A stretch of DNA of 64,000 nucleotides from Actinoalloteichus fjordicus (lineage in GTDB: Bacteria > Actinomycetota > Actinomycetes > Mycobacteriales > Pseudonocardiaceae), in the NCBI RefSeq assembly GCF_001941625.1, contig NZ_CP016076.1:682001-746000 (forward strand), given 5' to 3'. Every line of letters starts with the position of its first letter. The stretch's first letter is position 1. Below the pieces are notes generated by a model, which worked only from the letters and a program-made list of their open reading frames with translations, was not told the DNA's origin and made no database searches. The position numbers and the translations under genes were made by a program. Positions 1 to 64,000 of the stretch are shown piece after piece.

Positions 1-100
1 TGCTGTCGCCTGCTGATCGAGACGCCGGTGTCCGGCTGGCGCGACAGCCCGCCGTGGCGGCAGGCGGGCGGCGACCCGCACACCGGGACAAATTCCAGGA

Positions 101-529
101 TCACTGCTCGTTGATGGTCATGTCGCCCGCAGACTGATACACCCGGCTGTGATCATGGGAGGTGGCGGTCATCGTGACCTGGCCGATCCGTTGTCGGCGG
201 CCTGTCGGAACCAACGGCTGCAGACGCTCGTCGAGGAGCAGGCGCAGTTCCGCCTCGACCGTCGGGTCGTCCCTGATCAACCTGGCGAGCTTGCGCTTCC
301 ACTCGACCGCCAGCTCTGCCATCGTCGCGGCGCCGTCCGAGTCGTTCTGGGGGGCCGCGAGGATCTCGTCTCGGACCTCCACCAGTTCGGCTTCGATGGT
401 CTGCACGTCGGAAGGGCGGAACCGCCGCCACCAGTTGGTGACCTCGTCTACTGCCTGGCGCCACGAGTCGGCGGCCACCGCGTCGACGATGGCGGTGCCC
501 GCAGCGGCGGCGACCGTGACCTGATTCAT
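101..529 (-). CDS. small protein with C-terminal VYQSAGDMTINEQ tail, possible conflict-system accessory
   Basis: A 142-residue protein of unknown function. I start it at ATG 529 because AAGGGG lies about 7 nt upstream; the longer frame reading up to 985 has no sign of coding. The body is helical and acidic, with a Trp-rich patch (NWWRRFRP) near residue 30. The last residues, SRVYQSAGDMTINEQ, resemble a short tail that I recall on many actinobacterial proteins next to NTPase or protease conflict systems; that link is from memory. The following minus-strand gene would lie off the left edge, so its partner is not visible. It is not an enzyme that I can name. Confidence 0.7.
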   Translation of the reverse strand: MNQVTVAAAAGTAIVDAVAADSWRQAVDEVTNWWRRFRPSDVQTIEAELVEVRDEILAAPQNDSDGAATMAELAVEWKRKLARLIRDDPTVEAELRLLLDERLQPLVPTGRRQRIGQVTMTATSHDHSRVYQSAGDMTINEQ

Positions 530-882
530 GTCGTGTCCCCTTCGCCGTGCGGCCGTCCATATCGCGGCGCCTGCCGACTGCGCGGCGGCGGCCTCCCCTG
601 TCGATGTTACGGAGGTGAATCGAGGCAGGGAGCGCGCGAGATCACGCCATCCGGGTGAGAAGTACTCGATTGACAGGCCTGCGGAGCGGGCTCGACCGTT
701 ATCGCGGGCGGGGCGATGCCCGGTGAACGACGCCCCGAGGCGCGCGATCAGCTCCTCCCATCGGCAGGCACCGGATCGCTCTCGGCGATCGTGGGCACCC
801 GATCGCAGGCCTGCGGCATCCCGGCAGGCTAGACCTGCCGGGGCGAGACGTGGCGGGGCGAGACCTTGGCGGAGGGAAGAGT
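530..882. other. intergenic region, no gene seen
   Basis: About 350 bases between two minus-strand genes. Open frames here are long only because the DNA is GC-rich, and none has a ribosome binding site or a recognisable protein. It should contain the promoter of the gene starting at 529. Confidence 0.5.
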
Positions 883-1323
883 TCAGTCCTCCGCAGGAGT
901 CAGCACGAAGACGGGGATCTCTCGCGTGGTCTTCTGCTGGTACTCCGCATAGGGCGGGAACGCATCGACAGCGCGCTTCCACCACACGGCCTTCTCGTCG
1001 CCGGTGACCTCCCTGGCGATGTAGTCCTTCTTGACGGTCAGGTCCTGCAACTCCGCCCTCGGCTCCGAGCGGAGGTTGTAGTACCAGACCGGATGCTTCG
1101 GCGAGCCGCCGAGTGACGCGACCACCGCGTAGGAGCCTTCGTGCTCGACACGCATCAGCGCGTTCTTGCGGAGCCTGCCCGACCTGGCCCCGAGCGTCGT
1201 GAGCACGATGACGGGCAGTCCCTGGAGCGTGGTGCCTTCGGTTCCGCCAGACGATTCATAAAGCTCCACCTGTTCGCGAGTCCGTTCCGACGTGCTGGGT
1301 GCATACTCACCGGTCAATGGCAT
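883..1323 (-). CDS. deazaflavin (F420)-dependent nitroreductase family protein
   Basis: A 146-residue protein of the Ddn-like split-barrel family that binds cofactor F420 and reduces or protects small molecules. Visible family marks are the central [24 protein letters not shown] segment, shortened here to its key [10 protein letters not shown] core, and the [16 protein letters not shown] stretch that closes the barrel. Length is typical for the family. The substrate cannot be told from sequence. It stands alone, without an operon partner. Start ATG 1323 is the first in frame with full barrel coverage. Confidence 0.9.
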
Positions 1324-1686
1324 GTCACTGCCAACTCGTGCTCCGCGGCTCCTATTCCGCCCTCACCCGATCGGGGACAGGTGCGACGGGCCGACGGATT
1401 CGGACCGGCTTTGTCGTCATATGCGTGTGCCGGGTTACTCCGAACGCGCGGGTGACCGCGTGAGTGCATAAGTCGAAATATTGATCGGCACGGCGTCGGT
1501 GATCTCCGCGCTCGGCACCAGACGCGGTGGCCAGAACGCCGCTGGGAGTGGCGGCCTTGCGCTATCGGGTTGTCGTGCCGTCTTCCGGTGTCGTACTCGT
1601 CGGCGTCGCGGCGATCGTGCGCCAGATCCGCTCGGAACGGATGTCTCCGCGCTCGGACCAGACCAAAACGATCCCGAGACGACGAA
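1324..1686. other. intergenic region, no gene seen
   Basis: Roughly 360 bases between the F420-family gene and the tRNA-Arg terminator. Only shadow frames are open. It should hold the promoter of the minus-strand gene starting at 1323. Confidence 0.45.
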
Positions 1687-1714
1687 CGGCGGAGCATCTG
1701 AAGACGCTCCGCCG
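1687..1714 (-). terminator. hairpin downstream of tRNA-Arg
   Basis: A 9-bp perfect stem (CGGCGGAGC / GCTCCGCCG) with a 10-nt loop sits 10 bases past the CCA end of the tRNA. The tract after it on the minus strand is only weakly T-rich, so it may act as a processing or terminator hairpin. Confidence 0.5.
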
Positions 1715-1724
1715 CTGGTCAGCG

Positions 1725-1800
1725 TGGTGGCCCCGGCTGGAATCGAACCAGCGACACCCGCTTTAGGAGAGCGGTGCTCTATCCCCTGAGCTACGAGGCC
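1725..1800 (-). tRNA. tRNA-Arg (anticodon CCU)
   Basis: A full 76-nt cloverleaf on the minus strand: acceptor GGCCTCG paired to CGGGGCC, D arm GCTCAGGGG, anticodon loop CTCCTAA within a CCGCT/AGCGG stem, T loop GGTTCGATTCC and an encoded CCA. The anticodon CCT reads AGG, a rare codon in such GC-rich genomes. Confidence 0.97.
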
Positions 1801-2078
1801 GTGTCGTGCGGTGGTCGTGGCGGGTTCCGAACCCCCGTCACGTCCCTCATCATCCTAGCGGCCCGCAGTCGAGGCGAGGAACCCGGTTGCCGACACCGAC
1901 CCACGGTCGGGTCTCGATGCGGCGGTACTGCCGTGGTTCGGCGGAGCGCGACGTAGTCCCGCCCCCTCCTCGGCGGTGAGCATGGTGTGGCGGGCCCGCC
2001 GAGGGGACGTCGTGGACCAGATGATCGGCTCGCTGCAGGCCGCACCGAGGCATGAGCGGGCGGGAACGGCGGCGCGAG

Positions 2079-3605
2079 TCAGCGCGTGGTGAGGGTGCTC
2101 GCGGCCCTGGTGTTCAGCTCGTCGCCTGTGGAGGGCTGGACCTCCACGCGATTGCGGCCCTGCCGCTTGGCGCGGTAGAGCGCATTGTCCGCTGCGGTGA
2201 AGAGCTGATCGAGTTGTGCGGGTCCGGCCGCGACGCCGATGCTGACCGTGGGCGGCCTGGTCGTCTTGCCGAGCACGAGGCGCCAGTCGTGGCCGTGGAC
2301 GGCGGCCCGGATGCGTTCGGCGACGGTGGGGCCCGCCTCGGTCCGCTCGTCGCTCACATCGACGAGCAGGATGACGAACTCGTCGCCTGCCCAGCGCGCG
2401 ACCAGGTCGTCGGCGCGGCACTCCCGACGCAGGAGTTGCGCGATCTCGCGGAGGGCGGCGTCGCCTGCCGCATGACCCGCGTCGTCGTTGACGTCCTTGA
2501 ACCAGTCGACGTCGACGAGCACCAGCCAGGGCACCCGTCCTCGGGAGGCCGTGCGCTTGATCAGGTGTGGTGCGGTGCGCTCCAGCCCGAGCCGGTTCAC
2601 CAGCCCGGTCAGCGGGTCGCGCGCCGCAGCCTCCTGCGCAGCGACGGCGACCCGTTGGGCCTGGACCGCCAGCCTGCGCTGCTCCAACGCCTGTCCTAAC
2701 GCCTCCTGGAGCGTGTCGAGGATCTTGCCGCCCGCTGCCATGCCCCGCCGGAGTGCCTCGGCCTCGCCGACGTGGTCGCCGAGATCGGCGCAGATGTCGG
2801 CCAGGTCCTGGGTGACGCGGCGCAGCATGATCGTGTCGCCGACTCGGTCGGCCTCGGCGACCGCACGGCTGGCCAGGGTTCGTGCTGCGGGCAGCGCACC
2901 CTGGGTGCGGCGAACACCGGAGAGGACCCAGTTGGCGACGGCCAGGCCCCATCGGTCTTCCGCGATCTCGTTGAGGTGCAGGGCCCGCTGCGCCAATTCC
3001 TCCGCTTCGGCCAGCTCGCCGAGTCCGGCCAGCGACCTGCTGTACGCCGCTAGCAGCGCTCGGTGCAGGAAGCCGTTTCCGACCAGGGACAAGGCCTCGT
3101 CGAGCATGCCTCGAGCCTCGGCGAAGATCCGTTTCGCGTCGTCGGCAGGTGCCTCGGCGGCGCGCATGTTCAAGGTGCCGCCGAGCCGTTGCATGCAGTG
3201 CGCCAGGGTCTCGGCGTGGCCTGCGCGGCGGGCCAGTTCGACCGAGACCCGCATCATGTCCAGTGCGGCACGGCGGTGCCCGATGCTCTCCACGAGATAG
3301 CCGAGCATTCCGATGGTCTGGGCGGCGGCAGTGCCCTCCGGGCGCTCTGCGTCCAACTCCACCCAGGCCTCGGCCGCGAGTTCGAGCGCCAGTGGGATCC
3401 GGCTGAGTCGGAAGGCGACCACGGCCCGATGCACCAGCACGGTGGCGCGTCGCCAGCGATCATCCTCGCCTGGTGGCATTCCGGAGACGACCTCGTCGAA
3501 GAGGGCGTTCGCCTCCAGTACGCGTCCGGACTCCAGCAGCAGTCGCACCTCGCGGTCCTGCTGCGGAAGGTGTTCCGCCAGGGGCGAATCGTTGCGATCA
3601 ACCAC
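2079..3605 (-). CDS. TPR-containing diguanylate cyclase (GGDEF)
   Basis: A 508-residue protein that should make cyclic di-GMP from two GTP. Residues 20-310 form helical TPR-like repeats. The GGDEF domain begins at RDPLTGLVNR near residue 330. The metal-binding VDVDWFK motif lies at about 364-370 and the active-site loop is RWAGDEF at 404-410. AGDEF is a tolerated variant of GGDEF, so activity is likely but unproven. No membrane segment or EAL domain is seen, so it is probably a cytosolic sensor fed through its TPRs. GTG start at 3605. It is monocistronic. Confidence 0.9.
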   Translation of the reverse strand: MVDRNDSPLAEHLPQQDREVRLLLESGRVLEANALFDEVVSGMPPGEDDRWRRATVLVHRAVVAFRLSRIPLALELAAEAWVELDAERPEGTAAAQTIGMLGYLVESIGHRRAALDMMRVSVELARRAGHAETLAHCMQRLGGTLNMRAAEAPADDAKRIFAEARGMLDEALSLVGNGFLHRALLAAYSRSLAGLGELAEAEELAQRALHLNEIAEDRWGLAVANWVLSGVRRTQGALPAARTLASRAVAEADRVGDTIMLRRVTQDLADICADLGDHVGEAEALRRGMAAGGKILDTLQEALGQALEQRRLAVQAQRVAVAAQEAAARDPLTGLVNRLGLERTAPHLIKRTASRGRVPWLVLVDVDWFKDVNDDAGHAAGDAALREIAQLLRRECRADDLVARWAGDEFVILLVDVSDERTEAGPTVAERIRAAVHGHDWRLVLGKTTRPPTVSIGVAAGPAQLDQLFTAADNALYRAKRQGRNRVEVQPSTGDELNTRAASTLTTR

Positions 3606-4146
3606 GGACTTGACATCTCCTGCCAGCCTGCCTGATCGGCATGGGCCATGCTTGCTGCGGTTTGGGACAGGCTACCCGGATGGGCGACCCGCCGTATGCG
3701 GTGCCGTCCTTTTCGACTGCCATGCCCGTCTTGCGGTTCCAACCAGCCTGTGCTTTGTGTCGTAATGGCGAAGTTTCTTCGCGTCGACTCGGTGCCCGAG
3801 GGCACTACCAGCGCAGTTCAGGTCTCCGGTGTGTCGATGTTCGGCCGTCCAGGGGCAGTCTCGGCAGCGGATCGGGTACTGGCGAGCGGCTGGGGCGCCG
3901 CTGTTCCGCCCGCTTTTGCAATGGAGAGCAGTTGCTCAGCGCCATCTAGGTATACCGCTGATAGGGTGAATCACTAGACCGAAGGTGTAGGTTTGAACTC
4001 GCTTTGCTTACGCCACGCTGTAGGAAACTTTCAGGTTGATCAATTCGAGTTGAGAGTGCATCCCGAGATCGGGGGAGTTCGCACGGCGCCGGTCCGCCTG
4101 TGGCGACTGTTACATTCGCTCGCCAAGCCGACCGTGGAGTGGCCTC
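3606..4146. other. long intergenic region, no gene seen
   Basis: About 540 bases between divergent genes. The right part (about 3940-4060) is clearly less GC-rich than its surroundings. It contains short A/T-rich stretches suited to promoters for the cyclase gene and the EthD-like gene. No convincing small ORF was found. Confidence 0.45.
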
Positions 4147-4479
4147 ATGATCAAGTACATCGCGCTGTACCGGAGACCGACCGACGGCGGTTTCGATGAT
4201 CGCTACTTCGCCGAGCACCTTCCGCTGGTGGCCAGGACTCCCGGCCTGCTGCGGACCGAGGTCGCGAGGATCGACCGGGTGCACCTGGCAGGGTTCCTCG
4301 GCGACGTCGAGCCCTACCTGATCGCCGAGATGTTCTTCGCCTCCGTCGACGAGATGCGGGCCGCCTTACGGTCGCCGGAATGGCGTCGCGCAGGCGAGAA
4401 CCTCGCCGAGATCGGTGGCATCGAGCTTGTGACGATGTTCTCCGCCGAGGTCCTCACCGAGCCTGCTCGCGAATCCTGA
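4147..4479 (+). CDS. EthD-like dimeric alpha-beta barrel protein
   Basis: A 110-residue protein opening with MIKYIALYRRPTDG and containing DRYFAEHLPLVARTPGL, the arrangement seen in EthD-family ferredoxin-like barrels. The H-x-P pattern near residue 24 and the edge strand LIAEMFFAS fit the family. EthD-like proteins assist degradation pathways or act as small dimeric enzymes, but no partner oxidoreductase is adjacent, so the role is unknown. ATG start at 4147. The next gene begins within about 200 bases on the same strand. Confidence 0.82.
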   Translation: MIKYIALYRRPTDGGFDDRYFAEHLPLVARTPGLLRTEVARIDRVHLAGFLGDVEPYLIAEMFFASVDEMRAALRSPEWRRAGENLAEIGGIELVTMFSAEVLTEPARES

Positions 4480-4559
4480 CCCGTCGCGCCGTCGACCGGC
4501 TTCCGCGCACGGCTCCCTGATCAACCGCCGCCGGCGGCGGTCGCGGTCCGGCGCCCGGT

Positions 4560-5267
4560 GTGGTCGAGGACGTGGCCGCAGGTCGGGCGGCACGGCCGAG
4601 AATCGGCAGCAGCGGGCTGTTCTGCCGCACCGCGCGCCGATCCGTACGCTCCGATTCCGTGCTTCTCGTGTTGGAGTTCCTCGGCGTCGCGGCCTTCGCC
4701 GTGTCGGGGGCCTTGGCGGCGGTGCGAGCCAGACTCGACCTGTTCGGCGTCGTGGTGCTGGGCATGGTGACGGCACTCGGCGGCGGTGTCATCCGAGACC
4801 TGATGCTGGACGTGCATCCGCCCACGACGCTCCAGGACTGGCGCTACCTGCTCGTCTCCGGCGCCGCCGGGCTGCTGGCATTCCAGTTCCACCCGCAGCT
4901 CGCCCGGCTGCGACGCGCGGTACTGCTGGCCGATGCGGTCGGACTCGGACTGTTCGTCACCTCGGGCACGGCGACCGCGCTCGCACTGGGCGCTCCGGTC
5001 TACACCTCCTGCCTGATCGGCCTCATCACCGGGATCGGCGGCGGAATCCTGCGTGATCTGCTGCTTCGCGAGGTTCCGCTGGTGCTGCGCCGGGAGATCT
5101 ACGCGGTGGCCGCACTGGTCGGCACCGTCGTCGTGGGGGCGGGTGAGATGCTCGGCCTGCCTGCCGGGCCGGTCGCCCTGATCGGCTCGACGCTGGTGGT
5201 CGGGCTTCGGGTCCTCGCGCTCTGGCGACGGTGGAACGCCCCGTTGCCGAAGGACCCCACGCACTGA
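4560..5267 (+). CDS. TRIC-type (UPF0126) membrane protein, putative cation channel
   Basis: A polytopic membrane protein with two halves, each carrying a GGG-x-x-RD signature (LGGGVIRDLML and IGGGILRDLLL). That is the internal repeat of the bacterial TRIC/YadS family, which forms trimeric K+-permeable channels. Seven hydrophobic segments are readable. The GTG at 4560 gives 235 residues. An in-frame GTG at 4659 gives about 202, closer to the family's usual length, and starts right at the first membrane helix (LLVLEFLGVAAFAVSGAL). Neither start has a strong ribosome site, so the first 33 residues are doubtful. Confidence 0.88.
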   Translation: MVEDVAAGRAARPRIGSSGLFCRTARRSVRSDSVLLVLEFLGVAAFAVSGALAAVRARLDLFGVVVLGMVTALGGGVIRDLMLDVHPPTTLQDWRYLLVSGAAGLLAFQFHPQLARLRRAVLLADAVGLGLFVTSGTATALALGAPVYTSCLIGLITGIGGGILRDLLLREVPLVLRREIYAVAALVGTVVVGAGEMLGLPAGPVALIGSTLVVGLRVLALWRRWNAPLPKDPTH

Positions 5268-5368
5268 CGGTGTCTGCACCACCGACCGTGCCTGACCTCG
5301 CAGGTCTGCTGTCGGACCGTGCCCGTCGTTGATCCGCCCGCAGCGGTCGACACGGATCGTCGGCGCGT

Positions 5369-5385
5369 TCTCAGGTCGCTCTCAG
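5369..5385. promoter_or_regulatory. MprA-type box: TCTCAG direct repeat before mprA
   Basis: Two copies of TCTCAG start at 5369 and 5380, an 11-bp period (one helical turn), ending 22 bases before the mprA ATG. The same repeat with the same spacing lies before htrA. Mycobacterial MprA binds loosely conserved direct repeats of this kind, so autoregulation is inferred. Confidence 0.65.
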
Positions 5386-5407
5386 GGCGAGAGGTGACAC
5401 TGGCGAC

Positions 5408-6106
5408 ATGCGCATCCTCGTGGTCGACGACGACCGTGCCGTACGCGAGTCGCTGCGACGGTCTCTGCAGTTCAACGGTTATCAGGTCGAGCTTGCCGCT
5501 GACGGCCGACAGGCCTTGGACGCCGTGACCGGGGAGCGACCCGACGCGATGGTCCTCGACGTGATGATGCCGCGTCTCGACGGCCTCGAAGTCTGCCGAC
5601 GACTCCGAGGGACCGGCGACGACCTGCCGATCCTGGTGCTGACGGCCCGCGACGCGGTGTCGGATCGCGTGGCGGGTCTCGACGCGGGGGCCGACGACTA
5701 CCTGCCCAAGCCCTTCGCCTTGGAGGAACTGCTGGCTCGGCTGCGGGCCCTGCTGCGCCGGGCCACGCCGGACCCCGACGACGGACAGGGCGACCTGCCG
5801 CCGCCGTTGTGCTTCGCGGATCTGTCGCTCGACGTCAGCACGCGAGAGGTGCGGCGGGGCGAGCGATCGATCAGTCTGACCCGGACCGAGTTCTCCCTCC
5901 TCGAACTGCTGCTGGCCCACCCGAGACAGGTGCTGACTCGCAGCCGCATCCTGGAAGAGGTGTGGGGATACGACTTTCCGACCTCGGGGAACGCGCTGGA
6001 GGTCTACATCGGGTACCTGCGGCGCAAGACCGAGGGAGCGGGGGAGTCCCGGCTGATCCATACGGTTCGCGGCGTCGGCTATGTGCTCCGGGAGACGGCT
6101 CCGTGA
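5408..6106 (+). CDS. mprA: OmpR-family response regulator MprA
   Basis: A 232-residue response regulator. The receiver domain has the acidic pair at residues 7-9, phospho-acceptor Asp51 (LDVMMPR) and Lys101 (LPKPF). The C-terminal winged helix has [14 protein letters not shown] and ends GVGYVLRE. It is paired with mprB through an overlapping start, and gene order (mprAB, later pepD/htrA, moaB, mscL) matches the mycobacterial MprAB envelope-stress locus. It should bind the TCTCAG repeats before itself and before htrA. ATG 5408 has GAGAGG upstream at slightly long spacing. Confidence 0.95.
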
Positions 6107-7518
6107 CGGTCGGATTCGCCGACGAGGAGCACAACCGATCGCCCAGCAGACTGGAGAGCTGGCGACAGCGAGTCGCGCTGCGGACCAGGGTCACCCTGCT
6201 CGCCGCGATCTGTGTCGGCGGCGCGGTGGCGCTGACCTCGCTCGGCGCCTACGTGACGGTGTACAACAGCCTCTACGACCAGCTCGACGCGAGCCTGTTC
6301 GAGCGGGCTACCCAGGCGGTGGAGGGTCCTCGCGTCGCGAACGCCCGGCTCGAGTCCGCACCCGCCGCGTTGTTCGCCGCCGCGGATGTGCGGATCGCCC
6401 AGGTCTACGAGAGTGGCGACGTCGTCTTCGGCGGGGACAAGGAGCCGCCGGTCGGGCCGAACGAGCTGGCGGTCGCCCAGGGCAAGCTGTCGCACTCGCT
6501 GCGTACCGACGTCGCCTCCGACTGCCGAGTGATCACGCTGCCCATCCAGCCGGGTGCGAGCCTGGTGGTGGCGCAGCCCTTGGACGACATCAAGGCCACT
6601 CTCAGCAGGTTGACTCTCGTGCTCGCGGTGGCGGGCGGGCTCGGGGTCGGTGTCGCCGCGGCTGCGGGCACGGCGGTGGCCAGGACCGCGCTGCGTCCCG
6701 TAAGCAGGCTGACCGCCGCGACCGAGCGGATCGCCCGCACCGGCGACCTGCGGCCGATCACCGTCTCCGGGGACGACGAACTCGCCCGGTTGACGACCAG
6801 CTTCAACTCGATGCTCGGCGTGCTCACCGAGTCGCAGGAACGGCAGCGCAGGCTGGTGGCCGATGCAGGCCACGAATTGCGGACTCCGCTGACGTCCCTG
6901 CGCACCAACATCGAGCTCCTGCTGGCCTCGAACCGTCCGAACGCGCCGGAACTCGCCGAGCAGGATCGCGAGGAGATCTACGACGACGTGCGTGCCCAGA
7001 TCAACGAGCTGTCGACCCTGGTGGGCGACCTGGTCGAGCTGGCGAGGGAGGACGCCCCGCAGATCGTGCACGAACCGGTCGACCTGGTCGAGGTGATCGA
7101 ACGGGCGGTCGACCGGGCGCGGCGCCGTGCGCCGGACATCGAGTTCGAGGTCTCGCTGACCCCCTGGCTGCTGCTCGGGGACGCGAACGCGCTGGAACGG
7201 GCGGTGCTGAACCTGCTGGACAACGCGGCGAAATGGAGTCCGACGGACGGGGTGGTGCGGGTGACGCTCGCCGAGGAGATGGTCGGCGGGGTCGCGCTGG
7301 CCGTCGCCGACGAGGGGCCGGGCATCGCGGAGGCCGACCTGCCGCACGTGTTCGAGAGGTTCTATCGTTCCTCCGAGGCCCGGACTCTGCCCGGTTCCGG
7401 CCTCGGGCTGGCGATCGTCAAGCAGGCCGCCGAGCGACACGGCGGCAGCGCATCGGTGGGGACGGCGCCGCATGGTGGTGCCCTCTTCACGCTTCGGCTG
7501 CCCGGCCGCGCCGGTTGA
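6103..7518 (+). CDS. mprB: sensor histidine kinase MprB
   Basis: A 471-residue membrane kinase starting at GTG 6103, which overlaps the mprA stop (GTGA), so translation is coupled. TM1 spans about 28-52 and TM2 about 168-190, with an extracytoplasmic sensor between them. A HAMP region follows, then the phospho-acceptor H257 in [16 protein letters not shown]. The ATP domain shows [17 protein letters not shown] and [11 protein letters not shown]. It should phosphorylate MprA in response to cell-envelope stress. The open frame continues upstream inside mprA, but those codons are shadow. Confidence 0.95.
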
Positions 7519-7585
7519 CCGGGCAGGATGACAGCCTCCTACGATCCGTCCAGGGGTCAGCAAGTGCTTTCACGGAGGTGACCAG

Positions 7586-8683
7586 GTGCGCCGGACCAGT
7601 GCCCGCATGGCGGACGGTCGGGAGATCATCTACTTCGACGAGGATGACGCCGCACCGACGCGGACCGCCGTCGACGCGCGTGAGCTGCCCGCGCGAGATC
7701 CGCGCCCCGAAATGAGGTGCGACCCGTTCACCGGCGAGTGGGTGGGGATCGCCGCCCATCGCCAGTCCAGGACGTACAAGCCGCCCGCAGACGCCTGCCC
7801 GTTGTGCCCGAGCGCGCCCGGCAGGCCCGCCTCGGAGATCCCCGAGTCCGACTACGACGTCGTCGTGTTCGAGAACCGGTTCCCGTCGTTCGCCCAAGAC
7901 CTGCCGGAGACGTCGTCGGTGGTGCTCCAACGTGACGGCGAGCCGCTGGTCACCTCGTTCCCTGCCACCGGCCGCTGCGAGGTGGTGTGTTTCACCTCCG
8001 ACCACACGACCTCCTTCGGGCAGCTCCCGGCCAGTCGCGTGCGGACCGTCGTCGACGCCTGGGCGGATCGGACCGCCGCCTTGAGCGAGATGCCCGGCGT
8101 CGAACAGGTCTACTGCTTCGAGAACCGCGGCGAGGAGATCGGCGTCACGCTGCATCATCCGCACGGCCAGATCTACGGATACCCCTTCGTCACGCCCAGG
8201 ACGGCGCGCCACCTGGAGATGGCCGGGCCCTATCTCATCGAGCACGGCAGACATCTGGTCGGCGACATCCTGGCCGCCGAACGGGCCGCCGGGACTCGGG
8301 TGATCCACTCCGGCGAGCACTGGACCGCCTTCGTCCCGCCTGCGGCCCGGTGGCCGGTGGAGGTCCAGCTCATCCCGCATCGGCCGGTGCCGGACCTGCC
8401 CGCACTCTCCGCCGACGAACGCGACGAGTTCGCCGAGGTCTATCTCGACGTCCTGGGCAGGCTGGATCGGCTCTACGACCGGCCGCTGCCCTACATCGCG
8501 GGCTGGCATCAGGCACCCGTGCGCACCGATCGGGAGTTCTCCTGGTTGCGAATGGAGCTGTTCTCGATTCTTCGGGGCCCGGACCGGCTGAAGTATCTGG
8601 CAGGCTCCGAATCCGGCATGGGCGTCTGGATCGGGGACGCGACGCCGGAACAGACGGCACAGCGACTGCGCGACTTGGGCTGA
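7586..8683 (+). CDS. galT: galactose-1-phosphate uridylyltransferase
   Basis: A 365-residue Leloir-pathway enzyme that swaps UMP between UDP-glucose and galactose-1-phosphate. The active-site signature HHPHGQIY, with the nucleophilic histidine of H-P-H-G-Q, is present. A CPLC pair near residue 70 and a second His-rich strand (QLIPHRPVPDLP) complete the metal and substrate sites. It starts at GTG 7586 with GGAGGTG upstream. It sits between mprB and htrA, which are neighbours in mycobacteria. No galK or galE lies beside it, although galU is 7 kb downstream. Confidence 0.95.
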   Translation: MRRTSARMADGREIIYFDEDDAAPTRTAVDARELPARDPRPEMRCDPFTGEWVGIAAHRQSRTYKPPADACPLCPSAPGRPASEIPESDYDVVVFENRFPSFAQDLPETSSVVLQRDGEPLVTSFPATGRCEVVCFTSDHTTSFGQLPASRVRTVVDAWADRTAALSEMPGVEQVYCFENRGEEIGVTLHHPHGQIYGYPFVTPRTARHLEMAGPYLIEHGRHLVGDILAAERAAGTRVIHSGEHWTAFVPPAARWPVEVQLIPHRPVPDLPALSADERDEFAEVYLDVLGRLDRLYDRPLPYIAGWHQAPVRTDREFSWLRMELFSILRGPDRLKYLAGSESGMGVWIGDATPEQTAQRLRDLG

Positions 8684-8905
8684 GCGTAGTCGGCGTGGTC
8701 GGCGTGGTCGGCGGACGGAACGGCGTTCGACGGCCACGTCGATTCGACGCCACGACGACGTCCGGCCGTGGTCTGGGGCGACCGATCGATTGTCGCCGCA
8801 GGTGACGACGGCGTTCATTCACCTTCGTACGGGTGACGCCCGATCAGGGCAGTGCGGCGGCTGGTTTTTCACGAGCGTGCGAACAGTGGGAAAACCAAAG
8901 GATGA

Positions 8906-8922
8906 TCTCAGGCCGTTCTCAG
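8906..8922. promoter_or_regulatory. MprA-type box: TCTCAG direct repeat before htrA
   Basis: TCTCAG at 8906 and again at 8917, the same 11-bp period as the box before mprA. It ends 22 bases before the preferred htrA start, the same distance as at mprA. This equal placement argues for one shared regulator. Confidence 0.65.
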
Positions 8923-8944
8923 CCTTTCGGTGCACAGTGGGCTC

Positions 8945-10717
8945 ATGAGCGAGCACACCTCGAATGGTCCGGGCAGCGAGCCGGAGCCGACCGCCGGGGG
9001 CCAGGACCATCTCGGGTCGAATGCCGCCGGTGCCGACACCCCCGCGCACGGAGTCCCGATTCATCGTGAGCCCGGCGTCAGCGCGGACACCGGTCCCGAG
9101 GCAGGCGCCCCGCAGGGGCAGGCGGCCTCCGCAGCCGAGGAGCGCGACGGCGGGAGCAGTCCCGCAGGCACCCCCGCGAGCGGCACCTCGACGGGCTCGT
9201 CCCCGCTTGATCAGCAGGCTCAGCCTGGCGGCGTCCGCGACCACGGCGGACCGCCTCAGCCTGGTCAGTCCTCGGCGTACGGCGCGGTAGCCGCCGCCGC
9301 GTCACACCAGAACCAGCCGAGCCCCGAGCGCGGCGGTGCGGGCGGCTTCGGGAGCACGGGCGGCCTCGGCAGCACCGGCGGCTTCGGTAGTACCGGTGGC
9401 GGCCTCGGGAACACCGGCGGGCTCGGTGCGCCGCCGTTCGGTGCCCAGGTCTCCGGCGGCACTGCCGGCCCGCAGCAGCCGGGCGGCCCGGATCAGCCTT
9501 CGGCGCCCGGCGGCGGTCAGCCCCCCGGCGCAGGCGGACCGGCCGGCGTTCCCGGCGGGTACCCCGGTTACGGCCAGCACTATTCACACTCCTATCGCGA
9601 TCAGCCCGCCGGGCGGCGGCCGAAGGGACGAGGCAGCGTCGTTGCAGGGGTCGTCGCGCTGTCATTGCTGGTCGGCGGGGTCGCGGGCGGCGTCGGCGGC
9701 CTCGTCGGATACCAGCTCGCCGACGGCGGCACCTCGGTCAACTCCCTCGACCAGGAGCCGCCGCCCGCCAGGAACGCCTCCGACGCCCCGGAGGGCTCGG
9801 TTCAGGAGGTGGCGGACAAGGTGCTGCCCAGCGTCGTCCAACTCCAGGTCCAGAGCCAGCAGGGCGCCAGCGAGGGTTCCGGGATCATCCTCAGCGACGA
9901 CGGCTTGATCATGACTAACAACCACGTCATCGCCCCTGCGGCGGGCGGCGGCGAGATCGTGATCGCCTTCGAGGACGGCACCACCGCGCCTGCCCAGATC
10001 GAAGGACGCGATCCGACCTCGGACCTCGCCGTCGTGCGTGCTGAGGGAGTCTCCGGCCTGACCCCGGCGGAACTCGGCCGCTCCGACGATCTGGCGGTCG
10101 GGGAGCAGGCGGTGGCGATCGGATCGCCCTTCGGTCTGGTGGGCACCGTCACCTCGGGCATCATCTCCGCGCTCGACCGGCCGGTGGCCGCAGGCGGCGA
10201 GTCGCCGTCCGACGTGGCGACGGTCCTCGACGCCGTGCAGACCGATGCGGCCATCAACCCGGGCAACTCCGGCGGACCGCTGGTCGACATGCAGGGCCGG
10301 GTCATCGGCGTCAACTCGGTGATCTACAGCCCCCGGGGAGAGGGACAGCAGCAGGCGGGCTCGGTGGGCCTCGGCTTCGCCATCCCCATCGACCAGGCAC
10401 GGCGCATCGCCGAGGAGATCATCGACACCGGACAGGCGACGCAGGCGGTCCTCGGCGTGACGGTCACCGATCCCCGGCAGGGCTCGGGAGCCGAGATCGC
10501 CGAGGTGTCGCCGGACGGTGCCGCGGCCGAGAGCGGACTCTCGGCGGGCGAGATCATCACCAGGGTCGACGATCGACTCATTCAGGGCCGCGACGCACTC
10601 GTGGCGGCCGTGCGCTCCCAGGACCCGGGCCAACAGGTGACACTCACCGTGCTCGACTCCGGGGGCGGAGAACGCAGCGTGGACGTCACATTGGGCAGCC
10701 AGACGGTTGGTGAGTGA
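8945..10717 (+). CDS. htrA: HtrA/PepD-like membrane serine protease with PDZ domain
   Basis: A 590-residue envelope protease. The first 220 residues are a cytosolic, disordered Gly/Pro/Ser-rich region with GFGSTGG-type repeats, followed by one membrane helix (VVAGVVALSLLVGGVAGGV). The trypsin-like domain has the catalytic triad in NNHVI (His), TSDLAVV (Asp) and NPGNSGGP (Ser). A C-terminal PDZ domain follows (ILGVTV-like start through GEIITRVDD). It degrades misfolded envelope proteins and, in mycobacteria, is an MprAB target. ATG 8945 is preferred over GTG 8930, which falls closer to the regulatory repeat. Confidence 0.94.
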   Translation: MSEHTSNGPGSEPEPTAGGQDHLGSNAAGADTPAHGVPIHREPGVSADTGPEAGAPQGQAASAAEERDGGSSPAGTPASGTSTGSSPLDQQAQPGGVRDHGGPPQPGQSSAYGAVAAAASHQNQPSPERGGAGGFGSTGGLGSTGGFGSTGGGLGNTGGLGAPPFGAQVSGGTAGPQQPGGPDQPSAPGGGQPPGAGGPAGVPGGYPGYGQHYSHSYRDQPAGRRPKGRGSVVAGVVALSLLVGGVAGGVGGLVGYQLADGGTSVNSLDQEPPPARNASDAPEGSVQEVADKVLPSVVQLQVQSQQGASEGSGIILSDDGLIMTNNHVIAPAAGGGEIVIAFEDGTTAPAQIEGRDPTSDLAVVRAEGVSGLTPAELGRSDDLAVGEQAVAIGSPFGLVGTVTSGIISALDRPVAAGGESPSDVATVLDAVQTDAAINPGNSGGPLVDMQGRVIGVNSVIYSPRGEGQQQAGSVGLGFAIPIDQARRIAEEIIDTGQATQAVLGVTVTDPRQGSGAEIAEVSPDGAAAESGLSAGEIITRVDDRLIQGRDALVAAVRSQDPGQQVTLTVLDSGGGERSVDVTLGSQTVGE

Positions 10718-10721
10718 GCGA

Positions 10722-11375
10722 ATGAAGACAAGTGATGTGGGAACCGGCGACACTGCCTCGACGGGCATGACGGTGACGGTCAGCGGCCAGTCGTTAGTCG
10801 CCGCGGGTGACATTAACGGCGGCCTTGCGCAGATGTCCGATCTGCTGTCGAACGTGCCCACTACGGTGATCGGTATGGAACGCAGCGCGCAGCGTCTCGG
10901 CCGTGCCCTCGTCGTGGTCGTGGACGACCGGGTCACCCAGGGGGAGTACGAGGACGTCACCGGCCCGTTGGTCACCGAGCTTCTGGAGGAGACCGGCTTC
11001 ATCGTCGACGGCAGTGTCGTCGTACCTGGTGAGCTGGTGGACATCCGCAACGCGCTGAACACGGCGGTGATCGGCGGGGTCGACCTGGTGATCACGGTCG
11101 GCGGCACGGGAGTGTCTCCGCGAGACGTCACGCCCGATGCGACGGCTGGCGTACTCGACCGGCCGGTCCCGGGGATCGCGGAGGCGCTGCGTGCCTCCGG
11201 CCTGGCGGCAGGCGCGGTCGACGCAGGCATCTCCCGCGGCCTCGTCGGTGTCTCGGGCAGCACGCTCGTGGTCAACATCGCGGGCTCGCGATCCGCCGTA
11301 CGCGACGGAATGGCCACGCTCAGCCCGCTGGTGACCCATGTCATCGAGGAGCTGTCCAGTCTGGAGACGCCCTGA
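10722..11375 (+). CDS. moaB: MoaB/Mog-family molybdopterin adenylyltransferase
   Basis: A 217-residue protein whose residues from about 55 on form a MoaB/Mog fold with the signature TVGGTGVSPRDVTPD and the pterin-binding loop near SGS. It adenylylates molybdopterin before metal insertion. About 50 extra N-terminal residues precede the usual start at MERSAQRLGRALVVVV. They lack known motifs, and ATG 10875 would give the standard length but has no clear ribosome site. The gene lies 4 bases after htrA, so the two are probably cotranscribed, as in mycobacteria (pepD-moaB2). Confidence 0.9.
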   Translation: MKTSDVGTGDTASTGMTVTVSGQSLVAAGDINGGLAQMSDLLSNVPTTVIGMERSAQRLGRALVVVVDDRVTQGEYEDVTGPLVTELLEETGFIVDGSVVVPGELVDIRNALNTAVIGGVDLVITVGGTGVSPRDVTPDATAGVLDRPVPGIAEALRASGLAAGAVDAGISRGLVGVSGSTLVVNIAGSRSAVRDGMATLSPLVTHVIEELSSLETP

Positions 11376-11603
11376 TCAGTCGAGTCGGTTCACACCGGGC
11401 TCCGGCCCCGCCGCAGTGGTGGGTACGGAGCCCGGAGTGCGTCCGGGGCCGGTTCGTTGCGTTCTCCTGCTGTGGGGCACGGCTTCGGCAGACGGCCGCC
11501 CGCCGAGGCGATGTGACACCACTCACGGATCCCGCCGGAGAGTCGGCGGCTTCGAAGGTCGGCGGCCCAGGGCCGGTGTCGTCGGCGTCGCCGAGGTGAC
11601 CTC

Positions 11604-11828
11604 TCAGTCGTCCTTCTTCGTGCTGCCGTCCGGGTCGAGCACCTTCTCGACCTTCTCGCTGACGGACTCGATCTTCTCGGTGTACTTGCCGCCGGTGACG
11701 TCGTCGGCCTTGTCCGCCACCACGCTCACACCCTTGGCCGCGGCGTCGCCTGCCTTCTCCGCGACGCTGCCCGCCTTCTCCCGAGCCTGTGCAGCGAGTT
11801 CCTTGGCCTTGTCCAGGAAGTTGCTCAT
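11604..11828 (-). CDS. MT0933/Rv0909-like antitoxin-family small protein
   Basis: A 74-residue, Lys/Ala-rich helical protein of the Rv0909-like family (MSNFLDKAKELAAQAREKAGSVAEKAG). Homologues are annotated as antitoxins, but no toxin gene is adjacent here. The heptad-like AxxAxEKAGD pattern also resembles stress or LEA-type proteins. It is transcribed alone, convergent to moaB. ATG 11828 is preceded on its strand by GAGAGAGGCGCC. Confidence 0.82.
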   Translation of the reverse strand: MSNFLDKAKELAAQAREKAGSVAEKAGDAAAKGVSVVADKADDVTGGKYTEKIESVSEKVEKVLDPDGSTKKDD

Positions 11829-12319
11829 GGCGCCTCTCTCTCGTCTCCGGTGTTACCGGGTCTCGGCATCATTATCGATGTCGTGGCCGTTCTCCTCCGC
11901 CGGTTGACGAGACCGGCCGGGAACGGCGAAGCGCCTTGCCGGGGACGCCGACTCCGCCAGACTCTCCCGAGCGGGCAGGCCCGGCTGCGGCGGCGGCCCC
12001 GACGACGTCAAGGCTGTCCGGTGCTGAGACTCGACCCGGCACGTGCCGCCGCAGACGCAGGTGGCTTGAGCCGCGTCCCACACCGTCAGACGCCCGCCTG
12101 ACGGCCGTCCCCACGGCGGATTGCCGCCTGTGCGGGCTGCACCGCTCCAGGCAGACGCCTGGCGACTCCGGTATCGCAGGACCGACGTTCCCTTTGCGTG
12201 GAACACCAGGCCTGGCTCACGCCCGGCCGGGCAGGCGCACCCTGCAGTCGTGCCCGTCGCCGTCGCCGTCCCCCACCGCCCCACTCGGCCCCCCGCCGCG
12301 ACCGGGTCATACTTGAGCC
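11829..12319. other. intergenic region, no gene seen
   Basis: About 490 bases of extreme GC content between divergent small genes. Open frames on both strands are low-complexity Arg/Pro-rich readings without ribosome sites. Promoters for both flanking genes must lie here. Confidence 0.45.
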
Positions 12320-12508
12320 ATGGAGACTCCGCAGAACGGGAAGGCCGCCCCGACGCCGGACCGCGCGGCCTACTCGGCTCGGCGGATGCAGGAGGTGTTC
12401 GGGGACGTCCTGCCCGCCACGACGGCGGACGAGCGGGACGAGCGGGACGGTCGCCCAGGCCACGGCGACGACTGGTACCGGGACAACCGACCGCCCCACC
12501 ACGGCTGA
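12320..12508 (+). CDS. small conserved-looking protein next to mscL
   Basis: A 62-residue hydrophilic protein (METPQNGKAAP start) with an RMQEVFGDVLPATTADE core and a charged WYRDNRPPHH tail. It has ATG with a purine-rich leader and converges on mscL with a 16-base gap. I do not recognise a family. Its regular codon use and position suggest it is expressed. Confidence 0.6.
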   Translation: METPQNGKAAPTPDRAAYSARRMQEVFGDVLPATTADERDERDGRPGHGDDWYRDNRPPHHG

Positions 12509-12524
12509 GCCGAGGCGCTGCTGG

Positions 12525-12950
12525 TCAGCTCTCCACCCGCTCCGCCTGTTCCTGACGCTGTTGTGCTCGCAGGAGATCCCGGATCTCGGTGAGCAGTTCG
12601 ACGTCGGTCGGCTCGGCGGGCCCGGGCTCCTCGCCACGCTTGCGCCGCTGCTGAAGCTTGTTCATCGGCAGCACGAAGATGAAGTAGACGACGGCCGCCA
12701 CGATCAGGAAGTTCAGCGTGGCCGTGAGCACGGCGCCGAAGTCGATGCTCAGGGCCGAGCCGTCCGGGCGGGTGCCGATCCTGATCCCGAGGTTGCCGGT
12801 GTCGGCCGGGCCGATGATGTCGACGATCGGCTGGATCAGGTTCGTCGTGAAAGCGGTGACGATCGAGGTGAACGCGGCGCCGATCACGACGGCGACCGCG
12901 AGGTCGATCACATTGCCACGCATCAGGAAGTCTTTGAAGCCCTTGAACAT
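12525..12950 (-). CDS. mscL: large-conductance mechanosensitive channel
   Basis: A 141-residue channel that opens under membrane tension to release solutes on osmotic downshock. It begins with the amphipathic MFKGFKDFLMRGN helix. TM1 is VIDLAVAVVIGAAFTSIVTAF, here noted by its core AVAVVIGAAF, and TM2 is about residues 72-95 (NFLIVAAVVYFIFVLPMN). A charged cytoplasmic helix (EIRDLLRAQQ) follows. Length and motif order are standard. It is part of the conserved htrA-moaB-mscL neighbourhood. Confidence 0.96.
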   Translation of the reverse strand: MFKGFKDFLMRGNVIDLAVAVVIGAAFTSIVTAFTTNLIQPIVDIIGPADTGNLGIRIGTRPDGSALSIDFGAVLTATLNFLIVAAVVYFIFVLPMNKLQQRRKRGEEPGPAEPTDVELLTEIRDLLRAQQRQEQAERVES

Positions 12951-13079
12951 CTGGTCGCTCCTCTGGCAGGGACTCGTTCGCTGGGTACGGCGGCCTGTGG
13001 TGAGGCGTCGCCGTATCAGTGCCGCCGAGAACGGTAGTCAATCGATCCGGGACGCTTAACTCCGCCCAGCGATGAACAA

Positions 13080-13739
13080 TCAACGCAGTGTGATCGTCAA
13101 GTCTTGAAGTACGGAGGCGGCGGCCACGACCGTGGCGACGTCACCGGGTAAGGCGACGATGACCAGCCTGCCGTCATCCCCTGGTTCGCCCGGTGGACGC
13201 ACCGCGATGACCACGGCGTTCTCCGCCAGCACCGTCCCGGCGCCGAGATCCGGATCGACGCCGACCACGTCCACCCGACGACCGGGATGCAGGAGATCGG
13301 CCAGCCCGCCGTCCGCAAGGCGAACGCCCACGGCAGAAGCGGTGTGATCGCCCGCCGCGAGGGTGGTCACCTGCCTGCCCACCAGCCGGACATCGGTGAT
13401 CGCCTCGCCGCGTCGCGCACCGCCCGCGAGGACCCGGCCGACGATGTCGTCGCTGCCGGTCAGCAGCCCGTCCGGAGCCTGGTCGTCCGGTATCCGGCCC
13501 TCGACGACGTCCTCGCCTCGGAGGGCGGTGCCGGGAGCCAGGTCGCGGACTGCGAACAACGCCGGGACGGTGTGCTCGTCGGCCGAGTCCGCCGAGCGGA
13601 TGGTCAGCGCGGCGGCGAGCAGCACGAGGGCGGCGGCGAGCACCCGTCGAAGAAGCATCATCCGTGCCCATCGAGCACTGGGAACGAGGCGCGACAGCCG
13701 ATCACGAAGCCCCGGACCCAGCCGTTCCTTCGTCGCCAT
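13080..13739 (-). CDS. SAF-domain protein, CpaB/RcpC-like
   Basis: A 219-residue protein with one N-terminal membrane helix (residues about 28-46) and a SAF domain (VPALFAVRDLAPGTALRGEDV). An RcpC-type region follows (RRVDVVGVDPD). CpaB/RcpC proteins gate Flp/Tad pilus assembly in the periplasm, but no pilus genes are near. In actinomycetes a lone copy commonly sits between mscL and the FmdB-like gene. The pilus role is inferred from family only. ATG 13739 with TTCGT-rich leader; no clear ribosome site. Confidence 0.82.
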   Translation of the reverse strand: MATKERLGPGLRDRLSRLVPSARWARMMLLRRVLAAALVLLAAALTIRSADSADEHTVPALFAVRDLAPGTALRGEDVVEGRIPDDQAPDGLLTGSDDIVGRVLAGGARRGEAITDVRLVGRQVTTLAAGDHTASAVGVRLADGGLADLLHPGRRVDVVGVDPDLGAGTVLAENAVVIAVRPPGEPGDDGRLVIVALPGDVATVVAAASVLQDLTITLR

Positions 13740-14347
13740 GACGCCTCCCGTGACTCACCGTTCTGACGTCGGCGACGTTAGGCGGCCTGATCACGCGGAG
13801 CGAGCGAGTATGCACGGGCCTGTGGATAACTCGAGCGATGTGGACAACTCCGAGGCGACCGCAGGCGAGAGACCGGCGGATGCGCGGGCTCGCAGCCGGC
13901 GGGCGGCCGCCGTCCAGCACCCCAACCGGGTGGACCCTGCGGGCAGACCTCGCTTCTCGATAACCCGACCGAACAGACCGTGCCGAGTCGTTGAACAGGA
14001 AGAACGCGTCTCGCCGCCTGCCGCGGCGGGTCGGACTGATGCCACCTGCGCACGGGCATGGCGCCGGTCGCGCTGATGCTCGTCCGTGGCGCAGGAGCAG
14101 CCACCGGCAGCGACCGGCGGGCGTCTACCGCCGAGCCGGCCGGCGGCGTGGCGAGGCTCCTCGTCGGCAGGATCAGATCGACGCTGCTTCGGTGGTCGTC
14201 AGCTCTGCCGGGCTGTGGCGGGCGGGCAGCACGGTGCTCGGCCCGTCGGGTCGGGCGACCGCGCCGACCCTCGCCTCATGGTCCGAGGGGCGCGGCAGCC
14301 TGCCGTGTCAGGTGATGGTGCCGAGATGGAGACGACGGCTGCCCGGC
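13740..14347. other. long intergenic region with DnaA-box-like sites
   Basis: About 600 bases between two minus-strand genes. Apart from the two DnaA-box-like 9-mers near its left end, I see no gene. Open frames are Arg-rich shadows on both strands. Confidence 0.45.
13821..13847. promoter_or_regulatory. two tandem DnaA-box-like 9-mers
   Basis: TGTGGATAA at 13821-13829 and TGTGGACAA at 13839-13847, in the same orientation and 18 bp apart. These are the complements of TTATCCACA and TTGTCCACA, the enteric and actinobacterial DnaA-box consensus sequences. They lie upstream of the CpaB-like gene, far from dnaA or parAB genes in this window. Confidence 0.5.
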
Positions 14348-14734
14348 TCAGCTGGACGCGGCAGCCTTGGCGGCGCCGTTCGAGCCCGCCGCGCCGCCTG
14401 CGGAGCCGGAACCGCTCGCACCGCCGGACGAGGAACCGGATGAGGAACCGGACGAGGAGCCGCTGCTCTCGCTGCTCTTCGGCGTGGCGGTCTCGGACTT
14501 CTTCTCCGAACCGCCGGACTCCGCCTTGACGGTCGAGGTGGAGCCGTCGCCGGTGCCGCTGCGGCTGTCGGTGCGGTAGAAGCCGCTGCCCTTGAAGACG
14601 ATGCCCACCGAGGAGAAGAGCTTGCGCAGTCGGCCCTGGCACTCCGGACAGTCGGTCAGCGATGACTCGCTGAAGCGCTGCACCGCCTCGAAGCGGTGGT
14701 CGCAGGCGGTGCACGCATACTGATAGGTGGGCAC
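14348..14734 (-). CDS. FmdB-family zinc-ribbon protein with low-complexity tail
   Basis: A 128-residue protein starting PTYQYACTACDHRFE after a GTG. GGAGGA ends 6 bases before that GTG (14741-14746 on this strand), which decides it over the ATG at 14752. CxxC pairs CTAC and CPEC form the FmdB zinc ribbon in the first 45 residues. VFKGSGFYRTD is the family's second block. The rest is an acidic linker and SSGSSSG-type repeats, probably disordered. Its role is unknown, possibly regulatory. It has standard synteny before 5-formyl-THF cyclo-ligase. Confidence 0.92.
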   Translation of the reverse strand: MPTYQYACTACDHRFEAVQRFSESSLTDCPECQGRLRKLFSSVGIVFKGSGFYRTDSRSGTGDGSTSTVKAESGGSEKKSETATPKSSESSGSSSGSSSGSSSGGASGSGSAGGAAGSNGAAKAAASS

Positions 14735-14808
14735 AGCGTTTCCTCCGGACATCTGCCGGCACTCGTGGAGTGGGAGTGCCAGATTAATAATGCGCCTTTC
14801 CTCGGGGA

Positions 14809-15471
14809 CTATGCAAACCTCGGGCGCCTTCGGCCTGCCGTGGAAAGGCGTCGCAACCCGCCGCCGGGGGTCAGCACCGACGTCATCAGCACGTCGTGCG
14901 GCTCGGCGGGCAGCAGCGCGTCGACATGTTCCTCGTCACGAATCACCGCGGCGACCGTCGCCGTCGCTCGCACGCCGGGCAGGGACCGGTCGTAGTAGCC
15001 GCCGCCCCGCCCCAGCCGCACACCTGTCTGATCGACTGCCAGGGCGGGCACCAGGAGCAACGAGGCCCAGACGACCGCCGCGGTGCCCAATGGAGAGCCT
15101 GCGGGCTCCTGGAGTCCGAACGGCCCCGTCCTGAGTCCGTTCCGCCCGGTGAACTCGGCCCAGTCCAGTGCCCCGGCGCCCGCCACGATCGGCAGCAGCA
15201 CGCGGACGCCTGCCCGCCGGAGCGAATCCAGACCGTCGATCGAACCCGGCTCGGTGCGTACCGGGAGATAGGCGCAGACCGTCTCCCCCGCCAGGCCGTC
15301 GGCGAGTTCACCCAGGACGGCGGCGAGCGCCTCGGCCTCGGCGGCACGCGTCGCCGCCGAGACCGCCCGTCGCGCCGCGACCAGCGTGTCGCGCCACTCG
15401 TCCTTGGTACGGGTCGTGGGCGCCACGGCCTGGTCCGTGAACGGATGTCCCGACTCCCGGTTCGCGCTCAT
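14809..15471 (-). CDS. 5-formyltetrahydrofolate cyclo-ligase
   Basis: A 220-residue enzyme that uses ATP to convert 5-formyl-THF to 5,10-methenyl-THF, salvaging a folate dead end. Family marks are LVAARRAVSA (basic N-terminal), LLPIVAGAGALDWAEF, LLLVPALAVDQTGVRLGRGGGYYDR (shortened here to its key GVRLGRGGGYYDR) and a C-terminal HDVLMTSV. ATG 15471. It is divergent from galU, as in many actinomycetes. Confidence 0.95.
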   Translation of the reverse strand: MSANRESGHPFTDQAVAPTTRTKDEWRDTLVAARRAVSAATRAAEAEALAAVLGELADGLAGETVCAYLPVRTEPGSIDGLDSLRRAGVRVLLPIVAGAGALDWAEFTGRNGLRTGPFGLQEPAGSPLGTAAVVWASLLLVPALAVDQTGVRLGRGGGYYDRSLPGVRATATVAAVIRDEEHVDALLPAEPHDVLMTSVLTPGGGLRRLSTAGRRRPRFA

Positions 15472-15709
15472 GCCTCGACCCTAGAGGCCGCCGGGCGTGT
15501 CCAGCCCCGGCTCCACCGCGAACCCCCACGATGTCGACCGTCTCGGCCGTCCCGCCGCGGCGATCAGGGCATTCATGGTGGATGGGGGCAGGACGGCGGA
15601 GCACCGGCGGGCCCTTTCGGGTGAGTCGGAGCTGCCGACTCGTCGCTTCCTGTGTATCGGCGATCATGATTCCGTCATCGGCGACCAGGGGTGCCGCTAG
15701 GCTCCCTCC

Positions 15710-16606
15710 ATGAGCCCGACGACTGCCTTCCGCACAGCCATCGTGCCCGCCGCAGGCCTGGGAACACGCTTCCTCCCCGCCACGAAGTCGGTGCCGAAGG
15801 AACTGCTGCCCGTGGTCGACACGCCCGCCATCGAACTCGTCGCGGCCGAGGCCGCCGAGGCAGGCGCCGAGCGGTTGATCATCGTGACCTCGCCGGAGAA
15901 GTCCTCGGTCGCCGGGCACTTCCAGCCCCGCCCTGACCTGGAGAAGACGCTCGCCGATCGGGGCAAGACGGAGCTGTTGGAGAAGGTGCGGCGCGCACCG
16001 AGCCTGTTGAAGGCCGAGGTCGCGATTCAGGAGCAGGCGTTGGGCCTCGGCCATGCGGTCGCGTGTGCCCGGCCCAATCTCACCGAGTCGGACGACGCCG
16101 TCGCCGTGCTGCTGCCGGACGACCTGGTGCTGCCAACCGGGGCGTTGAGCGCGATGGCGAAGGTGCGGGAGCAGTTCGGCGGCAGCGTGCTGTGCGCCTT
16201 CGACATCCCCCGCGAGCAGATCTCGGCATACGGGGTGTTCGACGTCGACCCGACTGACATCGAGGACGTCCTGCGGGTCAAGGGCATGGTCGAGAAGCCT
16301 GCGCCGGAGGCCGCGCCGTCGACCTTCGCCGCCGCAGGCCGGTACCTGCTGGACCGGGCCGTCTTCGACGCGCTGGATCGCATCACCCCGGGTGCGGGCG
16401 GTGAACTGCAGCTCACGGATGCCGTCGCGCTGCTGATCGAGGAGGGCCATCCGGTGCACGTCGTCGTCCACCGGGGCGGCCGCCACGACCTGGGGAACCC
16501 TGGGGGCTTTCTGCGTGCCGCAGTGGACTTCGCCCTAGAGAACCCCGAGTATGGCCCCGAGCTGCGGGAATGGTTGAGTCAGAGGTTGTCCGACGCCGCG
16601 CGGTGA
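15710..16606 (+). CDS. galU: UTP-glucose-1-phosphate uridylyltransferase
   Basis: A 298-residue enzyme making UDP-glucose from UTP and glucose-1-phosphate for cell-wall and exopolysaccharide synthesis. The nucleotide-binding start IVPAAGLGTRFLPATKSVPKE is shown by its key GLGTRFLPATK and PKELLPV. EQALGLGHAV, AVLLPDD and GMVEKP follow, then GGELQLTDA, all standard. ATG 15710. It heads the conserved galU-glp-rimJ-glpR run and also supplies the galT pathway. Confidence 0.97.
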   Translation: MSPTTAFRTAIVPAAGLGTRFLPATKSVPKELLPVVDTPAIELVAAEAAEAGAERLIIVTSPEKSSVAGHFQPRPDLEKTLADRGKTELLEKVRRAPSLLKAEVAIQEQALGLGHAVACARPNLTESDDAVAVLLPDDLVLPTGALSAMAKVREQFGGSVLCAFDIPREQISAYGVFDVDPTDIEDVLRVKGMVEKPAPEAAPSTFAAAGRYLLDRAVFDALDRITPGAGGELQLTDAVALLIEEGHPVHVVVHRGGRHDLGNPGGFLRAAVDFALENPEYGPELREWLSQRLSDAAR

Positions 16607-16678
16607 TCGCGCCGGGGCGGCGGGACTCCTAGACACCGAGGGCAGTGCCCTCGCGCACAACGGTGAGGTCCGATAACG

Positions 16679-17902
16679 ATGAGGTCGGTAGACGAGCAGT
16701 TGGCCAGGGTGCTCGCCGCTGCCGTGCGGCCCTCCCCGGTCAGGGTGGCCATCTCGGAGGCACAGGGGCTGCTCTGCGCCGAGGACGTGGTGGCCGAACG
16801 CGCTCTGCCCGGGTTCGATCAGGCGGCCGTGGACGGCTACGCCGCGCGCAGCGTGGACGTGCAGCAGGCCGCAGAGGAGCCGATCACCATGCCGGTGGTC
16901 GGCGAGATCGTCGCGGGCTCGCGGCAGCCGCGAAGACTTCAACCCGGCCAGCTGGTGCGGGTGAACACCGGCGCTCCGCTGCCGACGCTGGCCGACGCGG
17001 TGGTGCCCCTGGACTACACCGACGAGCATCCCGCGAAGGTCACCGTGAACCGTTCGGTGCCCTCGGCCGCGTTCGTGCGGCGCGAGGGCGAGGACGTGCA
17101 GACGGGGGACGTCGCGGTGCGTCGAGGCGCGGTGATCGGGGCGGCACAGGTGGGCCTGCTCGCCGCCGTCGGCCGGAACAAGGTCCTGGTGCATCCTCGG
17201 CCCCGAGTGTCGATCATCTCGGTGGGGGAGGAACTGGTCGACATCGATCGGCCCCCCGGCGGGGGACAGGTCTACGACGTCAACACCTACGCGCTGGCCG
17301 CCGCCGCCAGGGACGCAGGCGCCGAGGTGACCAGGGTGGGCATCGTCAGTGCCGAGACCAGACGACTGCACGAGGTCGTCGAGGGCAGGCTGCTGCTCTC
17401 CGAGGTGGTGGTCATCGTCGGCGGCGTCGGCGGCACGGTGGGCAAGGACGTCCGGGCCACCCTCGCGGAACTGGGCGACATCGACATGACCCGCGTCGCC
17501 GTCCACCCCGGGTCCACGCAGGGCTTCGGCCGACTCGGTCCCGACCGGGTGCCGACCTTCCTACTGCCCGGCAACCCGGTGAGCGCACTGGTCGTCTTCG
17601 AGGTGCTGGTCAGACCGTTGATCCGGGCCGCGCTGGGCAAGAGCAACCCGTACCGCCGCGTGATCAACGCCGAACTGCTGTCGCCGGTCTCCTCGACCAA
17701 GGGACGTCGTGGATATCTGCGCGGCCAGCTTCTGCGCGACCGGGGCAGCGAGCAGTATCTGGTGCAACCGGTCGGGGCGGGCGGGTCTCACCTGCTGGCA
17801 TCGCTGGCGGAGGCGAACTGCCTCATCGTCGTCGACGAAGACGTGACAGAGCTCACCGCAGGCGAAGAGGTCCAGGTCAGCTTCCTGGCTCAGCGGGCCT
17901 GA
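16679..17902 (+). CDS. glp: gephyrin-like molybdotransferase Glp (MoeA family)
   Basis: A 407-residue MoeA-fold protein: VDEQLARVLAA start, AVDGYA substrate loop, VNTGAPLPTLADAVVP, then the MPT-binding domain with SVGEEL, GGVGGTVGKDV and LPGNPVSALVVF. In Corynebacterium this paralogue (Glp) binds FtsZ and the membrane receptor GlpR, linking it to division as well as MoCo synthesis. The presence of a glpR-like gene three places downstream supports the same assignment. ATG 16679, about 70 bases after galU. Confidence 0.93.
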   Translation: MRSVDEQLARVLAAAVRPSPVRVAISEAQGLLCAEDVVAERALPGFDQAAVDGYAARSVDVQQAAEEPITMPVVGEIVAGSRQPRRLQPGQLVRVNTGAPLPTLADAVVPLDYTDEHPAKVTVNRSVPSAAFVRREGEDVQTGDVAVRRGAVIGAAQVGLLAAVGRNKVLVHPRPRVSIISVGEELVDIDRPPGGGQVYDVNTYALAAAARDAGAEVTRVGIVSAETRRLHEVVEGRLLLSEVVVIVGGVGGTVGKDVRATLAELGDIDMTRVAVHPGSTQGFGRLGPDRVPTFLLPGNPVSALVVFEVLVRPLIRAALGKSNPYRRVINAELLSPVSSTKGRRGYLRGQLLRDRGSEQYLVQPVGAGGSHLLASLAEANCLIVVDEDVTELTAGEEVQVSFLAQRA

Positions 17903-18122
17903 TCGCGCCTGCGCGGAAGCAGGTCGTCTCCGTACTCGACCGCCGCTCGCCGGGAGTCTTGGACCTTGCGGGGACTGCTCACCCACGCCCCGACGTCGCC
18001 GTGCGGCGGGCTGTGCTGACGTGCCGTCTCGGCTGCCGAGGCGATACCGGCGTTCGGGTGAAAGGGCGGTGTCTCACGACGGTGAGCGGCCCTTACCTGC
18101 CCGCGATCGACATACTGGGGCG

Positions 18123-18764
18123 GTGCAGGGCGACGGACATCCTGGCTGGCCTGCCCGGTTGGGCGGCCTGACGGTCCCGGCGGGGACGGTGACGTTACGG
18201 AGTCCCCGATTGTGGGACGGACCGGACTGGAGCCGAATCCGACTCGCGGAACGCGACCATCTCCAGGCCTGGGAACCGTCCTCGCCGGAGGGCTGGGAAC
18301 AACGCAACGCCCTGTTCTCCTGGCCCGGCCAGTGGGCGGGGATGCGTCGGCTGGCCCGGCACGGAACGGCTCTTCCGTTCGTCATCCTGGTCGACGGGGT
18401 CTTCGCCGGGCAGGTCACGGTGGGCAACATCGTTCGAGGAGCGCTCTGCTCTGGATGGATCGGGTACTGGGTGAGCCGACGCCTGACCCGAGGCGGCGTC
18501 GCCAGCGCCGCCGTGGCGTTGGCCGTCGACCACTGCTTCGGCGCCGCCGGTCTGCATCGGCTGGAGGCCACCGTGCGTCCGGACAACGAGGCGAGCCTGC
18601 GGGTGCTGGAGAAGACCGGCTTCCGACGAGAGGGGCTCTTCCGGCGCTATCTCTACGTCGCCGAGATGTGGCGTGATCACGTGTGTCTGGCCATCACGGC
18701 GGAGGACGTCGCCGACGGAGCGGCGACCGCCTTGGTGCGTGCAGGCCGGGCCGACTGGGAGTGA
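18123..18764 (+). CDS. GNAT-family acetyltransferase, RimJ-like
   Basis: A 213-residue GNAT enzyme of the RimJ/RimL type: LRSPRLWDGPDWSRIRLAERD entry (key RLWDGPDW), GNIVRGALCSGWIGYWVS, then the acetyl-CoA loop region with LEATVRPDNEASLRVLEKTGFRREG (key RPDNEASLRVLEK). It probably acetylates an N-terminal amine, perhaps of a ribosomal protein. GTG 18123 is chosen because it begins just before the fold; the open frame extends upstream to 18021 without a ribosome site. It is syntenic between glp and glpR in actinomycetes. Confidence 0.88.
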   Translation: MQGDGHPGWPARLGGLTVPAGTVTLRSPRLWDGPDWSRIRLAERDHLQAWEPSSPEGWEQRNALFSWPGQWAGMRRLARHGTALPFVILVDGVFAGQVTVGNIVRGALCSGWIGYWVSRRLTRGGVASAAVALAVDHCFGAAGLHRLEATVRPDNEASLRVLEKTGFRREGLFRRYLYVAEMWRDHVCLAITAEDVADGAATALVRAGRADWE

Positions 18765-19082
18765 TCGTCGACATCGCCAGAGATCGGGTCCGATCACCGG
18801 CACGGATGATGTGTCGTTAATCTCAGTCGACAGGCAGGGTCGAGCAGCGTCGCCGAGCGCGGACCTCGCGCGGATCAGGTGGGTCGGCCCGCCTGCCGCG
18901 TGCCGTCCGAGCAGCACGGAGAGTGGGTGTTGGACGGCCGTGCCAGTAACCCGAATGGGCGATCATCGCCACATTCCATAACGGGCTGCGAGTCGGCGCG
19001 CCTCCGACATGGGTGTGACAGCTGTGGCTAGCGTGACGAGGGAATACGTGTGTCGTTCGTGGGTGGGGGGAGGTGACGGATC
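18765..19082. other. intergenic region before glpR
   Basis: About 320 bases without a gene. The last 20 bases carry GGAGGTGA, an unusually strong ribosome binding site 8 bases before the glpR ATG. A TAGCGT hexamer near 19028-19033 could be a -10 element. Confidence 0.45.
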
Positions 19083-20012
19083 ATGCCGAGTTCGCTGATC
19101 TTCGCAGCGTTGGCGCTGGCCTGGCTCGTCGTGCTCGTGCCGATGATCGCTCGGCGGCGTCAGGAGGTGGTCCGGACCGCCGACTCCGCACTGGAGGCCA
19201 GAGTCCTTCGTCGAGGAAAGAACGCGTCGGCGGCGGGTCGTCAAGAGGCCGCAGGCCGTCAGGATGCGTCGACCGGGGGCCGTCAGGACGGCCTTGCGGC
19301 GAGCCGCCGGGGCGCATCGGGGCGTTCACAGGTCGTCGACGATCCGGAGGAGGACCCTGACATGGCCGATCCCGACGCGCACTCCGGGAGGGAGTTCGAC
19401 GGGGAGCGCGACGACGAGTTCGGGGACGAGTTCGACGACTACGACGACGAGAGCGGCGACGACGAGGACTGGCGTGCGCTGCACGGCGACGACGTCCGCG
19501 CAGGCAGGCGCTACCGGCCGGGGCGGGGCGGGTTCGATCCGGAGGCGGCGGCGCGACTGGCAAGGGCGAAGTACGCATTCCGCCAGCGGATCGTCCTGCT
19601 CCTGCTGCTCGCCGCGATCACGACCGCGGTTCTCGCGGGCTTCCTGTCGGCGTGGATCTGGTGGGCGCATGCCGCCGTCGACCTGACCTTCATCGGCTAC
19701 CTCAGCTACCTGCGCAGGCAGGTACGCATCGAGGAGGAGGTGCGCAGGCGTCGCACCGCGCGGGTCGCCGAGGCACAGCGCCGGGAGCACCTCCTGCACG
19801 GCCAGGTGCGATCGGTCGGCGACGTCGGCCCGGTCGGTGAGGACGGCCTGCCGACCAGGTCGGGCGGGATGATCGCGCAGGGTGCCTCCGAGCTGTCCCG
19901 TCGTCCCTCCCTCGAAGGCACCTACGCCCTCGAGCTGGACGACGACGACCCTGCCTTCGACGACCTGGACTCGCCGCTGCCGACGACCTTCCGTCGCGCC
20001 GTGGGTGAATGA
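19083..20012 (+). CDS. glpR: divisome membrane protein GlpR/SepX
   Basis: A 309-residue protein with an N-terminal membrane helix (LIFAALALAWLVVLVPM), a long acidic disordered stretch (Asp/Glu-rich, residues 90-140) and a second membrane hairpin near residues 175-210 (VLLLLLAAITTAVLAGF-like). A basic coiled segment (RIEEEVRRRRTARVAEAQRR) and an acidic tail follow. This plan matches SepX of Streptomyces and GlpR of Corynebacterium, the membrane receptor for Glp that acts with FtsZ at septa. ATG follows a strong GGAGGTGA site. Function is inferred from family and neighbours. Confidence 0.9.
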   Translation: MPSSLIFAALALAWLVVLVPMIARRRQEVVRTADSALEARVLRRGKNASAAGRQEAAGRQDASTGGRQDGLAASRRGASGRSQVVDDPEEDPDMADPDAHSGREFDGERDDEFGDEFDDYDDESGDDEDWRALHGDDVRAGRRYRPGRGGFDPEAAARLARAKYAFRQRIVLLLLLAAITTAVLAGFLSAWIWWAHAAVDLTFIGYLSYLRRQVRIEEEVRRRRTARVAEAQRREHLLHGQVRSVGDVGPVGEDGLPTRSGGMIAQGASELSRRPSLEGTYALELDDDDPAFDDLDSPLPTTFRRAVGE

Positions 20013-20093
20013 GCGCTGTTGTGACACGTGGTGTTCAGGGGGGTGCGAACAGGCCGTGTCGCCCCTGCTATGCTTTCTGAGCACCACGAACAA

Positions 20094-20166
20094 GGGGCTG
20101 TAGCGCAGTTGGTAGCGCGTCTCGTTCGCATCGAGAAGGTCCGGGGTTCGATTCCCCGCAGCTCCA
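20094..20166 (+). tRNA. tRNA-Ala (anticodon CGC)
   Basis: A 73-nt cloverleaf: acceptor GGGGCTG/CAGCTCC, D arm GCGCAGTTGGTAGCGC, anticodon loop TTCGCAT in a TCTCG/CGAGA stem, T arm CCGGGGTTCGATTCCCCG, discriminator A. CCA is not encoded. The anticodon CGC reads GCG. Confidence 0.97.
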
Positions 20167-20241
20167 CCCTAGAGGTCTGGCTAGAACAAGTGCCTGAATG
20201 AGGGCCGCAGAGTAGGACCGCGACGCTTGACCGCGAGCATG

Positions 20242-20270
20242 GGCCACCCGCATTGCGGGTGGCCTTTTCG
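20242..20270 (+). terminator. strong intrinsic terminator
   Basis: A 10-bp perfect GC-rich stem, GGCCACCCGC / GCGGGTGGCC, with a 3-nt loop (ATT) followed by TTTTCGTTT. It ends transcription about 75 bases after tRNA-Ala and marks the edge of the conserved block. Confidence 0.88.
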
Positions 20271-20476
20271 TTTGCGGGCTGTGGGTTGGTCCGTGTGGTC
20301 TGCTGGCTTGGATGGTGTGCAGCTCCCCGGAGGTTGGGTCACGTCGTCATGGGACGACGCGGAACGGCGCGGGCCTCGGCGGCGGATGTGCCTGCTGACG
20401 CCCGAAGGGCCGCTGAAGCTCGGCGGGTCGTTGCGCGGTCTGCTCCGGCGCCGCGTTGGGTGCCGAGGGCGGCGCA

Positions 20477-20673
20477 ATGAAAGCCGCGTTGTCGGTGCGG
20501 TTCGCGGCGGCGGTGGTGGGCGAGGAACGCTATCGCGAGCAGTGGGAAGCGGATGTTGTCGGGCGCGCGAACCTGGCAGGTCGTCCTTGAGTGTGGCGTT
20601 CGGTGCTGTGCGCGCTATAGCCGTTGTGTCGGCGTTGCTGGTCCTGGTCGGGGTTGCACTGCTGTTCGCATAA
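20477..20673 (+). pseudogene. frameshifted small membrane protein with EERYREQWEADV motif
   Basis: ATG 20477 opens MKAALSVRFAAAVVGEERYREQWEADVVGRANLAGRP and hits TGA at about 20588. From there another frame continues LSVAFGAVRAIAVVSALLVLVGVALLFA to TAA 20671. Joined, they make a roughly 65-residue protein with a charged R-Y-R-E-Q-W segment and one membrane helix. I recall this layout from actinobacterial proteins encoded beside PadR regulators. A single-base deletion near 20585 (or a sequencing error) explains the split. Confidence 0.5.
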
Positions 20674-20721
20674 GCAAATGGCTCCGTGTCGTTTCGGCAG
20701 GTCCGGGCTTAGCCTCGGGCG

Positions 20722-21318
20722 GTGGCGAACGAATTGACTATTCCGCTCCTGCCCTGTCCATCCATCGACGAGATCGCGTCGTTCTACGAGATGCTCGGCT
20801 TCGAGATCACCTATCGGCAGACTCGGCCGAACCCGCACATCGCGGTGCGACGGGAAGACATCAATCTGCACTTCTTCGGGATGGACGACTACGACCCGGC
20901 GCAGTCGTACAGCACGTGCGTGGTCATCGTCGCGGACACCAGCGAGCTGTTCGAGGCCTTCGCGGCGGGGATGCGGTCCGTGCACGGAAAACTGCTCGTC
21001 TCCGGCATCCCGCGCATGACCCGACCTCGGCTGCGCAACGACCGGTACACCGGGTTCACGGTCGTCGATCCGGGCGGCAACTGGATCCGGATCCACAAGG
21101 CCGCCACGGAACCCGAGGCGCAGACCAAGCTCGCCAAAGCCATGGAGAACGCCGCGAGGCAGGCGGATGCGCGCGGCGACGAACGCCAGGGGCTGAAGAT
21201 CCTGGAAGGCGCGTTGAAGCGGGCGACCGGCGACGAACCGGAGTTTCAGGAGGTGCGGGAGTACCGCGACGAGCTCCTCGAGCGGATCAAGGGGTCTGAG
21301 CCGCGTCCAGGCGCTTGA
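20722..21318 (+). CDS. VOC-superfamily (glyoxalase/bleomycin-resistance fold) protein
   Basis: A 198-residue protein. Residues 1-125 form a VOC fold: PLLPCPSIDEIASFYEMLGFEITYRQ entry (key IDEIASFYEMLGF), IAVRREDINLHFFG and a closing GFTVVDPGGNWIRIHK. The last 70 residues are a charged helical extension (AKAMENAARQADARGDERQGLKILEGALKRA), unusual for a simple VOC protein and TPR-like in feel. GTG start at 20722. It converges with the Trypco1-WD40 remnant. Confidence 0.88.
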   Translation: MANELTIPLLPCPSIDEIASFYEMLGFEITYRQTRPNPHIAVRREDINLHFFGMDDYDPAQSYSTCVVIVADTSELFEAFAAGMRSVHGKLLVSGIPRMTRPRLRNDRYTGFTVVDPGGNWIRIHKAATEPEAQTKLAKAMENAARQADARGDERQGLKILEGALKRATGDEPEFQEVREYRDELLERIKGSEPRPGA

Positions 21319-21683
21319 GCGCGGTCCTGACCACCTCGGGGTCGTAGGTCGGCCAGCCAGAACGGGGGAGTGAGGTGCGCAATTTCCCACAGCCGTACGG
21401 TGCCGTCACCGGCGGTGGCGAGAGTCTGTCCGTCAGGACTGAACGCCACCCCAGCCAGGCCGTTGGGAGGGCCTTGGATGGTGAGGTGAGGGAGTTCTTC
21501 GGCGGCGGCGTACAGGGCACCTATGGCTTCGTGGGTAGGGGAGGTGTCGTTGGCTTGGAGGGCTGCCCCACGCCCCGCCTTGAGCAGACCACCATCACCA
21601 TCACCATCACCATCCGCAGCCGGGACCGACTCGAACGTGATCGCCCCGCCACCGTCGAGCGGAATCCGAGCAAACCCGTCCAT
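21246..21683 (-). pseudogene. Trypco1-like (CU044_2847) protein with one WD40 repeat, frameshifted
   Basis: ATG 21683 starts MDGFARIPLDGGGAITFESV, like the trypsin-co-occurring domain 1 (CU044_2847) family. A DGDGDGDG run encoded by (ACCATC)4 at 21591-21614 follows. Residues about 70-100 are a single WD40 repeat (VAFSPDGQTLATAGDGTVRLWEI). The frame then drifts. Removing one base in the G5 run at 21364-21368 restores TYDPEVVRTALKRLDAAQTP and a stop at 21287. So this is probably a broken or misread gene of a predicted protease/WD40 conflict system. No protease gene is adjacent. Confidence 0.6.
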
Positions 21684-22384
21684 CTACGCCCCCTCGATAC
21701 CCGCCAGAAAACACCGAGAGTTATCACCGGGTGACCTCCACGGCAATCACCCGGTTGCCGCACCGCGGCACCACGGCACGGGCACCGCGGCAACGTCCCG
21801 ACCACGCCGCACCCCGGAATCCGCGGCCACAGGGGACCTGCTCCTGCCTTCGGCCGGTTGCGGTTCGCCACCGTCCCAGCCCGTCCACAGTGGATGGATA
21901 CGTGGCCGGACGCTGGGACGAAACCGGAGGATCCCCCACTCGTTACGGCGGTGCCTGGGCAGGCGCACGATTCCATCCGGAGCTGCTGGGAGGCCCACGA
22001 GGCTCGGCTGAGCACAGCCGGGACCGGCAAAGTGCGGACCGGCCGGAGCGCGCAGGCTATCGGCGATGCCGTCGTCGAAGAACTGGTGCTTTGCGGTGTG
22101 GATTGAGCGTCGATCCATCGCGACCAGCCGCTACCCCCCCCCGGTTCTTACCATGAGAATGGCAGGCCGTGGGATCTCGTGATCATGGGCGAGGAGGCGC
22201 CCGTCGCCGCAGTCGAAGTCACGACCGATACCGGGCCGTCACGCAACACCTGGTCGCCGCGCGGCGGCACTTCTCGCGGACAGCGGTCACTCCAGCCGGG
22301 CCGTCACGAAGCAGCACGGCCTCACCCCGACCGCCTCCGCCGCCCTCCAGCCATGGGCCGTCGGGACCAGGCGTGGGCTGCGAG
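21684..22384. other. 700-base region without a clear gene
   Basis: Several open frames exist, such as 21858-22106 on the plus strand, but none has a family resemblance or a ribosome site. It may be decayed coding DNA tied to the neighbouring Trypco1-WD40 remnant. Short CGGCACCACGGCACGGGCACCG-type repeats (key GGCAC) occur near 21765-21795. Confidence 0.4.
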
Positions 22385-23236
22385 TCAGAGGACTATGTCG
22401 GCCAAGCGGCTGATCTCGTCGAGGTCGTCGGTTCCGGGGCCCAGGATCAGTTCGTCGGCGCCCAGGGCCTCGAACTGCTTGACGGCGTCGCGCAGTGATT
22501 CCGCATCGGTGTGCACGTTGCCGACGACGATGTCCTGGAATTCGCCGGTAGCGGCGTAGTAATCGGCGATGTTGGCCCGACCTCGGTCGGGATCGCCTAG
22601 CGCGAAGTAGTTGAGGCCGACCAGCCGGGGCTGGCCCGGCCGCCCGGCGGCCTGCCACGCGGCACGGGCGGCGTCGAAAGCGCCGGACGCCAGGGCCGCA
22701 GGCACCGATCCGGCTATGTAACCGTCCGACGACTCGGCCATCCGGCGGTAGGCGGCCGGGGTAGCGGCGCCGAACAGCAGCGGCACCTGCCGTCCGCCGG
22801 CCGGAACCGCCGGGTTCGGGCTTCCCGGAACGGGTTCACCGGCCCATATCGACCGGTAGGTTGCCAGGTCGCGGTCCATCCGGGCGCCCCGGTCCCGGGG
22901 TCCGTGCCCTGGCACGACGAAATCGTCCTCGCGGATGCCCACCCCGATGCCGAGGGTGAGCCTGCCGCCGGAGACCCCGTCGATCGACGCTGCTTCCTTG
23001 GCCAGCAGCGTCCCCGGCCAGGTGGTCGCCAGCAGCACCTGACTGAGCAGCCCGATCGTGCTGGTGGCCCCGGCGGCTGCGGCCAGCGCGACGGTGTCCA
23101 TCACGCTCGGATAGGCGACCCGGCCGGTGGTACCCAGGGTGGCGAAACCCGCTTCCTCTGCTCGGCGGGCCCAGGCGGGAATCACCGGGGCGTGGACGTC
23201 GCGGACCTGGTTGGGTAATCCGATGCCGATGCGCAT
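22385..23236 (-). CDS. LLM-class (luciferase-like) F420-dependent oxidoreductase
   Basis: A 283-residue TIM-barrel oxidoreductase: MRIGIGLPNQVRD start, TTGRVAYPSVMDTVALAAAAGAT (key YPSVMDTVALA), LGIGVGIREDDF and HTDAESLRDAVKQFEALGADELIL (key FEALGADELIL). The family uses F420 or FMN to reduce or oxidise diverse substrates. ATG 23236 is fixed by AAGGAGCG upstream on its strand; the longer frame above it is shadow of the AfsR-like gene. It lies 100 bases downstream of that regulator, so cotranscription or local control is possible. Confidence 0.92.
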   Translation of the reverse strand: MRIGIGLPNQVRDVHAPVIPAWARRAEEAGFATLGTTGRVAYPSVMDTVALAAAAGATSTIGLLSQVLLATTWPGTLLAKEAASIDGVSGGRLTLGIGVGIREDDFVVPGHGPRDRGARMDRDLATYRSIWAGEPVPGSPNPAVPAGGRQVPLLFGAATPAAYRRMAESSDGYIAGSVPAALASGAFDAARAAWQAAGRPGQPRLVGLNYFALGDPDRGRANIADYYAATGEFQDIVVGNVHTDAESLRDAVKQFEALGADELILGPGTDDLDEISRLADIVL

Positions 23237-23337
23237 CGAGGCGCTCCTTAGCTGGTACGGGTGCCGACCTAGTTCGGGCCGTGGACCGGCTCGCCCCGTG
23301 ATCCTGGCCAGGCGCCCATACACCGAGGTTGCAACCG

Positions 23338-26025
23338 TCAGACAGCGCGCGCCGGGGAGGTCAGGACGGCGACGGCGTCGTGGAGTGTCGGCGGCTGTGC
23401 GGGAGGGGCGCCTTCGTACCAGCCGTGCGGAGTGATCGACTGGAGGTAGGTGCCTGCCGGCCGGATGCCGCTGTGTGCCTGGTGAAAATGGACGACGTTG
23501 CGGAGCAGCGCGGCGCCGGCCGCATCGCCTGCCGCGTCCAGGGCCAGGGCGCCGTTGTGCAGCACGGCCAGCTGGTTGCTCAGATCGCCCTCGTTGAGGA
23601 AGCGCCGCAGCGAGGTCCGCAGCAGGGGCAGCGCTTCGCCGTCCCCCGCGTCGACCATGGTCTGGGCCAGCATCAGCTCGCTGAGCGCGGCCGTCCAGAC
23701 CAGCCCGGAGGCGTCGGCGAGCCGCACGGCGGCCCGCAGCCGGTGGCGGCCGTCGGCGATCCGGTCGGCCATGACGAGGGCAGCGCCCCACGTCATCGCG
23801 GTGGCCGCGATCAGCCAGGTGGTCTGCGTCTCGGTGGCGATGGCGTGCGCCTCGGCCGACGCGGTCAGCGCGATCGCCGGGTCGCCTCCCGGCAGCTGGA
23901 CCAGAGCCTGGTAGTAGCGGACCTCGGCGAGCAGGCTGCGATGCTCCGGTTCCGAGTCCACCGCCAGGAACGCCTCGGACAGCATGCGCCGTGCCGTGGT
24001 GACGTCGCCGGTGAAATAGAACAGGCCTGCCGACGAGGCCTTGGCCCGCACGACGTCGCCGAGCGGGGCGTCCGGCGCGGCGGCCAGGGCTGCGGTCAGC
24101 ATCCGGTTGCCCTCGGTGAGCAGGCCGCTGCGGATCCAGAACCACATGAGCCGCGCGGCCGTCCGCAATGCCTCGACCGGGGCATGCGTCAGGTCGTGCG
24201 CGAGCCCCGCACGCAGGTTCGGCAACTCCAGACGCAGCGCGGCCATCGTGGCCGCGGATCGCACGCCCTGCAGATCGCCTGCGGCCCGGGCGACCAGTTC
24301 GCGGACCCAGACGGCATGGGCGGCCCGGGTCGCCGTCGGATCTCCGTCCACGGCCCGGCAGTACGCCCGGATCGTCTCCAGCATCCGGTAGCGCGCCGTG
24401 CTGCCGCCGGTCTCGGCGGTGACCACGGACTCATCGACCAGCGTGACCAGCGCGCTGAGTCCGGCAGCGGCGGAGGCCGCGGCCTCCAAGGGAAAGCCAC
24501 CCTCGTACGGCCAGAGCTGCACCGCGAGGTCACGCTCGTCGCCGGAGAGAAGATCGAAGCTCCAGGCGATGGCCTCCTGCAACGTCGCGTGCGGGGTCAT
24601 CGTGCCGAGCGGAATCCGGCCCAGCACGGTGAAACGGTCGTCCAGCTGCTCGATCAGCCCCCGTACGCCGAAGGTCCGCACTCGCGCCGCCGCCAGTTCC
24701 AGGGCCAGCGGCAGCCGGTCCAGCGCATCGGCGAGGCGGTGCAGATCCCGGCCGTCGGCGTCCTGCTCGAACCAGCCGGGCCTGCCCGCGCGGATGCGAT
24801 CGGTCAGCAGCGTCACGGCGTCGTCGGCGGCCAGCGGCCCGAGCGGCAGGATGTGCTCGCCGTCGACGCCGAGTGGGCTGCGGCTGGTGGCCACCACCCG
24901 CAACGTGGGAATCCGGTCGAGCAGGTCGACGACGAGCCGGGCCACCTCGCCGGTGAGGTGCTCGCAGTTGTCGAGCACCAAGGGTGTCCCGTGCAGGCGC
25001 AGCCGCTTGACCAGTGCCTCGTACGGGTCCTCGGCCAACCCGGTGACGCCGACCGCTGCGGCGACCGCCGAGACCAGGGGGGCGGGGTCGGCCACATCGG
25101 CGAGCCGGACGACGGCGTCGGGCCCGGCCCATTTCACGGCCAGGCGGGTCTTGCCCGACCCGGCGGGCCCGACGACGGTGACGAGCCGATGCATGCCGAC
25201 GAGACGGTCCAGCAGGGCCAGCTCGGCGTCGCGGCCGATGAACGACGACAGCGGCCGATCACCGGGCGTCACAGCCGCGACGCCGGTGGCCGCCAGGGCC
25301 GGGTCCTGCGACAGGATGCGGCTTTCGAGCTGCCGCAACTCCGGTCCGGGGTCGACACCCAGTTCCTCGGCCAGCAGGGTCCGGACCCGGCGCACCGCGT
25401 TCAGCGCGTCGGCCTGGCGTCCCGAACGGTAGAGCGCCAGCGCCAGCAACTGCCAACGGCGTTCGCGGTACGGCGCGGTGTGCACCAGCAGTTCGAGCAT
25501 GGCCACCGCACCGGCGTGGTCGCCGGTGGCCAGTAGCGCCGAGGCGCCCTCCTCCTGGGCGCTGTCGCGCTGTTCCAGCAGGGCGGCACGGATCGCAATC
25601 GTCGACTCGTCGTCGGCCAGATCCTCATACGGGGTCCCGCGCCACAACCGCAGCGCCGCGTCGAAGGCCTCGTGCGCATCGGCGGGGCGGTCGCCTGCCA
25701 CCAACGCACGGGCGCGGACGAGGTGGCCGCGAAACCGTTCGACGTCGGTGTCGGCGGCAAGGAGCCGATAGCCGCCTGCGGAGCGCTGCAACGCCGTGCC
25801 CGGCAGCACCCGACGCAGCCGGGAGACGTACACCTGCAGGGCGCCTGCGGGATTGCGTGGCCTTCGGTCACCCCACAGTCCTTCGACCAGGCGGTTCTCC
25901 GAGACCGGCCGCCCTTCCTCGGCGATCAGGATCGCCAGAAGCCTGCGGGGCAGCCTGCCCCCGACGTCGACCGGATGATCGTTCGCACGGACCTCGAGCG
26001 GACCCAGCACCGCGAACGTCAGCAC
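23338..26025 (-). CDS. AfsR/SARP-type transcriptional regulator with BTAD, NB-ARC-like ATPase and TPR regions
   Basis: An 895-residue regulator. Residues 1-90 form an OmpR-like DNA-binding winged helix (TFAVLGPLEVRAND). Residues about 95-240 form the bacterial transcriptional activation domain. Residues 260-560 form an STAND ATPase with P-loop GPAGSGKT at 286-293 and VLDNCEHL as Walker B. The remainder is TPR-like helices. Such proteins activate secondary metabolism or stress genes. GTG 26025 is chosen because the winged helix begins there. There is no spaced ribosome site, so it may be leaderless. It is divergent from the hemerythrin gene. Confidence 0.92.
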   Translation of the reverse strand: MLTFAVLGPLEVRANDHPVDVGGRLPRRLLAILIAEEGRPVSENRLVEGLWGDRRPRNPAGALQVYVSRLRRVLPGTALQRSAGGYRLLAADTDVERFRGHLVRARALVAGDRPADAHEAFDAALRLWRGTPYEDLADDESTIAIRAALLEQRDSAQEEGASALLATGDHAGAVAMLELLVHTAPYRERRWQLLALALYRSGRQADALNAVRRVRTLLAEELGVDPGPELRQLESRILSQDPALAATGVAAVTPGDRPLSSFIGRDAELALLDRLVGMHRLVTVVGPAGSGKTRLAVKWAGPDAVVRLADVADPAPLVSAVAAAVGVTGLAEDPYEALVKRLRLHGTPLVLDNCEHLTGEVARLVVDLLDRIPTLRVVATSRSPLGVDGEHILPLGPLAADDAVTLLTDRIRAGRPGWFEQDADGRDLHRLADALDRLPLALELAAARVRTFGVRGLIEQLDDRFTVLGRIPLGTMTPHATLQEAIAWSFDLLSGDERDLAVQLWPYEGGFPLEAAASAAAGLSALVTLVDESVVTAETGGSTARYRMLETIRAYCRAVDGDPTATRAAHAVWVRELVARAAGDLQGVRSAATMAALRLELPNLRAGLAHDLTHAPVEALRTAARLMWFWIRSGLLTEGNRMLTAALAAAPDAPLGDVVRAKASSAGLFYFTGDVTTARRMLSEAFLAVDSEPEHRSLLAEVRYYQALVQLPGGDPAIALTASAEAHAIATETQTTWLIAATAMTWGAALVMADRIADGRHRLRAAVRLADASGLVWTAALSELMLAQTMVDAGDGEALPLLRTSLRRFLNEGDLSNQLAVLHNGALALDAAGDAAGAALLRNVVHFHQAHSGIRPAGTYLQSITPHGWYEGAPPAQPPTLHDAVAVLTSPARAV

Positions 26026-26128
26026 TCCACAAGGTAAGCCTATGCCGCCGGCCGCGCCAAATGACGCGGCGGCCGCGCCGTATCCGTGTTGTAGGCGGTG
26101 TGAAAGGCACGGCCGCGAAGCTGCTCCC

Positions 26129-26803
26129 ATGCACAACGAGAAGATGGCCGACAGCCGCGACATGATCGGCGCGCACGACGCCATGCGGCGGCAGTTCGGT
26201 GCCATGCCCGTGTTGATCGCAGGCGTGCAGGCGGGTGACGCGGAGGGCACCGCCGTCGTTGCAGGCCACGTCCTGATGATGGTCGACTTCCTGCACGCCC
26301 ATCACACCAGCGAGGACGACCATGTGTGGCCCCGGCTGCGGGAGCGTTGCCCCGACGACGTCGCGCCCCTCATCGAGACGATGGACCGGCAGCACGCCTT
26401 CATCGACGACGAGCTGAAAGCGCTCGCCGCAGGCGGCAGGCGTTGGCGGGCCTCCGCCGACGCCGGCGACCGGGATGCCGTCGCCGCCGTCGCGGAGCGG
26501 CTGTTGCCCCCGCTGTACGAGCATCTGGCGTTGGAGGAGCAGCGGATCCTGCCGCTCATCGATCGCCACCTGACCGAACGCGAGTGGAAGGCGACCGTCG
26601 AGGCGTCCTTCGGCAAGGTGACCTTCGTGCGGCGTCTGCTGATGCTGGGCATGGCCCTGCACGGGGCGAGCGAGGAGCAGGCCCGGCTTCTGCGTGCCGC
26701 CGTCCCCGCCGTCGTCTGGCATGCCGGTCGCCCGCTCGGGACCCGGCTCTATCGCAACCACCGTGAGCGCCTGGCCGCCGCGAGCCGGGGGTCAGATCGC
26801 TGA
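26129..26803 (+). CDS. hemerythrin HHE-domain protein
   Basis: A 224-residue four-helix bundle. Iron-ligand residues are visible in the first half: AHDAMRRQF (H), DFLHAHHTSEDDHVWP (HxxxE type) and METMDRQHAFID-like (MDRQH). YEHLALEEQRILPLI supplies a later H-x4-E pair. HHE proteins bind O2, NO or iron. The C-terminal 70 residues (VTFVRRLLMLGMALHG on) are an actinobacterial extension. ATG 26129 is preferred; ATG 26144 is also possible. It is divergent from the AfsR-like regulator. Confidence 0.88.
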   Translation: MHNEKMADSRDMIGAHDAMRRQFGAMPVLIAGVQAGDAEGTAVVAGHVLMMVDFLHAHHTSEDDHVWPRLRERCPDDVAPLIETMDRQHAFIDDELKALAAGGRRWRASADAGDRDAVAAVAERLLPPLYEHLALEEQRILPLIDRHLTEREWKATVEASFGKVTFVRRLLMLGMALHGASEEQARLLRAAVPAVVWHAGRPLGTRLYRNHRERLAAASRGSDR

Positions 26804-26856
26804 TCCTCGACCACTCGCTCACCCGTGAGCTGCGGCTGTGATCACCACGTTGTCGG

Positions 26857-27050
26857 GTGCCGATCCTCGCCTTGGGCGGTGTCCAGGGCAACCACGCCGT
26901 CCTTCGCGACATCCTGCCCGCCAAGGGGACCGACGTACGCGTGATCGAGGTCGCCGACCGCGGCCACCACGTCCCAGAGGAGCAGCCGCAGACGATGATC
27001 GACGAGATTCGCAGCGTTCCTCGGCTGAACTCTCGGGTCGGGGCTCCGCC
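26857..27050 (+). pseudogene. C-terminal fragment of an alpha/beta hydrolase
   Basis: The frame reads VPILALGGVQGNHAVLRDIL, then RVIEVADRGHHVPEEQPQTMIDEIRSV. This is the typical last strand of an epoxide-hydrolase-like alpha/beta hydrolase, with the catalytic His in GHHVPEEQP. The N-terminal three quarters are missing and no stop follows before the next gene, so this is a relic. Confidence 0.6.
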
Positions 27051-27056
27051 ATTCCG

Positions 27057-27992
27057 CTACGGCACGAGATGCCCCGCCGCGCGGAAGAGCTCATACCACT
27101 CGGCGCGGGTGAGCGGGATGTCCGAGCCCCGGGCGGCGCCCGCGACCCGCTCCGGGTTGGTCGTGCCGAGCACGACCTGCATCTGGGCCGGATGCCGGGT
27201 GATCCAGGCGGTCGCGATCGCGATGGGTGGCACGTCGTACTGCTTGGCCAGACGATCGATGACGGCGTTGAGCTCCGGGTACTCGGGCGAGCCGAGGAAG
27301 ACCCCGGTGAAGAAGCCCGCCTGGAACGGCGACCACGCCTGGACCGTGATGTCGTGCATCCGGCAGTAGTCGACGATGCCGCCGCCGTCGAGCGTGACCG
27401 ACTGCTGCTCCGCGAGCATGTTCGCCGCGACGCCCTGGGCGATGAGCGGCGCGTGCGTGATGGACAGCTGGAGCTGGTTGGCGACGATCGGCTGCCGCAC
27501 GTGCTTGCGCAGCAGGTCGATCTGGCGCGGAGTGTGGTTCGAGACGCCGAAGGCACGTACCTTGCCTGCGGACTCCAGCTCGTCGAAGGCACGTGCGACC
27601 TCGGCAGGCTCGACTAACGCGTCCGGCCGGTGCAGCAGCAGGATGTCGATGCGGTCGGTGCGCAGCGCGGCGAGGGAGCCCTCGACCGACTTGACGATGT
27701 GGTCGTAGGAGAAGTCGAAGTACGGCCCCTCCCGGACGATGCCGGTCTTGGTCTGGATGGTGACGGCGTCGCGCTGCGAGGGCGTCAGGGCCATGGCCTC
27801 CGCGAAGCGGCGCTCGCAGCCGTGCTGCTCGTGGCCGTAGACGTCGGCGTGGTCGACGAAGTCGATGCCCGTGTCACGCGCGGTGCGCATGAGCTCGCGC
27901 ACCTCGTCGTCGGTCTTGTCGGCGATGCGCATGAGGCCGAGCACGATGTTCGGCGCGACGATGTCGGTTCCCGGCAGGGTGAAGGTCTTCAC
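27057..27992 (-). CDS. aldo/keto reductase
   Basis: A 311-residue NADPH-dependent reductase with the AKR barrel: IDFVDHADVYGHEQHGCE holds the catalytic Asp-Tyr (DHADVYG), IQTKTGI the Lys and LLLHRPD the His. The C-terminal part has GTTNPERVAGAA, the cofactor phosphate site. It resembles the YdhF/Tas-like subgroup by WSPFQAGFF. GTG 27992 has GAGAGGAC upstream. It lies 56 bases after a second reductase gene, so the pair is probably one operon, divergent from a LysR gene. Confidence 0.93.
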   Translation of the reverse strand: MKTFTLPGTDIVAPNIVLGLMRIADKTDDEVRELMRTARDTGIDFVDHADVYGHEQHGCERRFAEAMALTPSQRDAVTIQTKTGIVREGPYFDFSYDHIVKSVEGSLAALRTDRIDILLLHRPDALVEPAEVARAFDELESAGKVRAFGVSNHTPRQIDLLRKHVRQPIVANQLQLSITHAPLIAQGVAANMLAEQQSVTLDGGGIVDYCRMHDITVQAWSPFQAGFFTGVFLGSPEYPELNAVIDRLAKQYDVPPIAIATAWITRHPAQMQVVLGTTNPERVAGAARGSDIPLTRAEWYELFRAAGHLVP

Positions 27993-28048
27993 AGGTGTCC
28001 TCTCAGCGGCCCGCCACGGGCCGCGCTGGGGCGCTGGACAGGGGGAGA

Positions 28049-28921
28049 TCAGCCTGCGCTCGACGGCTCTGACAGCTCGGCCAGCTCGTCGGCGGTGAGT
28101 TCGAGTTCGACCGCTCGCGCCGAGTCCTGGATGCTCGCCGGGCGGGAGGACCCCGGGATGGGGATCACGACCGGGGCGAGCGACAGCTCCCAGGCCAACG
28201 CGACCTGCTGCGGGCTCACGCCGTGGGCTTCGGCGACGCGCTGGAACGGCGCGTGCAGGGCGCCGACCTCACCCGCCTTGCGGATGCCGCCCAACGGCGA
28301 CCACGGGAGGAAGGCGATGCCCAGGGAGGCGCAGTGCCGGAGTTCGTCGAGGCTGGAGCGGAAGGCAGGGGAGAACTGGTTCTGCACGGAGACGAGCCGC
28401 CCGCCGAGCACCTCGTTGGCCTCGTCGATCTGGGCGATGGTCGCGTTCGAGATGCCTGCCTGGGCGATCACGCCCTCGTCGAGCAGGTCACGCAGGGCGC
28501 CGATCGAGTCGGCGTAGGGCACCTCGGTGTCCGGGCGATGGAACTGGTAGAGACCGATCGCCTCGACGCCGAGCCGCAGGGCCGAGGCCTTGGCCGCGCG
28601 CTTGAGGTATTCGGGACGGCCGTCGTGGGTCCACGATCCGTCGCCGGGACGCAGATGACCGCCCTTCGTGGCCACCAGCACGTCGTCGGTGTTCCCGCCG
28701 TAGGACCGCAGGGCGCTGGCGATCAGCTCTTCGTTGTGGCCGACCTCGCCTGCGTGCAGGTGATAGGCGTCGGCCGTGTCGACGAGGGTGACGCCTGCGT
28801 CGAGGGCGGCGTGGACGGCCGAGACCGACCGGGTCTCCTCGGGCCTGTCCTCGATCGACATCGGCATCCCGCCGAGCCCGATCGCGCCGACGGTGCGGTT
28901 TCCCAGGGTGCGTTGCTGCAC
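28049..28921 (-). CDS. aldo/keto reductase, second of pair
   Basis: A 290-residue AKR: VTLVDTADAYHLHAGEVGHNEELI carries the catalytic Asp and Tyr (DTADAY), LVATKGGHL the Lys, LYQFHRPD the His, and a late IPIPGSSRPASI forms the NADPH pocket. GTG 28921 has GGAGAGG eight bases upstream. It is divergent from the LysR-type gene with about 105 bases between starts, the usual layout for a LysR-controlled target. Confidence 0.94.
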   Translation of the reverse strand: MQQRTLGNRTVGAIGLGGMPMSIEDRPEETRSVSAVHAALDAGVTLVDTADAYHLHAGEVGHNEELIASALRSYGGNTDDVLVATKGGHLRPGDGSWTHDGRPEYLKRAAKASALRLGVEAIGLYQFHRPDTEVPYADSIGALRDLLDEGVIAQAGISNATIAQIDEANEVLGGRLVSVQNQFSPAFRSSLDELRHCASLGIAFLPWSPLGGIRKAGEVGALHAPFQRVAEAHGVSPQQVALAWELSLAPVVIPIPGSSRPASIQDSARAVELELTADELAELSEPSSAG

Positions 28922-29026
28922 GAGTGAGCCTCTCCGCTCGAATGATCGTCTGCATTCGACGGTAGGTAGCCTGCTGACAGAAGTCCAACAACTAATTCTG
29001 ATGAGATTGAGAACTGGGATCGATTA

Positions 29027-29947
29027 ATGGACCTCCGTCAGATGGAGTACCTCATCGCGCTCGCCGACGAGCAGCAGTTCACGCGCGCTGCGGCGGTCTG
29101 CCGGGTCTCGCAGTCCGGACTCTCGGCGGGCATCCGCAACCTCGAGGCCGAACTCGGGACGCCGTTGTTCACCCGCACCACGCGTCGGGTCGCGCCGACC
29201 GACGCCGGTCTCGCTCTGCTGCCGTTCGCTCGGACGATGCTCGCCCAGGTCGCGGCCGGGCGTGACGCGGTCATCCGCGCGACTCACGCGCTCTCGGGCC
29301 GACTCCGGGTCGGAGCCGAGCAGTGCCTCGGCGTCGTCGACGTCCCGCCGCTGCTCGAACGGTTCCACCGTCGGTACCCGCTCGTCGACATCCACTTCAC
29401 CCAGGCCGGGTCCCACGACCTCGTCACACAGATCCGTGCCGGTGAGCTCGACGTCGCCTTCGTCGCGACGACGGAGCATCTGGCGACGGTCAGCCCCGTC
29501 GAGTTGGGGAGGCGCGCGGTCGTGCTGCTGACCCCGCCCGAGCATCCGCTCGCGGTCCGCACCCACGTCGAGTGGGCGGAGTTGCGCGACCGCGAGTTCA
29601 TCGACTTCCGGGAGTCGTGGGGCGTGCGATCGCTCAACGAGGCGGCCTGCTCGGCGCACGGTGTCGGCAGGCGAGTGCGGTGCACCGTCGACGACATCCA
29701 CACCCTGCTCGACCTGATCCGTCGCGGGCTCGGCATCGCCCTCGTGCCGAGGCATGTCGCGGCGAAGCCCGAGGCCGTCGGACTGACGACGATCCGGCTG
29801 CCGCCCGCCTCGACTCCACAGTGGATCGTCTCCGCGATCACGGCGCAGCAGGCCGAGGCCTCGGCCGCTCAGCTGCTCGAGCTGGTCGATGGAGATCTGG
29901 CCGCGACGAACGAGACCGAGTCGACGAACACCGCCCCCGGTTCGTAG
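29027..29947 (+). CDS. LysR-family transcriptional regulator
   Basis: A 306-residue LTTR. The N-terminal winged helix reads MDLRQMEYLIALADEQQFTRAAAVCRVSQSGLS (key QFTRAAAVCRVSQSGLS), followed by the linker helix and a two-lobed effector domain from about residue 90. ATG 29027 lies directly after a low-GC stretch (ACTAATTCTGATGAGATTGAG). It probably controls the divergent aldo/keto reductase pair and itself; the effector is unknown. Confidence 0.94.
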   Translation: MDLRQMEYLIALADEQQFTRAAAVCRVSQSGLSAGIRNLEAELGTPLFTRTTRRVAPTDAGLALLPFARTMLAQVAAGRDAVIRATHALSGRLRVGAEQCLGVVDVPPLLERFHRRYPLVDIHFTQAGSHDLVTQIRAGELDVAFVATTEHLATVSPVELGRRAVVLLTPPEHPLAVRTHVEWAELRDREFIDFRESWGVRSLNEAACSAHGVGRRVRCTVDDIHTLLDLIRRGLGIALVPRHVAAKPEAVGLTTIRLPPASTPQWIVSAITAQQAEASAAQLLELVDGDLAATNETESTNTAPGS

Positions 29948-30297
29948 CCTCCTGGCGGGCATCGGCGGGGCATCCGACGACACGGTGCGCCTGCCCAGAC
30001 CGGCGAAGGACGGCCGGGTGAACAACTGCTTGATCGAGCCTGGCGCCGCTAGGTTGGGGCACCCGTACCCGGGGCCGTCGCGCCGGTCCTCCGGGCCGTC
30101 AGCACCGTTCACGTCGAGCCATGGGCGAGAGCTACGTCGAGGCGTGTCCTGATCGTGGTGCCGGAGACGAGCGCCACCGGATGCGACGTTCGGCGGCTGC
30201 ACCGCTGATCAGCGGCTCGCCGAGGTTCAGCCAGACGTCTGCATCCCGGGCCTGCTCGGCAGGGTGCGCGGCGAACGGCCGGGAGACCGCAACGGGT
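29948..30297. other. intergenic region, no gene seen
   Basis: A 350-base gap between convergent genes. No ribosome site or recognisable fragment was found on either strand, and no strong terminator hairpin stands out. Confidence 0.4.
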
Positions 30298-31326
30298 CTA
30301 GTCGTCGCGAGGCGCGACGTTCGGGACGGCGTCCCCGGCGTCCGAACCGGGCCCGGTCATCGCCGCGATGCGGCGGGCGAGCAGCGCGGCGGCCTCCCGC
30401 AGCTCCGGGGGGTCCAGTATCTCCGCCTCGAACCCGAGCCGGGCGACGTGCATGATCAACCAGTCCAGGTCGTCGCCGCCGACCACGAGCAGGCACCATC
30501 CCGCGCGATCGTCTTCGACCCGAGCCACCTGCGGCGGCACCAGTTCCCGCACCCGGTCGGGCTCGGCGTGCACCCGCACGCGGGCGACGTATCGGTACGG
30601 CGCCGCCGTCACGGACCGCTGCACGTAGGCGACGGGATCGGGATGCTCCCTCGGCCGAAAGCGCCAGGTCGTCCCGGCCACCTCGCTCATTCGATCCAGC
30701 CGGAAGGTGCGCCAGTCGTCGCGGTCGACGTCCCAGGCCATCAGGTACCAGCGACGGCCGGTGGCGACCATCCGCACCGGCTCCACCGTGCGTTCGCCCG
30801 CCGCGCCGTCGCGGCCCGCGTACCGGAACCGCACCCGCATGGCGTCGCGGCAGGCCCGTGCCAGCGTCACCAGCAGGTCGGCGTCGATCTCGACGCCGGG
30901 GCCGGTGAGGGTCTCGGTGGCGCCGTGTACCGCGCGGACCTCGGCGCGCAACCGGGGCGGCATCACCTGGTCGAGCTTCGCCAGCGCCCGCAGCGCCGCC
31001 TCGCCCGCGCCTGCGACCGTGCCGCCTGACGCCATGCGGAGGGAGACCGCCATCGCGATCGCCTCTTCGTCGTCGAAGAGCAGCGGCGGCAGGCGGGTGC
31101 CTGCGCCGAGCTGGTAGCCGCCGCCGACGCCCGAGATCGCGTGGACGGGGTAGCCGACCGCGCGCAGCCGCTCCACGTCGCGGCGCACCGAGCGATCGGT
31201 GACCGCCAGGTCGGCGGCCAGCTCGGCGGCGGTCCAGGACGTCCGCCGCTGGAGCAGCGCCAGCAGCCGTAGCACCCGTTCGGTGGTCGCCTCAACGGTC
31301 ACATCGCGCATCGTTTCACGAATCAC
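30298..31326 (-). CDS. YafY-type regulator: HTH_11 plus WYL domain
   Basis: A 342-residue regulator with an N-terminal winged helix (LLALLQRRTSWTAAELAADLAVTDRSVRRDVERL, key VTDRSVRRDVERL) and the GGGYQLG strand. A WYL domain with RRWYLMAWDVDRDDWRTFRLDRM follows, then a WCX tail. WYL domains sense ligands, often nucleic-acid related, and such proteins usually repress adjacent genes. It is divergent from the DinB gene with 38 bases between starts. The inverted pair ATCGTT/AACGAT (31310-31334) in the gap could be its operator. Confidence 0.92.
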   Translation of the reverse strand: MIRETMRDVTVEATTERVLRLLALLQRRTSWTAAELAADLAVTDRSVRRDVERLRAVGYPVHAISGVGGGYQLGAGTRLPPLLFDDEEAIAMAVSLRMASGGTVAGAGEAALRALAKLDQVMPPRLRAEVRAVHGATETLTGPGVEIDADLLVTLARACRDAMRVRFRYAGRDGAAGERTVEPVRMVATGRRWYLMAWDVDRDDWRTFRLDRMSEVAGTTWRFRPREHPDPVAYVQRSVTAAPYRYVARVRVHAEPDRVRELVPPQVARVEDDRAGWCLLVVGGDDLDWLIMHVARLGFEAEILDPPELREAAALLARRIAAMTGPGSDAGDAVPNVAPRDD

Positions 31327-31364
31327 GGAACGATCCTGTCCGCTATCTGCGGGAAGGTGTCAGC

Positions 31365-31937
31365 ATGACGGATCTGCCCTTCAACTTCCTGCTCCGAGAC
31401 CAGACCGACTGGCACTGGACGAATCAGCTGCGTCATCGGCTCGCCGGACTCACCGACGACGAGTACTTCTGGGAGCCGGCAGCCGACTGCTGGAACGTGC
31501 GTCCGCGCGGCACCGGATCGGCTCCGCTACAGGTCGGGTCCGGTGCGATGACCATCGACTTCGCGATTCCGGAGCCGTCACCGCCGCCCTTCGCGACGAT
31601 CGCCTGGCGGCTCGGGCACGTGATCGTCGGCGTGCTCGCGGTGCGCAACGCGGCGCACTTCGGCCGCGAGCCCACCGACTACCAGTCGTTCGAGTACGCC
31701 CCGACCGCAGCGGAGGCGTTGGCCCAGCTCGACGCGGAGTACGCCACCTGGCTCGCCGGCGTCGAGTCGCTCGGGGAGAGCGGCCTCGCGCGGCCCTGCG
31801 GCGAAGCGGAGGGAGCATTCCACGCAGATTCGCTGGCCCGCCTGGTCCTGCACATCAACCGTGAGCTGATCCACCATCTCGCCGAGGTGTGTCTGCTCCG
31901 TGACCTCTACCTGCACACCCGACAGGAGACGAACTGA
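31365..31937 (+). CDS. DinB-superfamily protein
   Basis: A 190-residue helical protein with the DinB layout: LLRDQTDWHWTNQLRHRLAGLTDDEYFWEPAADCWNVRP (key LTDDEYFWEPA), a metal His in WRLGHVIVGV and the late HINRELIHHLAEVCLLRDLY triad (key NRELIHHLAEV). Such proteins are metal-binding thiol-transferase-like folds of uncertain role. ATG 31365 with GGAAGG upstream. The next gene starts one base after its stop, so the two are cotranscribed. Confidence 0.9.
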   Translation: MTDLPFNFLLRDQTDWHWTNQLRHRLAGLTDDEYFWEPAADCWNVRPRGTGSAPLQVGSGAMTIDFAIPEPSPPPFATIAWRLGHVIVGVLAVRNAAHFGREPTDYQSFEYAPTAAEALAQLDAEYATWLAGVESLGESGLARPCGEAEGAFHADSLARLVLHINRELIHHLAEVCLLRDLYLHTRQETN

Positions 31938-31938
31938 G

Positions 31939-32376
31939 ATGGCTCGCGAAGTCCAGATCACCTTCGACTGTGCCGACCCGGCCGCACTCGCGGCCTTCTG
32001 GGCCGAGGCCCTCGGCTACCGGCTGCAGGACCCGCCTGCGGGCTTCGAGTCGTGGGACCAGGCGCTGGATGCGTTCGGCGTGCCGCCCGAGAAACGCAAT
32101 GACCGCTCGGCGGTGATCGACCCCGAGGGTTCCGGGCCTCGGCTGTTCTTCCAGCGGGTTCCGGAAGGAAAACAGGTCAAGAACCGCCTGCACCTTGATG
32201 TGCGAAGCGCGCCAGGACTTGAGGGCGAGGCACGGATGGCGGCGCTGGAGGTGGCGGCGGAACGGCTCGTCTCTCACGGCGCCGCCCGGCTGCGCAGGCA
32301 GGAGCCCGCACCCCCGCTGGAAGCGGGGTACATCGTGATGGCCGACCCGGAGGGCAACGAGTTCTGCCTCGACTGA
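31939..32376 (+). CDS. VOC-superfamily protein (glyoxalase-like domain)
   Basis: A 145-residue single VOC module: VQITFDCADPAALAAFWAEALGYRLQ entry (key DPAALAAFWAEALGY), AVIDPEGSGPRLFFQRVPE, LHLDV metal-ligand His and a closing VMADPEGNEFCLD. This Glyoxalase_6-like form is common in actinomycetes; the substrate is unknown. It begins directly after the DinB stop. Confidence 0.92.
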   Translation: MAREVQITFDCADPAALAAFWAEALGYRLQDPPAGFESWDQALDAFGVPPEKRNDRSAVIDPEGSGPRLFFQRVPEGKQVKNRLHLDVRSAPGLEGEARMAALEVAAERLVSHGAARLRRQEPAPPLEAGYIVMADPEGNEFCLD

Positions 32377-32441
32377 GCTGCGCAGCGGGTCGGTCAGCAC
32401 GGCACGCCGGTAGGCCATGGGGCGGGAGAGCTGCTGTGACC

Positions 32442-32473
32442 GCCATCTGCGGGTCTGCCTGCCCACAGATGGC
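32442..32473. terminator. bidirectional hairpin between convergent genes
   Basis: GCCATCTGCGGG pairs with CCCACAGATGGC, 12 bp with one G-T wobble and an 8-nt loop, in the 127-base gap between the VOC gene and the convergent RidA gene. There is no T tract, so it may block or process both transcripts. Confidence 0.55.
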
Positions 32474-32503
32474 GGCCGCGGCTCTATGCTCGTTCGTCGA
32501 GGA

Positions 32504-32887
32504 TCAGGGCAGCGTTGCGATCGCGTCGATCTCGACGAGCGCGTCGGGGAGCGCGAAGCCCGCTACGCGGAGCACGGTGATGGCGGTGGGATGCTGCCCC
32601 CAGACTTCTTGAGAAGCGGCGAATCCGGCGTTGACGTCGGCATCGGCGTGGAGGTAGATCGTGAGCTTCGCGACGTGTTCCGGAGTGGCGCCTGCGGCGT
32701 CCAGGACGGCGAGGACGTTCCGCAGCGCCTGGGCGGTCTGCTCGAAGACTCCGCCGGTGATCGTTCCGTGGGCATCGGTACCGTTCTGCCCGCCTACGTA
32801 GACGGTGCGCCCGGCTTCGGTGATGATGCCCTGGGAGAAGGCCGGAGAGGTGTGGAGTCCGGCGGGGTTGAGGTGCGTGAGCGGCAT
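32504..32887 (-). CDS. RidA/YjgF-family protein
   Basis: A 127-residue Rid protein: FSQGIITEAGRTVYVGGQNGTDAHG start, EQTAQALRNVLAVLDAAGATPEHV (key QALRNVLAVLDAAGA) and a final ALPDALVEIDAIATL. In RidA the catalytic Arg sits near residue 105 in an R-x-x-x-x-x-P setting. Here VLRVAGFALPDALVEID has an Arg at the matching place. Rid enzymes hydrolyse reactive imines. It is downstream of the CGNR gene on the same strand, 17 bases away. Confidence 0.92.
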   Translation of the reverse strand: MPLTHLNPAGLHTSPAFSQGIITEAGRTVYVGGQNGTDAHGTITGGVFEQTAQALRNVLAVLDAAGATPEHVAKLTIYLHADADVNAGFAASQEVWGQHPTAITVLRVAGFALPDALVEIDAIATLP

Positions 32888-32904
32888 CGGGTGTCTCTAC
32901 CTTC

Positions 32905-33468
32905 TCACTGCGATCGGTGGTTTCGGACCTTGGTGCGGTTGCCGCAGCGGCGCATCGAGCACCAACGGCGAGTACCCGGCCGGGAGGCGTCGTAGAAGAT
33001 CAGGGCACAGTCGTCGGCGCCGCAGCGGCGGATTCGCTTACTGCCCTCGCCGAAGACTGCGATGGCATCACGCGCGACACCGGACAGTGCCGCAGGAGGA
33101 TCGGGGCGGGGCGCTGTCGTGGTGCCTCCGTCGAGATGTGGGACTGGCGCGGGCGTTCGGGAAGCGGTGTTGACGGCGTCGATGTCCTCGGGTACGGGCC
33201 GCTGTCCGTCAGCCAGGGCCGTGGCGATCCTGCTGATCGACGTCCGTAATCGCAGGGCAGCGGTGAGGTCGTCGTCAGTCGGGTCGGACGACAGCGGGCC
33301 GAAGCGCTCGTCGAGCCAGGTGTGCAGGTCTTTCGGGTGATGCAGAAGTTCCCAATCGGGGACCCCGTAGCCGTAGTCGCCCGTGTAGCCGAAGTCCAAG
33401 GCGAGTGACCCGGAGTCAAAGAACCACCGCGCTCCGTCGGGCGGGGTGAGCCATTGACCGGTACTCAT
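32905..33468 (-). CDS. CGNR zinc-finger regulator (ABATE domain)
   Basis: A 187-residue protein: an ABATE-like N-terminal region (FDSGSLALDFGYTGD) and a C-terminal CGNR zinc finger (CGADDCALIFYDASRPGTRRWCSMRRCGNR, key CGADDC and RRWCSMRRCGNR). It is probably a stress-linked transcription regulator. ATG 33468 is just 21 bases from the divergent start at 33490 and both genes look leaderless. It precedes the RidA gene, likely in one operon. Confidence 0.93.
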   Translation of the reverse strand: MSTGQWLTPPDGARWFFDSGSLALDFGYTGDYGYGVPDWELLHHPKDLHTWLDERFGPLSSDPTDDDLTAALRLRTSISRIATALADGQRPVPEDIDAVNTASRTPAPVPHLDGGTTTAPRPDPPAALSGVARDAIAVFGEGSKRIRRCGADDCALIFYDASRPGTRRWCSMRRCGNRTKVRNHRSQ

Positions 33469-33482
33469 GTAACCACTATAAC
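33454..33482 (+). promoter_or_regulatory. consensus-like promoter, TTGACC-17-TATAAC, with overlapping divergent -10
   Basis: TTGACC at 33454-33459 and TATAAC at 33477-33482 have a 17-base spacer. The -10 ends 7 bases before ATG 33490, so the plus transcript is probably leaderless. On the minus strand TATAGT (33479-33474) overlaps it and ends 5 bases before ATG 33468. The -35 lies inside the minus-strand gene. Confidence 0.7.
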
Positions 33483-33489
33483 TGGTTGC

Positions 33490-33888
33490 ATGCCGACGGG
33501 GTTGACGAAGGACGCAGGATGGCAGCTCGGCGTGCGCCGTACCGTCCCGGTTCCGTCTGACGTGGTCTGGGATTACCTGACTCGCGAGGGCCTTGTCGTC
33601 TGGCTGGGCGAGACCGTCCTCGGGGCCACGGGCGAGTGGTACGAGACCGCCGACGGCACCCGAGGACAGCTGCGCAGCCGAAGCGAGGGAGTGCGGCTCA
33701 GGCTGACCTGGCAGCCGACGGGCTGGGCGCACGATTCGACGTTGCAGCTCACCCTCCAACGGGCGGTGTCCGGTACGACGATCGCCATCCATCAGGAACG
33801 CCTCCGCAGCGCTCAGGACCGTGCCAGCCTGCTGATCCACTGGCGGGCAGTCCTCGGCCGAATCGTCGAACAGCTAGCCGTGCGCTGA
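33490..33888 (+). CDS. SRPBCC (START/AHSA1-like) domain protein
   Basis: A 132-residue protein with the SRPBCC pattern: LGVRRTVPVPSDVVWDYLTREGLVVWLGE (key VPVPSDVVWDYLT), RLTWQP, then a C-terminal long helix (ASLLIHWRAVLGRIVEQL). AHSA1-like members bind hydrophobic ligands or assist Hsp90-type partners; the role here is unknown. The ATG at 33490 sits 7 bases behind a good -10 element, supporting this start over the GTG/ATG codons upstream. Confidence 0.88.
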   Translation: MPTGLTKDAGWQLGVRRTVPVPSDVVWDYLTREGLVVWLGETVLGATGEWYETADGTRGQLRSRSEGVRLRLTWQPTGWAHDSTLQLTLQRAVSGTTIAIHQERLRSAQDRASLLIHWRAVLGRIVEQLAVR

Positions 33889-34128
33889 CTCGCGAGGAAC
33901 CCCGGCAGTCGCGGCCTCGAGCCCGACGGCCAGACCTGCGGCGCCTGAATCCGTCACGTCGTAGTCCTCGCTCATGTCCTTGACGGCACTGTCTCCGTTC
34001 GGCTGGCTCGGTGCGGACGCCGGATGTCCATCGTCTCAAGCTGCTCCGATGGCAGCCATGGCTGCGCGTTACTGCGATCGCTGCGCTCTGTGGGCCACGG
34101 CTCTCCAGATCGCCTGTCTGCCGTGCAC

Positions 34129-34734
34129 TCAGGCCCGCCCGCCCTTGTCGGCGAGAAGGGCGGCTCCGCCGTAGAGCGCATTGACCGTGCCCGCCCACTT
34201 CGTCAGGCCCGCGTCGCTGAGCGGATCCGCGCCCAGGGTCTCGCCGATCCGGTTGCGCAAGAGGACCAGCGACAGATCGTGGGCGAGCAGGACGGCCGCC
34301 AGCTGCTCTCGATTGACGCCTGCCGCGATCGCGCCCGCCTCGTCGAGGCGCGCTACGACCTGTCTGCTGAAGTCGCTCAGGTCCGCATACGCCTCGCGGG
34401 CACGGGGCCCGTCGCCGGTCAACAGGCGCGACAGGTATCTCGTGACGGCCGAGCCGCCCAGAATCTCGACTATTGATCGAACCTGCACGGACTGTTCGAG
34501 CACCGTGGCGTGCAGGGCGTTGCGGACCAGTCCGATGACGTGCTCGTCGACGGCAGCGATCAAGCCGTCTCGGGAGCCGTAGTGCTTGATGATGAGCGGC
34601 TGTGACACACCGCTTCGCTCGGCGATGAGACGAAGCGGAACGGCGTCGGGGCCGTTCTCCCCGAACAGCTCGACGGCGACGTCGCGGATGATCGCCCTCG
34701 CGGTCCTGTCCTCTGGTGAATACATATTCACCAT
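34129..34734 (-). CDS. TetR-family transcriptional regulator
   Basis: A 201-residue TetR protein: ARAIIRDVAVELFGENGPDAVPLRLIAERSGVSQPLIIKHYGSRDGLIAAV (key IAERSGVSQPLIIKHYGSRDGL) is the HTH. The helical ligand domain has no recognised motif. ATG 34734 or 34725 can start it; both lie in or beside an inverted repeat that is probably its own operator. It is divergent from the membrane-protein/saccharopine-dehydrogenase-like pair, which it likely represses. Confidence 0.94.
   Translation of the reverse strand: MVNMYSPEDRTARAIIRDVAVELFGENGPDAVPLRLIAERSGVSQPLIIKHYGSRDGLIAAVDEHVIGLVRNALHATVLEQSVQVRSIVEILGGSAVTRYLSRLLTGDGPRAREAYADLSDFSRQVVARLDEAGAIAAGVNREQLAAVLLAHDLSLVLLRNRIGETLGADPLSDAGLTKWAGTVNALYGGAALLADKGGRA
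34715..34732. promoter_or_regulatory. candidate TetR operator over the tetR start
   Basis: GGTGAATA-CA-TATTCACC: perfect 8-bp arms with a 2-bp centre, overlapping the start codons of the TetR gene and about 55 bases from the divergent start. Position and symmetry fit an autorepressor site. Confidence 0.65.
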
Positions 34735-34785
34735 GGTAACTTCGCGTTCACTGCCGCGCGACGGTGGCGGCATGGAGAGGAGCGT

Positions 34786-35418
34786 GTGGTGCCTGCCGTG
34801 TCTGTGGAGCCGGGACGCGGGTCCCCGCTCGCCAGGATGAACGCGGTCCTGGTTGCGCCGGGAGCGTCCAGCGTTGAAGCGTGGCTGAGCTACGGTGCCG
34901 CACTCGTCGGCGCTGCCTTCGGGCTGGTCGCCGGCGCGGTATCGGAGTCGACTCCGCTGCAGCTCGTGTTACTCGTGCTCCTGGGCTTCGACCTGTTCGG
35001 CGGTGCCGTCGTCAATGCCACGGCTGCGGCGTCGAGACGGTTTCACGGTGCGCAGTCCTCCCGCGTTCGACGATGGGGATTCGTCGCGGCGCACCTCCAC
35101 CTTCTCGGTGTGGCCCTGATGTTCCCGGACTATTCCTGGGCTGTGGCGGTGTTGCTGTATTCGGTGATCCTGCTGGCCGCTGCGCTGATCCTCCTCGTGA
35201 ACGAGGCACTGCGACGGCCGGTGGCGTTCGCGGCCTGCTCGGTGATCCTCCCGCTCGTCGCGGTCGCGACGGCCACCGGCGTGCCCGCCGAACTGTCCTG
35301 GATCGCGCCGCTGCTGGTGATCAAGCTGCTTCTCGGTCACCTCGTGCCGTGGGTGCCGAGCAAGCGATCCGAGACGTCGAGCAGGCGGCGATGCTCGCCG
35401 GTGAAGGGGGACGCATGA
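34786..35418 (+). CDS. polytopic membrane protein of unknown function
   Basis: A 210-residue protein with about six hydrophobic helices (YGAALVGAAFGLVAGAV, LVLLVLLGFDLFGGAVV, HLHLLGVALMF, VAVLLYSVILLAAALI, FAACSVILPLVAVAT and others). I do not recognise the family. GTG 34786 or 34789 follows GAGAGGAG; the second has better spacing. Its stop overlaps the next start (ATGA), so it is coupled to the dehydrogenase-like gene and probably controlled by the divergent TetR. Confidence 0.82.
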   Translation: MVPAVSVEPGRGSPLARMNAVLVAPGASSVEAWLSYGAALVGAAFGLVAGAVSESTPLQLVLLVLLGFDLFGGAVVNATAAASRRFHGAQSSRVRRWGFVAAHLHLLGVALMFPDYSWAVAVLLYSVILLAAALILLVNEALRRPVAFAACSVILPLVAVATATGVPAELSWIAPLLVIKLLLGHLVPWVPSKRSETSSRRRCSPVKGDA

Positions 35419-36431
35419 AGGTCGTGGTGGCGGGCGGCACCGGAGTCCTCGGCCAGCGAATCTGCTCCGAGGTCAGGTCCGTGTCACCCGATGCCGAACT
35501 GCTCATCGGCACCCGCCGGGTGGGCGGTGCGGCAGGACTTGCGAGGGATCTCGGCCCACCCGCCCGCTCGGTTCCGCTCGACGTGCGCGACCCGGCGTCG
35601 ATCCGGCGGGTGGCCGATGGGGCGGATGTGGTGATCGTCGCGGTCGCTCAGGACGCGCCGCTCGTCCAACAGGTCTGCCTTGACCTCGGTGTCCACAGTG
35701 TCGATGTGGGGGTCGGGGCCGATGTCGCGGAGCAGGTGCGAGCCATGGACCGCCAGGCAGTGGATGCCGGGCTCGCCGCTGTCGCCATGGCGGGGCTCTT
35801 CCCTGGGCTTTCCGGTCTCTTGGTACGGGAGGTGGTCGGCGGCCTCGACACGATCGAGAGCGTCGACGTCTTCTTTCGACAACACACCAACGCGCGGGTC
35901 GGCCGCGCGGGCACCACCGACATGTTGAGGATCGTCTCGACTCCGGTGCGTCGAGGGACGTCCGTCGTCCGAGGCTTCCTGCGTGGTTCGCACGCGGAGC
36001 CCGGGTCGCGGCTGATCGAACACCCGGAGCGCAGCATCATGACGTCGGCTCTCGGGCCTGCCCGTGTCGATTACTGGACCCGCTGGAACAGCCGGACATT
36101 CGACGCGGTCGTGGCGACGCTGGTCGCCGTGCGGGCCCTACCCCGCTTCGCTTCACAGATAGCACGTCTGACCAGGCATGATCCGGACATTCCCGAGAAC
36201 GTGGAGCTGCGGGTCCTGGGGCGGGGCGCACTCGCGGGCCGACCGGCGGAGCAGGTGGTCACCCTCTCCGCCCTGTCCGACTACGGTGCCACGGCAGGGG
36301 TTGCCGTTGCGCTGAGCATGCTTGCCGTGCGCCGGAAGATCACCGGAGCGGGTGTCCCCTTCGCACTCACGACGCTGGACGAGGTGCTTGCGGCGATGCG
36401 GGACGGGCTCGTGACGGTGCGCGGAGGCTGA
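35415..36431 (+). CDS. saccharopine dehydrogenase-like NAD(P)-binding protein
   Basis: A 338-residue Rossmann protein: MKVVVAGGTGVLGQRICSEV holds the GxxGxxG dinucleotide loop, LDVRDPASIRRVADGADVVIVAV follows (key DGADVVIVAV), and GLFPGLSGLLVREVV is typical of saccharopine-dehydrogenase-type reductases. True lysine-pathway activity is doubtful; trans-acting enoyl-reductase-like or lipid roles are known for relatives. ATG 35415 overlaps the previous stop by four bases. Confidence 0.87.
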   Translation: MKVVVAGGTGVLGQRICSEVRSVSPDAELLIGTRRVGGAAGLARDLGPPARSVPLDVRDPASIRRVADGADVVIVAVAQDAPLVQQVCLDLGVHSVDVGVGADVAEQVRAMDRQAVDAGLAAVAMAGLFPGLSGLLVREVVGGLDTIESVDVFFRQHTNARVGRAGTTDMLRIVSTPVRRGTSVVRGFLRGSHAEPGSRLIEHPERSIMTSALGPARVDYWTRWNSRTFDAVVATLVAVRALPRFASQIARLTRHDPDIPENVELRVLGRGALAGRPAEQVVTLSALSDYGATAGVAVALSMLAVRRKITGAGVPFALTTLDEVLAAMRDGLVTVRGG

Positions 36432-36691
36432 GGGCCTCGTCTCTCGACGAGGGCAGGACGAGACGGCCGCCCGGGGCTCTCCGCGCGCGTCGAGTCGGCC
36501 GGACGACGCAGGCTCTCCTTCCGCCCGGTGATCCTGCCGCAGGCGAGCGGTCACCCGACCGGGTGCGCCGTTTGCCGCGCAGCTGCCGTCGTCTGTGTCG
36601 GTCTAGCCTGGCCGACGGTCTCTCTCACCGAGCCGCCGCAGGCTGCTCCGGTGTGAGGGCGACGACTTCGAGGAAGAGGACTCCGCGTCGC

Positions 36692-37269
36692 ATGAGTGCC
36701 ACGAGGCTGACCAGGGACGAGCGGCGGCTACAGCTGCTCACGACGGCGTCGGAGATCATCCGCGTCGGGGGGCCAACGCCCTGACGCTCCGCAGGCTCGC
36801 CGAGCGGGCCGGTGTCTCCCGGCCGATCGCCTACGACCACTTCACGACGCGCGAGGGGCTGCTCATGGCCCTGTATCAGCAGTACGACGAGCAGATCGGG
36901 CCCGCGATCCGGGCGGCGTTGCCTGCTTGATCGGGCTCGGTGACCGACGTGGTCTCGGTGTTGAGCGCCGCCTACGTGGACGGAGTGCCCTCGGCGGGGC
37001 CGGAGTGCGCGGCAGTGAGCGCTGCGCTCGCGGCCAGCGCCGAGACTCGAGACTTCCAGCGGCGGTCGCAGGACTTCTACCTCGAGGGGTCCGCCGGACG
37101 CTCGCACCGTTCGTGTCGTTGTCCGGGCCGCGCGGGCATGCTGTGGTCACCGGGGTCCTCGGTGTCATCGAGGGGCTCGCTCGTGCCGCCGCCGACGGGC
37201 GATTCTCGCGGGCGGCGGCGGTCTCGGTGTCGACGACCATCGTGGTCGGGGCGCTGAAGCAGTACGGCG
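36692..37269 (+). pseudogene. TetR-family regulator broken by several frameshifts
   Basis: Pieces in three frames rebuild one TetR protein. MSATRLTRDERRLQLLTTASEIIRVGG starts at ATG 36692. Next comes ANALTLRRLAERAGVSRPIAYDHFTTREGLLMALYQQYD (key AERAGVSRPIAYDHF), the HTH, interrupted by a stop after AALPA. VTDVVSVLSAAYVDGVPSAGPECAAV follows in another frame, then TTIVVGALKQYGG in a third. At least three shifts are needed. Several indels in one gene argue for real decay over one sequencing error. Confidence 0.72.
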
Positions 37270-37294
37270 GACTTCGCGTCTCGTCGGCCGATGA

Positions 37295-37903
37295 CGTGCA
37301 GGCCGAACGAGCGAGGAGGCGAATCGGGCCGCCGAGCGCTTCGCGACCCTGGGCGCTCGGTATCTCGACGGAGCGCTCATGGCTCGTCCCGAGCACGTCG
37401 GCGACCCGGCCACGGTCCTGGTCTACAGCGGCTCCGCCGAGGTGTTCGAAAGTCGGTCGGCGGTGCTCGCCGGATTCGGGAGCGCCTCCGATCTCGGGCC
37501 TGCGGCGGGCACCGCCTCGCTGTACGACGTGGCGATGCTCGGCTTCGCCTGGTCCACGCTGCTCGGGTTCCTGAACACCGCCGTCCTGCTCGGCAGCTCG
37601 GGCGTCCCGGCGACGACGGTGACGCCCCTGCTGACCCGCTGGCTCGCCACGACGGTCGTCGACGTCATCGAGGACTACGCCGGGCAGATCGACGCCCGCA
37701 GCTACCCCGGCGACGAGGAATGGCTCGAACTCGACTTCCCGCTGATGGGCCAGCTCGTCCAGGCGAGCCGGGAGCGGGGCCTCGACACCCGGCTGCCGAG
37801 GCTGATCGAGTCCCTGACCTCGGACGGCATCGCCGAGGGGCGCGGCAGGGAGAGTTTCGCCGCCCTGGTCGAGGTCCTTCGCAGGCCGTCGGCCGAGGCC
37901 TGA
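37295..37903 (+). pseudogene. C-terminal part of an imine reductase / NAD(P)-dependent oxidoreductase
   Basis: The frame opens after TGA 37292 with EEANRAAERFATLGARYLDGALMARPEHVGD (key GARYLDGALMA). ATVLVYSGSAEVFE, ASLYDVAMLGFAWSTLLGFLN and a final FAALVEVLRR follow. This is the dimerising C-terminal half of imine-reductase/beta-hydroxyacid-dehydrogenase-like enzymes. The N-terminal Rossmann half is gone; its place is taken by the decayed TetR gene. Translation could restart at ATG 37379, but the product would lack the cofactor domain. Confidence 0.75.
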
Positions 37904-37933
37904 GGCCGCGCATCGCTGCGGGCGGGCCTGCGA

Positions 37934-38569
37934 TCAGCTCGCGATCGCGACCGAGGCCGCGAGCGGCGCCCGCTCGGACAGGCAGCGCAGGATGCAGTCG
38001 GCGAGGTTCGCCCTGGAGATCCGGTAGCCCCGTGGGACGTTGCGATCGACCGCGCTGCGGTAGGGCTCGGAGCGCGGCCCGTTGGTCAGCATCGGCGGAC
38101 GGATGATCGTCCAGTCCAGGTCCGGGGTGGCGCGCATGACCTCCTCCATGGCCGTCATGTCGGCGAAGGTATGGCGGAGGACTCGTTGCAGGATCGGCTT
38201 GGCGAGGACCCGGGTCAGCAGGTCGTCTCCTTCGGTGGCCAGTCCGCTGGCGCTGACCGCCACGAGTCGCCGCACGCCCTCGGCCCGCATTGCGGTGATG
38301 GCGGCGGTGATGCCGTCCGTGCAGACCGTGGTCGGCGCGCGGCCTGCCCGGCTGCCGAGCGTGGACACGACGGCGTCGCGCCCCGCGACTGCGGGCCGCA
38401 GCGCCGCCGTATCCATGGCGTCGGCCCGGACGACGGTCAGCCTCGGGTGGACGAGCGTGATCCCGGCCGGGTCTCGGACGACGGCGATGACGTCATGGCC
38501 CGCCGCACATGCCTGGCCGACGACCTCCAGTCCCGTGCCGCCGGTCGCGCCGAGGACCGTGATCTTCAT
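37934..38569 (-). CDS. NAD(P)H-binding (NmrA/SDR-like) protein
   Basis: A 211-residue atypical short-chain reductase: MKITVLGATGGTGLEVVGQACAAGHDVIAVVRDP (key GATGGTG), VVRADAMD, AVVSTLG and WTIIRPPMLTNGP. It resembles BVR-B/NmrA-like proteins that bind NADPH as reductases or sensors. ATG 38569 is chosen because a large inverted-repeat operator occupies 38587-38629, which the alternative GTG 38599 would start inside. It may be a target of a TetR-type repressor. Confidence 0.9.
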   Translation of the reverse strand: MKITVLGATGGTGLEVVGQACAAGHDVIAVVRDPAGITLVHPRLTVVRADAMDTAALRPAVAGRDAVVSTLGSRAGRAPTTVCTDGITAAITAMRAEGVRRLVAVSASGLATEGDDLLTRVLAKPILQRVLRHTFADMTAMEEVMRATPDLDWTIIRPPMLTNGPRSEPYRSAVDRNVPRGYRISRANLADCILRCLSERAPLAASVAIAS

Positions 38570-38586
38570 GGGCGCGGTCTGTGGTT

Positions 38587-38629
38587 GGTGAGTGTTCACT
38601 CACCCAGTTTGGGTGAGTGAACACTCACC
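38587..38629. promoter_or_regulatory. perfect 19-bp inverted repeat, double operator
   Basis: GGTGAGTGTTCACTCACCC (38587-38605), 5-base spacer AGTTT, then its exact complement to 38629. Each arm is itself a near-palindrome of the type GTGAGTG-nn-CACTCAC, so two adjacent dimer sites are present. It lies 18 bases before the preferred start of the NAD(P)H-binding gene. No intact regulator flanks it. Confidence 0.85.
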
Positions 38630-38774
38630 TGTCAAACCGTCGACGTTCACTCGGCGGTCGTCGAACCGCCGTGGCTGCTGCGACGCCGTGCGCCCCGGGC
38701 GGACCGGCCCACGTCGCGGCCTCCCGCCCGCAGGTGGTGTACCCGACGCAGGGAACCGCCACGGGCCGGGATGC

Positions 38775-40058
38775 TCAGGCCTCCCCGCGCGTCATGGCGA
38801 TCAGTCGGTCGAGCACGCCGGGGTCCATCCGCAGACCGTCGTGCTCGTGCTCGTTGGTGACCCAGGTGCGCAGGCCCTTGACCTGCTCCGCCGTCTGCAA
38901 GGACAGCTCGCGGTCTACGTACATGTCGTCGTGGTAGACGGCGGCGGCCACCGGAACCGTGTTGTGGCTGAGCGTGTCGTGGTCGTAGAGGCTCGGCCAG
39001 TCCGTCCTGGCCGCCAGCGCCTCGGCCGCCGCCCGCAGCGGCACCAGCGCGGGGTCCTCCTCGAACATCCAGGGATAGATCATCTCCCCGGTGAAGCGCA
39101 CCGAGGAGCCCTCGTCGAGATCGAACTCCGGGAACTCCCGCCGGAGGCGATGGGCCGACCAGAGCGATGCGCCGCCCTGGCAGTAGATCGACTCGTGCAA
39201 CAGCGCGTAGAGCGGGTCCGTCGCGAAGGAGACACTGTCGTTCACGCCGTGCCGGAAGGTGTCGGAGAGGTCGCGGCCGCCGGGGGAGGCCACGAATGCC
39301 TCCTCCAGCAGGTAGTGCAACCGGTCGAAGGTGCTGGTCTTGCCGAACTCGATCCCGAGGGTCTGAAAGCGACGCGGGGTGAGGCGTTCCCCGGTCGGCA
39401 GCAGAACCTCGTGCTCGGCGAGGTGGTCGAACACCGACCTGACGATCGACTCGTCCTGCGGATACCGCGCGAAGTACTCCGTGTTCTTGCGCAGCACCCT
39501 CGGATACAGCGCGCGGTAGACCTCGTCGGGCCCGGCGTCCAGACCGACGAGGCCGCCCGTGACGAACGCGGCGGCCAGGCCCTCGGGAGCGATCGACAGA
39601 TAGGTCAGGGTGCAGAAGCCGCCGAAGCTCTGGCCCAGCACGCTCCACGGCCGATCGCCGATCAGATGTCGGCGGAACGCCTCGGCGTCCCGCACGATCG
39701 AGTCCGCCCGAAAGTGGCGCAGGTAGTCGGCGACCTGATCCCCGGAGTCGAAACGGGCGAGCGTCTGCCGGTTGGCCGGGGTGCTGCGCCCGGTGCCCCG
39801 CTGATCGAGCAGCAGCACCCGGTACTCGCGCAGCGCCCGGCGGAGCCAGGTCGCCGCGGGCGCGGGCCGAGTGGCCTTGCCGCCGGGACCGCCTTGGAGG
39901 AACAGCAGCCACGGCAGGTCCGCATTCTCGTTGCCCGAGGCGACGACCTCGCGGCCGAACACCGAAATCTCCTCGCCCGTCGGATCATCGTGGTCCAGCG
40001 GAACCTCGATGCTGTGATCGACGCAGGCGATGCCGGGGCTTCGATAGCTGATCGTCAT
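38775..40058 (-). CDS. alpha/beta hydrolase, proline iminopeptidase-like
   Basis: A 427-residue hydrolase of the S33 family. LFLQGGPGGKATRP is the oxyanion HGGPG-type loop with Gln in place of His. YRVLLLDQRGTGRST and the nucleophile elbow LGQSFGGFCTL (Ser) follow, with a late VTNEHEHDGLR holding the His. These peptidases cut N-terminal residues such as proline. ATG 40058 has CGGGAG upstream; the frame continues 32 codons further without support. Confidence 0.9.
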   Translation of the reverse strand: MTISYRSPGIACVDHSIEVPLDHDDPTGEEISVFGREVVASGNENADLPWLLFLQGGPGGKATRPAPAATWLRRALREYRVLLLDQRGTGRSTPANRQTLARFDSGDQVADYLRHFRADSIVRDAEAFRRHLIGDRPWSVLGQSFGGFCTLTYLSIAPEGLAAAFVTGGLVGLDAGPDEVYRALYPRVLRKNTEYFARYPQDESIVRSVFDHLAEHEVLLPTGERLTPRRFQTLGIEFGKTSTFDRLHYLLEEAFVASPGGRDLSDTFRHGVNDSVSFATDPLYALLHESIYCQGGASLWSAHRLRREFPEFDLDEGSSVRFTGEMIYPWMFEEDPALVPLRAAAEALAARTDWPSLYDHDTLSHNTVPVAAAVYHDDMYVDRELSLQTAEQVKGLRTWVTNEHEHDGLRMDPGVLDRLIAMTRGEA

Positions 40059-40435
40059 GGTTCTCCCGAGTCGTGATCGGTCACGGTGCCAGGCGGTCAC
40101 GATGCGACGGCACGATGCGACGTGGGCGGCGAATCGATCTCCACGGACTCGCACGCTACGGCGTCCCGGCCGCCCCAGCGGTGCGGCAGCCTGCGGCGTC
40201 GGGAATCGCGGCCACCGGCACGTGCGGCCACCGGACCTCGGCGCGCGGGCGGCCTGCCGCCGACCCCGCCGTGCGTCGAACCACAGACCTCGGACGGCCG
40301 GCCGGTCCCGCTCGGTCCGAGGGGGACCGCGGCTGTCATCCGATCGGATGACAGCGTCCTCGCCGGTCGGGTGGTGAACGGGTCAGCGCATCGGACGACT
40401 GGGCGGTATCCACGCGGATTCCTAACGTGACGATC
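40059..40435. other. intergenic region with one 24-bp palindrome
   Basis: About 375 bases between divergent genes. It contains a perfect 24-bp palindrome at 40332-40355 and no gene that I can support. Confidence 0.5.
40332..40355. promoter_or_regulatory. perfect 24-bp palindrome, operator candidate
   Basis: GCTGTCATCC-GATC-GGATGACAGC reads the same on both strands. It is about 80 bases before the DUF418 gene start at 40436 and is typical in size for a TetR-type dimer site. No regulator gene of that type lies next to it. Confidence 0.65.
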
Positions 40436-41659
40436 ATGACCAATCACCGTGTCACCACCGGCGCCGAGCCTGCACGCGCCGACGACGCACGTGCCGACGA
40501 CGCAGCCGTCCGGGCCGCGCCGGTCTCCTCCGCGCAGCGCGTCCTCGCCCCGGATCTCGCCCGAGGGCTGATGCTCGTGCTCATCGGCATCGCCAACGCG
40601 GCGGTCTTCCTGTACGACCGGCCCTACGGTCATCGGCAGCACATCATCGAGGAGAGCCTGCTCGATCGGATGGTCAGCACCCTGGTGGTCACCGCCGTCG
40701 ATGCCAGGGCCTATCCGCTGTTCGCCCTGCTGTTCGGCTACGGCATCGTGCAGATGATTCAGCGCAACGCCGCCCGAGGCACCGCCGAGACCCGGTCCAG
40801 ATCCATCCTCCGGCGGCGCAGTACCGCATTGATCGGCTTCGGCCTGATCCATGCCGTGCTGTTCTTCCCCGGTGACATCCTCGGCCTCTACGGCGTGCTC
40901 GGCTTCCTGCTGCTCGTGCTGATCAACAGGAGCGATCGTGCGCTGCTGCGCCTGGCCTCGGTGTGGCTGGTCATCTCGTGCGCGGTGCAGGGCCTGGTCT
41001 ACTCGTATTCCAGCGGAGGCGAGGGCCGAAGCTACTTCTTGTCCTTCGAAGTCGATTCCTGGGCCGAAGTACTGCCAGTGCGATTCGTGGACTGGCTGCT
41101 GACTCCGTTCGGACTGCTGCCGGTGCTCGCCACCGCGTTGCTGGGCGTCGTGGCCGCCCGCAGGCGCGTCCTCGAAGAGCCCGGCAGGTATCGCGTGCTG
41201 CTTCGGCGGGTCGCCGCCGTCCTCGTGCCGTTCGGCCTGCTCGGCGGGCTGCCCAGCGGTCTGATAGTCGGACAGTTCATCCAGGTCGACTCGCCCCTGC
41301 TGGTGCTCGGCTTCTCCCTGCTGCACTCGCTCAGCGGGGTGGCGGCCGCCGTGGGATACCTGGCACTGATCGCGCTGGTGAGCCTGCGACTGTCGGCGAC
41401 CCCCTCGGGGATGGCGGGTGCGCTCACCGCGCTCGGGCGGCGGTCGCTGAGCGGGTACCTGTTCTCCTCGATGGTCTTCATGATCGTGCTGGCGCCCACG
41501 ACCTTCGGCCTCGGCGCGGTGTTCGGCTCGGCAGGCGCCCTCGCGTTGGCGGTGGCCACCTGGCTCGTGTCGCTGGTGCTCGCCTCGTGGCTCGACCGAC
41601 GTCGGCGACCCGGCCCGGCGGACGCGCTGCTGCGGCGACTCTCCTACGGGGCTAAGTGA
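40436..41659 (+). CDS. DUF418-family membrane protein
   Basis: A 407-residue polytopic protein: APDLARGLMLVLIGIANAAVFLYDRPYG at the front (key DLARGLMLVLIGIAN) is the family opening. LFALLFGYGIVQM, LHAVLFFPGDILGLYGVLG-like (key GDILGLYGVLGFL) and a C-terminal ALGRRSLSGYLFSS with the RxSLSxY block follow. About nine membrane helices are readable. DUF418 relatives resemble acyltransferase-3-type transporters; the function is unknown. ATG 40436 is preferred over GTG 40427. The kinase gene begins 12 bases after its stop. Confidence 0.92.
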   Translation: MTNHRVTTGAEPARADDARADDAAVRAAPVSSAQRVLAPDLARGLMLVLIGIANAAVFLYDRPYGHRQHIIEESLLDRMVSTLVVTAVDARAYPLFALLFGYGIVQMIQRNAARGTAETRSRSILRRRSTALIGFGLIHAVLFFPGDILGLYGVLGFLLLVLINRSDRALLRLASVWLVISCAVQGLVYSYSSGGEGRSYFLSFEVDSWAEVLPVRFVDWLLTPFGLLPVLATALLGVVAARRRVLEEPGRYRVLLRRVAAVLVPFGLLGGLPSGLIVGQFIQVDSPLLVLGFSLLHSLSGVAAAVGYLALIALVSLRLSATPSGMAGALTALGRRSLSGYLFSSMVFMIVLAPTTFGLGAVFGSAGALALAVATWLVSLVLASWLDRRRRPGPADALLRRLSYGAK

Positions 41660-41671
41660 GAGACTCGCACC

Positions 41672-42949
41672 GTGGCGGAAGAGGACGACACGCCGGTCAC
41701 GACGGCCGCATCGCAGTTCCAACGCCGATGGAACCGAGGCTGGGAACGCATGCTCTACGTGATCATCGCGGCGGTCACGGCGCTGGCGCTGCTCGACCCC
41801 GACCGGCTGCACGGCGAGCCGCTGATCCTGCTCGGACTGGTCCTCGGCTTGCTGGGCTGGCATCTGTGGTTCCTCAGCCTGCATCCGCAGTGGCCGGAAC
41901 AGCGACTCGGGCCGATGGCCGTCTACTTCGCAGGCCTGCTGGGGCTCAGTGCTCTGCTGAGCACGATGCACCCGGCATTCCTGCTGTTGACGGCCGGGGC
42001 CTATCCGATGGCCTTCGTCGCGCTGCCGGGCCGGTGGGCGTACGTCGGCGTGCTGCTCACGGGAGCGACGCTGACCGGTCTCCTCGGCGGGCTGCCGCCC
42101 GAGGCCGCGACGATCGGGCAGACGGCAGGCACCTCCCTCGTCGCAGGCGGCATCGGCTGGGCGATCCGACGGCTGGAGTCCGAGGCCGAGCTGCGGCGGC
42201 AGGCGACGGAAGATCTGGCGGGCGCCCTGGTCGACCTGCGGACGGCGGCAGAGGAGCAGGACCGGTTGCGGACGCGGATGCTTGATCGCGAGCGGGAGTC
42301 GGCCGTGACAGCGGAACGGGCGCGGATGGCGGGCGAACTGCACGACACGCTGGCGCAGGGGCTGGCCGGGATCACCACCCAGCTGGAGATCGCGGAGGAG
42401 CTGTTGGGCGAGGAGCACCCGGCGCGACGCCGCATCGGTTCCGCGCTGGGCCTGGCCCGCTCCAGCCTCGTGGAGGCGAGGCGGTCGGTGAACGGGCTGC
42501 GGCCGGGGCCGCTGGCCCAGGCGCCGCTCGTCGAAGCGGTCCAGGCGGTGCTGGACGAGTGGCAGGTTCGCACCGGGGGCGCCGCGCGGTTGCGCATCAC
42601 CGGGGAGCACGAGCCCGCGGACCCCGCCGTCGAGCGGGCGCTGTTGCGGGCGACGCAGGAGTCGCTGGCCAACATCGAGCGGCACGCGGCGGCCACCGAG
42701 GTCACCGTGACCCTGTCCTATCTCGGCGACCTCGTCGCGGTGGACGTCGTCGACGACGGCGTCGGCTTCGCGCTCGACGACCTCGGGTCGCCGTCCGAAT
42801 CGGGCGGCCACGGCCTGCAGGCGATGCGTGATCGGGTGGAGGCGGTCCAGGGCAGCCTCGCCGTGGAGTCCAGACCGGGGGAGGGCACGATGATCAACGC
42901 GACGATCCCGCTGCGGCCTGGCAGCGCGACGAACGGGGCAGGCGCATGA
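41672..42949 (+). CDS. NarL-type sensor histidine kinase
   Basis: A 425-residue HisKA_3 kinase. Residues 28-165 are five to six membrane helices. The dimerisation helix carries H224 in ERARMAGELHDTLAQGLAGI. The ATP domain has RATQESLANIERHAAATEV (key QESLANIERHA) and VDDGVGF, then GGHGLQAMRDRVE. GTG start at 41672. It is cotranscribed with the DUF418 gene before it and overlaps the response regulator after it (ATGA). The signal may concern the membrane or the DUF418 protein. Confidence 0.94.
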   Translation: MAEEDDTPVTTAASQFQRRWNRGWERMLYVIIAAVTALALLDPDRLHGEPLILLGLVLGLLGWHLWFLSLHPQWPEQRLGPMAVYFAGLLGLSALLSTMHPAFLLLTAGAYPMAFVALPGRWAYVGVLLTGATLTGLLGGLPPEAATIGQTAGTSLVAGGIGWAIRRLESEAELRRQATEDLAGALVDLRTAAEEQDRLRTRMLDRERESAVTAERARMAGELHDTLAQGLAGITTQLEIAEELLGEEHPARRRIGSALGLARSSLVEARRSVNGLRPGPLAQAPLVEAVQAVLDEWQVRTGGAARLRITGEHEPADPAVERALLRATQESLANIERHAAATEVTVTLSYLGDLVAVDVVDDGVGFALDDLGSPSESGGHGLQAMRDRVEAVQGSLAVESRPGEGTMINATIPLRPGSATNGAGA

Positions 42950-43602
42950 CGGGGCCGGTCATCCGCGTCCTGCTCGTCGACGATCATCCGATCGTCCGGG
43001 ACGGGCTCGGCGGCCTGATCGACACCCAGCCGGATCTCGCGCTCGCGGGCGAGGCCTCTGACGCTCGGGCCGCACTCGCCGCCGTGACCGCGTCGCGCCC
43101 TGACCTGGTGATCACCGATCTGCGGATGCCCGGCGGCGACGGCATCGAGCTGATCGGCCTGCTGCACGACCACGACCCGACGCTGCCGATCATGGTGCTG
43201 AGCACCTTCGGCTCGGCAGCCGACGTCACGACGGCGATGGCGCGGGGCGCGACGAGCTACCTGCTCAAGGACTCGACGCGCCAGGAACTCTTCGCGGCCA
43301 TCCGGGCGACCAGCCGAGGGGAGTCGGTGCTGGCGCCCCCGGTGGCCGCGCTGCTGGTGACCGCGTTCCGTCAGGGCAGGGACACCGAGTCCGCGCCGAG
43401 CCCTCGGGAGCGGGAGATCCTGGCCCTGGTGGCCGACGGCCGGGGCAATCAGCAGATCAGCCGTGCCCTGCGTATCTCGGAGGCCACGGTGAAGACCCAT
43501 CTCACCCGGCTCTACGCCAAGCTCGGCGTCGCCGATCGCGCTGCGGCCGTCGCCGCCGCCTATCGGCGGGGCTGGCTGACCGACGTGGACGGCGCGGACT
43601 AG
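42946..43602 (+). CDS. NarL/LuxR-family response regulator
   Basis: A 218-residue regulator: receiver domain with VDDHPIVRDG, phospho-acceptor D58 (ITDLRMPG), STFGSA and LLKDST (Lys). The LuxR HTH begins PREREILALVADGRGNQQISRALRISEATVKTHL (key ISEATVKTHLTRLYAKL). It is the partner of the kinase just upstream, whose stop it overlaps by four bases. Targets probably include this operon. Confidence 0.95.
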   Translation: MTGPVIRVLLVDDHPIVRDGLGGLIDTQPDLALAGEASDARAALAAVTASRPDLVITDLRMPGGDGIELIGLLHDHDPTLPIMVLSTFGSAADVTTAMARGATSYLLKDSTRQELFAAIRATSRGESVLAPPVAALLVTAFRQGRDTESAPSPREREILALVADGRGNQQISRALRISEATVKTHLTRLYAKLGVADRAAAVAAAYRRGWLTDVDGAD

Positions 43603-43667
43603 ACGCCAGGCACCAGCCGGGTCGAACCCCGCACGGGTGGGCGGGCTCGCCGCCTGCCCCGCCCGCG

Positions 43668-45293
43668 TCAGCGCCAGGAGGGCAGCCAGAGTTCGGCGTT
43701 CCAGCGCCAGGGCGTGATCGAGTCGCCGTTGAGGATCGGCCACAGCCAGAGGAAGTTCGCCACCACCAGCCCCAGATACAGCCCGACGACCAGCAGCCCG
43801 GTGCCGCGTCGTTCGGCACCCGCTCTGGCGCGGCCGAGGATCTCGCCGAGGATCAGGGTCAGGCCCAGCACCAGGAACGGCGCCATCGGCGTGACGTAGA
43901 AGAAGTACATCTGGCGGTCGAGGTTCATGAACCAGGGGAGCCAGCCTGCCGCGTAGCCGACCAGGACGGCGGTGTACCGCCAGTCGAACCTGCCCAGCGC
44001 CCGCCACAGCGCCCACCCGAGGACCGGCAGCGCCAGCCAGTAGATGGCCGGAGTGCCGATGAGCATGACGGCCCCGACGCAGTCGGACTGGCCGCAGCCA
44101 GCCGCGCCCTCGCCCGACTCGTAGTAGTAGAGCATCGGACGCAGGCCCATCGGCCAGGTCCACGGCTTGGACTCCCAGGGATGCGGATCGGAGCTGTCGG
44201 TGATCAGCTCATTGTGGAAGTCCAGGACGCTGGCGCTGTAGAACCACAGTGCCCGCAGCGCGTCGGGGACGAACCAGAAGGCGGACTCGGTGCCGACGTC
44301 CTGCCCGACGGCGTGGCGGTCCAGGCCGGTCTCGCTGGTGAACCAGGCCCACCAGGTGGCCAGGTAGGCGCCGATCGGCAGCGCGATGAAGGTCCAGAGC
44401 GCGGCGGGGAGATCCCGCAGCGCGGTCGCCCGGAACGGCCCCCGGATGCCTGCCGCGCGCCGGGCGGAGTAGTCCCAGAGAACCGAGACGACGGCGAAGG
44501 CGACCAGGTAGTAGGCGCCGGACCACTTGACGCCGCAGGCGAGGCCGAGCAGCACCGCCGCCCCCACCCGCCACCAGCGGAAGCCCAGCCTCGGGCCGAA
44601 GCGACTGTCCTCGATGCGGCCCTCGCGGACCACCCGCATCAGCCGTTCCCGCATCTGGTCGCGGTCGACCAGCAGCGCGCCGAAGGCGGCGAGCACGAGC
44701 ACGGCTTGGAAGATGTCGAGCATCCCCATCCTGGACTGCACGTGCATGACGCCGTCGCAGATCAGCAGGATGCCTGCGACGGCGCCCAGCAGGGTCGATC
44801 GGGTGAGTCTGCGGGCGATGCGCACGATCAGCAGCACCGAGATCGTTCCGGCGGCGGCGGCGGCGAAGCGCCAGCCCCAGCCGTTGTAGCCGAACATCCA
44901 CTCGCCGATGGCGATGAACTGCTTGCCGAGCGGCGGATGAACGATCAACCGGTACCCGGGGTTGTCCTCGTAACCGCCGTTGCGCAGCATCTGCCAGGCA
45001 TGGGGCACGTAGTGCTTCTCGTCGAAGACCGGCGTGCCGTGGTCCGTCGGGTGCCCCAGGTTCCAGAACCGGACGATCCCGCCGATCAAGGCGAGGGTGA
45101 GCGTGACGATCCAGCCGCGCAGCCGATCAGTCGGGAGCGGGCTCATCAACCGCCGAAGAGGGTCGGTGGATCGTCTCTCGTCCGGGCGCTCCTGCTCGTC
45201 CGGCCCCTCCTTCGGGGGACCCTCACCCCCGTCGTCGACACCGTCGGTCGCGGCCGGGCGGTCGATGTCGGTGTCCGGCATCAAGACGCTCAC
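43668..45293 (-). CDS. pmt: protein O-mannosyltransferase (PMT family)
   Basis: A 541-residue membrane glycosyltransferase that moves mannose from polyprenyl-phosphate-mannose to Ser/Thr of exported proteins. The N-terminal FDEKHYVPHAWQM carries the catalytic Asp-Glu pair (DE). Further marks are VHPPLGKQFIAIGEW, about ten membrane helices and a luminal MIR-less loop region with SSDPHPWESKPWTWP. Length and motifs match mycobacterial Rv1002c. GTG 45293 is 7 bases after a TACGAT -10 and so likely leaderless; ATG 45281 is the alternative. Confidence 0.95.
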   Translation of the reverse strand: MSVLMPDTDIDRPAATDGVDDGGEGPPKEGPDEQERPDERRSTDPLRRLMSPLPTDRLRGWIVTLTLALIGGIVRFWNLGHPTDHGTPVFDEKHYVPHAWQMLRNGGYEDNPGYRLIVHPPLGKQFIAIGEWMFGYNGWGWRFAAAAAGTISVLLIVRIARRLTRSTLLGAVAGILLICDGVMHVQSRMGMLDIFQAVLVLAAFGALLVDRDQMRERLMRVVREGRIEDSRFGPRLGFRWWRVGAAVLLGLACGVKWSGAYYLVAFAVVSVLWDYSARRAAGIRGPFRATALRDLPAALWTFIALPIGAYLATWWAWFTSETGLDRHAVGQDVGTESAFWFVPDALRALWFYSASVLDFHNELITDSSDPHPWESKPWTWPMGLRPMLYYYESGEGAAGCGQSDCVGAVMLIGTPAIYWLALPVLGWALWRALGRFDWRYTAVLVGYAAGWLPWFMNLDRQMYFFYVTPMAPFLVLGLTLILGEILGRARAGAERRGTGLLVVGLYLGLVVANFLWLWPILNGDSITPWRWNAELWLPSWR

Positions 45294-45300
45294 GGCGCTG

Positions 45301-45310
45301 ATCGTAGGCT
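45301..45310. promoter_or_regulatory. overlapping divergent -10 elements for pmt and rsmI
   Basis: TACGAT on the minus strand (45306-45301) and TAGGCT on the plus strand (45305-45310) share two bases. Each ends exactly 7 bases before a start codon (GTG 45293 and ATG 45318). The 24-base gap thus fits two leaderless transcripts. Confidence 0.55.
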
Positions 45311-45317
45311 TGTCCGA

Positions 45318-46172
45318 ATGGGTGAGACATCTGGATCGGGTCGGTTGATGCTCGCCGCCACCCCGCTGGGAAACCTGGACGACGCCTCTCCTCGGCTGCG
45401 AACGGCGCTGGCCGAGGCCGAGGTGATCGCCGCCGAGGACACGCGGCGACTGCGGCAGCTCGCCGCCTCGCTCGGCGTCACCGTCGGCGGCCGGGTCGTG
45501 AGCTGTTACGACGCGGTGGAGGCCTCCCGTGCGCCCGGGCTGATCGAGGCGATCCGGGAGGGCCAGACGGTGCTGCTGGTGACCGACGCCGGCATGCCGA
45601 GCGTGTCCGACCCGGGATTCCGACTGGTCGCGGCGTGTGTGGCGGCCGACCTGCCGGTCACCTGCCTGCCGGGGCCCTCGGCGGTGACCACCGCGCTTGC
45701 CGTCTCCGGCCTGCCGTCGGACCGGTTCGCCTTCGAGGGCTTCCCGCCCCGTAAACCGGGCGAACGGCGCCGCTGGTTCGCCGACCTGGTCACCGAGCGA
45801 CGGACCGTCGTGTTCTTCGAGGCGCCGCACCGGCTGGCCGCGACCCTCGCCGCAGCGGCCGAGGTGCTCGGCGGCGGCAGGCAGGCCGCGGTGTGTCGGG
45901 AGCTGACCAAGACCTACGAGGAGGTCCGCCGGGGCGACCTCGCCGAGCTGAGCGCCTGGGCCGCCGACGGAGTGCGGGGTGAGATCACCGTCGTGCTGGC
46001 GGGCGCCGAGGCGGTCGAGACGGACCCGGCGGCCCTGGTCGCCGAGGTGGAGAGCCGGGTGGCCGAGGGCGAACGGCTCAAGGACGCCGTCTCGGTGGTC
46101 GCGGCGGCTGGCGGCGTCGGGCGCAAGGAGCTGTACGACACGGTGTTGCGGAGCCGGTCCACCGGACGGTGA
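45318..46172 (+). CDS. rsmI: 16S rRNA (cytidine1402-2'-O)-methyltransferase
   Basis: A 284-residue TP-methylase: LMLAATPLGNLDDASPRLRTALAEAEVIAAEDTRR (key ATPLGNLDDASPR and AAEDTRR), TDAGMPSVSDPG, LPGPSAVTTALAVSGLPSDRFAFEGF (key LPGPSAVTTAL) and ELTKTYEE. It methylates the ribose of C1402 in the ribosomal P site. ATG 45318 is placed just after a -10 element. It is divergent from pmt, as in mycobacteria. Confidence 0.95.
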   Translation: MGETSGSGRLMLAATPLGNLDDASPRLRTALAEAEVIAAEDTRRLRQLAASLGVTVGGRVVSCYDAVEASRAPGLIEAIREGQTVLLVTDAGMPSVSDPGFRLVAACVAADLPVTCLPGPSAVTTALAVSGLPSDRFAFEGFPPRKPGERRRWFADLVTERRTVVFFEAPHRLAATLAAAAEVLGGGRQAAVCRELTKTYEEVRRGDLAELSAWAADGVRGEITVVLAGAEAVETDPAALVAEVESRVAEGERLKDAVSVVAAAGGVGRKELYDTVLRSRSTGR

Positions 46173-46281
46173 GCCGGTGGCGTCGGGTGGGCCGTGCTGT
46201 TCCGGGGCGGCGTCCGGCGGACCCGGCGCGGGGTCGGTGCCGGGCGCCGGGCACCGTGCTCGGCGGTGGACACCGGCCTGC

Positions 46282-47586
46282 TCAGCGCCCCAGCAGGGCC
46301 AGCAGCGGCGCGGCCTTGGTCAGACACTCCGCCCACTCGGCGTCCGGGTCGGAGTCCGAGGTGATGCCGCCGCCGACGCCGAGCACCAGCTCCCCGCCGC
46401 GCGGTCCCAGCCGATGCTCGAAGGTCCGGATGGCGACGTTCAGTTCCAGGCCCGCCACCGGTGAGATCAGGCCGACCGCCCCGCAGTGCAGGCCGCGCGG
46501 CTCGGCCTCCAGCTCGTCGATGACCTCCAGCGCACGGATCTTCGGCGTGCCGGTCACTGAGCCGGGCGGAAAGGTCGCGGCGAGCAGCTCGGCGTGACTC
46601 AGCCCCGCTCGCAGTGCCGCGGTGACGGTGGAGACCAGATGCCACACCCCCGGATGCGGCTGGACCGCGAGCAGTTCCGGCACCCGCACGCCGCCCGCGC
46701 TGGCGACCCGACCGAGGTCGTTGCGGACCAAATCGACGATCATCACGTTCTCGGCGACGTCCTTCGTCGAGGCCCGCAGCCGCGCCGCGTTCACCTCGTC
46801 GGCGGGGCCGCGCCGGGGCAGCGTGCCCTTGATCGGGGCCGATCGTGCCTGGTCGCCGCGCCTGGCGAGGAACAGCTCGGGGGAGAAGGAGATCGCCGAG
46901 CCTGCGTCGCCGTCGGTCAGGAAGGCCGCTCTGGCGGGATGCAGGGTCGAGGTGCCCTGGACGAACAGGTCGATCGGGTCGCCGTGGAAGTCGAGCGAGA
47001 AGCGGCTGCAGATGTTGGCCTGGAAGATCTCGCCTGCTGCGATCGCCTCGATGCAGGCGGCCACGGCCTTGCGATGTCGGGCCGCGTCCGGCGTCCGCAG
47101 CTCGCCGACCCTGCGGTGTGACGGCGGCGGATCGTCGGCGTGCAGTAACGCTTCGAACTCCTGGGCCGCCGCCTGCGCCGCCGTTTCGGTGATCCCGTGT
47201 GGTGCGTCGCCGATCAGCGCCTCGGACCACCAGCCGCCGTCGTCGTGCCGGAGGACTTCAGCCGTCCAGCCCCAGGCGGCCTGCGGGCTCAGACCGGGCC
47301 GAACGGGGTGATCGATCCGGCCGATGAGGCCGCCGCCGATCACTCCGTCGTCGGCCCCGTGCCGATCGATGTCTGCGGGCATCGCGGGCAGCAGCGCCGC
47401 CGGGTCTGCCGTCGACAGCGGGACGGGCCGCACCGAGGGCACCAGGACGGCCGCCGAGCCGAACCAGTCGCCGATCAGGGCGGCGGGGTCGGGCAGCCCT
47501 CGCGCCCTGGCCCGCGCGGCCAGCCTGCGCAGCATCCGTTCGGGTGACACATCGACTGCACCCAGCCGGGTGCGGTGCGTCCGCAT
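46282..47586 (-). CDS. pabB: aminodeoxychorismate synthase component I (PabB-like)
   Basis: A 434-residue chorismate-binding enzyme: KAVAACIEAIAAGEIFQANICSRFS (key GEIFQANICSRF), SPELFLARRGDQARSAPIKGTLPR (key PIKGTLPR), AENVMIVDLVRNDLGRV, FPPGSVTGTPKIRALEVIDELE (key GSVTGTPK) and GVGGGITSDSDP. It aminates chorismate for folate synthesis together with a glutaminase encoded elsewhere. Synteny with rsmI and metG favours PabB over TrpE. ATG 47586. Confidence 0.92.
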   Translation of the reverse strand: MRTHRTRLGAVDVSPERMLRRLAARARARGLPDPAALIGDWFGSAAVLVPSVRPVPLSTADPAALLPAMPADIDRHGADDGVIGGGLIGRIDHPVRPGLSPQAAWGWTAEVLRHDDGGWWSEALIGDAPHGITETAAQAAAQEFEALLHADDPPPSHRRVGELRTPDAARHRKAVAACIEAIAAGEIFQANICSRFSLDFHGDPIDLFVQGTSTLHPARAAFLTDGDAGSAISFSPELFLARRGDQARSAPIKGTLPRRGPADEVNAARLRASTKDVAENVMIVDLVRNDLGRVASAGGVRVPELLAVQPHPGVWHLVSTVTAALRAGLSHAELLAATFPPGSVTGTPKIRALEVIDELEAEPRGLHCGAVGLISPVAGLELNVAIRTFEHRLGPRGGELVLGVGGGITSDSDPDAEWAECLTKAAPLLALLGR

Positions 47587-48049
47587 GGGCCGATCCAACC
47601 CGACGCGGAGTGGATCTCCCGCACAACCCGGTCGACGGAGGCGGGCCCGGCTCGTGGACGAGCGTCGTCGTGCCTGCGGCGGCCCGGCTGAAGTTCGTGC
47701 TGCGGCGGAACACTCGGGTGCCGAACCACCGGGCGAGGAACAGCAGGCCGACCCCCGCCAGCTCCCGGTGCTCAGAGATGCATCCCTCGCCGTTCCCACT
47801 CCGCGAGAGGCGCGGCGCTCAGTACATGGCTGGTCGGGTCGACGCCGGGAGATCGACGGACGACGCTCGCAGGCCGTGCAGCTCCTGACGAACCTGGTAA
47901 CCGTTGGTGCGGCCGAACGACCGGACCAGGCCGAGCATCAACAACCGGGTGGCAGACACGGCGTCATCATGCCGGGCACCGCAGGTCGCCTTCGGCCCGG
48001 CGCGCAACCCGATGGCGGTGCGATCGAGGCTGTTCGTAGTCTTTGACGC
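47587..48049. other. intergenic region holding a PadR relic
   Basis: About 460 bases between divergent pabB and metG. Apart from the PadR N-terminal fragment at 47819-47959, nothing coding is apparent. Confidence 0.45.
47819..47959 (-). pseudogene. PadR-family regulator, N-terminal fragment
   Basis: From GTG 47959 the frame reads VSATRLLMLGLVRSFGRTNGYQVRQELHGLRAS and stops after 46 codons. The first 33 residues match the start of PadR-type regulators (LLxLGxVR...GYxVRxEL). The rest of the winged helix and the dimer helix are missing. Confidence 0.55.
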
Positions 48050-49843
48050 ATGAGTGCCCCCGTGTTGACCGCGGTGGCGTGGCCGTATGCCAACGGCCCC
48101 CGCCACATCGGTCACGTCTCCGGTATCGGTGTCCCCTCCGACGTCTTCTCGCGCTACCAGCGAATGGCGGGCAACCGGGTGCTGATGGTCTCGGGGACCG
48201 ACGAGCACGGCACGCCGATCCTGGTGCAGGCCGACAAGGAGGGCCTCACCCCGCAGCAGACCGCCGACAAGTACCACCGAGTCATCAGCGAAGACCTGCG
48301 TGACCTCGGCGTCACCTACGACATGTACACGCGGACGACGACCCGCAACCATTGTCACGTGGTGCAGGAGTTCTTCCTGGCGTTGTACCGCAACGGCTAC
48401 ATCCTGCCCAGGACGACCACCGGCGCGATCAGCCCGTCGACCGGCCGCACACTGCCGGACCGCTACGTCGAGGGCACCTGCCCGATCTGCGGCTACGACG
48501 GCGCCCGAGGCGACCAGTGCGACAACTGCGGCAACCAGCTCGACGCGGCCGACCTGATCCGGCCGGTCTCGCGGATCAACGGCGAGACGCCGAAGTTCGT
48601 CGAGACCGAGCACCTCTTCCTCGACCTGCCCGCATTCGGTCACACCTTGGGCGACTGGCTGGCCACCAAGACCGACTGGCGCCCCAACGTCCTGAACTTC
48701 ACCCGCAACCTGGTGGACGACATGCGTCCTCGGCCGATCAGCCGCGACCTGGACTGGGGCGTGCCGATCCCGCTCGACGGCTGGCGCGACCAGCCGCTCA
48801 AGCGGTTCTACGTCTGGTTCGACGCAGTGATCGGCTACTTCTCCTCCAGCGTCGAGTGGGCCCGCCGGTCCGGCGACGAGAACGCCTGGAAGCAGTGGTG
48901 GCAGGACCCGGCCGCGCAGATCGTGCACTTCATGGGCAAGGACAACATCACCTTCCACGCCCAGATCTGGCCCGCGCTGCTGCTCGGCCAGAACGGGGCA
49001 GGTGACAAGGGCGGCGAGCCGGGCACCTACGGCACGCTGAACCTGCCGACCGAGATCGCCTCCAGTGAGTTCCTCACCATGAGCGGCTCGAAGTTCTCCA
49101 GCTCGCGCGGCACCGTCATCTATCTGCGGGACTTCGTCCGGCAGTTCGGTCCCGACGCGCTGCGGTACTTCATCGCGGCGGCGGGACCGGAGACCCAGGA
49201 CGTCGACTTCACCTGGGAGGAGTTCGTCCGGCGCACCAACTTCGAGCTGGCCAACGAGTGGGGCAACCTGGTCAACCGGGCCGTGTCCATGGCGGCGAAG
49301 AACGTGGGCGCCGTTCCGGAGCCCCGCGCCGTGCAGCAGGCGGACGAGGAGCTGAAGGCGCAGGCCCGCGCGGCCTTCGACGTGGTTGGCGGGCACCTGA
49401 GTCGCTCGCGGTTCCGCGCCGGCGCCGCCGAGGCGATGCGGGTGGTCGGCGCGGCCAACAAGTACATCTCCGACCAGGAGCCGTGGAAGCGCAAGGACGA
49501 CCCGGAGCGGCGGGACACGATCCTGCACACCGCGCTTCAGGTCGTTCAGGACGCCAACACGCTGCTGACGCCGTTCCTGCCGCACTCCGCGCAGAAGGTG
49601 CACGAGCTGCTCGGCGGGACGGGCGTCTGGGCCTCGCAGCCGGAACTGCGCGAGGTCACCGACCTCGACGACCCGACGCGCGAGTACCCGATCCTCACCG
49701 GCGACTACACGCAGGATCAGGCCGCGTGGAAGTCGGTGCCGATCGAGGTCGGCCGTCCGCTGGCGAAGCCGACGCCGTTGTTCGCCAAGCTCGATCCGGA
49801 ACTGGGCGAGACGGGGCCGGAATGGGCGCCGATCCAGAAATGA
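48050..49843 (+). CDS. metG: methionyl-tRNA synthetase
   Basis: A 597-residue class I aminoacyl-tRNA synthetase. HIGH motif: [14 protein letters not shown]. Zinc knuckle: [18 protein letters not shown] (key CPIC and CDNC). KMSKS loop: [11 protein letters not shown], with Phe-Ser in place of Met-Ser. The anticodon-binding helical domain follows, including [10 protein letters not shown]. No C-terminal tRNA-binding extension is present. ATG 48050. It heads the conserved metG-tatD-rpfB-ksgA series. Confidence 0.97.
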
Positions 49844-49883
49844 GCCGCTCGACGAACTCGCCGCGTCGTCCCGGAGCACCCCG

Positions 49884-50744
49884 GTGAGCAGCAAGCGCGA
49901 CAACACGCCGCCGTCGGTGCCGGAACCCCTTCCGGTGCCGACGGTGGACGCGCACACCCACCTGGACGCCTGCGGGGCGCGAACGCAGGCCGACGTCGTC
50001 GCGATGGTCGACCGCGCCGAGGCCGTCGGCATCGGCCGGGTGATCACCGTCGCCGACGACGTCGAGTCGGCCCGCTGGGTCGTCGAGGCGTCCGGTTGGG
50101 ATGAGCGGGTGTTCGCGGCGGTCGCCCTGCACCCCACCAGGACGGCGGACTTCACCGAGGGGCAGCGCCAGGAGTTGGCGGCGCTGGCGAAGGCGCCGCG
50201 CGTGGTGGCGGTCGGCGAGACCGGCCTGGACTACTACTGGGACTATTCGCCGCCCGCCGCGCAGCACGAGGCCTTCCGCTGGCACATCGCGCTGGCCAAG
50301 GACGTCGGCAAGGCCCTGATGATCCACGACCGCGACGCCCACGAGGACATCCTGCGGATTCTGGCGGAGGAAGGCGCCCCGGAGACGGTCGTCTTTCATT
50401 GTTTCTCCGGCGACGCCGACTTCGCCCGCCGCTGCGCCGAGGCCGGATACCTGCTTTCCTTCGCGGGCACCGTCACCTTTCGCAATGCTGCCTACCTGCG
50501 GGAAGCCGCCGCAGCCGTACCGGTGGAACAGTTGTTGGTGGAGACGGATGCGCCATTCCTCACTCCGCATCCGTTCCGGGGGCGGCCGAATGAGCCGTAT
50601 TGCGCGGCGTACACGGTGCGTGAGCTTGCCAGGGTTCGAGGGCTCGACGAGGCGGAGCTGGCTGCCGTGCTCACGGCGAACGCCGAACGCGCATTTCGTC
50701 TGCAATCTGTGAACTCGACATCACCGGTGGTCACCGACGGGTGA
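49884..50744 (+). CDS. tatD: TatD-family deoxyribonuclease
   Basis: A 286-residue metal-dependent hydrolase: TVDAHTHLDACG supplies the first metal His pair. AVGETGLDYYWD gives the bridging Glu, MIHDRDAHEDIL and VVFHCFSG two more His, and LLVETDAPFLTPHP the final Asp. TatD proteins act as 3'-5' exonucleases in repair or quality control. GTG 49884, 40 bases after metG and likely cotranscribed. Confidence 0.95.
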   Translation: MSSKRDNTPPSVPEPLPVPTVDAHTHLDACGARTQADVVAMVDRAEAVGIGRVITVADDVESARWVVEASGWDERVFAAVALHPTRTADFTEGQRQELAALAKAPRVVAVGETGLDYYWDYSPPAAQHEAFRWHIALAKDVGKALMIHDRDAHEDILRILAEEGAPETVVFHCFSGDADFARRCAEAGYLLSFAGTVTFRNAAYLREAAAAVPVEQLLVETDAPFLTPHPFRGRPNEPYCAAYTVRELARVRGLDEAELAAVLTANAERAFRLQSVNSTSPVVTDG

Positions 50745-51003
50745 TCGGTGCTGTGATCGGCAACACAGCACCGGTCGGGGTCTTGGCGTGGACCGGGAAT
50801 TCCCGTTACGGTGCCGTGATCGTGAATAGCCGGGATGGGGAATTCTGGTGAACCCTCGGCAGTGCGGGTGAAGTCGGGGACGCGCACGCTGCGGTGAACA
50901 TCCCTGTGCCGACTGATTCGAGCGCACGGACTTCGACGGCGCGAATCGGTCCGGCACACGGCGAAAGACTCCCCTGCCCGGACCGACGACGGCTGGACTA
51001 CAG
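50745..51003 (+). promoter_or_regulatory. rpfB 5' region, possible structured leader
   Basis: A 260-base leader before rpfB contains a 12-bp palindrome CGGGAATTCCCG (50794-50805) and three GGTGAA boxes at about 50848, 50870 and 50893. Cyclic-di-AMP (ydaO) riboswitches are known before actinobacterial rpf genes, but I cannot match the full consensus here. Confidence 0.3.
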
Positions 51004-52119
51004 GTGAAGAAACGCACGTTGTTGCGTGCCATGGTGATCGCCGTGCTGGCCATCCTGATCAGCGGCTCCGGCACCGCCATCGCGATGGACAAATCGGTCG
51101 CGATCACCGTGGACGGCGAACGACAGTCCATCCGCACCTTCGCCACGACCGTGGCCGGTGCACTGGCCAGCGCGGGATTCGAGACGGGTGCCCACGACGC
51201 GGTGGCCCCCTCGGCCGACTCCGCCGTCGCCGACGGCAGCGCCATCGTCCTCAAGCGCGGCAGGCTGCTCACCCTCCAGATCGACCGCGAGACCGAGGAG
51301 GCCTGGACGCAGGCACTCACCCTCGGTGAGGCGCTGGAGGAACTGGATCTACGGGTCGACGACGACGAGATGTCCCTCCCGAAGGACACGCCCATCCCCT
51401 TGGAGGGCCTGTCGGTCGAGTTGAACATCTCGAAGCTGGTGCAGATCGTCGACGGTGCCGAGGAGATGGTGCAGCTGGCGACCAACGAACACACCGTCGG
51501 CGAGCTGTTGGAGGCCGAGGGACTGGGCCTCGAGGACGAGGACTCGGTGACCCCCTCGCTGGACACCGAGCTGGAGAACGGTCTGCTCATCGAGATCACC
51601 AGGACTCGAAGCGAAGAGCACACCGAAGAACGCGAGATCCCCTTCGAGACCGAGGAGGAGGAGGACCCGGAGCTTCCGGAAGGCGAGACCGAGGTCGATC
51701 AGGAGGGCGTTCCCGGCGTCGAGCTGGTCACCTACCGCGTGGTCACCGTGAACGGCGAGGAGACCGAACGCGAGGAGATCTCGGCAGAGACGATCACCGA
51801 GCCCGAACCCGAACTCGTTCGCATCGGCACGATGGAGCCCGAGGTTCCCGATCTCGGCGACACCGAGGTCTGGGAGCGGCTGGCCCAGTGCGAGTCGACC
51901 GGCAACTGGCAGATCGTCAGCGCCAACGGCCTGTACTACGGCGGACTGCAGTTCGGCCTGCCCACCTGGAACGCCTACGGCGGCGGCGAGTACGCCACCT
52001 ATCCCAACGAGGCGACCAAGGAGCAGCAGATCGCGGTGGCGATCCGGCTCCGCGACGCCAACGGCGGTCGCTACAACTCATGGCCGCACTGCGCGAGTCA
52101 GCTGGGGCTGCCGCAGTGA
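51004..52119 (+). CDS. rpfB: resuscitation-promoting factor RpfB
   Basis: A 371-residue secreted or membrane-anchored muralytic enzyme. An N-terminal membrane segment (LLRAMVIAVLAILISGSG) is followed by three DUF348/YabE-like repeats (VAITVDGERQSIRTFATTVAGAL-type, key TVDGERQSIRTFATT). An acidic G5 domain comes next (VVTVNGEETEREEIS). The C-terminal Rpf catalytic domain has WERLAQCESTGNW, with the conserved Glu, and GGLQFGLPTWNAYGG. It cleaves peptidoglycan to wake resting cells. GTG start at 51004. The tandem repeat region begins at its stop codon. Confidence 0.95.
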   Translation: MKKRTLLRAMVIAVLAILISGSGTAIAMDKSVAITVDGERQSIRTFATTVAGALASAGFETGAHDAVAPSADSAVADGSAIVLKRGRLLTLQIDRETEEAWTQALTLGEALEELDLRVDDDEMSLPKDTPIPLEGLSVELNISKLVQIVDGAEEMVQLATNEHTVGELLEAEGLGLEDEDSVTPSLDTELENGLLIEITRTRSEEHTEEREIPFETEEEEDPELPEGETEVDQEGVPGVELVTYRVVTVNGEETEREEISAETITEPEPELVRIGTMEPEVPDLGDTEVWERLAQCESTGNWQIVSANGLYYGGLQFGLPTWNAYGGGEYATYPNEATKEQQIAVAIRLRDANGGRYNSWPHCASQLGLPQ

Positions 52120-52231
52120 CGTCATCCGATCGGCTCGCCGAGGTGGCCGCTGCTCGGTCTGGCGAGGTGATGTCTGCTCGGGCCGCCGAGGTGTCCTCGA
52201 CTTGGCCGACCGAGGCGACAGCACGGATGCC
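52116..52231. repeat. 24-bp tandem repeats, left copy
   Basis: Four to five degenerate 24-bp units start at the rpfB stop: 52116-52139, 52140-52163, 52164-52187, 52188-52211 and a partial unit to 52231. Units begin GAGGTG and carry CTCGG- and GCC-rich ends, for example GAGGTGATGTCTGCTCGGGC plus CGCC. A homologous but diverged array lies at 55122-55237. Confidence 0.75.
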
Positions 52232-52244
52232 GTAGCCTCCGCGC

Positions 52245-52403
52245 GTGAGCGAATCGCAGAAATCGGCCGGATCGAGCGCCCTGCTCGGTCCGGCCGATGT
52301 TCGTCGGCTGGCCGATGAACGGGACGTCCGCCTGAGGAAGAAGCTCGGACAGAACTTCGTGCACGACCCCATGGCGTCGAAGGCGGTATGGCCGCTTCGA
52401 TAG
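52245..52403 (+). pseudogene. ksgA 5'-end fragment (truncated duplicate)
   Basis: GTG 52245 opens [42 protein letters not shown], then leaves the ksgA frame and stops at TAG 52401. The first 42 codons match the intact ksgA at 55251 with scattered changes (ADERDVRLR against AAELDVRPT). The shared DNA includes the GATGCCGTAGCCTCCGCGC leader. The break lies near 52371. Confidence 0.88.
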
Positions 52404-52570
52404 GCGGCCGTACTGGTGTTCCCCTCCCGGTCGAGTCGTCCAGCTCTGCCGGAACGGTGCGATCGCTGCCCCAGCCGTACTCGCACGACGCGAACCGCGG
52501 ATCACGGTGTGCCTGGTCCAGTGCGGCCGTGCGGGATCGCCGAAGAACTTCGCCGCGTGGTGACGCTATG

Positions 52571-53692
52571 TCAGGTGCCGAGGTGTCCGAGTGCGGGGCC
52601 GTCCGGGCTGTCGAGCCACACGCGTTGCTCGTCGGCGGTGACGGTGAGGCCGAGGCGGTCCCAAGCGGGTCGATCGTGGGCGTTCCAGATCTGAGTGGTG
52701 CGCTCGACTGCGTCCCACAGCCGGGTGGGTCCCGCCTGCGTGACCGCGTGTGGGTGGGCGTCGGTGGTATCGATCTCGGCCCATGATCCGTCGCGGGCGG
52801 ACAAGCGGGCGGCGACCGGGCGGTAGTCGTCGTCGAGGAGGTAGCCGACGTCGATGGGTGTACCGAGGGCCAGGCACGTCAGAAACCAGGGGACGGGCTG
52901 TTCCCAGGCGACGGCGGAGAGGTTGGTCATGCTCCGCACAGGTGTGCCGCCTGCGCGATCGGCGGCCGGCGGTGGGTCCGGCTGGTCGGGGTGGCGCATG
53001 TCCATGAAGCACGCTCGGCCGGCGTCGAACCTGCCTTCGGAGATATCGCCCCTTTTGCGCAGCAGCACGAGGTTTCCTGCAGCGGGGTTGACCTTGATGT
53101 CGGTGAGGATCGCGCCGCCGTCGGCGAGCTGGTGGAACCACGCGGGCGGGATGTGCGACACGGCAACGGTGGAGATGATCCGGTCGAACGGCCCACGGTC
53201 GGGGATGCCGTCGATGCCGTCTCCGGTCCACAAGTGGGGCAGGTAGCCCAGCGACGCGAGTCGGCGCTGCGCGGCATCCACGTAGTCGACGTCGATGCTG
53301 GACACGTACTGGTCGCCGAGGCGGGCGCACAGGAGCGCGGTGTTGTAGCCGGTGCCGGTGCCGATCTCCAGCACGTTGAGCCCGTCGTGCACATCGAGGA
53401 GTTCGAGCATCCGGGTCATCAGGCCGGGCATCGACGAGGATGACACGCCGCGGCCGTCGTCGACATCGGTGACCAGCGCGACGTTTGAGTAGACCATGTC
53501 GAATGCCTCGGGGTGGTCGACAACGATCTTGTTCCAGTCGCCAGTCTTGCTGTCCTGTTGGAAGTACTCCGGCACGAACACGTGGCGCGGGGTCGCCCGG
53601 AAGGCGGTCTGCCACCGCGGCGAGGACAGCTTGCCTTTCGTGGTGAGCTCGTCGGCCAGCCGGGAGAGCAGCAGTTCCCAGTCGACGCTCAT
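52571..53692 (-). CDS. PIMT-like methyltransferase of graspetide (TgmC/ThfM type)
   Basis: A 373-residue protein related to protein-L-isoaspartate O-methyltransferase: FRATPRHVFVPEYFQQD, then the SAM site NVLEIGTGTGYNTALLCA with GTGTGY, VSSIDVD and a long C-terminal extension. In fuscimiditide-type pathways this enzyme methylates an Asp side chain of the ester-cyclised peptide, which then closes to an aspartimide. Its ATG at 53692 overlaps the ATP-grasp stop (ATGA), so it is the third gene of the operon. It is less GC-extreme than the core genes. Confidence 0.9.
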   Translation of the reverse strand: MSVDWELLLSRLADELTTKGKLSSPRWQTAFRATPRHVFVPEYFQQDSKTGDWNKIVVDHPEAFDMVYSNVALVTDVDDGRGVSSSSMPGLMTRMLELLDVHDGLNVLEIGTGTGYNTALLCARLGDQYVSSIDVDYVDAAQRRLASLGYLPHLWTGDGIDGIPDRGPFDRIISTVAVSHIPPAWFHQLADGGAILTDIKVNPAAGNLVLLRKRGDISEGRFDAGRACFMDMRHPDQPDPPPAADRAGGTPVRSMTNLSAVAWEQPVPWFLTCLALGTPIDVGYLLDDDYRPVAARLSARDGSWAEIDTTDAHPHAVTQAGPTRLWDAVERTTQIWNAHDRPAWDRLGLTVTADEQRVWLDSPDGPALGHLGT

Positions 53693-54639
53693 GTCGTCCC
53701 CTTCGCGAGCAGGTCGGCGAGTTGGTCGGTGATCGGCGCGCCCACGACGTCTTCCAGCCATCCGTACTGTCCTCCGGCGTTTACCTCCAGGAAAGACCAC
53801 CCTTCGGGGCCGATCACGAAGTCGAGCGCGCCGTAGACCACGCCCAGGTCGTTCATCAGCCTGCGGACTCCGGTGGCCACGTCCCCGGGCGGCTCGATCA
53901 ACTCGTAGCGCAGGTTGTCGTAGTCGGTTCGCCAGTCGACGTAGCCGGTGGCGCTGTCGGTGTGGATCGCGACGGCGGTCAGTTTGTCGCCCACGACGAC
54001 TATGCGCGCCTCGTGCGATTTCGACACCCACCGTTGGAACAGGTGCGTGGTCGTCTCGATGCCGCTCAGGTCGGCCAGGTCAGCGGCGTCCAGCACGCGC
54101 GTGTAGGCGAGTTTGCGCCCGCCGCTCTCCACAATTGAGTTCGAGCCGAGCACCTTCGTGACCGTCGTGCCGCGCCCGGCAAACTGGCGGACCGACATGG
54201 GATCGTTGGTGATCATCGTGTCTGCGACCCGCAGACCGCAACGTTGGGCGAGCGCGAGCTGCACGGGCTTGTAGGCGGCGTCGGCCAGCCGCGCCGGGTG
54301 GTTGATCCACAACACCGGCAGCGAGGTCAACACCCCACCGAGTCCGTACTTGGCTTCGAGATTGGCGAATCCACGTTCGGCTGCAGTCATCGCGTTCGGG
54401 AACGTGTACGCCTTCGGGGATCGGAACCACGCGGCGGTGATGCCGTCGAGGTCGATCGTGCGGTACGGGGTGCGCAGCTGCCCCGACCACTTGCCGCCGG
54501 TCAGCTCAGCCGACACGCTGAGCTGACCGGGGAACCACGCGGTATCGACGCGATGCACGACGGTGTCCCGCTCCTGAAAGGCACACACCATCGCATCCGC
54601 GCTCGGATCGCGTTCGTCCGCGAGGATCAGAACGGACAT
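53689..54639 (-). CDS. ATP-grasp ligase, graspetide maturase (TgmB type)
   Basis: A 316-residue ATP-grasp enzyme: MSVLILADERDPSADAM start, AAWFRSPKAYTFPNAMTAAERGFANLEAKYGLGGVL pre-grasp region (key AAWFRSPKAY), RWVSKSHEARIVVVGDKLTAVAI, and the metal and ATP site FLEVNAGGQYGWLE with E-x-N. It should form ester or amide links between Ser/Thr/Lys and Asp/Glu side chains of the precursor. It overlaps the precursor gene by one base and the methyltransferase by four. Confidence 0.93.
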   Translation of the reverse strand: MSVLILADERDPSADAMVCAFQERDTVVHRVDTAWFPGQLSVSAELTGGKWSGQLRTPYRTIDLDGITAAWFRSPKAYTFPNAMTAAERGFANLEAKYGLGGVLTSLPVLWINHPARLADAAYKPVQLALAQRCGLRVADTMITNDPMSVRQFAGRGTTVTKVLGSNSIVESGGRKLAYTRVLDAADLADLSGIETTTHLFQRWVSKSHEARIVVVGDKLTAVAIHTDSATGYVDWRTDYDNLRYELIEPPGDVATGVRRLMNDLGVVYGALDFVIGPEGWSFLEVNAGGQYGWLEDVVGAPITDQLADLLAKGTT

Positions 54640-54986
54640 CAGACCGGGAATGGCTCGTCGGGCACGAAGTCGTAGCTGAAGTCCTCCGAGGGGCCTTCGT
54701 CGCCATCAAGGTTCGTCTTGTTCTTCACCGTGGGTGGACCGGCCTCGATCAACGGACGCCCCGAGGCATCCACCGACATCTGCGAGCGGTGGTCGTAGCG
54801 AACCGTCCGCGCGCCCCCTGCCGTGGTCGGCGGCTGAGGTTCCATTCCACGCAGCGCCCACGGGCGCACTCCGGCGTGCGATGGTTCGTCGTCGCTGGTC
54901 CGGTCGAACGGCGCGCCCAGCGGGAACTGTGCGCTGTGCGAGGCCACCGGGTCAGCGGCGAACCGGTCACGAACTGCTGTCGACAT
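54639..54986 (-). CDS. graspetide precursor peptide (TgmA-like)
   Basis: A 115-residue precursor. The leader has FPLGAPFDRTSDDE and the family motif RPWALRGMEP (residues 41-50). The probable core is the last 35 residues. It has Thr86 and Thr91, Asp94-Gly95-Asp96-Glu97, Ser100, an acidic DF-x-x-DFVPDEPFPV tail and several Ser/Thr and Asp/Glu pairs suited to ester rings. Asp94-Gly95 is the natural aspartimide site. ATG 54986 has GAAGGGA upstream. It is the first gene of the three-gene operon. Confidence 0.88.
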   Translation of the reverse strand: MSTAVRDRFAADPVASHSAQFPLGAPFDRTSDDEPSHAGVRPWALRGMEPQPPTTAGGARTVRYDHRSQMSVDASGRPLIEAGPPTVKNKTNLDGDEGPSEDFSYDFVPDEPFPV

Positions 54987-55121
54987 CTGATTCCCTTCAC
55001 GTCACGTAATCACGTTGTCGTTCTCGGATCTCGGGCGTCGGGACCCACAGACGCCAGCCAGCCGATGGTCAACTCCTCTTGGTGCTTACTCGACACTTAC
55101 ACGATCCGTATCCAAATGAGT

Positions 55122-55237
55122 ACGGACTGCACCTCTCGGCTTGACGGGGTGATGTCGGCTTGGCCTGCCGGGTTGCTGCTGGCTTGGCCTGGCGGGGTGA
55201 CATCGGCTCGGCTCGGCGGGGTCGCCTCGGTGATGCC
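55122..55237. repeat. 24-bp tandem repeats, right copy
   Basis: Units at 55146-55169, 55170-55193, 55194-55217 and a partial to 55237, with a weaker one before. Each begins GGGGTG or GGGTTG and contains GGCTTGGCC- or GGCTCGGCT-type centres. It is homologous in unit length, phase and position to the array after rpfB, but diverged by many bases. Confidence 0.75.
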
Positions 55238-55250
55238 GTAGCCTCCGCGC

Positions 55251-56129
55251 GTGAGTGAATCGCAGAAGTCGGCCGGGTCGAGCGCGCTGCTCGGTCCGGC
55301 CGATGTTCGTCGGCTGGCTGCCGAGTTGGACGTCCGACCCACCAAGAAGCTCGGCCAGAACTTCGTGCACGACCCGAACACCGTGCGGCGCATCGTCTGG
55401 GTGGCCGGGGTCGGCGCCGAGGACGTCGTGCTGGAGGTCGGCCCGGGCCTCGGCTCGCTCACCCTGGCGCTGCTCCCGCACGCCCGCGAGGTGGTGGCAG
55501 TGGAGATCGATCCGGTACTGGCGGAACGGCTGCCCGCGACGGTGGCCGAGCGCGCCCCCACCCTGGCCGAGAAGCTGCGGGTGGTGACGGCCGACGCGAT
55601 GCGCGTCGGGGCCGAGGAGCTCGGGGAGCCGACAGCGCTGGTCGCGAACCTGCCCTACAACGTCGCGGTGCCCGTGGTGCTACACCTGCTGGAGCGGCTG
55701 CCGAGCCTGCGCACTGGATTGGTGATGGTGCAGGCCGAGGTGGCCGACCGGCTGGCCGCCCAGCCCGGCAGCCGGGTCTACGGGGTGCCGAGTGTGAAGG
55801 CGGCCTGGTACGCGGAGGTTCGGCGTGCCGCGAACGTGCCGCGCGGCGTCTTCTGGCCAATGCCCAATGTGGACTCCGGCCTGGTCGCGTTTCGCCGCAG
55901 GGAGACGCCGCCCTCGGAGGCGTCGCGCACCGAGGTCTTCGCGGTGATCGACGCGGCGTTCTCGCAGCGGCGCAAGACGATGCGCTCGGCGTTGGCGGGC
56001 TGGGCCGGGTCGCCTGCCGAGGCGGAACGACTGCTGCGCGCGGCGGGCGTCGACCCGTCGATCCGGGGCGAGCAGCTCACGGTCACCCAGTTCGCCGCGA
56101 TCGCGGCGGCTCGGTTGGCGGGTGAATGA
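55251..56129 (+). CDS. ksgA: 16S rRNA dimethyladenosine transferase KsgA/RsmA
   Basis: A 292-residue SAM enzyme that dimethylates A1518 and A1519 of 16S rRNA. Motifs: [21 protein letters not shown] (key [10 protein letters not shown]), [41 protein letters not shown] with catalytic NLPYN, and [23 protein letters not shown] 55251. It is intact and functional in appearance, but its 5' end and leader are duplicated 3 kb upstream. The usual next gene, ispE, is absent; an island follows instead. Confidence 0.96.
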
Positions 56130-56436
56130 GCGTCCGAGGGCCGGGATGTCGTCGACTCGTCTGGCAGCGCGCGTGACGGAGTCCGATTCTGTCAGGTGCG
56201 GCCGTCGTAGCTCCAGGTTCGGCCGGTAGCTCGGTACTGCCCTCGACGTCCCCGCCCTCCTCGATCACTCCAGGGTTCAGCGGGATGATCACTTCGTCCG
56301 AGCCGCATATTCATGCGGCGGTCAACGACGAGACAGTGGACGCCCCGCGAGCGAGAGTATGTCAACGGCACAGCGACTCGGGTCGGCCCGAGGCGGCGGC
56401 GTGTCTCATCCTCGAAGCGCTACCCCTGCTTCGCTC
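56130..56436. other. intergenic region, left edge of the second island
   Basis: About 300 bases after ksgA. A minus-strand frame at 56083-56292 gives a readable stretch (VIIPLNPGVIEEGGDVEGSTELP) that could be a gene relic, but it has no supported start or family. GC content falls toward the right. Confidence 0.4.
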
Positions 56437-57078
56437 TCACCGAACGTCCGGCCAATAGGGCGCTGCGTGGCGTGCCGCATCTCGGATGGCTCTTCCATCA
56501 ACTCGGTGCCGGGTTTCCGGGATACCCGCTGCGGGCCATTCGATAACCAGGTCAAAGAACTCACCGGGCGGGTTCGGTGTGAGCCAGAGCGGATCGTGAA
56601 TGCTGAGAACGTCGCGGCGTACCGACCAGCCGTATCCCCTGACTGGTATTAGTAGGGGCTTGCCTTCGGGAAGATGCTGCCCGTTGTGGTAGTGGAATAG
56701 ATGGTACTCGAGGGTGGTGGCCTTGCTTCCGTCCTGAAATTGTACGCCGATGCGCAATAGTTCATCGGGAATGGGTGATTCCCTTGCATAATGGTGCGAA
56801 GTCAAGGTCTCGAAGAATTTACTCTCAGGAGATCCCAGCCAATCGTCCTTCAGCTTCTCGCCACGGCGTAGTTTGGCGGTCACATCTAGAACGCATCCCT
56901 CGGCGTAGGCGCGGACCTCGGAGAAGACGATGATCGCATCCTCGGATCGGGCAACGGCTTCGTGAAGCGGAATCACTCCGCCGAAGCTGTCCGCCGGGGG
57001 CTGAAGCCAGGCGGGCTCCTCACGTCGTGTCGTCGGACGTTGGATGGAAGAAGGCTGCTCGCGCGGCTCGAAGAACAT
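56437..57078 (-). CDS. hypothetical protein, lower GC
   Basis: A 213-residue cytosolic protein that I do not recognise. It has a mixed alpha/beta pattern with aromatic-rich strands (EYHLFHYHNGQHLP, PVRGYGWSVRRDVLSIHDPLWLTP, key GYGWSVRRD) and no membrane segment. Codon use includes more A/T-ending codons than the core genes, which suggests transfer. ATG 57078. No operon partner. Confidence 0.75.
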   Translation of the reverse strand: MFFEPREQPSSIQRPTTRREEPAWLQPPADSFGGVIPLHEAVARSEDAIIVFSEVRAYAEGCVLDVTAKLRRGEKLKDDWLGSPESKFFETLTSHHYARESPIPDELLRIGVQFQDGSKATTLEYHLFHYHNGQHLPEGKPLLIPVRGYGWSVRRDVLSIHDPLWLTPNPPGEFFDLVIEWPAAGIPETRHRVDGRAIRDAARHAAPYWPDVR

Positions 57079-57391
57079 CCAACAAGGTTACAGGAGTGAT
57101 GGTTGGGATCGGGCAGTCCAACTACTTGCCCAATCTAGATGCTTTTTCAAGCAACTAATTTCTGGTTGCATTCAGCGTGACCCGAATGGCGAACATGGTA
57201 GCCCTGAATAGCTGAGTGGATTACGGCCAAGTGCGAGTGGGGTGTTGCAAATCGGTCACATTCTGGTAGCTGGCAAGTGGGTAAAAGCTACGTTGGCTGC
57301 ACGTCTCGCGATCTTGCGCAGTCGGCATCGCGTGAGCCTGCTGGGCGGATATTAGCTCGGTCGAACTTCAACGACGAAATGTGGGAAATTA
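57079..57391. other. low-GC intergenic region
   Basis: Markedly A/T-rich for this genome. It should contain promoters for both flanking genes. A 64-codon frame at 57277 overlaps the next gene and lacks a ribosome site. Confidence 0.45.
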
Positions 57392-57784
57392 TTGATACGA
57401 CGGTTAGGGATCGCGTTCTCGGCGGTCGTGGTGTCTCGCGGTTTGATGACGGCGCCCGCAAATGCTGTTGAAAGAGTACCGGTGGCAGGCGTGTCTTATG
57501 TTTCGGCGCGTACAGGGCACGAGACTATGGCCGACGCCCGTCCCTGCAACATTGCAGAAAGGCCTCGTCAGATCCGGCTTGTCCTCGGTCCGGGCGCGGT
57601 GATATGTTACGGAGGCACTGTAGGGGTAGTCGACGTTGATTTTATCTGGGCGACTGGGGTGGCCTCAGGAGATTACCGAATTCATGTGTGGGATTCGTAT
57701 GGCGGAGGCGAAAGTTTACGCGGCGGTGAATTCCGGCGCCTCGATTTTGCGGTGTCGGCAATCACAATACGCCAGGGCGATTGA
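57392..57784 (+). CDS. small secreted protein, possibly beta/gamma-crystallin-like
   Basis: A 130-residue protein with a likely signal peptide (MIRRLGIAFSAVVVSRGLMTAPANA, cleavage after ANA). The mature part has two Cys (RPCNIAE and VICYGG), a CYGG turn and several short strands ending DFAVSAITI. The pattern is like small actinobacterial secreted beta/gamma-crystallin-type inhibitors or toxins, but this is a weak resemblance. The start codon is TTG 57392, so the start is uncertain. Confidence 0.5.
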   Translation: MIRRLGIAFSAVVVSRGLMTAPANAVERVPVAGVSYVSARTGHETMADARPCNIAERPRQIRLVLGPGAVICYGGTVGVVDVDFIWATGVASGDYRIHVWDSYGGGESLRGGEFRRLDFAVSAITIRQGD

Positions 57785-57945
57785 CTTCAAGTTCTGATCG
57801 CCGCAGTTGACACGACACTACGCTGTGTCAACTGCGGCGACACGCATTTCTCTCTAGCGGTCTTGAGTTAGACGTCATGCGCGATGCGATGGGGCAGGCT
57901 GGCGGTCACGTCGGCTCAGGTCCGGTGGACTCAGCGGGTATGTCG

Positions 57946-58119
57946 CTAGGCCTTGAGCAAGCCGAGGAAGTCGCCGAAAACGACCGGGGCGATCCGTAAC
58001 GTGCCGCTTTGTCGGTCCTTGGTGTCGTGGATGAGGACGAGGGCGGGTGCCTGACCGATTTCGACGCAATCGGACGGTGAACCACTGCGGCTCGACTTTT
58101 GTTCGTTGGTCTGTGGCCG
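57946..58119 (-). pseudogene. DUF397 domain, third copy, start not found
   Basis: The frame reads NEQKSSRSGSPSDCVEIGQAPALVLIHDTKDRQSGTLRIAPVVFGDFLGLLKA with a stop at 57946-57948. This is a complete DUF397 domain (SSRSG, CVEIG, DTKDR). Upstream the frame stays open (DEEVLIADPGRPQT), but no ATG or GTG is present near the usual start. It is either a relic or uses an unusual start. Confidence 0.6.
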
Positions 58120-58211
58120 TCCAGGGTCAGCGATGAGGACCTCCTCGTCGTTCGTGCAGGGCGGCGCCGAGCGGATGAACCGCTGCGACGCCGCTTCCGG
58201 ACCTGCCGGCC

Positions 58212-58412
58212 CTAGCTGAGTTCGGCTCGCTTGACCGAGGCGACGAACGAGCTGAAGGTGGCCGCGTCGATGTGGAGCGTTCCGCCGTCACGGTTCTTGG
58301 TGTCGCGGATGTCGACGACGCCGGGCGCGTGGCCGATCTCGACGCACGTTCCGGTGTTCTGTGACCGGCTGGACGTCCGCCAGATGGTTTGCCGCTGTTC
58401 GGGTTCCGTCAC
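58212..58412 (-). CDS. DUF397 protein
   Basis: A 66-residue protein: IWRTSSRSQNTGTCVEIGHAPGVVDIRDTKNRDGGTLHIDAATFSSFVASVKRAEL (key WRTSSRSQ, CVEIGHAPGVV and DTKNRDGGTL). DUF397 proteins pair with Scr1-type XRE regulators as presumed toxin-antitoxin-like modules. It is the second of three copies downstream of such a regulator. ATG 58412. Confidence 0.92.
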   Translation of the reverse strand: MTEPEQRQTIWRTSSRSQNTGTCVEIGHAPGVVDIRDTKNRDGGTLHIDAATFSSFVASVKRAELS

Positions 58413-58473
58413 GGTACCGAGGCGAGCCCCGTCCTGACAGTTGCCGCTCGGCGCCGCGCAGTACGAGGCGGCG

Positions 58474-58668
58474 TCAGCGGAGTCGGTCGGCTTTCACCGC
58501 AGCTAAGAACGCGGCGAAGCCTGCGCGGTCGACGTCGAGTGTGCCGCCGTCACGGTTTTTGGTGTCCCGGATGCCGACGACGCCGGGAGCTTGGCCGATC
58601 TCGACGCAGTTCCCCCCGGACTTGCTTCGGCTTGATTTTCTCCAGTTCATGGCAGTCACTCTCGCCAT
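58474..58668 (-). CDS. DUF397 protein
   Basis: A 64-residue protein: NWRKSSRSKSGGNCVEIGQAPGVVGIRDTKNRDGGTLDVDRAGFAAFLAAVKADRL (key WRKSSRS, CVEIGQAPGVV and DTKNRDGGTL). Its ATG overlaps the regulator stop by one base (TGATG), so translation is coupled. It is the closest partner of the XRE regulator. Confidence 0.94.
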   Translation of the reverse strand: MARVTAMNWRKSSRSKSGGNCVEIGQAPGVVGIRDTKNRDGGTLDVDRAGFAAFLAAVKADRLR

Positions 58669-59504
58669 CAGCCCTCCATCTCTACCGCTGTGTGTTCAAT
58701 GATCGCCGCTGAGTCGGCGGAGGTCATCGCCATCTCGACCAGGGTAGAGATCGAGCTGACATGCTGGCGGACGTCATCCTCATCGTCGAGGATGACCGCT
58801 GATCGTTGATGTTCGATCTGCACCAGCGGTTCCCCCGTGTCGAAGTGTGCCACTGCATACGATCCGCTGAGCCCAAGGTGCTCTCTCGACTCCAACGGCG
58901 TCACATGGATGGTGATGTTCTCTCGGTCACCGAGGCGTTGGAGCTGACGGAGTTGCTCAGCCATGACCGCACGTCCACCGACCGACCTTCGCAGAACCGA
59001 CTCGTCAAGTATCGCTGTGTACTCGATTGACGTGTCACGCGTGAGGATCGCCTGTCGGGCGAGTCGCGCGGCAACTCGGCTCTCGAGTTCATCCGGATCG
59101 CTACACGCGAGCCGGATGATCGCGTGAGCGTAGGCCGCAGTCTGCAACAGCCCGGGCACCACGTCGAGTGACCAGTCAGTGATCGCGGAAGCGTCCTGCT
59201 CGAAGCCGATCCAGCTTTTCAGCTGTCTAGGCAGCCCAGGAGCGCCTACTTCCCACCAGCGCGATTCGGTGGCGCGGCGCGACAGCGCGAGGACGTGGGC
59301 CGCTTCTTCGCCGCCGATCTCTAGTGCGACGAGCAAGGCGGAGGTCTCTTCGGGTGTCGGGATGCGTTGGCCGAGCTCCATGCGGTTGATGGTTGATCGG
59401 GATAGATCTGGCAGACGGTCGGCCAAGTCTCCCATCGTCATGCCCGTCGCTTGTCGTAGACGCCGAATCTCGGCTGACAGACCGCGTGATCGCGCTGTGC
59501 TCAT
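58668..59504 (-). CDS. Scr1-family XRE regulator (HTH plus DUF5753)
   Basis: A 278-residue protein. The N-terminal HTH_31/XRE domain is SAEIRRLRQATGMTMGDLADRLPDLSRSTINRMELGQ (key GMTMGDLADRLP and STINRMELG). A DUF5753 domain runs from about residue 95 (VVPGLLQTAAYA, ARLARQAIL, VTPLESREHLGLSGSYAVAHFD). Such proteins are annotated antitoxin-like regulators of DUF397 partners and affect development in Streptomyces. ATG 59504. An inverted repeat at 59559-59591 lies upstream. Confidence 0.95.
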   Translation of the reverse strand: MSTARSRGLSAEIRRLRQATGMTMGDLADRLPDLSRSTINRMELGQRIPTPEETSALLVALEIGGEEAAHVLALSRRATESRWWEVGAPGLPRQLKSWIGFEQDASAITDWSLDVVPGLLQTAAYAHAIIRLACSDPDELESRVAARLARQAILTRDTSIEYTAILDESVLRRSVGGRAVMAEQLRQLQRLGDRENITIHVTPLESREHLGLSGSYAVAHFDTGEPLVQIEHQRSAVILDDEDDVRQHVSSISTLVEMAMTSADSAAIIEHTAVEMEG

Positions 59505-59558
59505 GACCACGGAGCGTACGACGAGCCACGGAACCGAGGGCACCACCCAGTTGTGTGA

Positions 59559-59591
59559 TTGGATAAATCCAAGATTTCTGGTTTTATCCAA
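59559..59591. promoter_or_regulatory. inverted repeat TTGGATAAA/TTTATCCAA
   Basis: Nine-base perfect arms separated by 15 bases, in an A/T-rich gap between the Scr1-type regulator and the divergent operon at 59614. It is a likely operator for that regulator and could control both directions. Confidence 0.6.
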
Positions 59592-59613
59592 GCATGGATC
59601 TGGGGGGTCGTTG

Positions 59614-59862
59614 ATGTCTCTGATTTTGCTGATCACTGCGCTGCCCGGTCTCGTCGCGTTCGTCGCGATGACCTGGGCGGCTGTCCAGCGCCGGCGCGAG
59701 AAGAGCGCGCCGGTGGGGTCGCGGTACGGGCGCCGCAGTGCGAGCTGCGCGCGGCCCTCGCGATCGGCCCTCGCCCCTGCCCACGGGGCGCAGGTCGGCG
59801 AGGCGGGAACGGTTCCGAGTGCCGTTCCCGCCTCGTCCCTGACTGTCGGCGGTGCGTCGTGA
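59614..59862 (+). CDS. small membrane protein, first gene of overlapping operon
   Basis: An 82-residue protein with one N-terminal helix (MSLILLITALPGLVAFVAMTWAAVQRRRE), then a basic, Ser/Ala-rich tail. Unknown family. ATG 59614 follows GGGGGG. Its stop overlaps the next GTG (GTGA). It is divergent from the Scr1-type regulator across an inverted repeat. Confidence 0.65.
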   Translation: MSLILLITALPGLVAFVAMTWAAVQRRREKSAPVGSRYGRRSASCARPSRSALAPAHGAQVGEAGTVPSAVPASSLTVGGAS

Positions 59863-60065
59863 TTGCGCTCGTCCTCGGCGGTTCGGCCTTCGTCGTCGTG
59901 GGATTCGCCCTGGCCTACTGGGGTTATCGGGCGCCCAAGCCCGCCGCGCGGGTGCGCTCGCTGTCGGTGATGTCGATTCTGGCCCGCTGCGCCGTCGAGG
60001 CGTCACAGCAGGCGGCCTACCGGCCCGCGCTTGCGGGCCGAATAAACGTGGGGGTGGGGTCATGA
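59859..60065 (+). CDS. small membrane protein
   Basis: A 68-residue protein with an N-terminal helix (VIALVLGGSAFVVVGFALAYWGYRAPKP) and a short polar tail. Unknown family. It overlaps the preceding stop by four bases and the following ATG likewise, so it is translationally coupled in both directions. Confidence 0.65.
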   Translation: MIALVLGGSAFVVVGFALAYWGYRAPKPAARVRSLSVMSILARCAVEASQQAAYRPALAGRINVGVGS

Positions 60066-60706
60066 CCTTTCGTGATCCGGCGGGCTGGTCGGTCTCTGTG
60101 CCTGCCCGGCTGTCCGGCGCTGAGCAGGGGGAATCAGTGATGGTGAGCTGCAATCGAGTGCGGCAGCACGTGCTCGTCGAAGGCACACGGAAAACGCTCA
60201 AACCCGTGTTGGCCGCGCTCACCGTTTCTGATGCCCGCCTGCTGTTGACGGCCCTACGCCCGGCGGGCCAATCCTTGACCGTGCCTGCGGTGGGCAACGG
60301 GCTGGTGCGGCGCAGGCTGGTGGTGAACCCGGCCGTCTGGTACGTCGAACTGTCGATTCACGGGGCGACACAGGTGATCGGGCGGTGGCGCATCCATTCG
60401 GATCGGATCGCGGAGGTCGGATTCGCCTTGGCCGAGTCCATCGCGCTGATCCGTGCGGATGGGCCGCTGACCTACGGGCAGGCGACGGATTCGACGGCGA
60501 CAAAGGAACTGATCGCCGAGGTTCCCGTGTTCGCCTCCTCATGGAATGACGGCCAGGCAACGGATGCGCAGCCAAGGGTGACCCGGGCGGCGGGAGCCGG
60601 GTCGGTCGGTGGGGCGTCCGCGGGCGATTCGGTGATCGGCCGTGCGTCGGTCGGCGCTGGTCGGTTCGGTGTCGCTACTTCCGGAGACGGCGGTGGCAGC
60701 CGATGA
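60062..60706 (+). CDS. hypothetical protein of overlapping operon
   Basis: A 214-residue protein. Residues 1-135 look folded (WSVSVPARLSGAEQGESVMVSCNRVRQHVLVEG, key VSCNRVRQHVLVEG, then NPAVWYVELSIHGATQVIGRW); the last 70 are Gly/Ala/Ser-rich and probably disordered. No known motif. The ATG overlaps the preceding stop and its own stop overlaps the next ATG. Confidence 0.7.
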   Translation: MTFRDPAGWSVSVPARLSGAEQGESVMVSCNRVRQHVLVEGTRKTLKPVLAALTVSDARLLLTALRPAGQSLTVPAVGNGLVRRRLVVNPAVWYVELSIHGATQVIGRWRIHSDRIAEVGFALAESIALIRADGPLTYGQATDSTATKELIAEVPVFASSWNDGQATDAQPRVTRAAGAGSVGGASAGDSVIGRASVGAGRFGVATSGDGGGSR

Positions 60707-61032
60707 GGAGGACGTCGACCGCACGTTCCTGGTTCGTCCGATCAGTGCGGATGGGGGACACGCATCTCGGGTGGATCGAGCTGCGCGCCAGTTCGGTGGT
60801 GGTGTGGCCCGCGTGCGCGCGGCGCAGGTTCGTGGCGCTCAACCGGTGGCCGATCGACGAGTGCTACTACGACGACCAGCCCTGCGCGGACTGCCTCGCC
60901 ATCCTCGGCCCGCCGACATCCGCGCCGCCACCGCCACCGGCCGCGCTGTCCGTCGTCCCGGCCGTGGTGGACCCCGTGCCGCCGTGCGCTGTGGTGCCGG
61001 AGCCTCGTCGTGCCCTGGCGGTGATCCGATGA
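60703..61032 (+). CDS. small Cys-containing protein of overlapping operon
   Basis: A 109-residue protein with DECYYDDQPCADCLAIL, including a CxxC pair, and an earlier WPACARRRF Cys. These could form a zinc ribbon. The tail is Pro/Ala-rich. Unknown family. It is coupled by ATGA overlaps on both sides. Confidence 0.65.
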   Translation: MRRTSTARSWFVRSVRMGDTHLGWIELRASSVVVWPACARRRFVALNRWPIDECYYDDQPCADCLAILGPPTSAPPPPPAALSVVPAVVDPVPPCAVVPEPRRALAVIR

Positions 61033-61145
61033 TCTCGGGACTGACGATCACCACGATCTCCGTCATGGGCACCGTCCGACACCTCCGCGCCGCCCGCATA
61101 CGTCCCTATCTTCATGCGGCTCTCTGTGCGGCGGTGTCGCGATGA
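61029..61145 (+). CDS. 38-residue ORF of overlapping operon
   Basis: MISGLTITTISVMGTVRHLRAARIRPYLHAALCAAVSR, a short basic amphipathic peptide. The case for coding is its perfect ATGA coupling to the gene before and the gene after, as for the rest of this operon. There is no family match. It may alternatively be only a coupling device. Confidence 0.5.
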   Translation: MISGLTITTISVMGTVRHLRAARIRPYLHAALCAAVSR

Positions 61146-61864
61146 GCGAGCCGCCGGGCGACCGTGACGGCAGCGGGACCGCCGGTGCGCAACACCGAGA
61201 CGGCACCGATCCCGTCTTGGATTCAGGCAGCAGATCTCTCAGCACCGGCGCGGATGTCGCCGTCGCGGCGGAGCCGGTGCTCGTCGATCAGATCGCCGTG
61301 CCGAGTGCTGGACTGTTCCTCCAGCAGCACAAGGTGTTCGTCGACGAGGGAGAGACGTTGCCCGTCGACGGCGATCGGGCGGTGGCGCTGTGCGGGGCGT
61401 GGGTCCTGATCGGACCGCCGCCTGCCGAGGTCGAGCCCGGCGTGCCGGGAACTCACGTCGAGGACTGCCCCGGCTGCCGGGCGATCCACCTCGGCGAGGC
61501 GGACATCCCGGCCCCCGACGACGCGATCCGCTGGTTCGTCCGCCGGGTTGGCACGCTTCCCGTGCACGTCATCGTCGGCGACGGCATCACCGCGACACAG
61601 CTGATCGCCCGGTGCGGCAGAGCCTTCCGACTGGGCGAGCCCCTCGAACGGCTCGCGGGCGGCGACGGCGTGCCCTGCACCGCGTGCCTGCTCGCCTCGT
61701 TACCGGACCCGCCTGTGGCGCCGTCGGGCCCCAGCCGCGTGGCGCCGCCAAGCCTGATCGTCTCGTCTCCGGCGGTCGCCGAGCCGTCGACCACGGTCCG
61801 CCCGACACCGGCTCACGCCGTGGAGAGAACACCACGATCCGATACTGTGACGCAACGGGTCTGA
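61142..61864 (+). CDS. hypothetical protein with two Cys-rich half-sites
   Basis: A 240-residue protein. The middle has ALCGAWVLIGPP with CPGCRAIHLGE, and later ARCGRAFRLGEPLERL with CTACLLASLP: two similar blocks, each one Cys plus a CxxC. This suggests a duplicated zinc-binding fold. Termini are disordered. Unknown family. ATG 61142 overlaps the previous stop. Confidence 0.72.
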   Translation: MSEPPGDRDGSGTAGAQHRDGTDPVLDSGSRSLSTGADVAVAAEPVLVDQIAVPSAGLFLQQHKVFVDEGETLPVDGDRAVALCGAWVLIGPPPAEVEPGVPGTHVEDCPGCRAIHLGEADIPAPDDAIRWFVRRVGTLPVHVIVGDGITATQLIARCGRAFRLGEPLERLAGGDGVPCTACLLASLPDPPVAPSGPSRVAPPSLIVSSPAVAEPSTTVRPTPAHAVERTPRSDTVTQRV

Positions 61865-61883
61865 TCGATTACTGGGGGAAGTC

Positions 61884-62135
61884 ATGTCGGTGCCCGCATT
61901 GCGGGGCGAGTTGCACGCCCTCGTCGAGGGGTTGGAAGCCTTCTCCGTCGGACCGCTCACCGAGGCGGGCCTGCGGGCGGCGGGCACGCTGCGTCGGGTC
62001 CTCGCCACCAGTGAGGCGGCCTCGGCGGGGGCGGCCGTCCGGCGGGTGGCGCTGGCGGGACTCGGTGTCGAGGAGTGTGCGGCGAGCATCCGGGGCGGTA
62101 CCGGCGTCCTACGCGCCTATGCGGCGGCCCTGTGA
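61884..62135 (+). CDS. small helical protein before the toxin-like gene
   Basis: An 83-residue Ala/Gly/Leu-rich helical protein (MSVPALRGELHALVEGLEAFSVGPLTEAGLRAAGTLRRV start). GGGGGAA precedes ATG 61884. Its stop overlaps the toxin-like gene's ATG by one base (TGATG). Size and position resemble WXG100-like or chaperone partners of polymorphic toxins, but no WxG motif is present. Confidence 0.65.
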   Translation: MSVPALRGELHALVEGLEAFSVGPLTEAGLRAAGTLRRVLATSEAASAGAAVRRVALAGLGVEECAASIRGGTGVLRAYAAAL

Positions 62136-62809
62136 TGTCCGAGATCGAGGAGGCGGCGGCAGCGTTGGCTGCGGTGCAGGCGGATCTTCCGGTGGCGGCG
62201 GCGCTGGCCGAGGCCGACCGGATCGACGAGATCCTCCGGCAGGTCGCCGTCCTGGCGAGCGAGTCGCGTAACCCGCTGCTCACCGAGGCGCGCGAGAAGC
62301 TGACCCACGCCCGCGACACCCTGCGCCGCACAGCGGGCCACTGGGGCGCGGCGGGCAGTCATCTCGACGAATACGTCGTGGACGTCCTGGGCCTCACCCC
62401 GGCGGTAGGAGCGATGCCCACCGGCGCCCCGGTCGTCGATGTCGCGACGATCGACCGGGCCACCCCGCCGGGCTGGCCGGACGAGCCGCGCGGGATCAGC
62501 ACCCAGAAGCAGGCCAGGCACGTGCTGGGGACACGGGAGTACGCACAGCGGAAGGATGGGCCACACGGGGAGTCGGCCTTCTTCGACGTCGAGTCCGCTG
62601 ATCGACTCGGCCGGGAGGCATGGGAGAAGGGTCTTCCGGCGGGCAAACAGAGGCGCCACGTGCGTGACTATGACTTCGGTTATCCCGTCGGAGTGGACGG
62701 GCAGGGCTGCTACCAGACCCGCGTGCGCGCGCACTTGGATCGGAAAGGTCGGCTTCACGCACACCCCAGTGGGCCAGTCATCACCCGAGTACGTAAGGAC
62801 CTTTCATGA
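62135..62809 (+). CDS. polymorphic-toxin-like protein, C-terminal nuclease-type domain
   Basis: A 224-residue protein. Residues 1-90 are helical (AAAALAAVQADLPVAAALAEADRIDEIL-type). Residues 120-224 form a compact domain with KQARHVLGTREY (His129), DYDFGYPVGVDG, YQTRVRAHLDRKGRLHAHPSGP (key RVRAHLDRKGRLHAHP). The KQ..H..GT..Y start and final Lys-Gly-x-x-His resemble Ntox50-type toxin tips (BECR-fold RNases); this is tentative. It overlaps the presumed immunity gene (ATGA). A second partial copy follows at 63426. Confidence 0.7.
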   Translation: MSEIEEAAAALAAVQADLPVAAALAEADRIDEILRQVAVLASESRNPLLTEAREKLTHARDTLRRTAGHWGAAGSHLDEYVVDVLGLTPAVGAMPTGAPVVDVATIDRATPPGWPDEPRGISTQKQARHVLGTREYAQRKDGPHGESAFFDVESADRLGREAWEKGLPAGKQRRHVRDYDFGYPVGVDGQGCYQTRVRAHLDRKGRLHAHPSGPVITRVRKDLS

Positions 62810-63333
62810 CTGAGACAGGCCTCACCGACTTCATCACCGGGGCATACGGCGGAGATCTCTCGAATCCCGACTTCTCCTTCGTTCGTAACCAGATGGAGAC
62901 CCGCCCCTATGACCCTGCCATCGAACAGGTTCGTGCACTGGGTTCAGTGCAGGTCGCTGAATCGACTGATCCGAACTACGAGGTATGTTTCGGCTACGAG
63001 ATCGTTGACGGGGGACGTATCTGGGTGCTGGAACTCTCCATGCTCGGCCCATTTGCGGTGTTCGCGCGGGCAGGCGGCGGCCAGTGGCATCGGTTGATCT
63101 ACCCTCACGATGACGACCTCGAACCAGTTGAACATGCGATTTTCGCCATCCTCGCTGCGTGGCACATCGAATTCCCAGACAGAGTGGAGCTTGAAAAACC
63201 GTTGGACATGGCGCTGGCCTTCACCGACCCGGAGAACGTGCGCGTTTACCATGCGCTCTTCTCCGACGAAGACTTCGTGCCATGGGAATTCTCGCCGCTG
63301 TACCCGGAACTTTCCGCGAGGCCGCCGGATTGA
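62806..63333 (+). CDS. presumed immunity protein
   Basis: A 175-residue acidic cytosolic protein: LTDFITGAYGGDLSNPDFSFVRNQMETRPYDP, LELSMLGPFAVFARAGGGQWHRLIYPHDDD (key LELSMLGPFAVFAR) and a final WEFSPLYPEL. A related sequence starts at 63659 after the partial toxin tip, so these are paralogues. High acidity and position right after the toxin-like gene fit an immunity protein. Its exact family is not recognised. Confidence 0.72.
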   Translation: MTETGLTDFITGAYGGDLSNPDFSFVRNQMETRPYDPAIEQVRALGSVQVAESTDPNYEVCFGYEIVDGGRIWVLELSMLGPFAVFARAGGGQWHRLIYPHDDDLEPVEHAIFAILAAWHIEFPDRVELEKPLDMALAFTDPENVRVYHALFSDEDFVPWEFSPLYPELSARPPD

Positions 63334-63425
63334 ACAGAGTTCAGCCGTGTTGGCGTCGGCTGATCAGGTGCCGCGCTGCCGGGATCAGCAGTGAGTCCGA
63401 CATTTCGTGTGGTGGAGCAGTGTGA

Positions 63426-63662
63426 GTGATGGGGGCTGCCCACGCGGTGGCAGCACGCTGGCTCGTCCGTCAGGCCTGGGACAAAGGCGGATCGGTCAAA
63501 GGAAGAGATAATGTTCGGGAGTATGACTTCGGTTACCCGATCGGTGTTGACGGGCGCGGTAGATATCAGATGCAGGTGCGCGCACATCTCGATAACAAGG
63601 GGCGCCTTCACGGTCATCCTTGCGGACCTGGAATCACTCGTATTCACAGGGAGGCGCTATGA
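63426..63662 (+). CDS. orphan toxin C-terminal tip (partial toxin copy)
   Basis: A 78-residue frame. From about residue 25 it reads KGRDNVREYDFGYPIGVDGRGRYQMQVRAHLDNKGRLHGHPCGP, matching the last 55 residues of the toxin-like protein (DYDFGYPVGVDG, RVRAHLDRKGRLHAHP). It lacks the N-terminal helices and the KQ..H segment, so it is a displaced toxin tip. GTG 63426 or ATG 63429 could start it. It overlaps the next ATG by four bases. Confidence 0.6.
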   Translation: MMGAAHAVAARWLVRQAWDKGGSVKGRDNVREYDFGYPIGVDGRGRYQMQVRAHLDNKGRLHGHPCGPGITRIHREAL

Positions 63663-64000
63663 AACTCGAGGAAGTCATCAGCTTGATCACCACGTCGTAT
63701 GGGGGCGATCTGAGCAGTCCGCACTTCTACTTCGTGGACCCGGCCATGGACCGGCGGCCTTACGATCCCGAGATCGGCTTGATCGGTGCCATCGACGGCG
63801 TGGAGATTCGGGAGTACTCCGATGCGAATACCTACTCGTCCTTTGCCTGCCTCATCAGTCATGGTGGCCAGGAATGGGCGTTGGAACTGTCGATGCTCGG
63901 CCCGATCGGTGCGTTCGCCCGGCTCGGCAAGCACTACTGGCACCGCCTTCTGCTGCCTGACGACCAAGACCTTCAACTGCTCGAACGCCGAATCTTCGGC
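63659..64000 (+). CDS. second immunity-like protein, truncated by the window edge
   Basis: A paralogue of the protein at 62806: MKLEEVISLITTSYGGDLSSPHFYFVDPAMDRRPYDP and ALELSMLGPIGAFARLGKHYWHRLLLPDDQDLQLLE (key LELSMLGPIGAFAR). The 3' end is outside the window. It follows the partial toxin tip with an ATGA overlap, making a second tip-immunity pair. Confidence 0.75.
   Translation, partial: MKLEEVISLITTSYGGDLSSPHFYFVDPAMDRRPYDPEIGLIGAIDGVEIREYSDANTYSSFACLISHGGQEWALELSMLGPIGAFARLGKHYWHRLLLPDDQDLQLLERRIFG

What the first reader, a model, noticed from the sequence alone, without database searches (positions are those of the whole stretch)
52571..54986. Aspartimidylated-graspetide (fuscimiditide-like) RiPP cassette
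Three coupled minus-strand genes encode a precursor with RPWALRGMEP leader motif and an Asp94-Gly95 core site, an ATP-grasp ligase (FLEVNAGGQYGWLE) and a PIMT-like methyltransferase (EIGTGTGY). Seen: order, overlaps and motifs. Known: fuscimiditide-type graspetides are built by exactly this trio, with the methyltransferase driving aspartimide formation. Inferred: a side-chain-esterified peptide with an imide at Asp94. No protease or exporter gene is seen beside it, so maturation after ring closure is open.
Basis: partly seen in the sequence, partly recalled or inferred. Interest (0 to 1): 0.85.

Follow-up and report, generated by a model that had tools for sequence, protein, structure and literature searches.

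The report
Graspimiditide (cross-linked, aspartimide-bearing peptide) gene cassette
Three adjoining genes in an actinobacterium encode a small peptide and the two enzymes expected to tie it into rings and put a reactive imide on it; this is a further member of a peptide class already known from more than a thousand gene clusters, here dropped in between two ordinary chromosomal genes.

Summary
A (115 aa, GRASP_targ), B (316 aa, TgmB-type ATP-grasp ligase) and M (373 aa, PIMT-like methyltransferase) are coupled on the minus strand of an actinobacterial chromosome. The predicted core, TVKNKTNLDGDEGPSEDFSYDFVPDEPFPV, recurs almost unchanged in three other genera; Asp94-Gly95, Asp102, Asp106 and two hydroxyl positions are widely conserved. 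Best reading: a group 13 graspetide (graspimiditide). B makes nested Thr-Asp esters, M then methylates Asp94 and an aspartimide or isoaspartate forms. No chemistry was tested. It is not a fuscimiditide orthologue: spacing differs and there is a third acid, Asp110. Published surveys count over 1,300 such clusters, so this is a new member of a known kind. The missing protease gene is not odd: none is known for any graspimiditide. Similar duplications flank 11 of 43 such cassettes, but also 4 of 14 unrelated insertions, so they are not graspetide-specific.

The parts
54639..54986 (-). A: precursor peptide, 115 aa; leader about 1-85 with RPWAL recognition motif (41-45); core about 86-115 with T86, T91, D94-G95, D102, D106, D110
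   Evidence: TIGR04186 GRASP_targ 40.6 bits, cut-off 25; homologues in L016-L018 and others; residue numbers checked
53689..54639 (-). B: ATP-grasp graspetide synthetase (TgmB type), 316 aa
   Evidence: TIGR04187 353.6 bits, cut-off 350; MvdD pre-ATP-grasp domain; solved relatives 9bou, 5ig9, 5ig8, 7mgv (CdnC), 7m4s (AMdnB), 7drm
52571..53692 (-). M: PIMT-like L-aspartyl O-methyltransferase with C-terminal domain, 373 aa
   Evidence: TIGR04188 335.2 bits (below cut-off 380) and PCMT; model mean pLDDT 91.5; match to Thermotoga maritima PIMT 1dl5 from model residue 8 to 366
54987..55133 (-). probable promoter/5' region of the cassette, conserved in L016
   Evidence: DNA homology with L016 runs from 52558 to 55133; alignment; no sigma-70 consensus match
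52130..52369 (+). left copy of duplicated host segment: repeats upstream of rsmA plus the first 125 nt of an rsmA copy that breaks off
   Evidence: 78% identical over 241 columns to 55136-55375; a 144-nt stretch that includes the rsmA part is 128/144 identical
55136..55375 (+). right copy of the duplicated segment, continuing into intact rsmA (55251-56129)
   Evidence: rsmA by Pfam PF00398

Best explanation
A complete, horizontally acquired graspimiditide cassette. Shown by sequence: precursor, ATP-grasp ligase and PIMT-like methyltransferase in one coupled unit, with conserved leader motif and core. Inferred from characterised relatives: B binds the RPWAL leader motif, phosphorylates core Asp side chains and lets Thr hydroxyls close two nested esters, most simply Thr91-Asp102 (12-residue inner ring, the same size as Thr7-Asp18 of fuscimiditide) and Thr86-Asp106. 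M then recognises the cross-linked hairpin and methylates Asp94; attack by the Gly95 amide gives an aspartimide that may persist or open mainly to isoaspartate. A protease encoded elsewhere removes the leader. Asp110 is either a free acid or part of a third linkage. The confidence given is for the pathway; for the exact pairs I would say about 0.55.
For: Family hits for all three genes. 36 of 39 ATP-grasp relatives whose N-terminus was matched have a motif of the form RP[WFYL]x[LMIV] (R or H first) in an ORF just upstream (no chance control was made, and in L019, L032 and L042 that ORF lacks the core). In 20 DG-type cores picked by hand: Asp94 19/20 (Asn in L031), Gly95 20/20, Asp102 20/20, Asp106 20/20, Asp110 15/15 of those long enough, S/T at 86 in 19/20, S/T at 91 in 17/20 (the other three have T one place upstream). 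Window against Tamaricihabitans L017: core dN 0.014, dS 0.60 (30/31 residues identical), leader 0.193/0.855, B 0.11/0.80, M 0.20/0.95; all comparisons with L016, L017 and L018 have dN below dS. The M model has the extra C-terminal domain and aligns with 304 residues of 1dl5. B followed by M on the same strand in each of L016-L028, 13 of 13. Thr/Asp rings, order of action and leader motif of the class: PMC12291112 and PMC13003496 (passages), PMC13001092 (parts 1-3 of 5).
Against: No mass or structure data; expression unknown. M lies below the TIGR04188 cut-off, though so do all 12 strong matches in this genome, and only 30 of 120 family genomes have any match over it. The upstream hydroxyl spacing (x4) and Asp110 do not match fuscimiditide, so ring pairing is a guess. 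In M the WXXXGXP motif reads WNAHDRP (Asp for Gly), and WNTHDRP in L016. The core is not clearly more constrained than B in every comparison: dN/dS about 0.17 against 0.19 with L016 and 0.25 against 0.21 with L018, on only 31 codons. Five of the eight sister loci in this genome look broken, so such cassettes decay often.
Confidence: 0.9

Rival explanations
1. Same pathway, different rings: three links using Thr86, Thr91 and a further nucleophile (Lys88, Lys90, or a Ser of the core) with Asp110 as a third acid, so a three-ring stem or a lactam-bearing product.
For: Asp110 is conserved in all 15 long cores of the 20 picked; the number of esters in characterised graspimiditides runs from two to five (PMC13001092). 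Lys88 and Lys90 lie in the stem and are kept in L016, L017, L018 and L032.
Against: Five shorter relatives (L023, L024, L026, L027, L053) end at the Asp106 equivalent. The Lys88/Lys90 pair is not kept outside the TVKNKT clade among the 20. The four characterised graspimiditides are described with Thr-Asp esters (PMC13001092).
Confidence: 0.3
2. The final product carries isoaspartate, not aspartimide, at residue 94: M drives Asp to isoAsp through a short-lived imide.
For: SsfM in Streptomyces sp. F-3 gives an isoAsp/Asp mixture (PMC10787088, parts 1-3 of 5); fuscimiditide hydrolyses to 95% isoAsp (PMC13001092).
Against: Three of four characterised graspimiditides were purified with the aspartimide (PMC13001092). 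Sequence cannot decide.
Confidence: 0.4
3. M is a general protein-repair PIMT that happens to sit beside a graspetide pair.
For: PCMT domain; all nine solved relatives found by sequence are named PIMTs.
Against: Best family is TIGR04188 (335 bits), far above the best PIMT model (102 bits); extra C-terminal domain; start overlaps the stop of B; B followed by M in 13 of 13 of L016-L028.
Confidence: 0.03
4. The cassette is a dead or decaying remnant.
For: A broken copy of rsmA lies beside it, and five of eight sister loci in the genome look broken.
Against: All three frames are open and coupled; dN is well below dS in all three genes against L016, L017 and L018; intact relatives in L016, L017, L018.
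Confidence: 0.06

Closest known systems
Fuscimiditide (ThfA/ThfB/ThfM, Thermobifida fusca)
   Same: Same trio; leader with RPF/W motif; 10-residue loop between inner Thr and Asp; D-x3-D acid spacing; aspartimide Asp in the loop
   Different: T-x4-T instead of T-x3-T upstream; a third Asp (D110) and a tail; longer precursor (115 aa against 67 + 22). Residue numbers of fuscimiditide come from passages of PMC12291112/PMC13003496; its full sequence was not fetched or aligned
Amycolimiditide, albusimiditide, SsfA(BM)
   Same: Graspetides with a PIMT-like methyltransferase; Asp in a loop above nested esters
   Different: Four esters in amycolimiditide and five postulated in SsfA(BM); here two are best supported. 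Sequences not compared (description in PMC13001092)
NCBIfam TIGR04186/TIGR04187/TIGR04188 (tgm genes)
   Same: All three window genes match; plasmid relatives of B are annotated tgmB
   Different: M is under the curated cut-off of TIGR04188
Imiditides/pamtides
   Same: Same methyltransferase superfamily (PMC13001092, PMC10787088)
   Different: Those lack an ATP-grasp enzyme; here B is present

Membership tests
Graspetide (group 13 / graspimiditide) | Precursor with conserved RPF(G)-type leader motif | tested here: met
   RPWAL at 41-45, Trp for Phe; GRASP_targ 40.6 bits; such a motif upstream of 36 of 39 related ATP-grasps
Graspetide (group 13 / graspimiditide) | Adjacent ATP-grasp ligase of the TgmB/MvdD type | tested here: met
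   TIGR04187 just over cut-off; PF21068
Graspetide (group 13 / graspimiditide) | PIMT homologue with extra C-terminal domain | tested here: met
[quoted passage not shown]
   WNAHDRP at 336-342: Trp and Pro kept, Gly is Asp here and in L016
Graspetide (group 13 / graspimiditide) | Core with conserved Ser/Thr and Asp/Glu flanking an Asp-X loop | tested here: met
   20 hand-picked cores; 15-row precursor alignment with D94 and G95 invariant
Graspetide (group 13 / graspimiditide) | Side-chain esters and aspartimide actually formed | not testable with these tools
   needs mass spectrometry
NCBIfam TIGR04188 | Score at or over 380 bits | tested here: not met
   335.2 bits; none of the matches in the own genome reaches it
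Fuscimiditide subgroup proper | T-x3-T-x10-D-x3-D core ending at the second Asp | tested here: not met
   window core is T-x4-T-x10-D-x3-D-x3-D plus tail (residue check); fuscimiditide numbering from PMC12291112
Leader subgroups of group 13 | Leader-motif subgroup | not tested
   the subgroup motifs were not available to me

The most novel reading that the evidence does not exclude
In this family of actinobacteria, graspimiditide genes travel as a bare unit of about 2.6 kb (5' region-A-B-M) with no recombinase of its own, arriving by a homology-assisted process that leaves a copy of a neighbouring gene's end on the far side; the same process would bring in other accessory genes, and would explain how one genome gathers nine such loci and lets about half of them rot.
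Probability: 0.2. Interest if true: 0.5.

Novelty: new member of a known kind. Interest (0 to 1): 0.25.

Why it matters
It adds a clade of graspimiditides with a nearly fixed core shared across several genera, useful for asking what the product does: against L017 the core is kept (30/31) while the leader drifts (60/84), which points to a definite target. The two-hydroxyl, three-acid arrangement is a simple test of how the ligase chooses partners. The insertion, with an empty site in two genus mates, is a clean case for studying how such cassettes move.

Tried and rejected
Idea that flanking direct repeats are a special mobility mark of graspetide cassettes: they flank 11 of 43 B+M cassettes against 2 of 40 hand-chosen control positions (Fisher one-sided p 0.0097; strict form 8 of 43 against 1 of 40, p 0.019). 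The 43 include the loci that suggested the idea. In the later, independent batch alone it was 2 of 11 with B, and 2 of 29 methyltransferase loci without B, against 2 of 40 (4 of 40 control regions held such a pair at one or more of 13 tried positions). The decisive control went against it: 4 of 14 non-cassette insertions between G000 and G001 over about 204 kb are flanked too, by similar but not identical criteria. So it marks insertion in this genus, not graspetides. In one search, 38 of 81 loci were left out: no B+M pair or under 1.5 kb of flank.

Core as clearly the most constrained part of the cassette: true against L017, barely so against L016, not so against L018.

Precursor against solved structures: no convincing relative, alone (two hits with E 0.24 and 0.3 to a replication protein) or as a profile (none), so fuscimiditide could not be aligned. 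Promoter and terminator consensus scan: nothing. The NCBIfam hit of A to a DNA polymerase III subunit (E 0.07) is taken as chance. The second-look structure list mostly tests model residues 1-237; the C-terminal domain claim rests on 1dl5, with rmsd 6.2, and that domain was not searched by itself. Foldseek TM-scores to 1dl5 are 0.57/0.66.

Not tested: a tree of B against species; the published leader subgroups; papers of the class that are not in the held library.

Full report
What is there. Three minus-strand genes run A (54639-54986), B (53689-54639), M (52571-53692), coupled by overlapping stop and start codons. A matches GRASP_targ (TIGR04186), B the ATP-grasp ribosomal peptide maturase family TIGR04187 and the MvdD pre-ATP-grasp domain, M the methyltransferase family TIGR04188 (under its cut-off) and PCMT. 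Solved relatives of B are ATP-grasp ligases including CdnC and AMdnB; those of M are PIMTs, best 1dl5.

Host and neighbours. The window lies at 682001-746000 of a single 7.12 Mb contig. 18 of the 23 named loci found with B are Pseudonocardiales by their titles (family assignments partly recalled); the others are three Salinispora, one labelled Melainabacteria and one unnamed MAG. The host family, Pseudonocardiaceae, is inferred from this; the genus may be Actinoalloteichus, but that is recalled from genome sizes and was not tested. Upstream on the plus strand lie metG, tatD and an rpf-like transglycosylase gene, downstream rsmA and a 213-aa ORF without Pfam match. No protease or transporter was recognised among these five neighbours; genes farther off were not scanned.

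The core. Near-identical cores occur in an Actinophytocola MAG (L016), Tamaricihabitans (L017) and Gandjariella (L032, precursor and ligase frames broken), a looser one in another Actinophytocola MAG (L018, 24/31), and the same pattern in Amycolatopsis, Prauserella, Pseudonocardia, Kutzneria and others. In 20 cores chosen by hand, Asp102, Asp106 and Gly95 are in all, Asp94 in 19 (Asn in L031), Asp110 in the 15 long ones, S/T at 86 in 19, S/T at 91 in 17. More distant precursors seen (for example L033-L035, L039, L043, L045, L052, L116, L117, L121) have other cores and were not in that count, nor were L054, L086, L100, L101, L104, L109 and L111. Against L017 the core has dN 0.014 and dS 0.60, lower in ratio than leader, B or M; against L016 (0.042/0.247) and L018 (0.161/0.649) it is only about as constrained as B.

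Mechanism. From the class literature: the ligase is recruited by a leader whose key part is the RPFG tetrapeptide (PMC13003496, passages), makes Thr-Asp esters, and the methyltransferase acts only on the cross-linked core (PMC13001092, parts 1-3 of 5). Fuscimiditide pairs Thr7-Asp18 and Thr3-Asp22 (PMC12291112, passages). Window T91-D102 gives the same 12-residue inner ring with Asp94 in its loop; T86-D106 is the likely outer ester, with one extra residue on the Thr side. These pairings are inferred. M has a predicted fold with the extra C-terminal domain (mean pLDDT 91.5), aligned to T. maritima PIMT from residue 8 to 366.

Abundance. TIGR04188 matches at E 1e-60 or better occur in 83 of 120 sampled family genomes; the own genome has 12, second to one with 15, where at most 15 candidates a genome were scored. 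Nine of the 12 lie beside a TIGR04187 match. Of these nine, four look intact (window, L039, L041, L043); in L040 and L042 leader and core of the precursor lie in different frames, and in L044, L045 and L046 the ligase is interrupted or truncated. Sequencing error was not excluded. 60 plasmid records hold a relative of B, each below 60% identity; 14 of the 15 listed carry the annotation tgmB.

Known or new. Two surveys count 1,326 and 1,432 such clusters (PMC13001092; PMC10787088), and another noted that 504 of 958 precursors in its largest cluster fit none of the published core motifs (PMC8939145, passages); whether the window's precursor falls in that cluster was not tested. I made no literature search for this core sequence itself. 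New member of a known kind.

Insertion. Both held genus mates have rpf and rsmA about 60 bp or less apart, without a cassette (L057, L058). In the window 240 bp beginning just after rpf repeat the rsmA upstream region and the first 125 bases of rsmA, then break off; the intact rsmA follows the cassette. Over 144 nt the left copy is 133 identical to G001 and 128 to the right copy; the right copy is 131 identical to G001, too close to say which copy is native. Homology to L016 runs from 52558 to 55133, ending three bases from the right copy. Similar duplications flank 11 of 43 B+M cassettes, but 4 of 14 other insertions too, so this looks like a general trait of insertion in this genus.

Noticed in passing
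window 52130-52369 and 55136-55375: Duplicated rsmA 5' end and upstream repeats flank the cassette; the rpf-rsmA interval is empty in both held genus mates.
   Followed up: yes
L046:2761-3101/5257-5597, L054:3113-3242/6342-6471, L031:4388-4468/6784-6864, L093:5238-5608/8668-9036: Other graspetide cassettes flanked by long direct repeats, 95-98% identical in these four; in L031 and L046 one copy lies in a neighbouring gene.
   Followed up: partly
G001 828134-829425 and 846497-848089; G001 710453-713241; G000 744660-745640: Non-graspetide insertions flanked by direct repeats, hinting at a general mode of gene gain in this genus.
   Followed up: partly
L040, L042, L044, L045, L046 (own genome): Five sister graspetide loci look broken in the precursor or the ligase, a sign of fast gain and loss.
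   Followed up: partly
L031:4668-5001: Precursor with Asn-Gly where the other 19 listed cores have Asp-Gly; its ligase matches only to residue 212.
   Followed up: no
L047, L048, L049 (own genome): Three PIMT-like methyltransferase genes without a neighbouring graspetide ligase, possibly imiditide/pamtide or other clusters.
   Followed up: no
L032 (Gandjariella thermophila): Close relative of the window cassette with a stop in the leader and the ligase split over frames.
   Followed up: no
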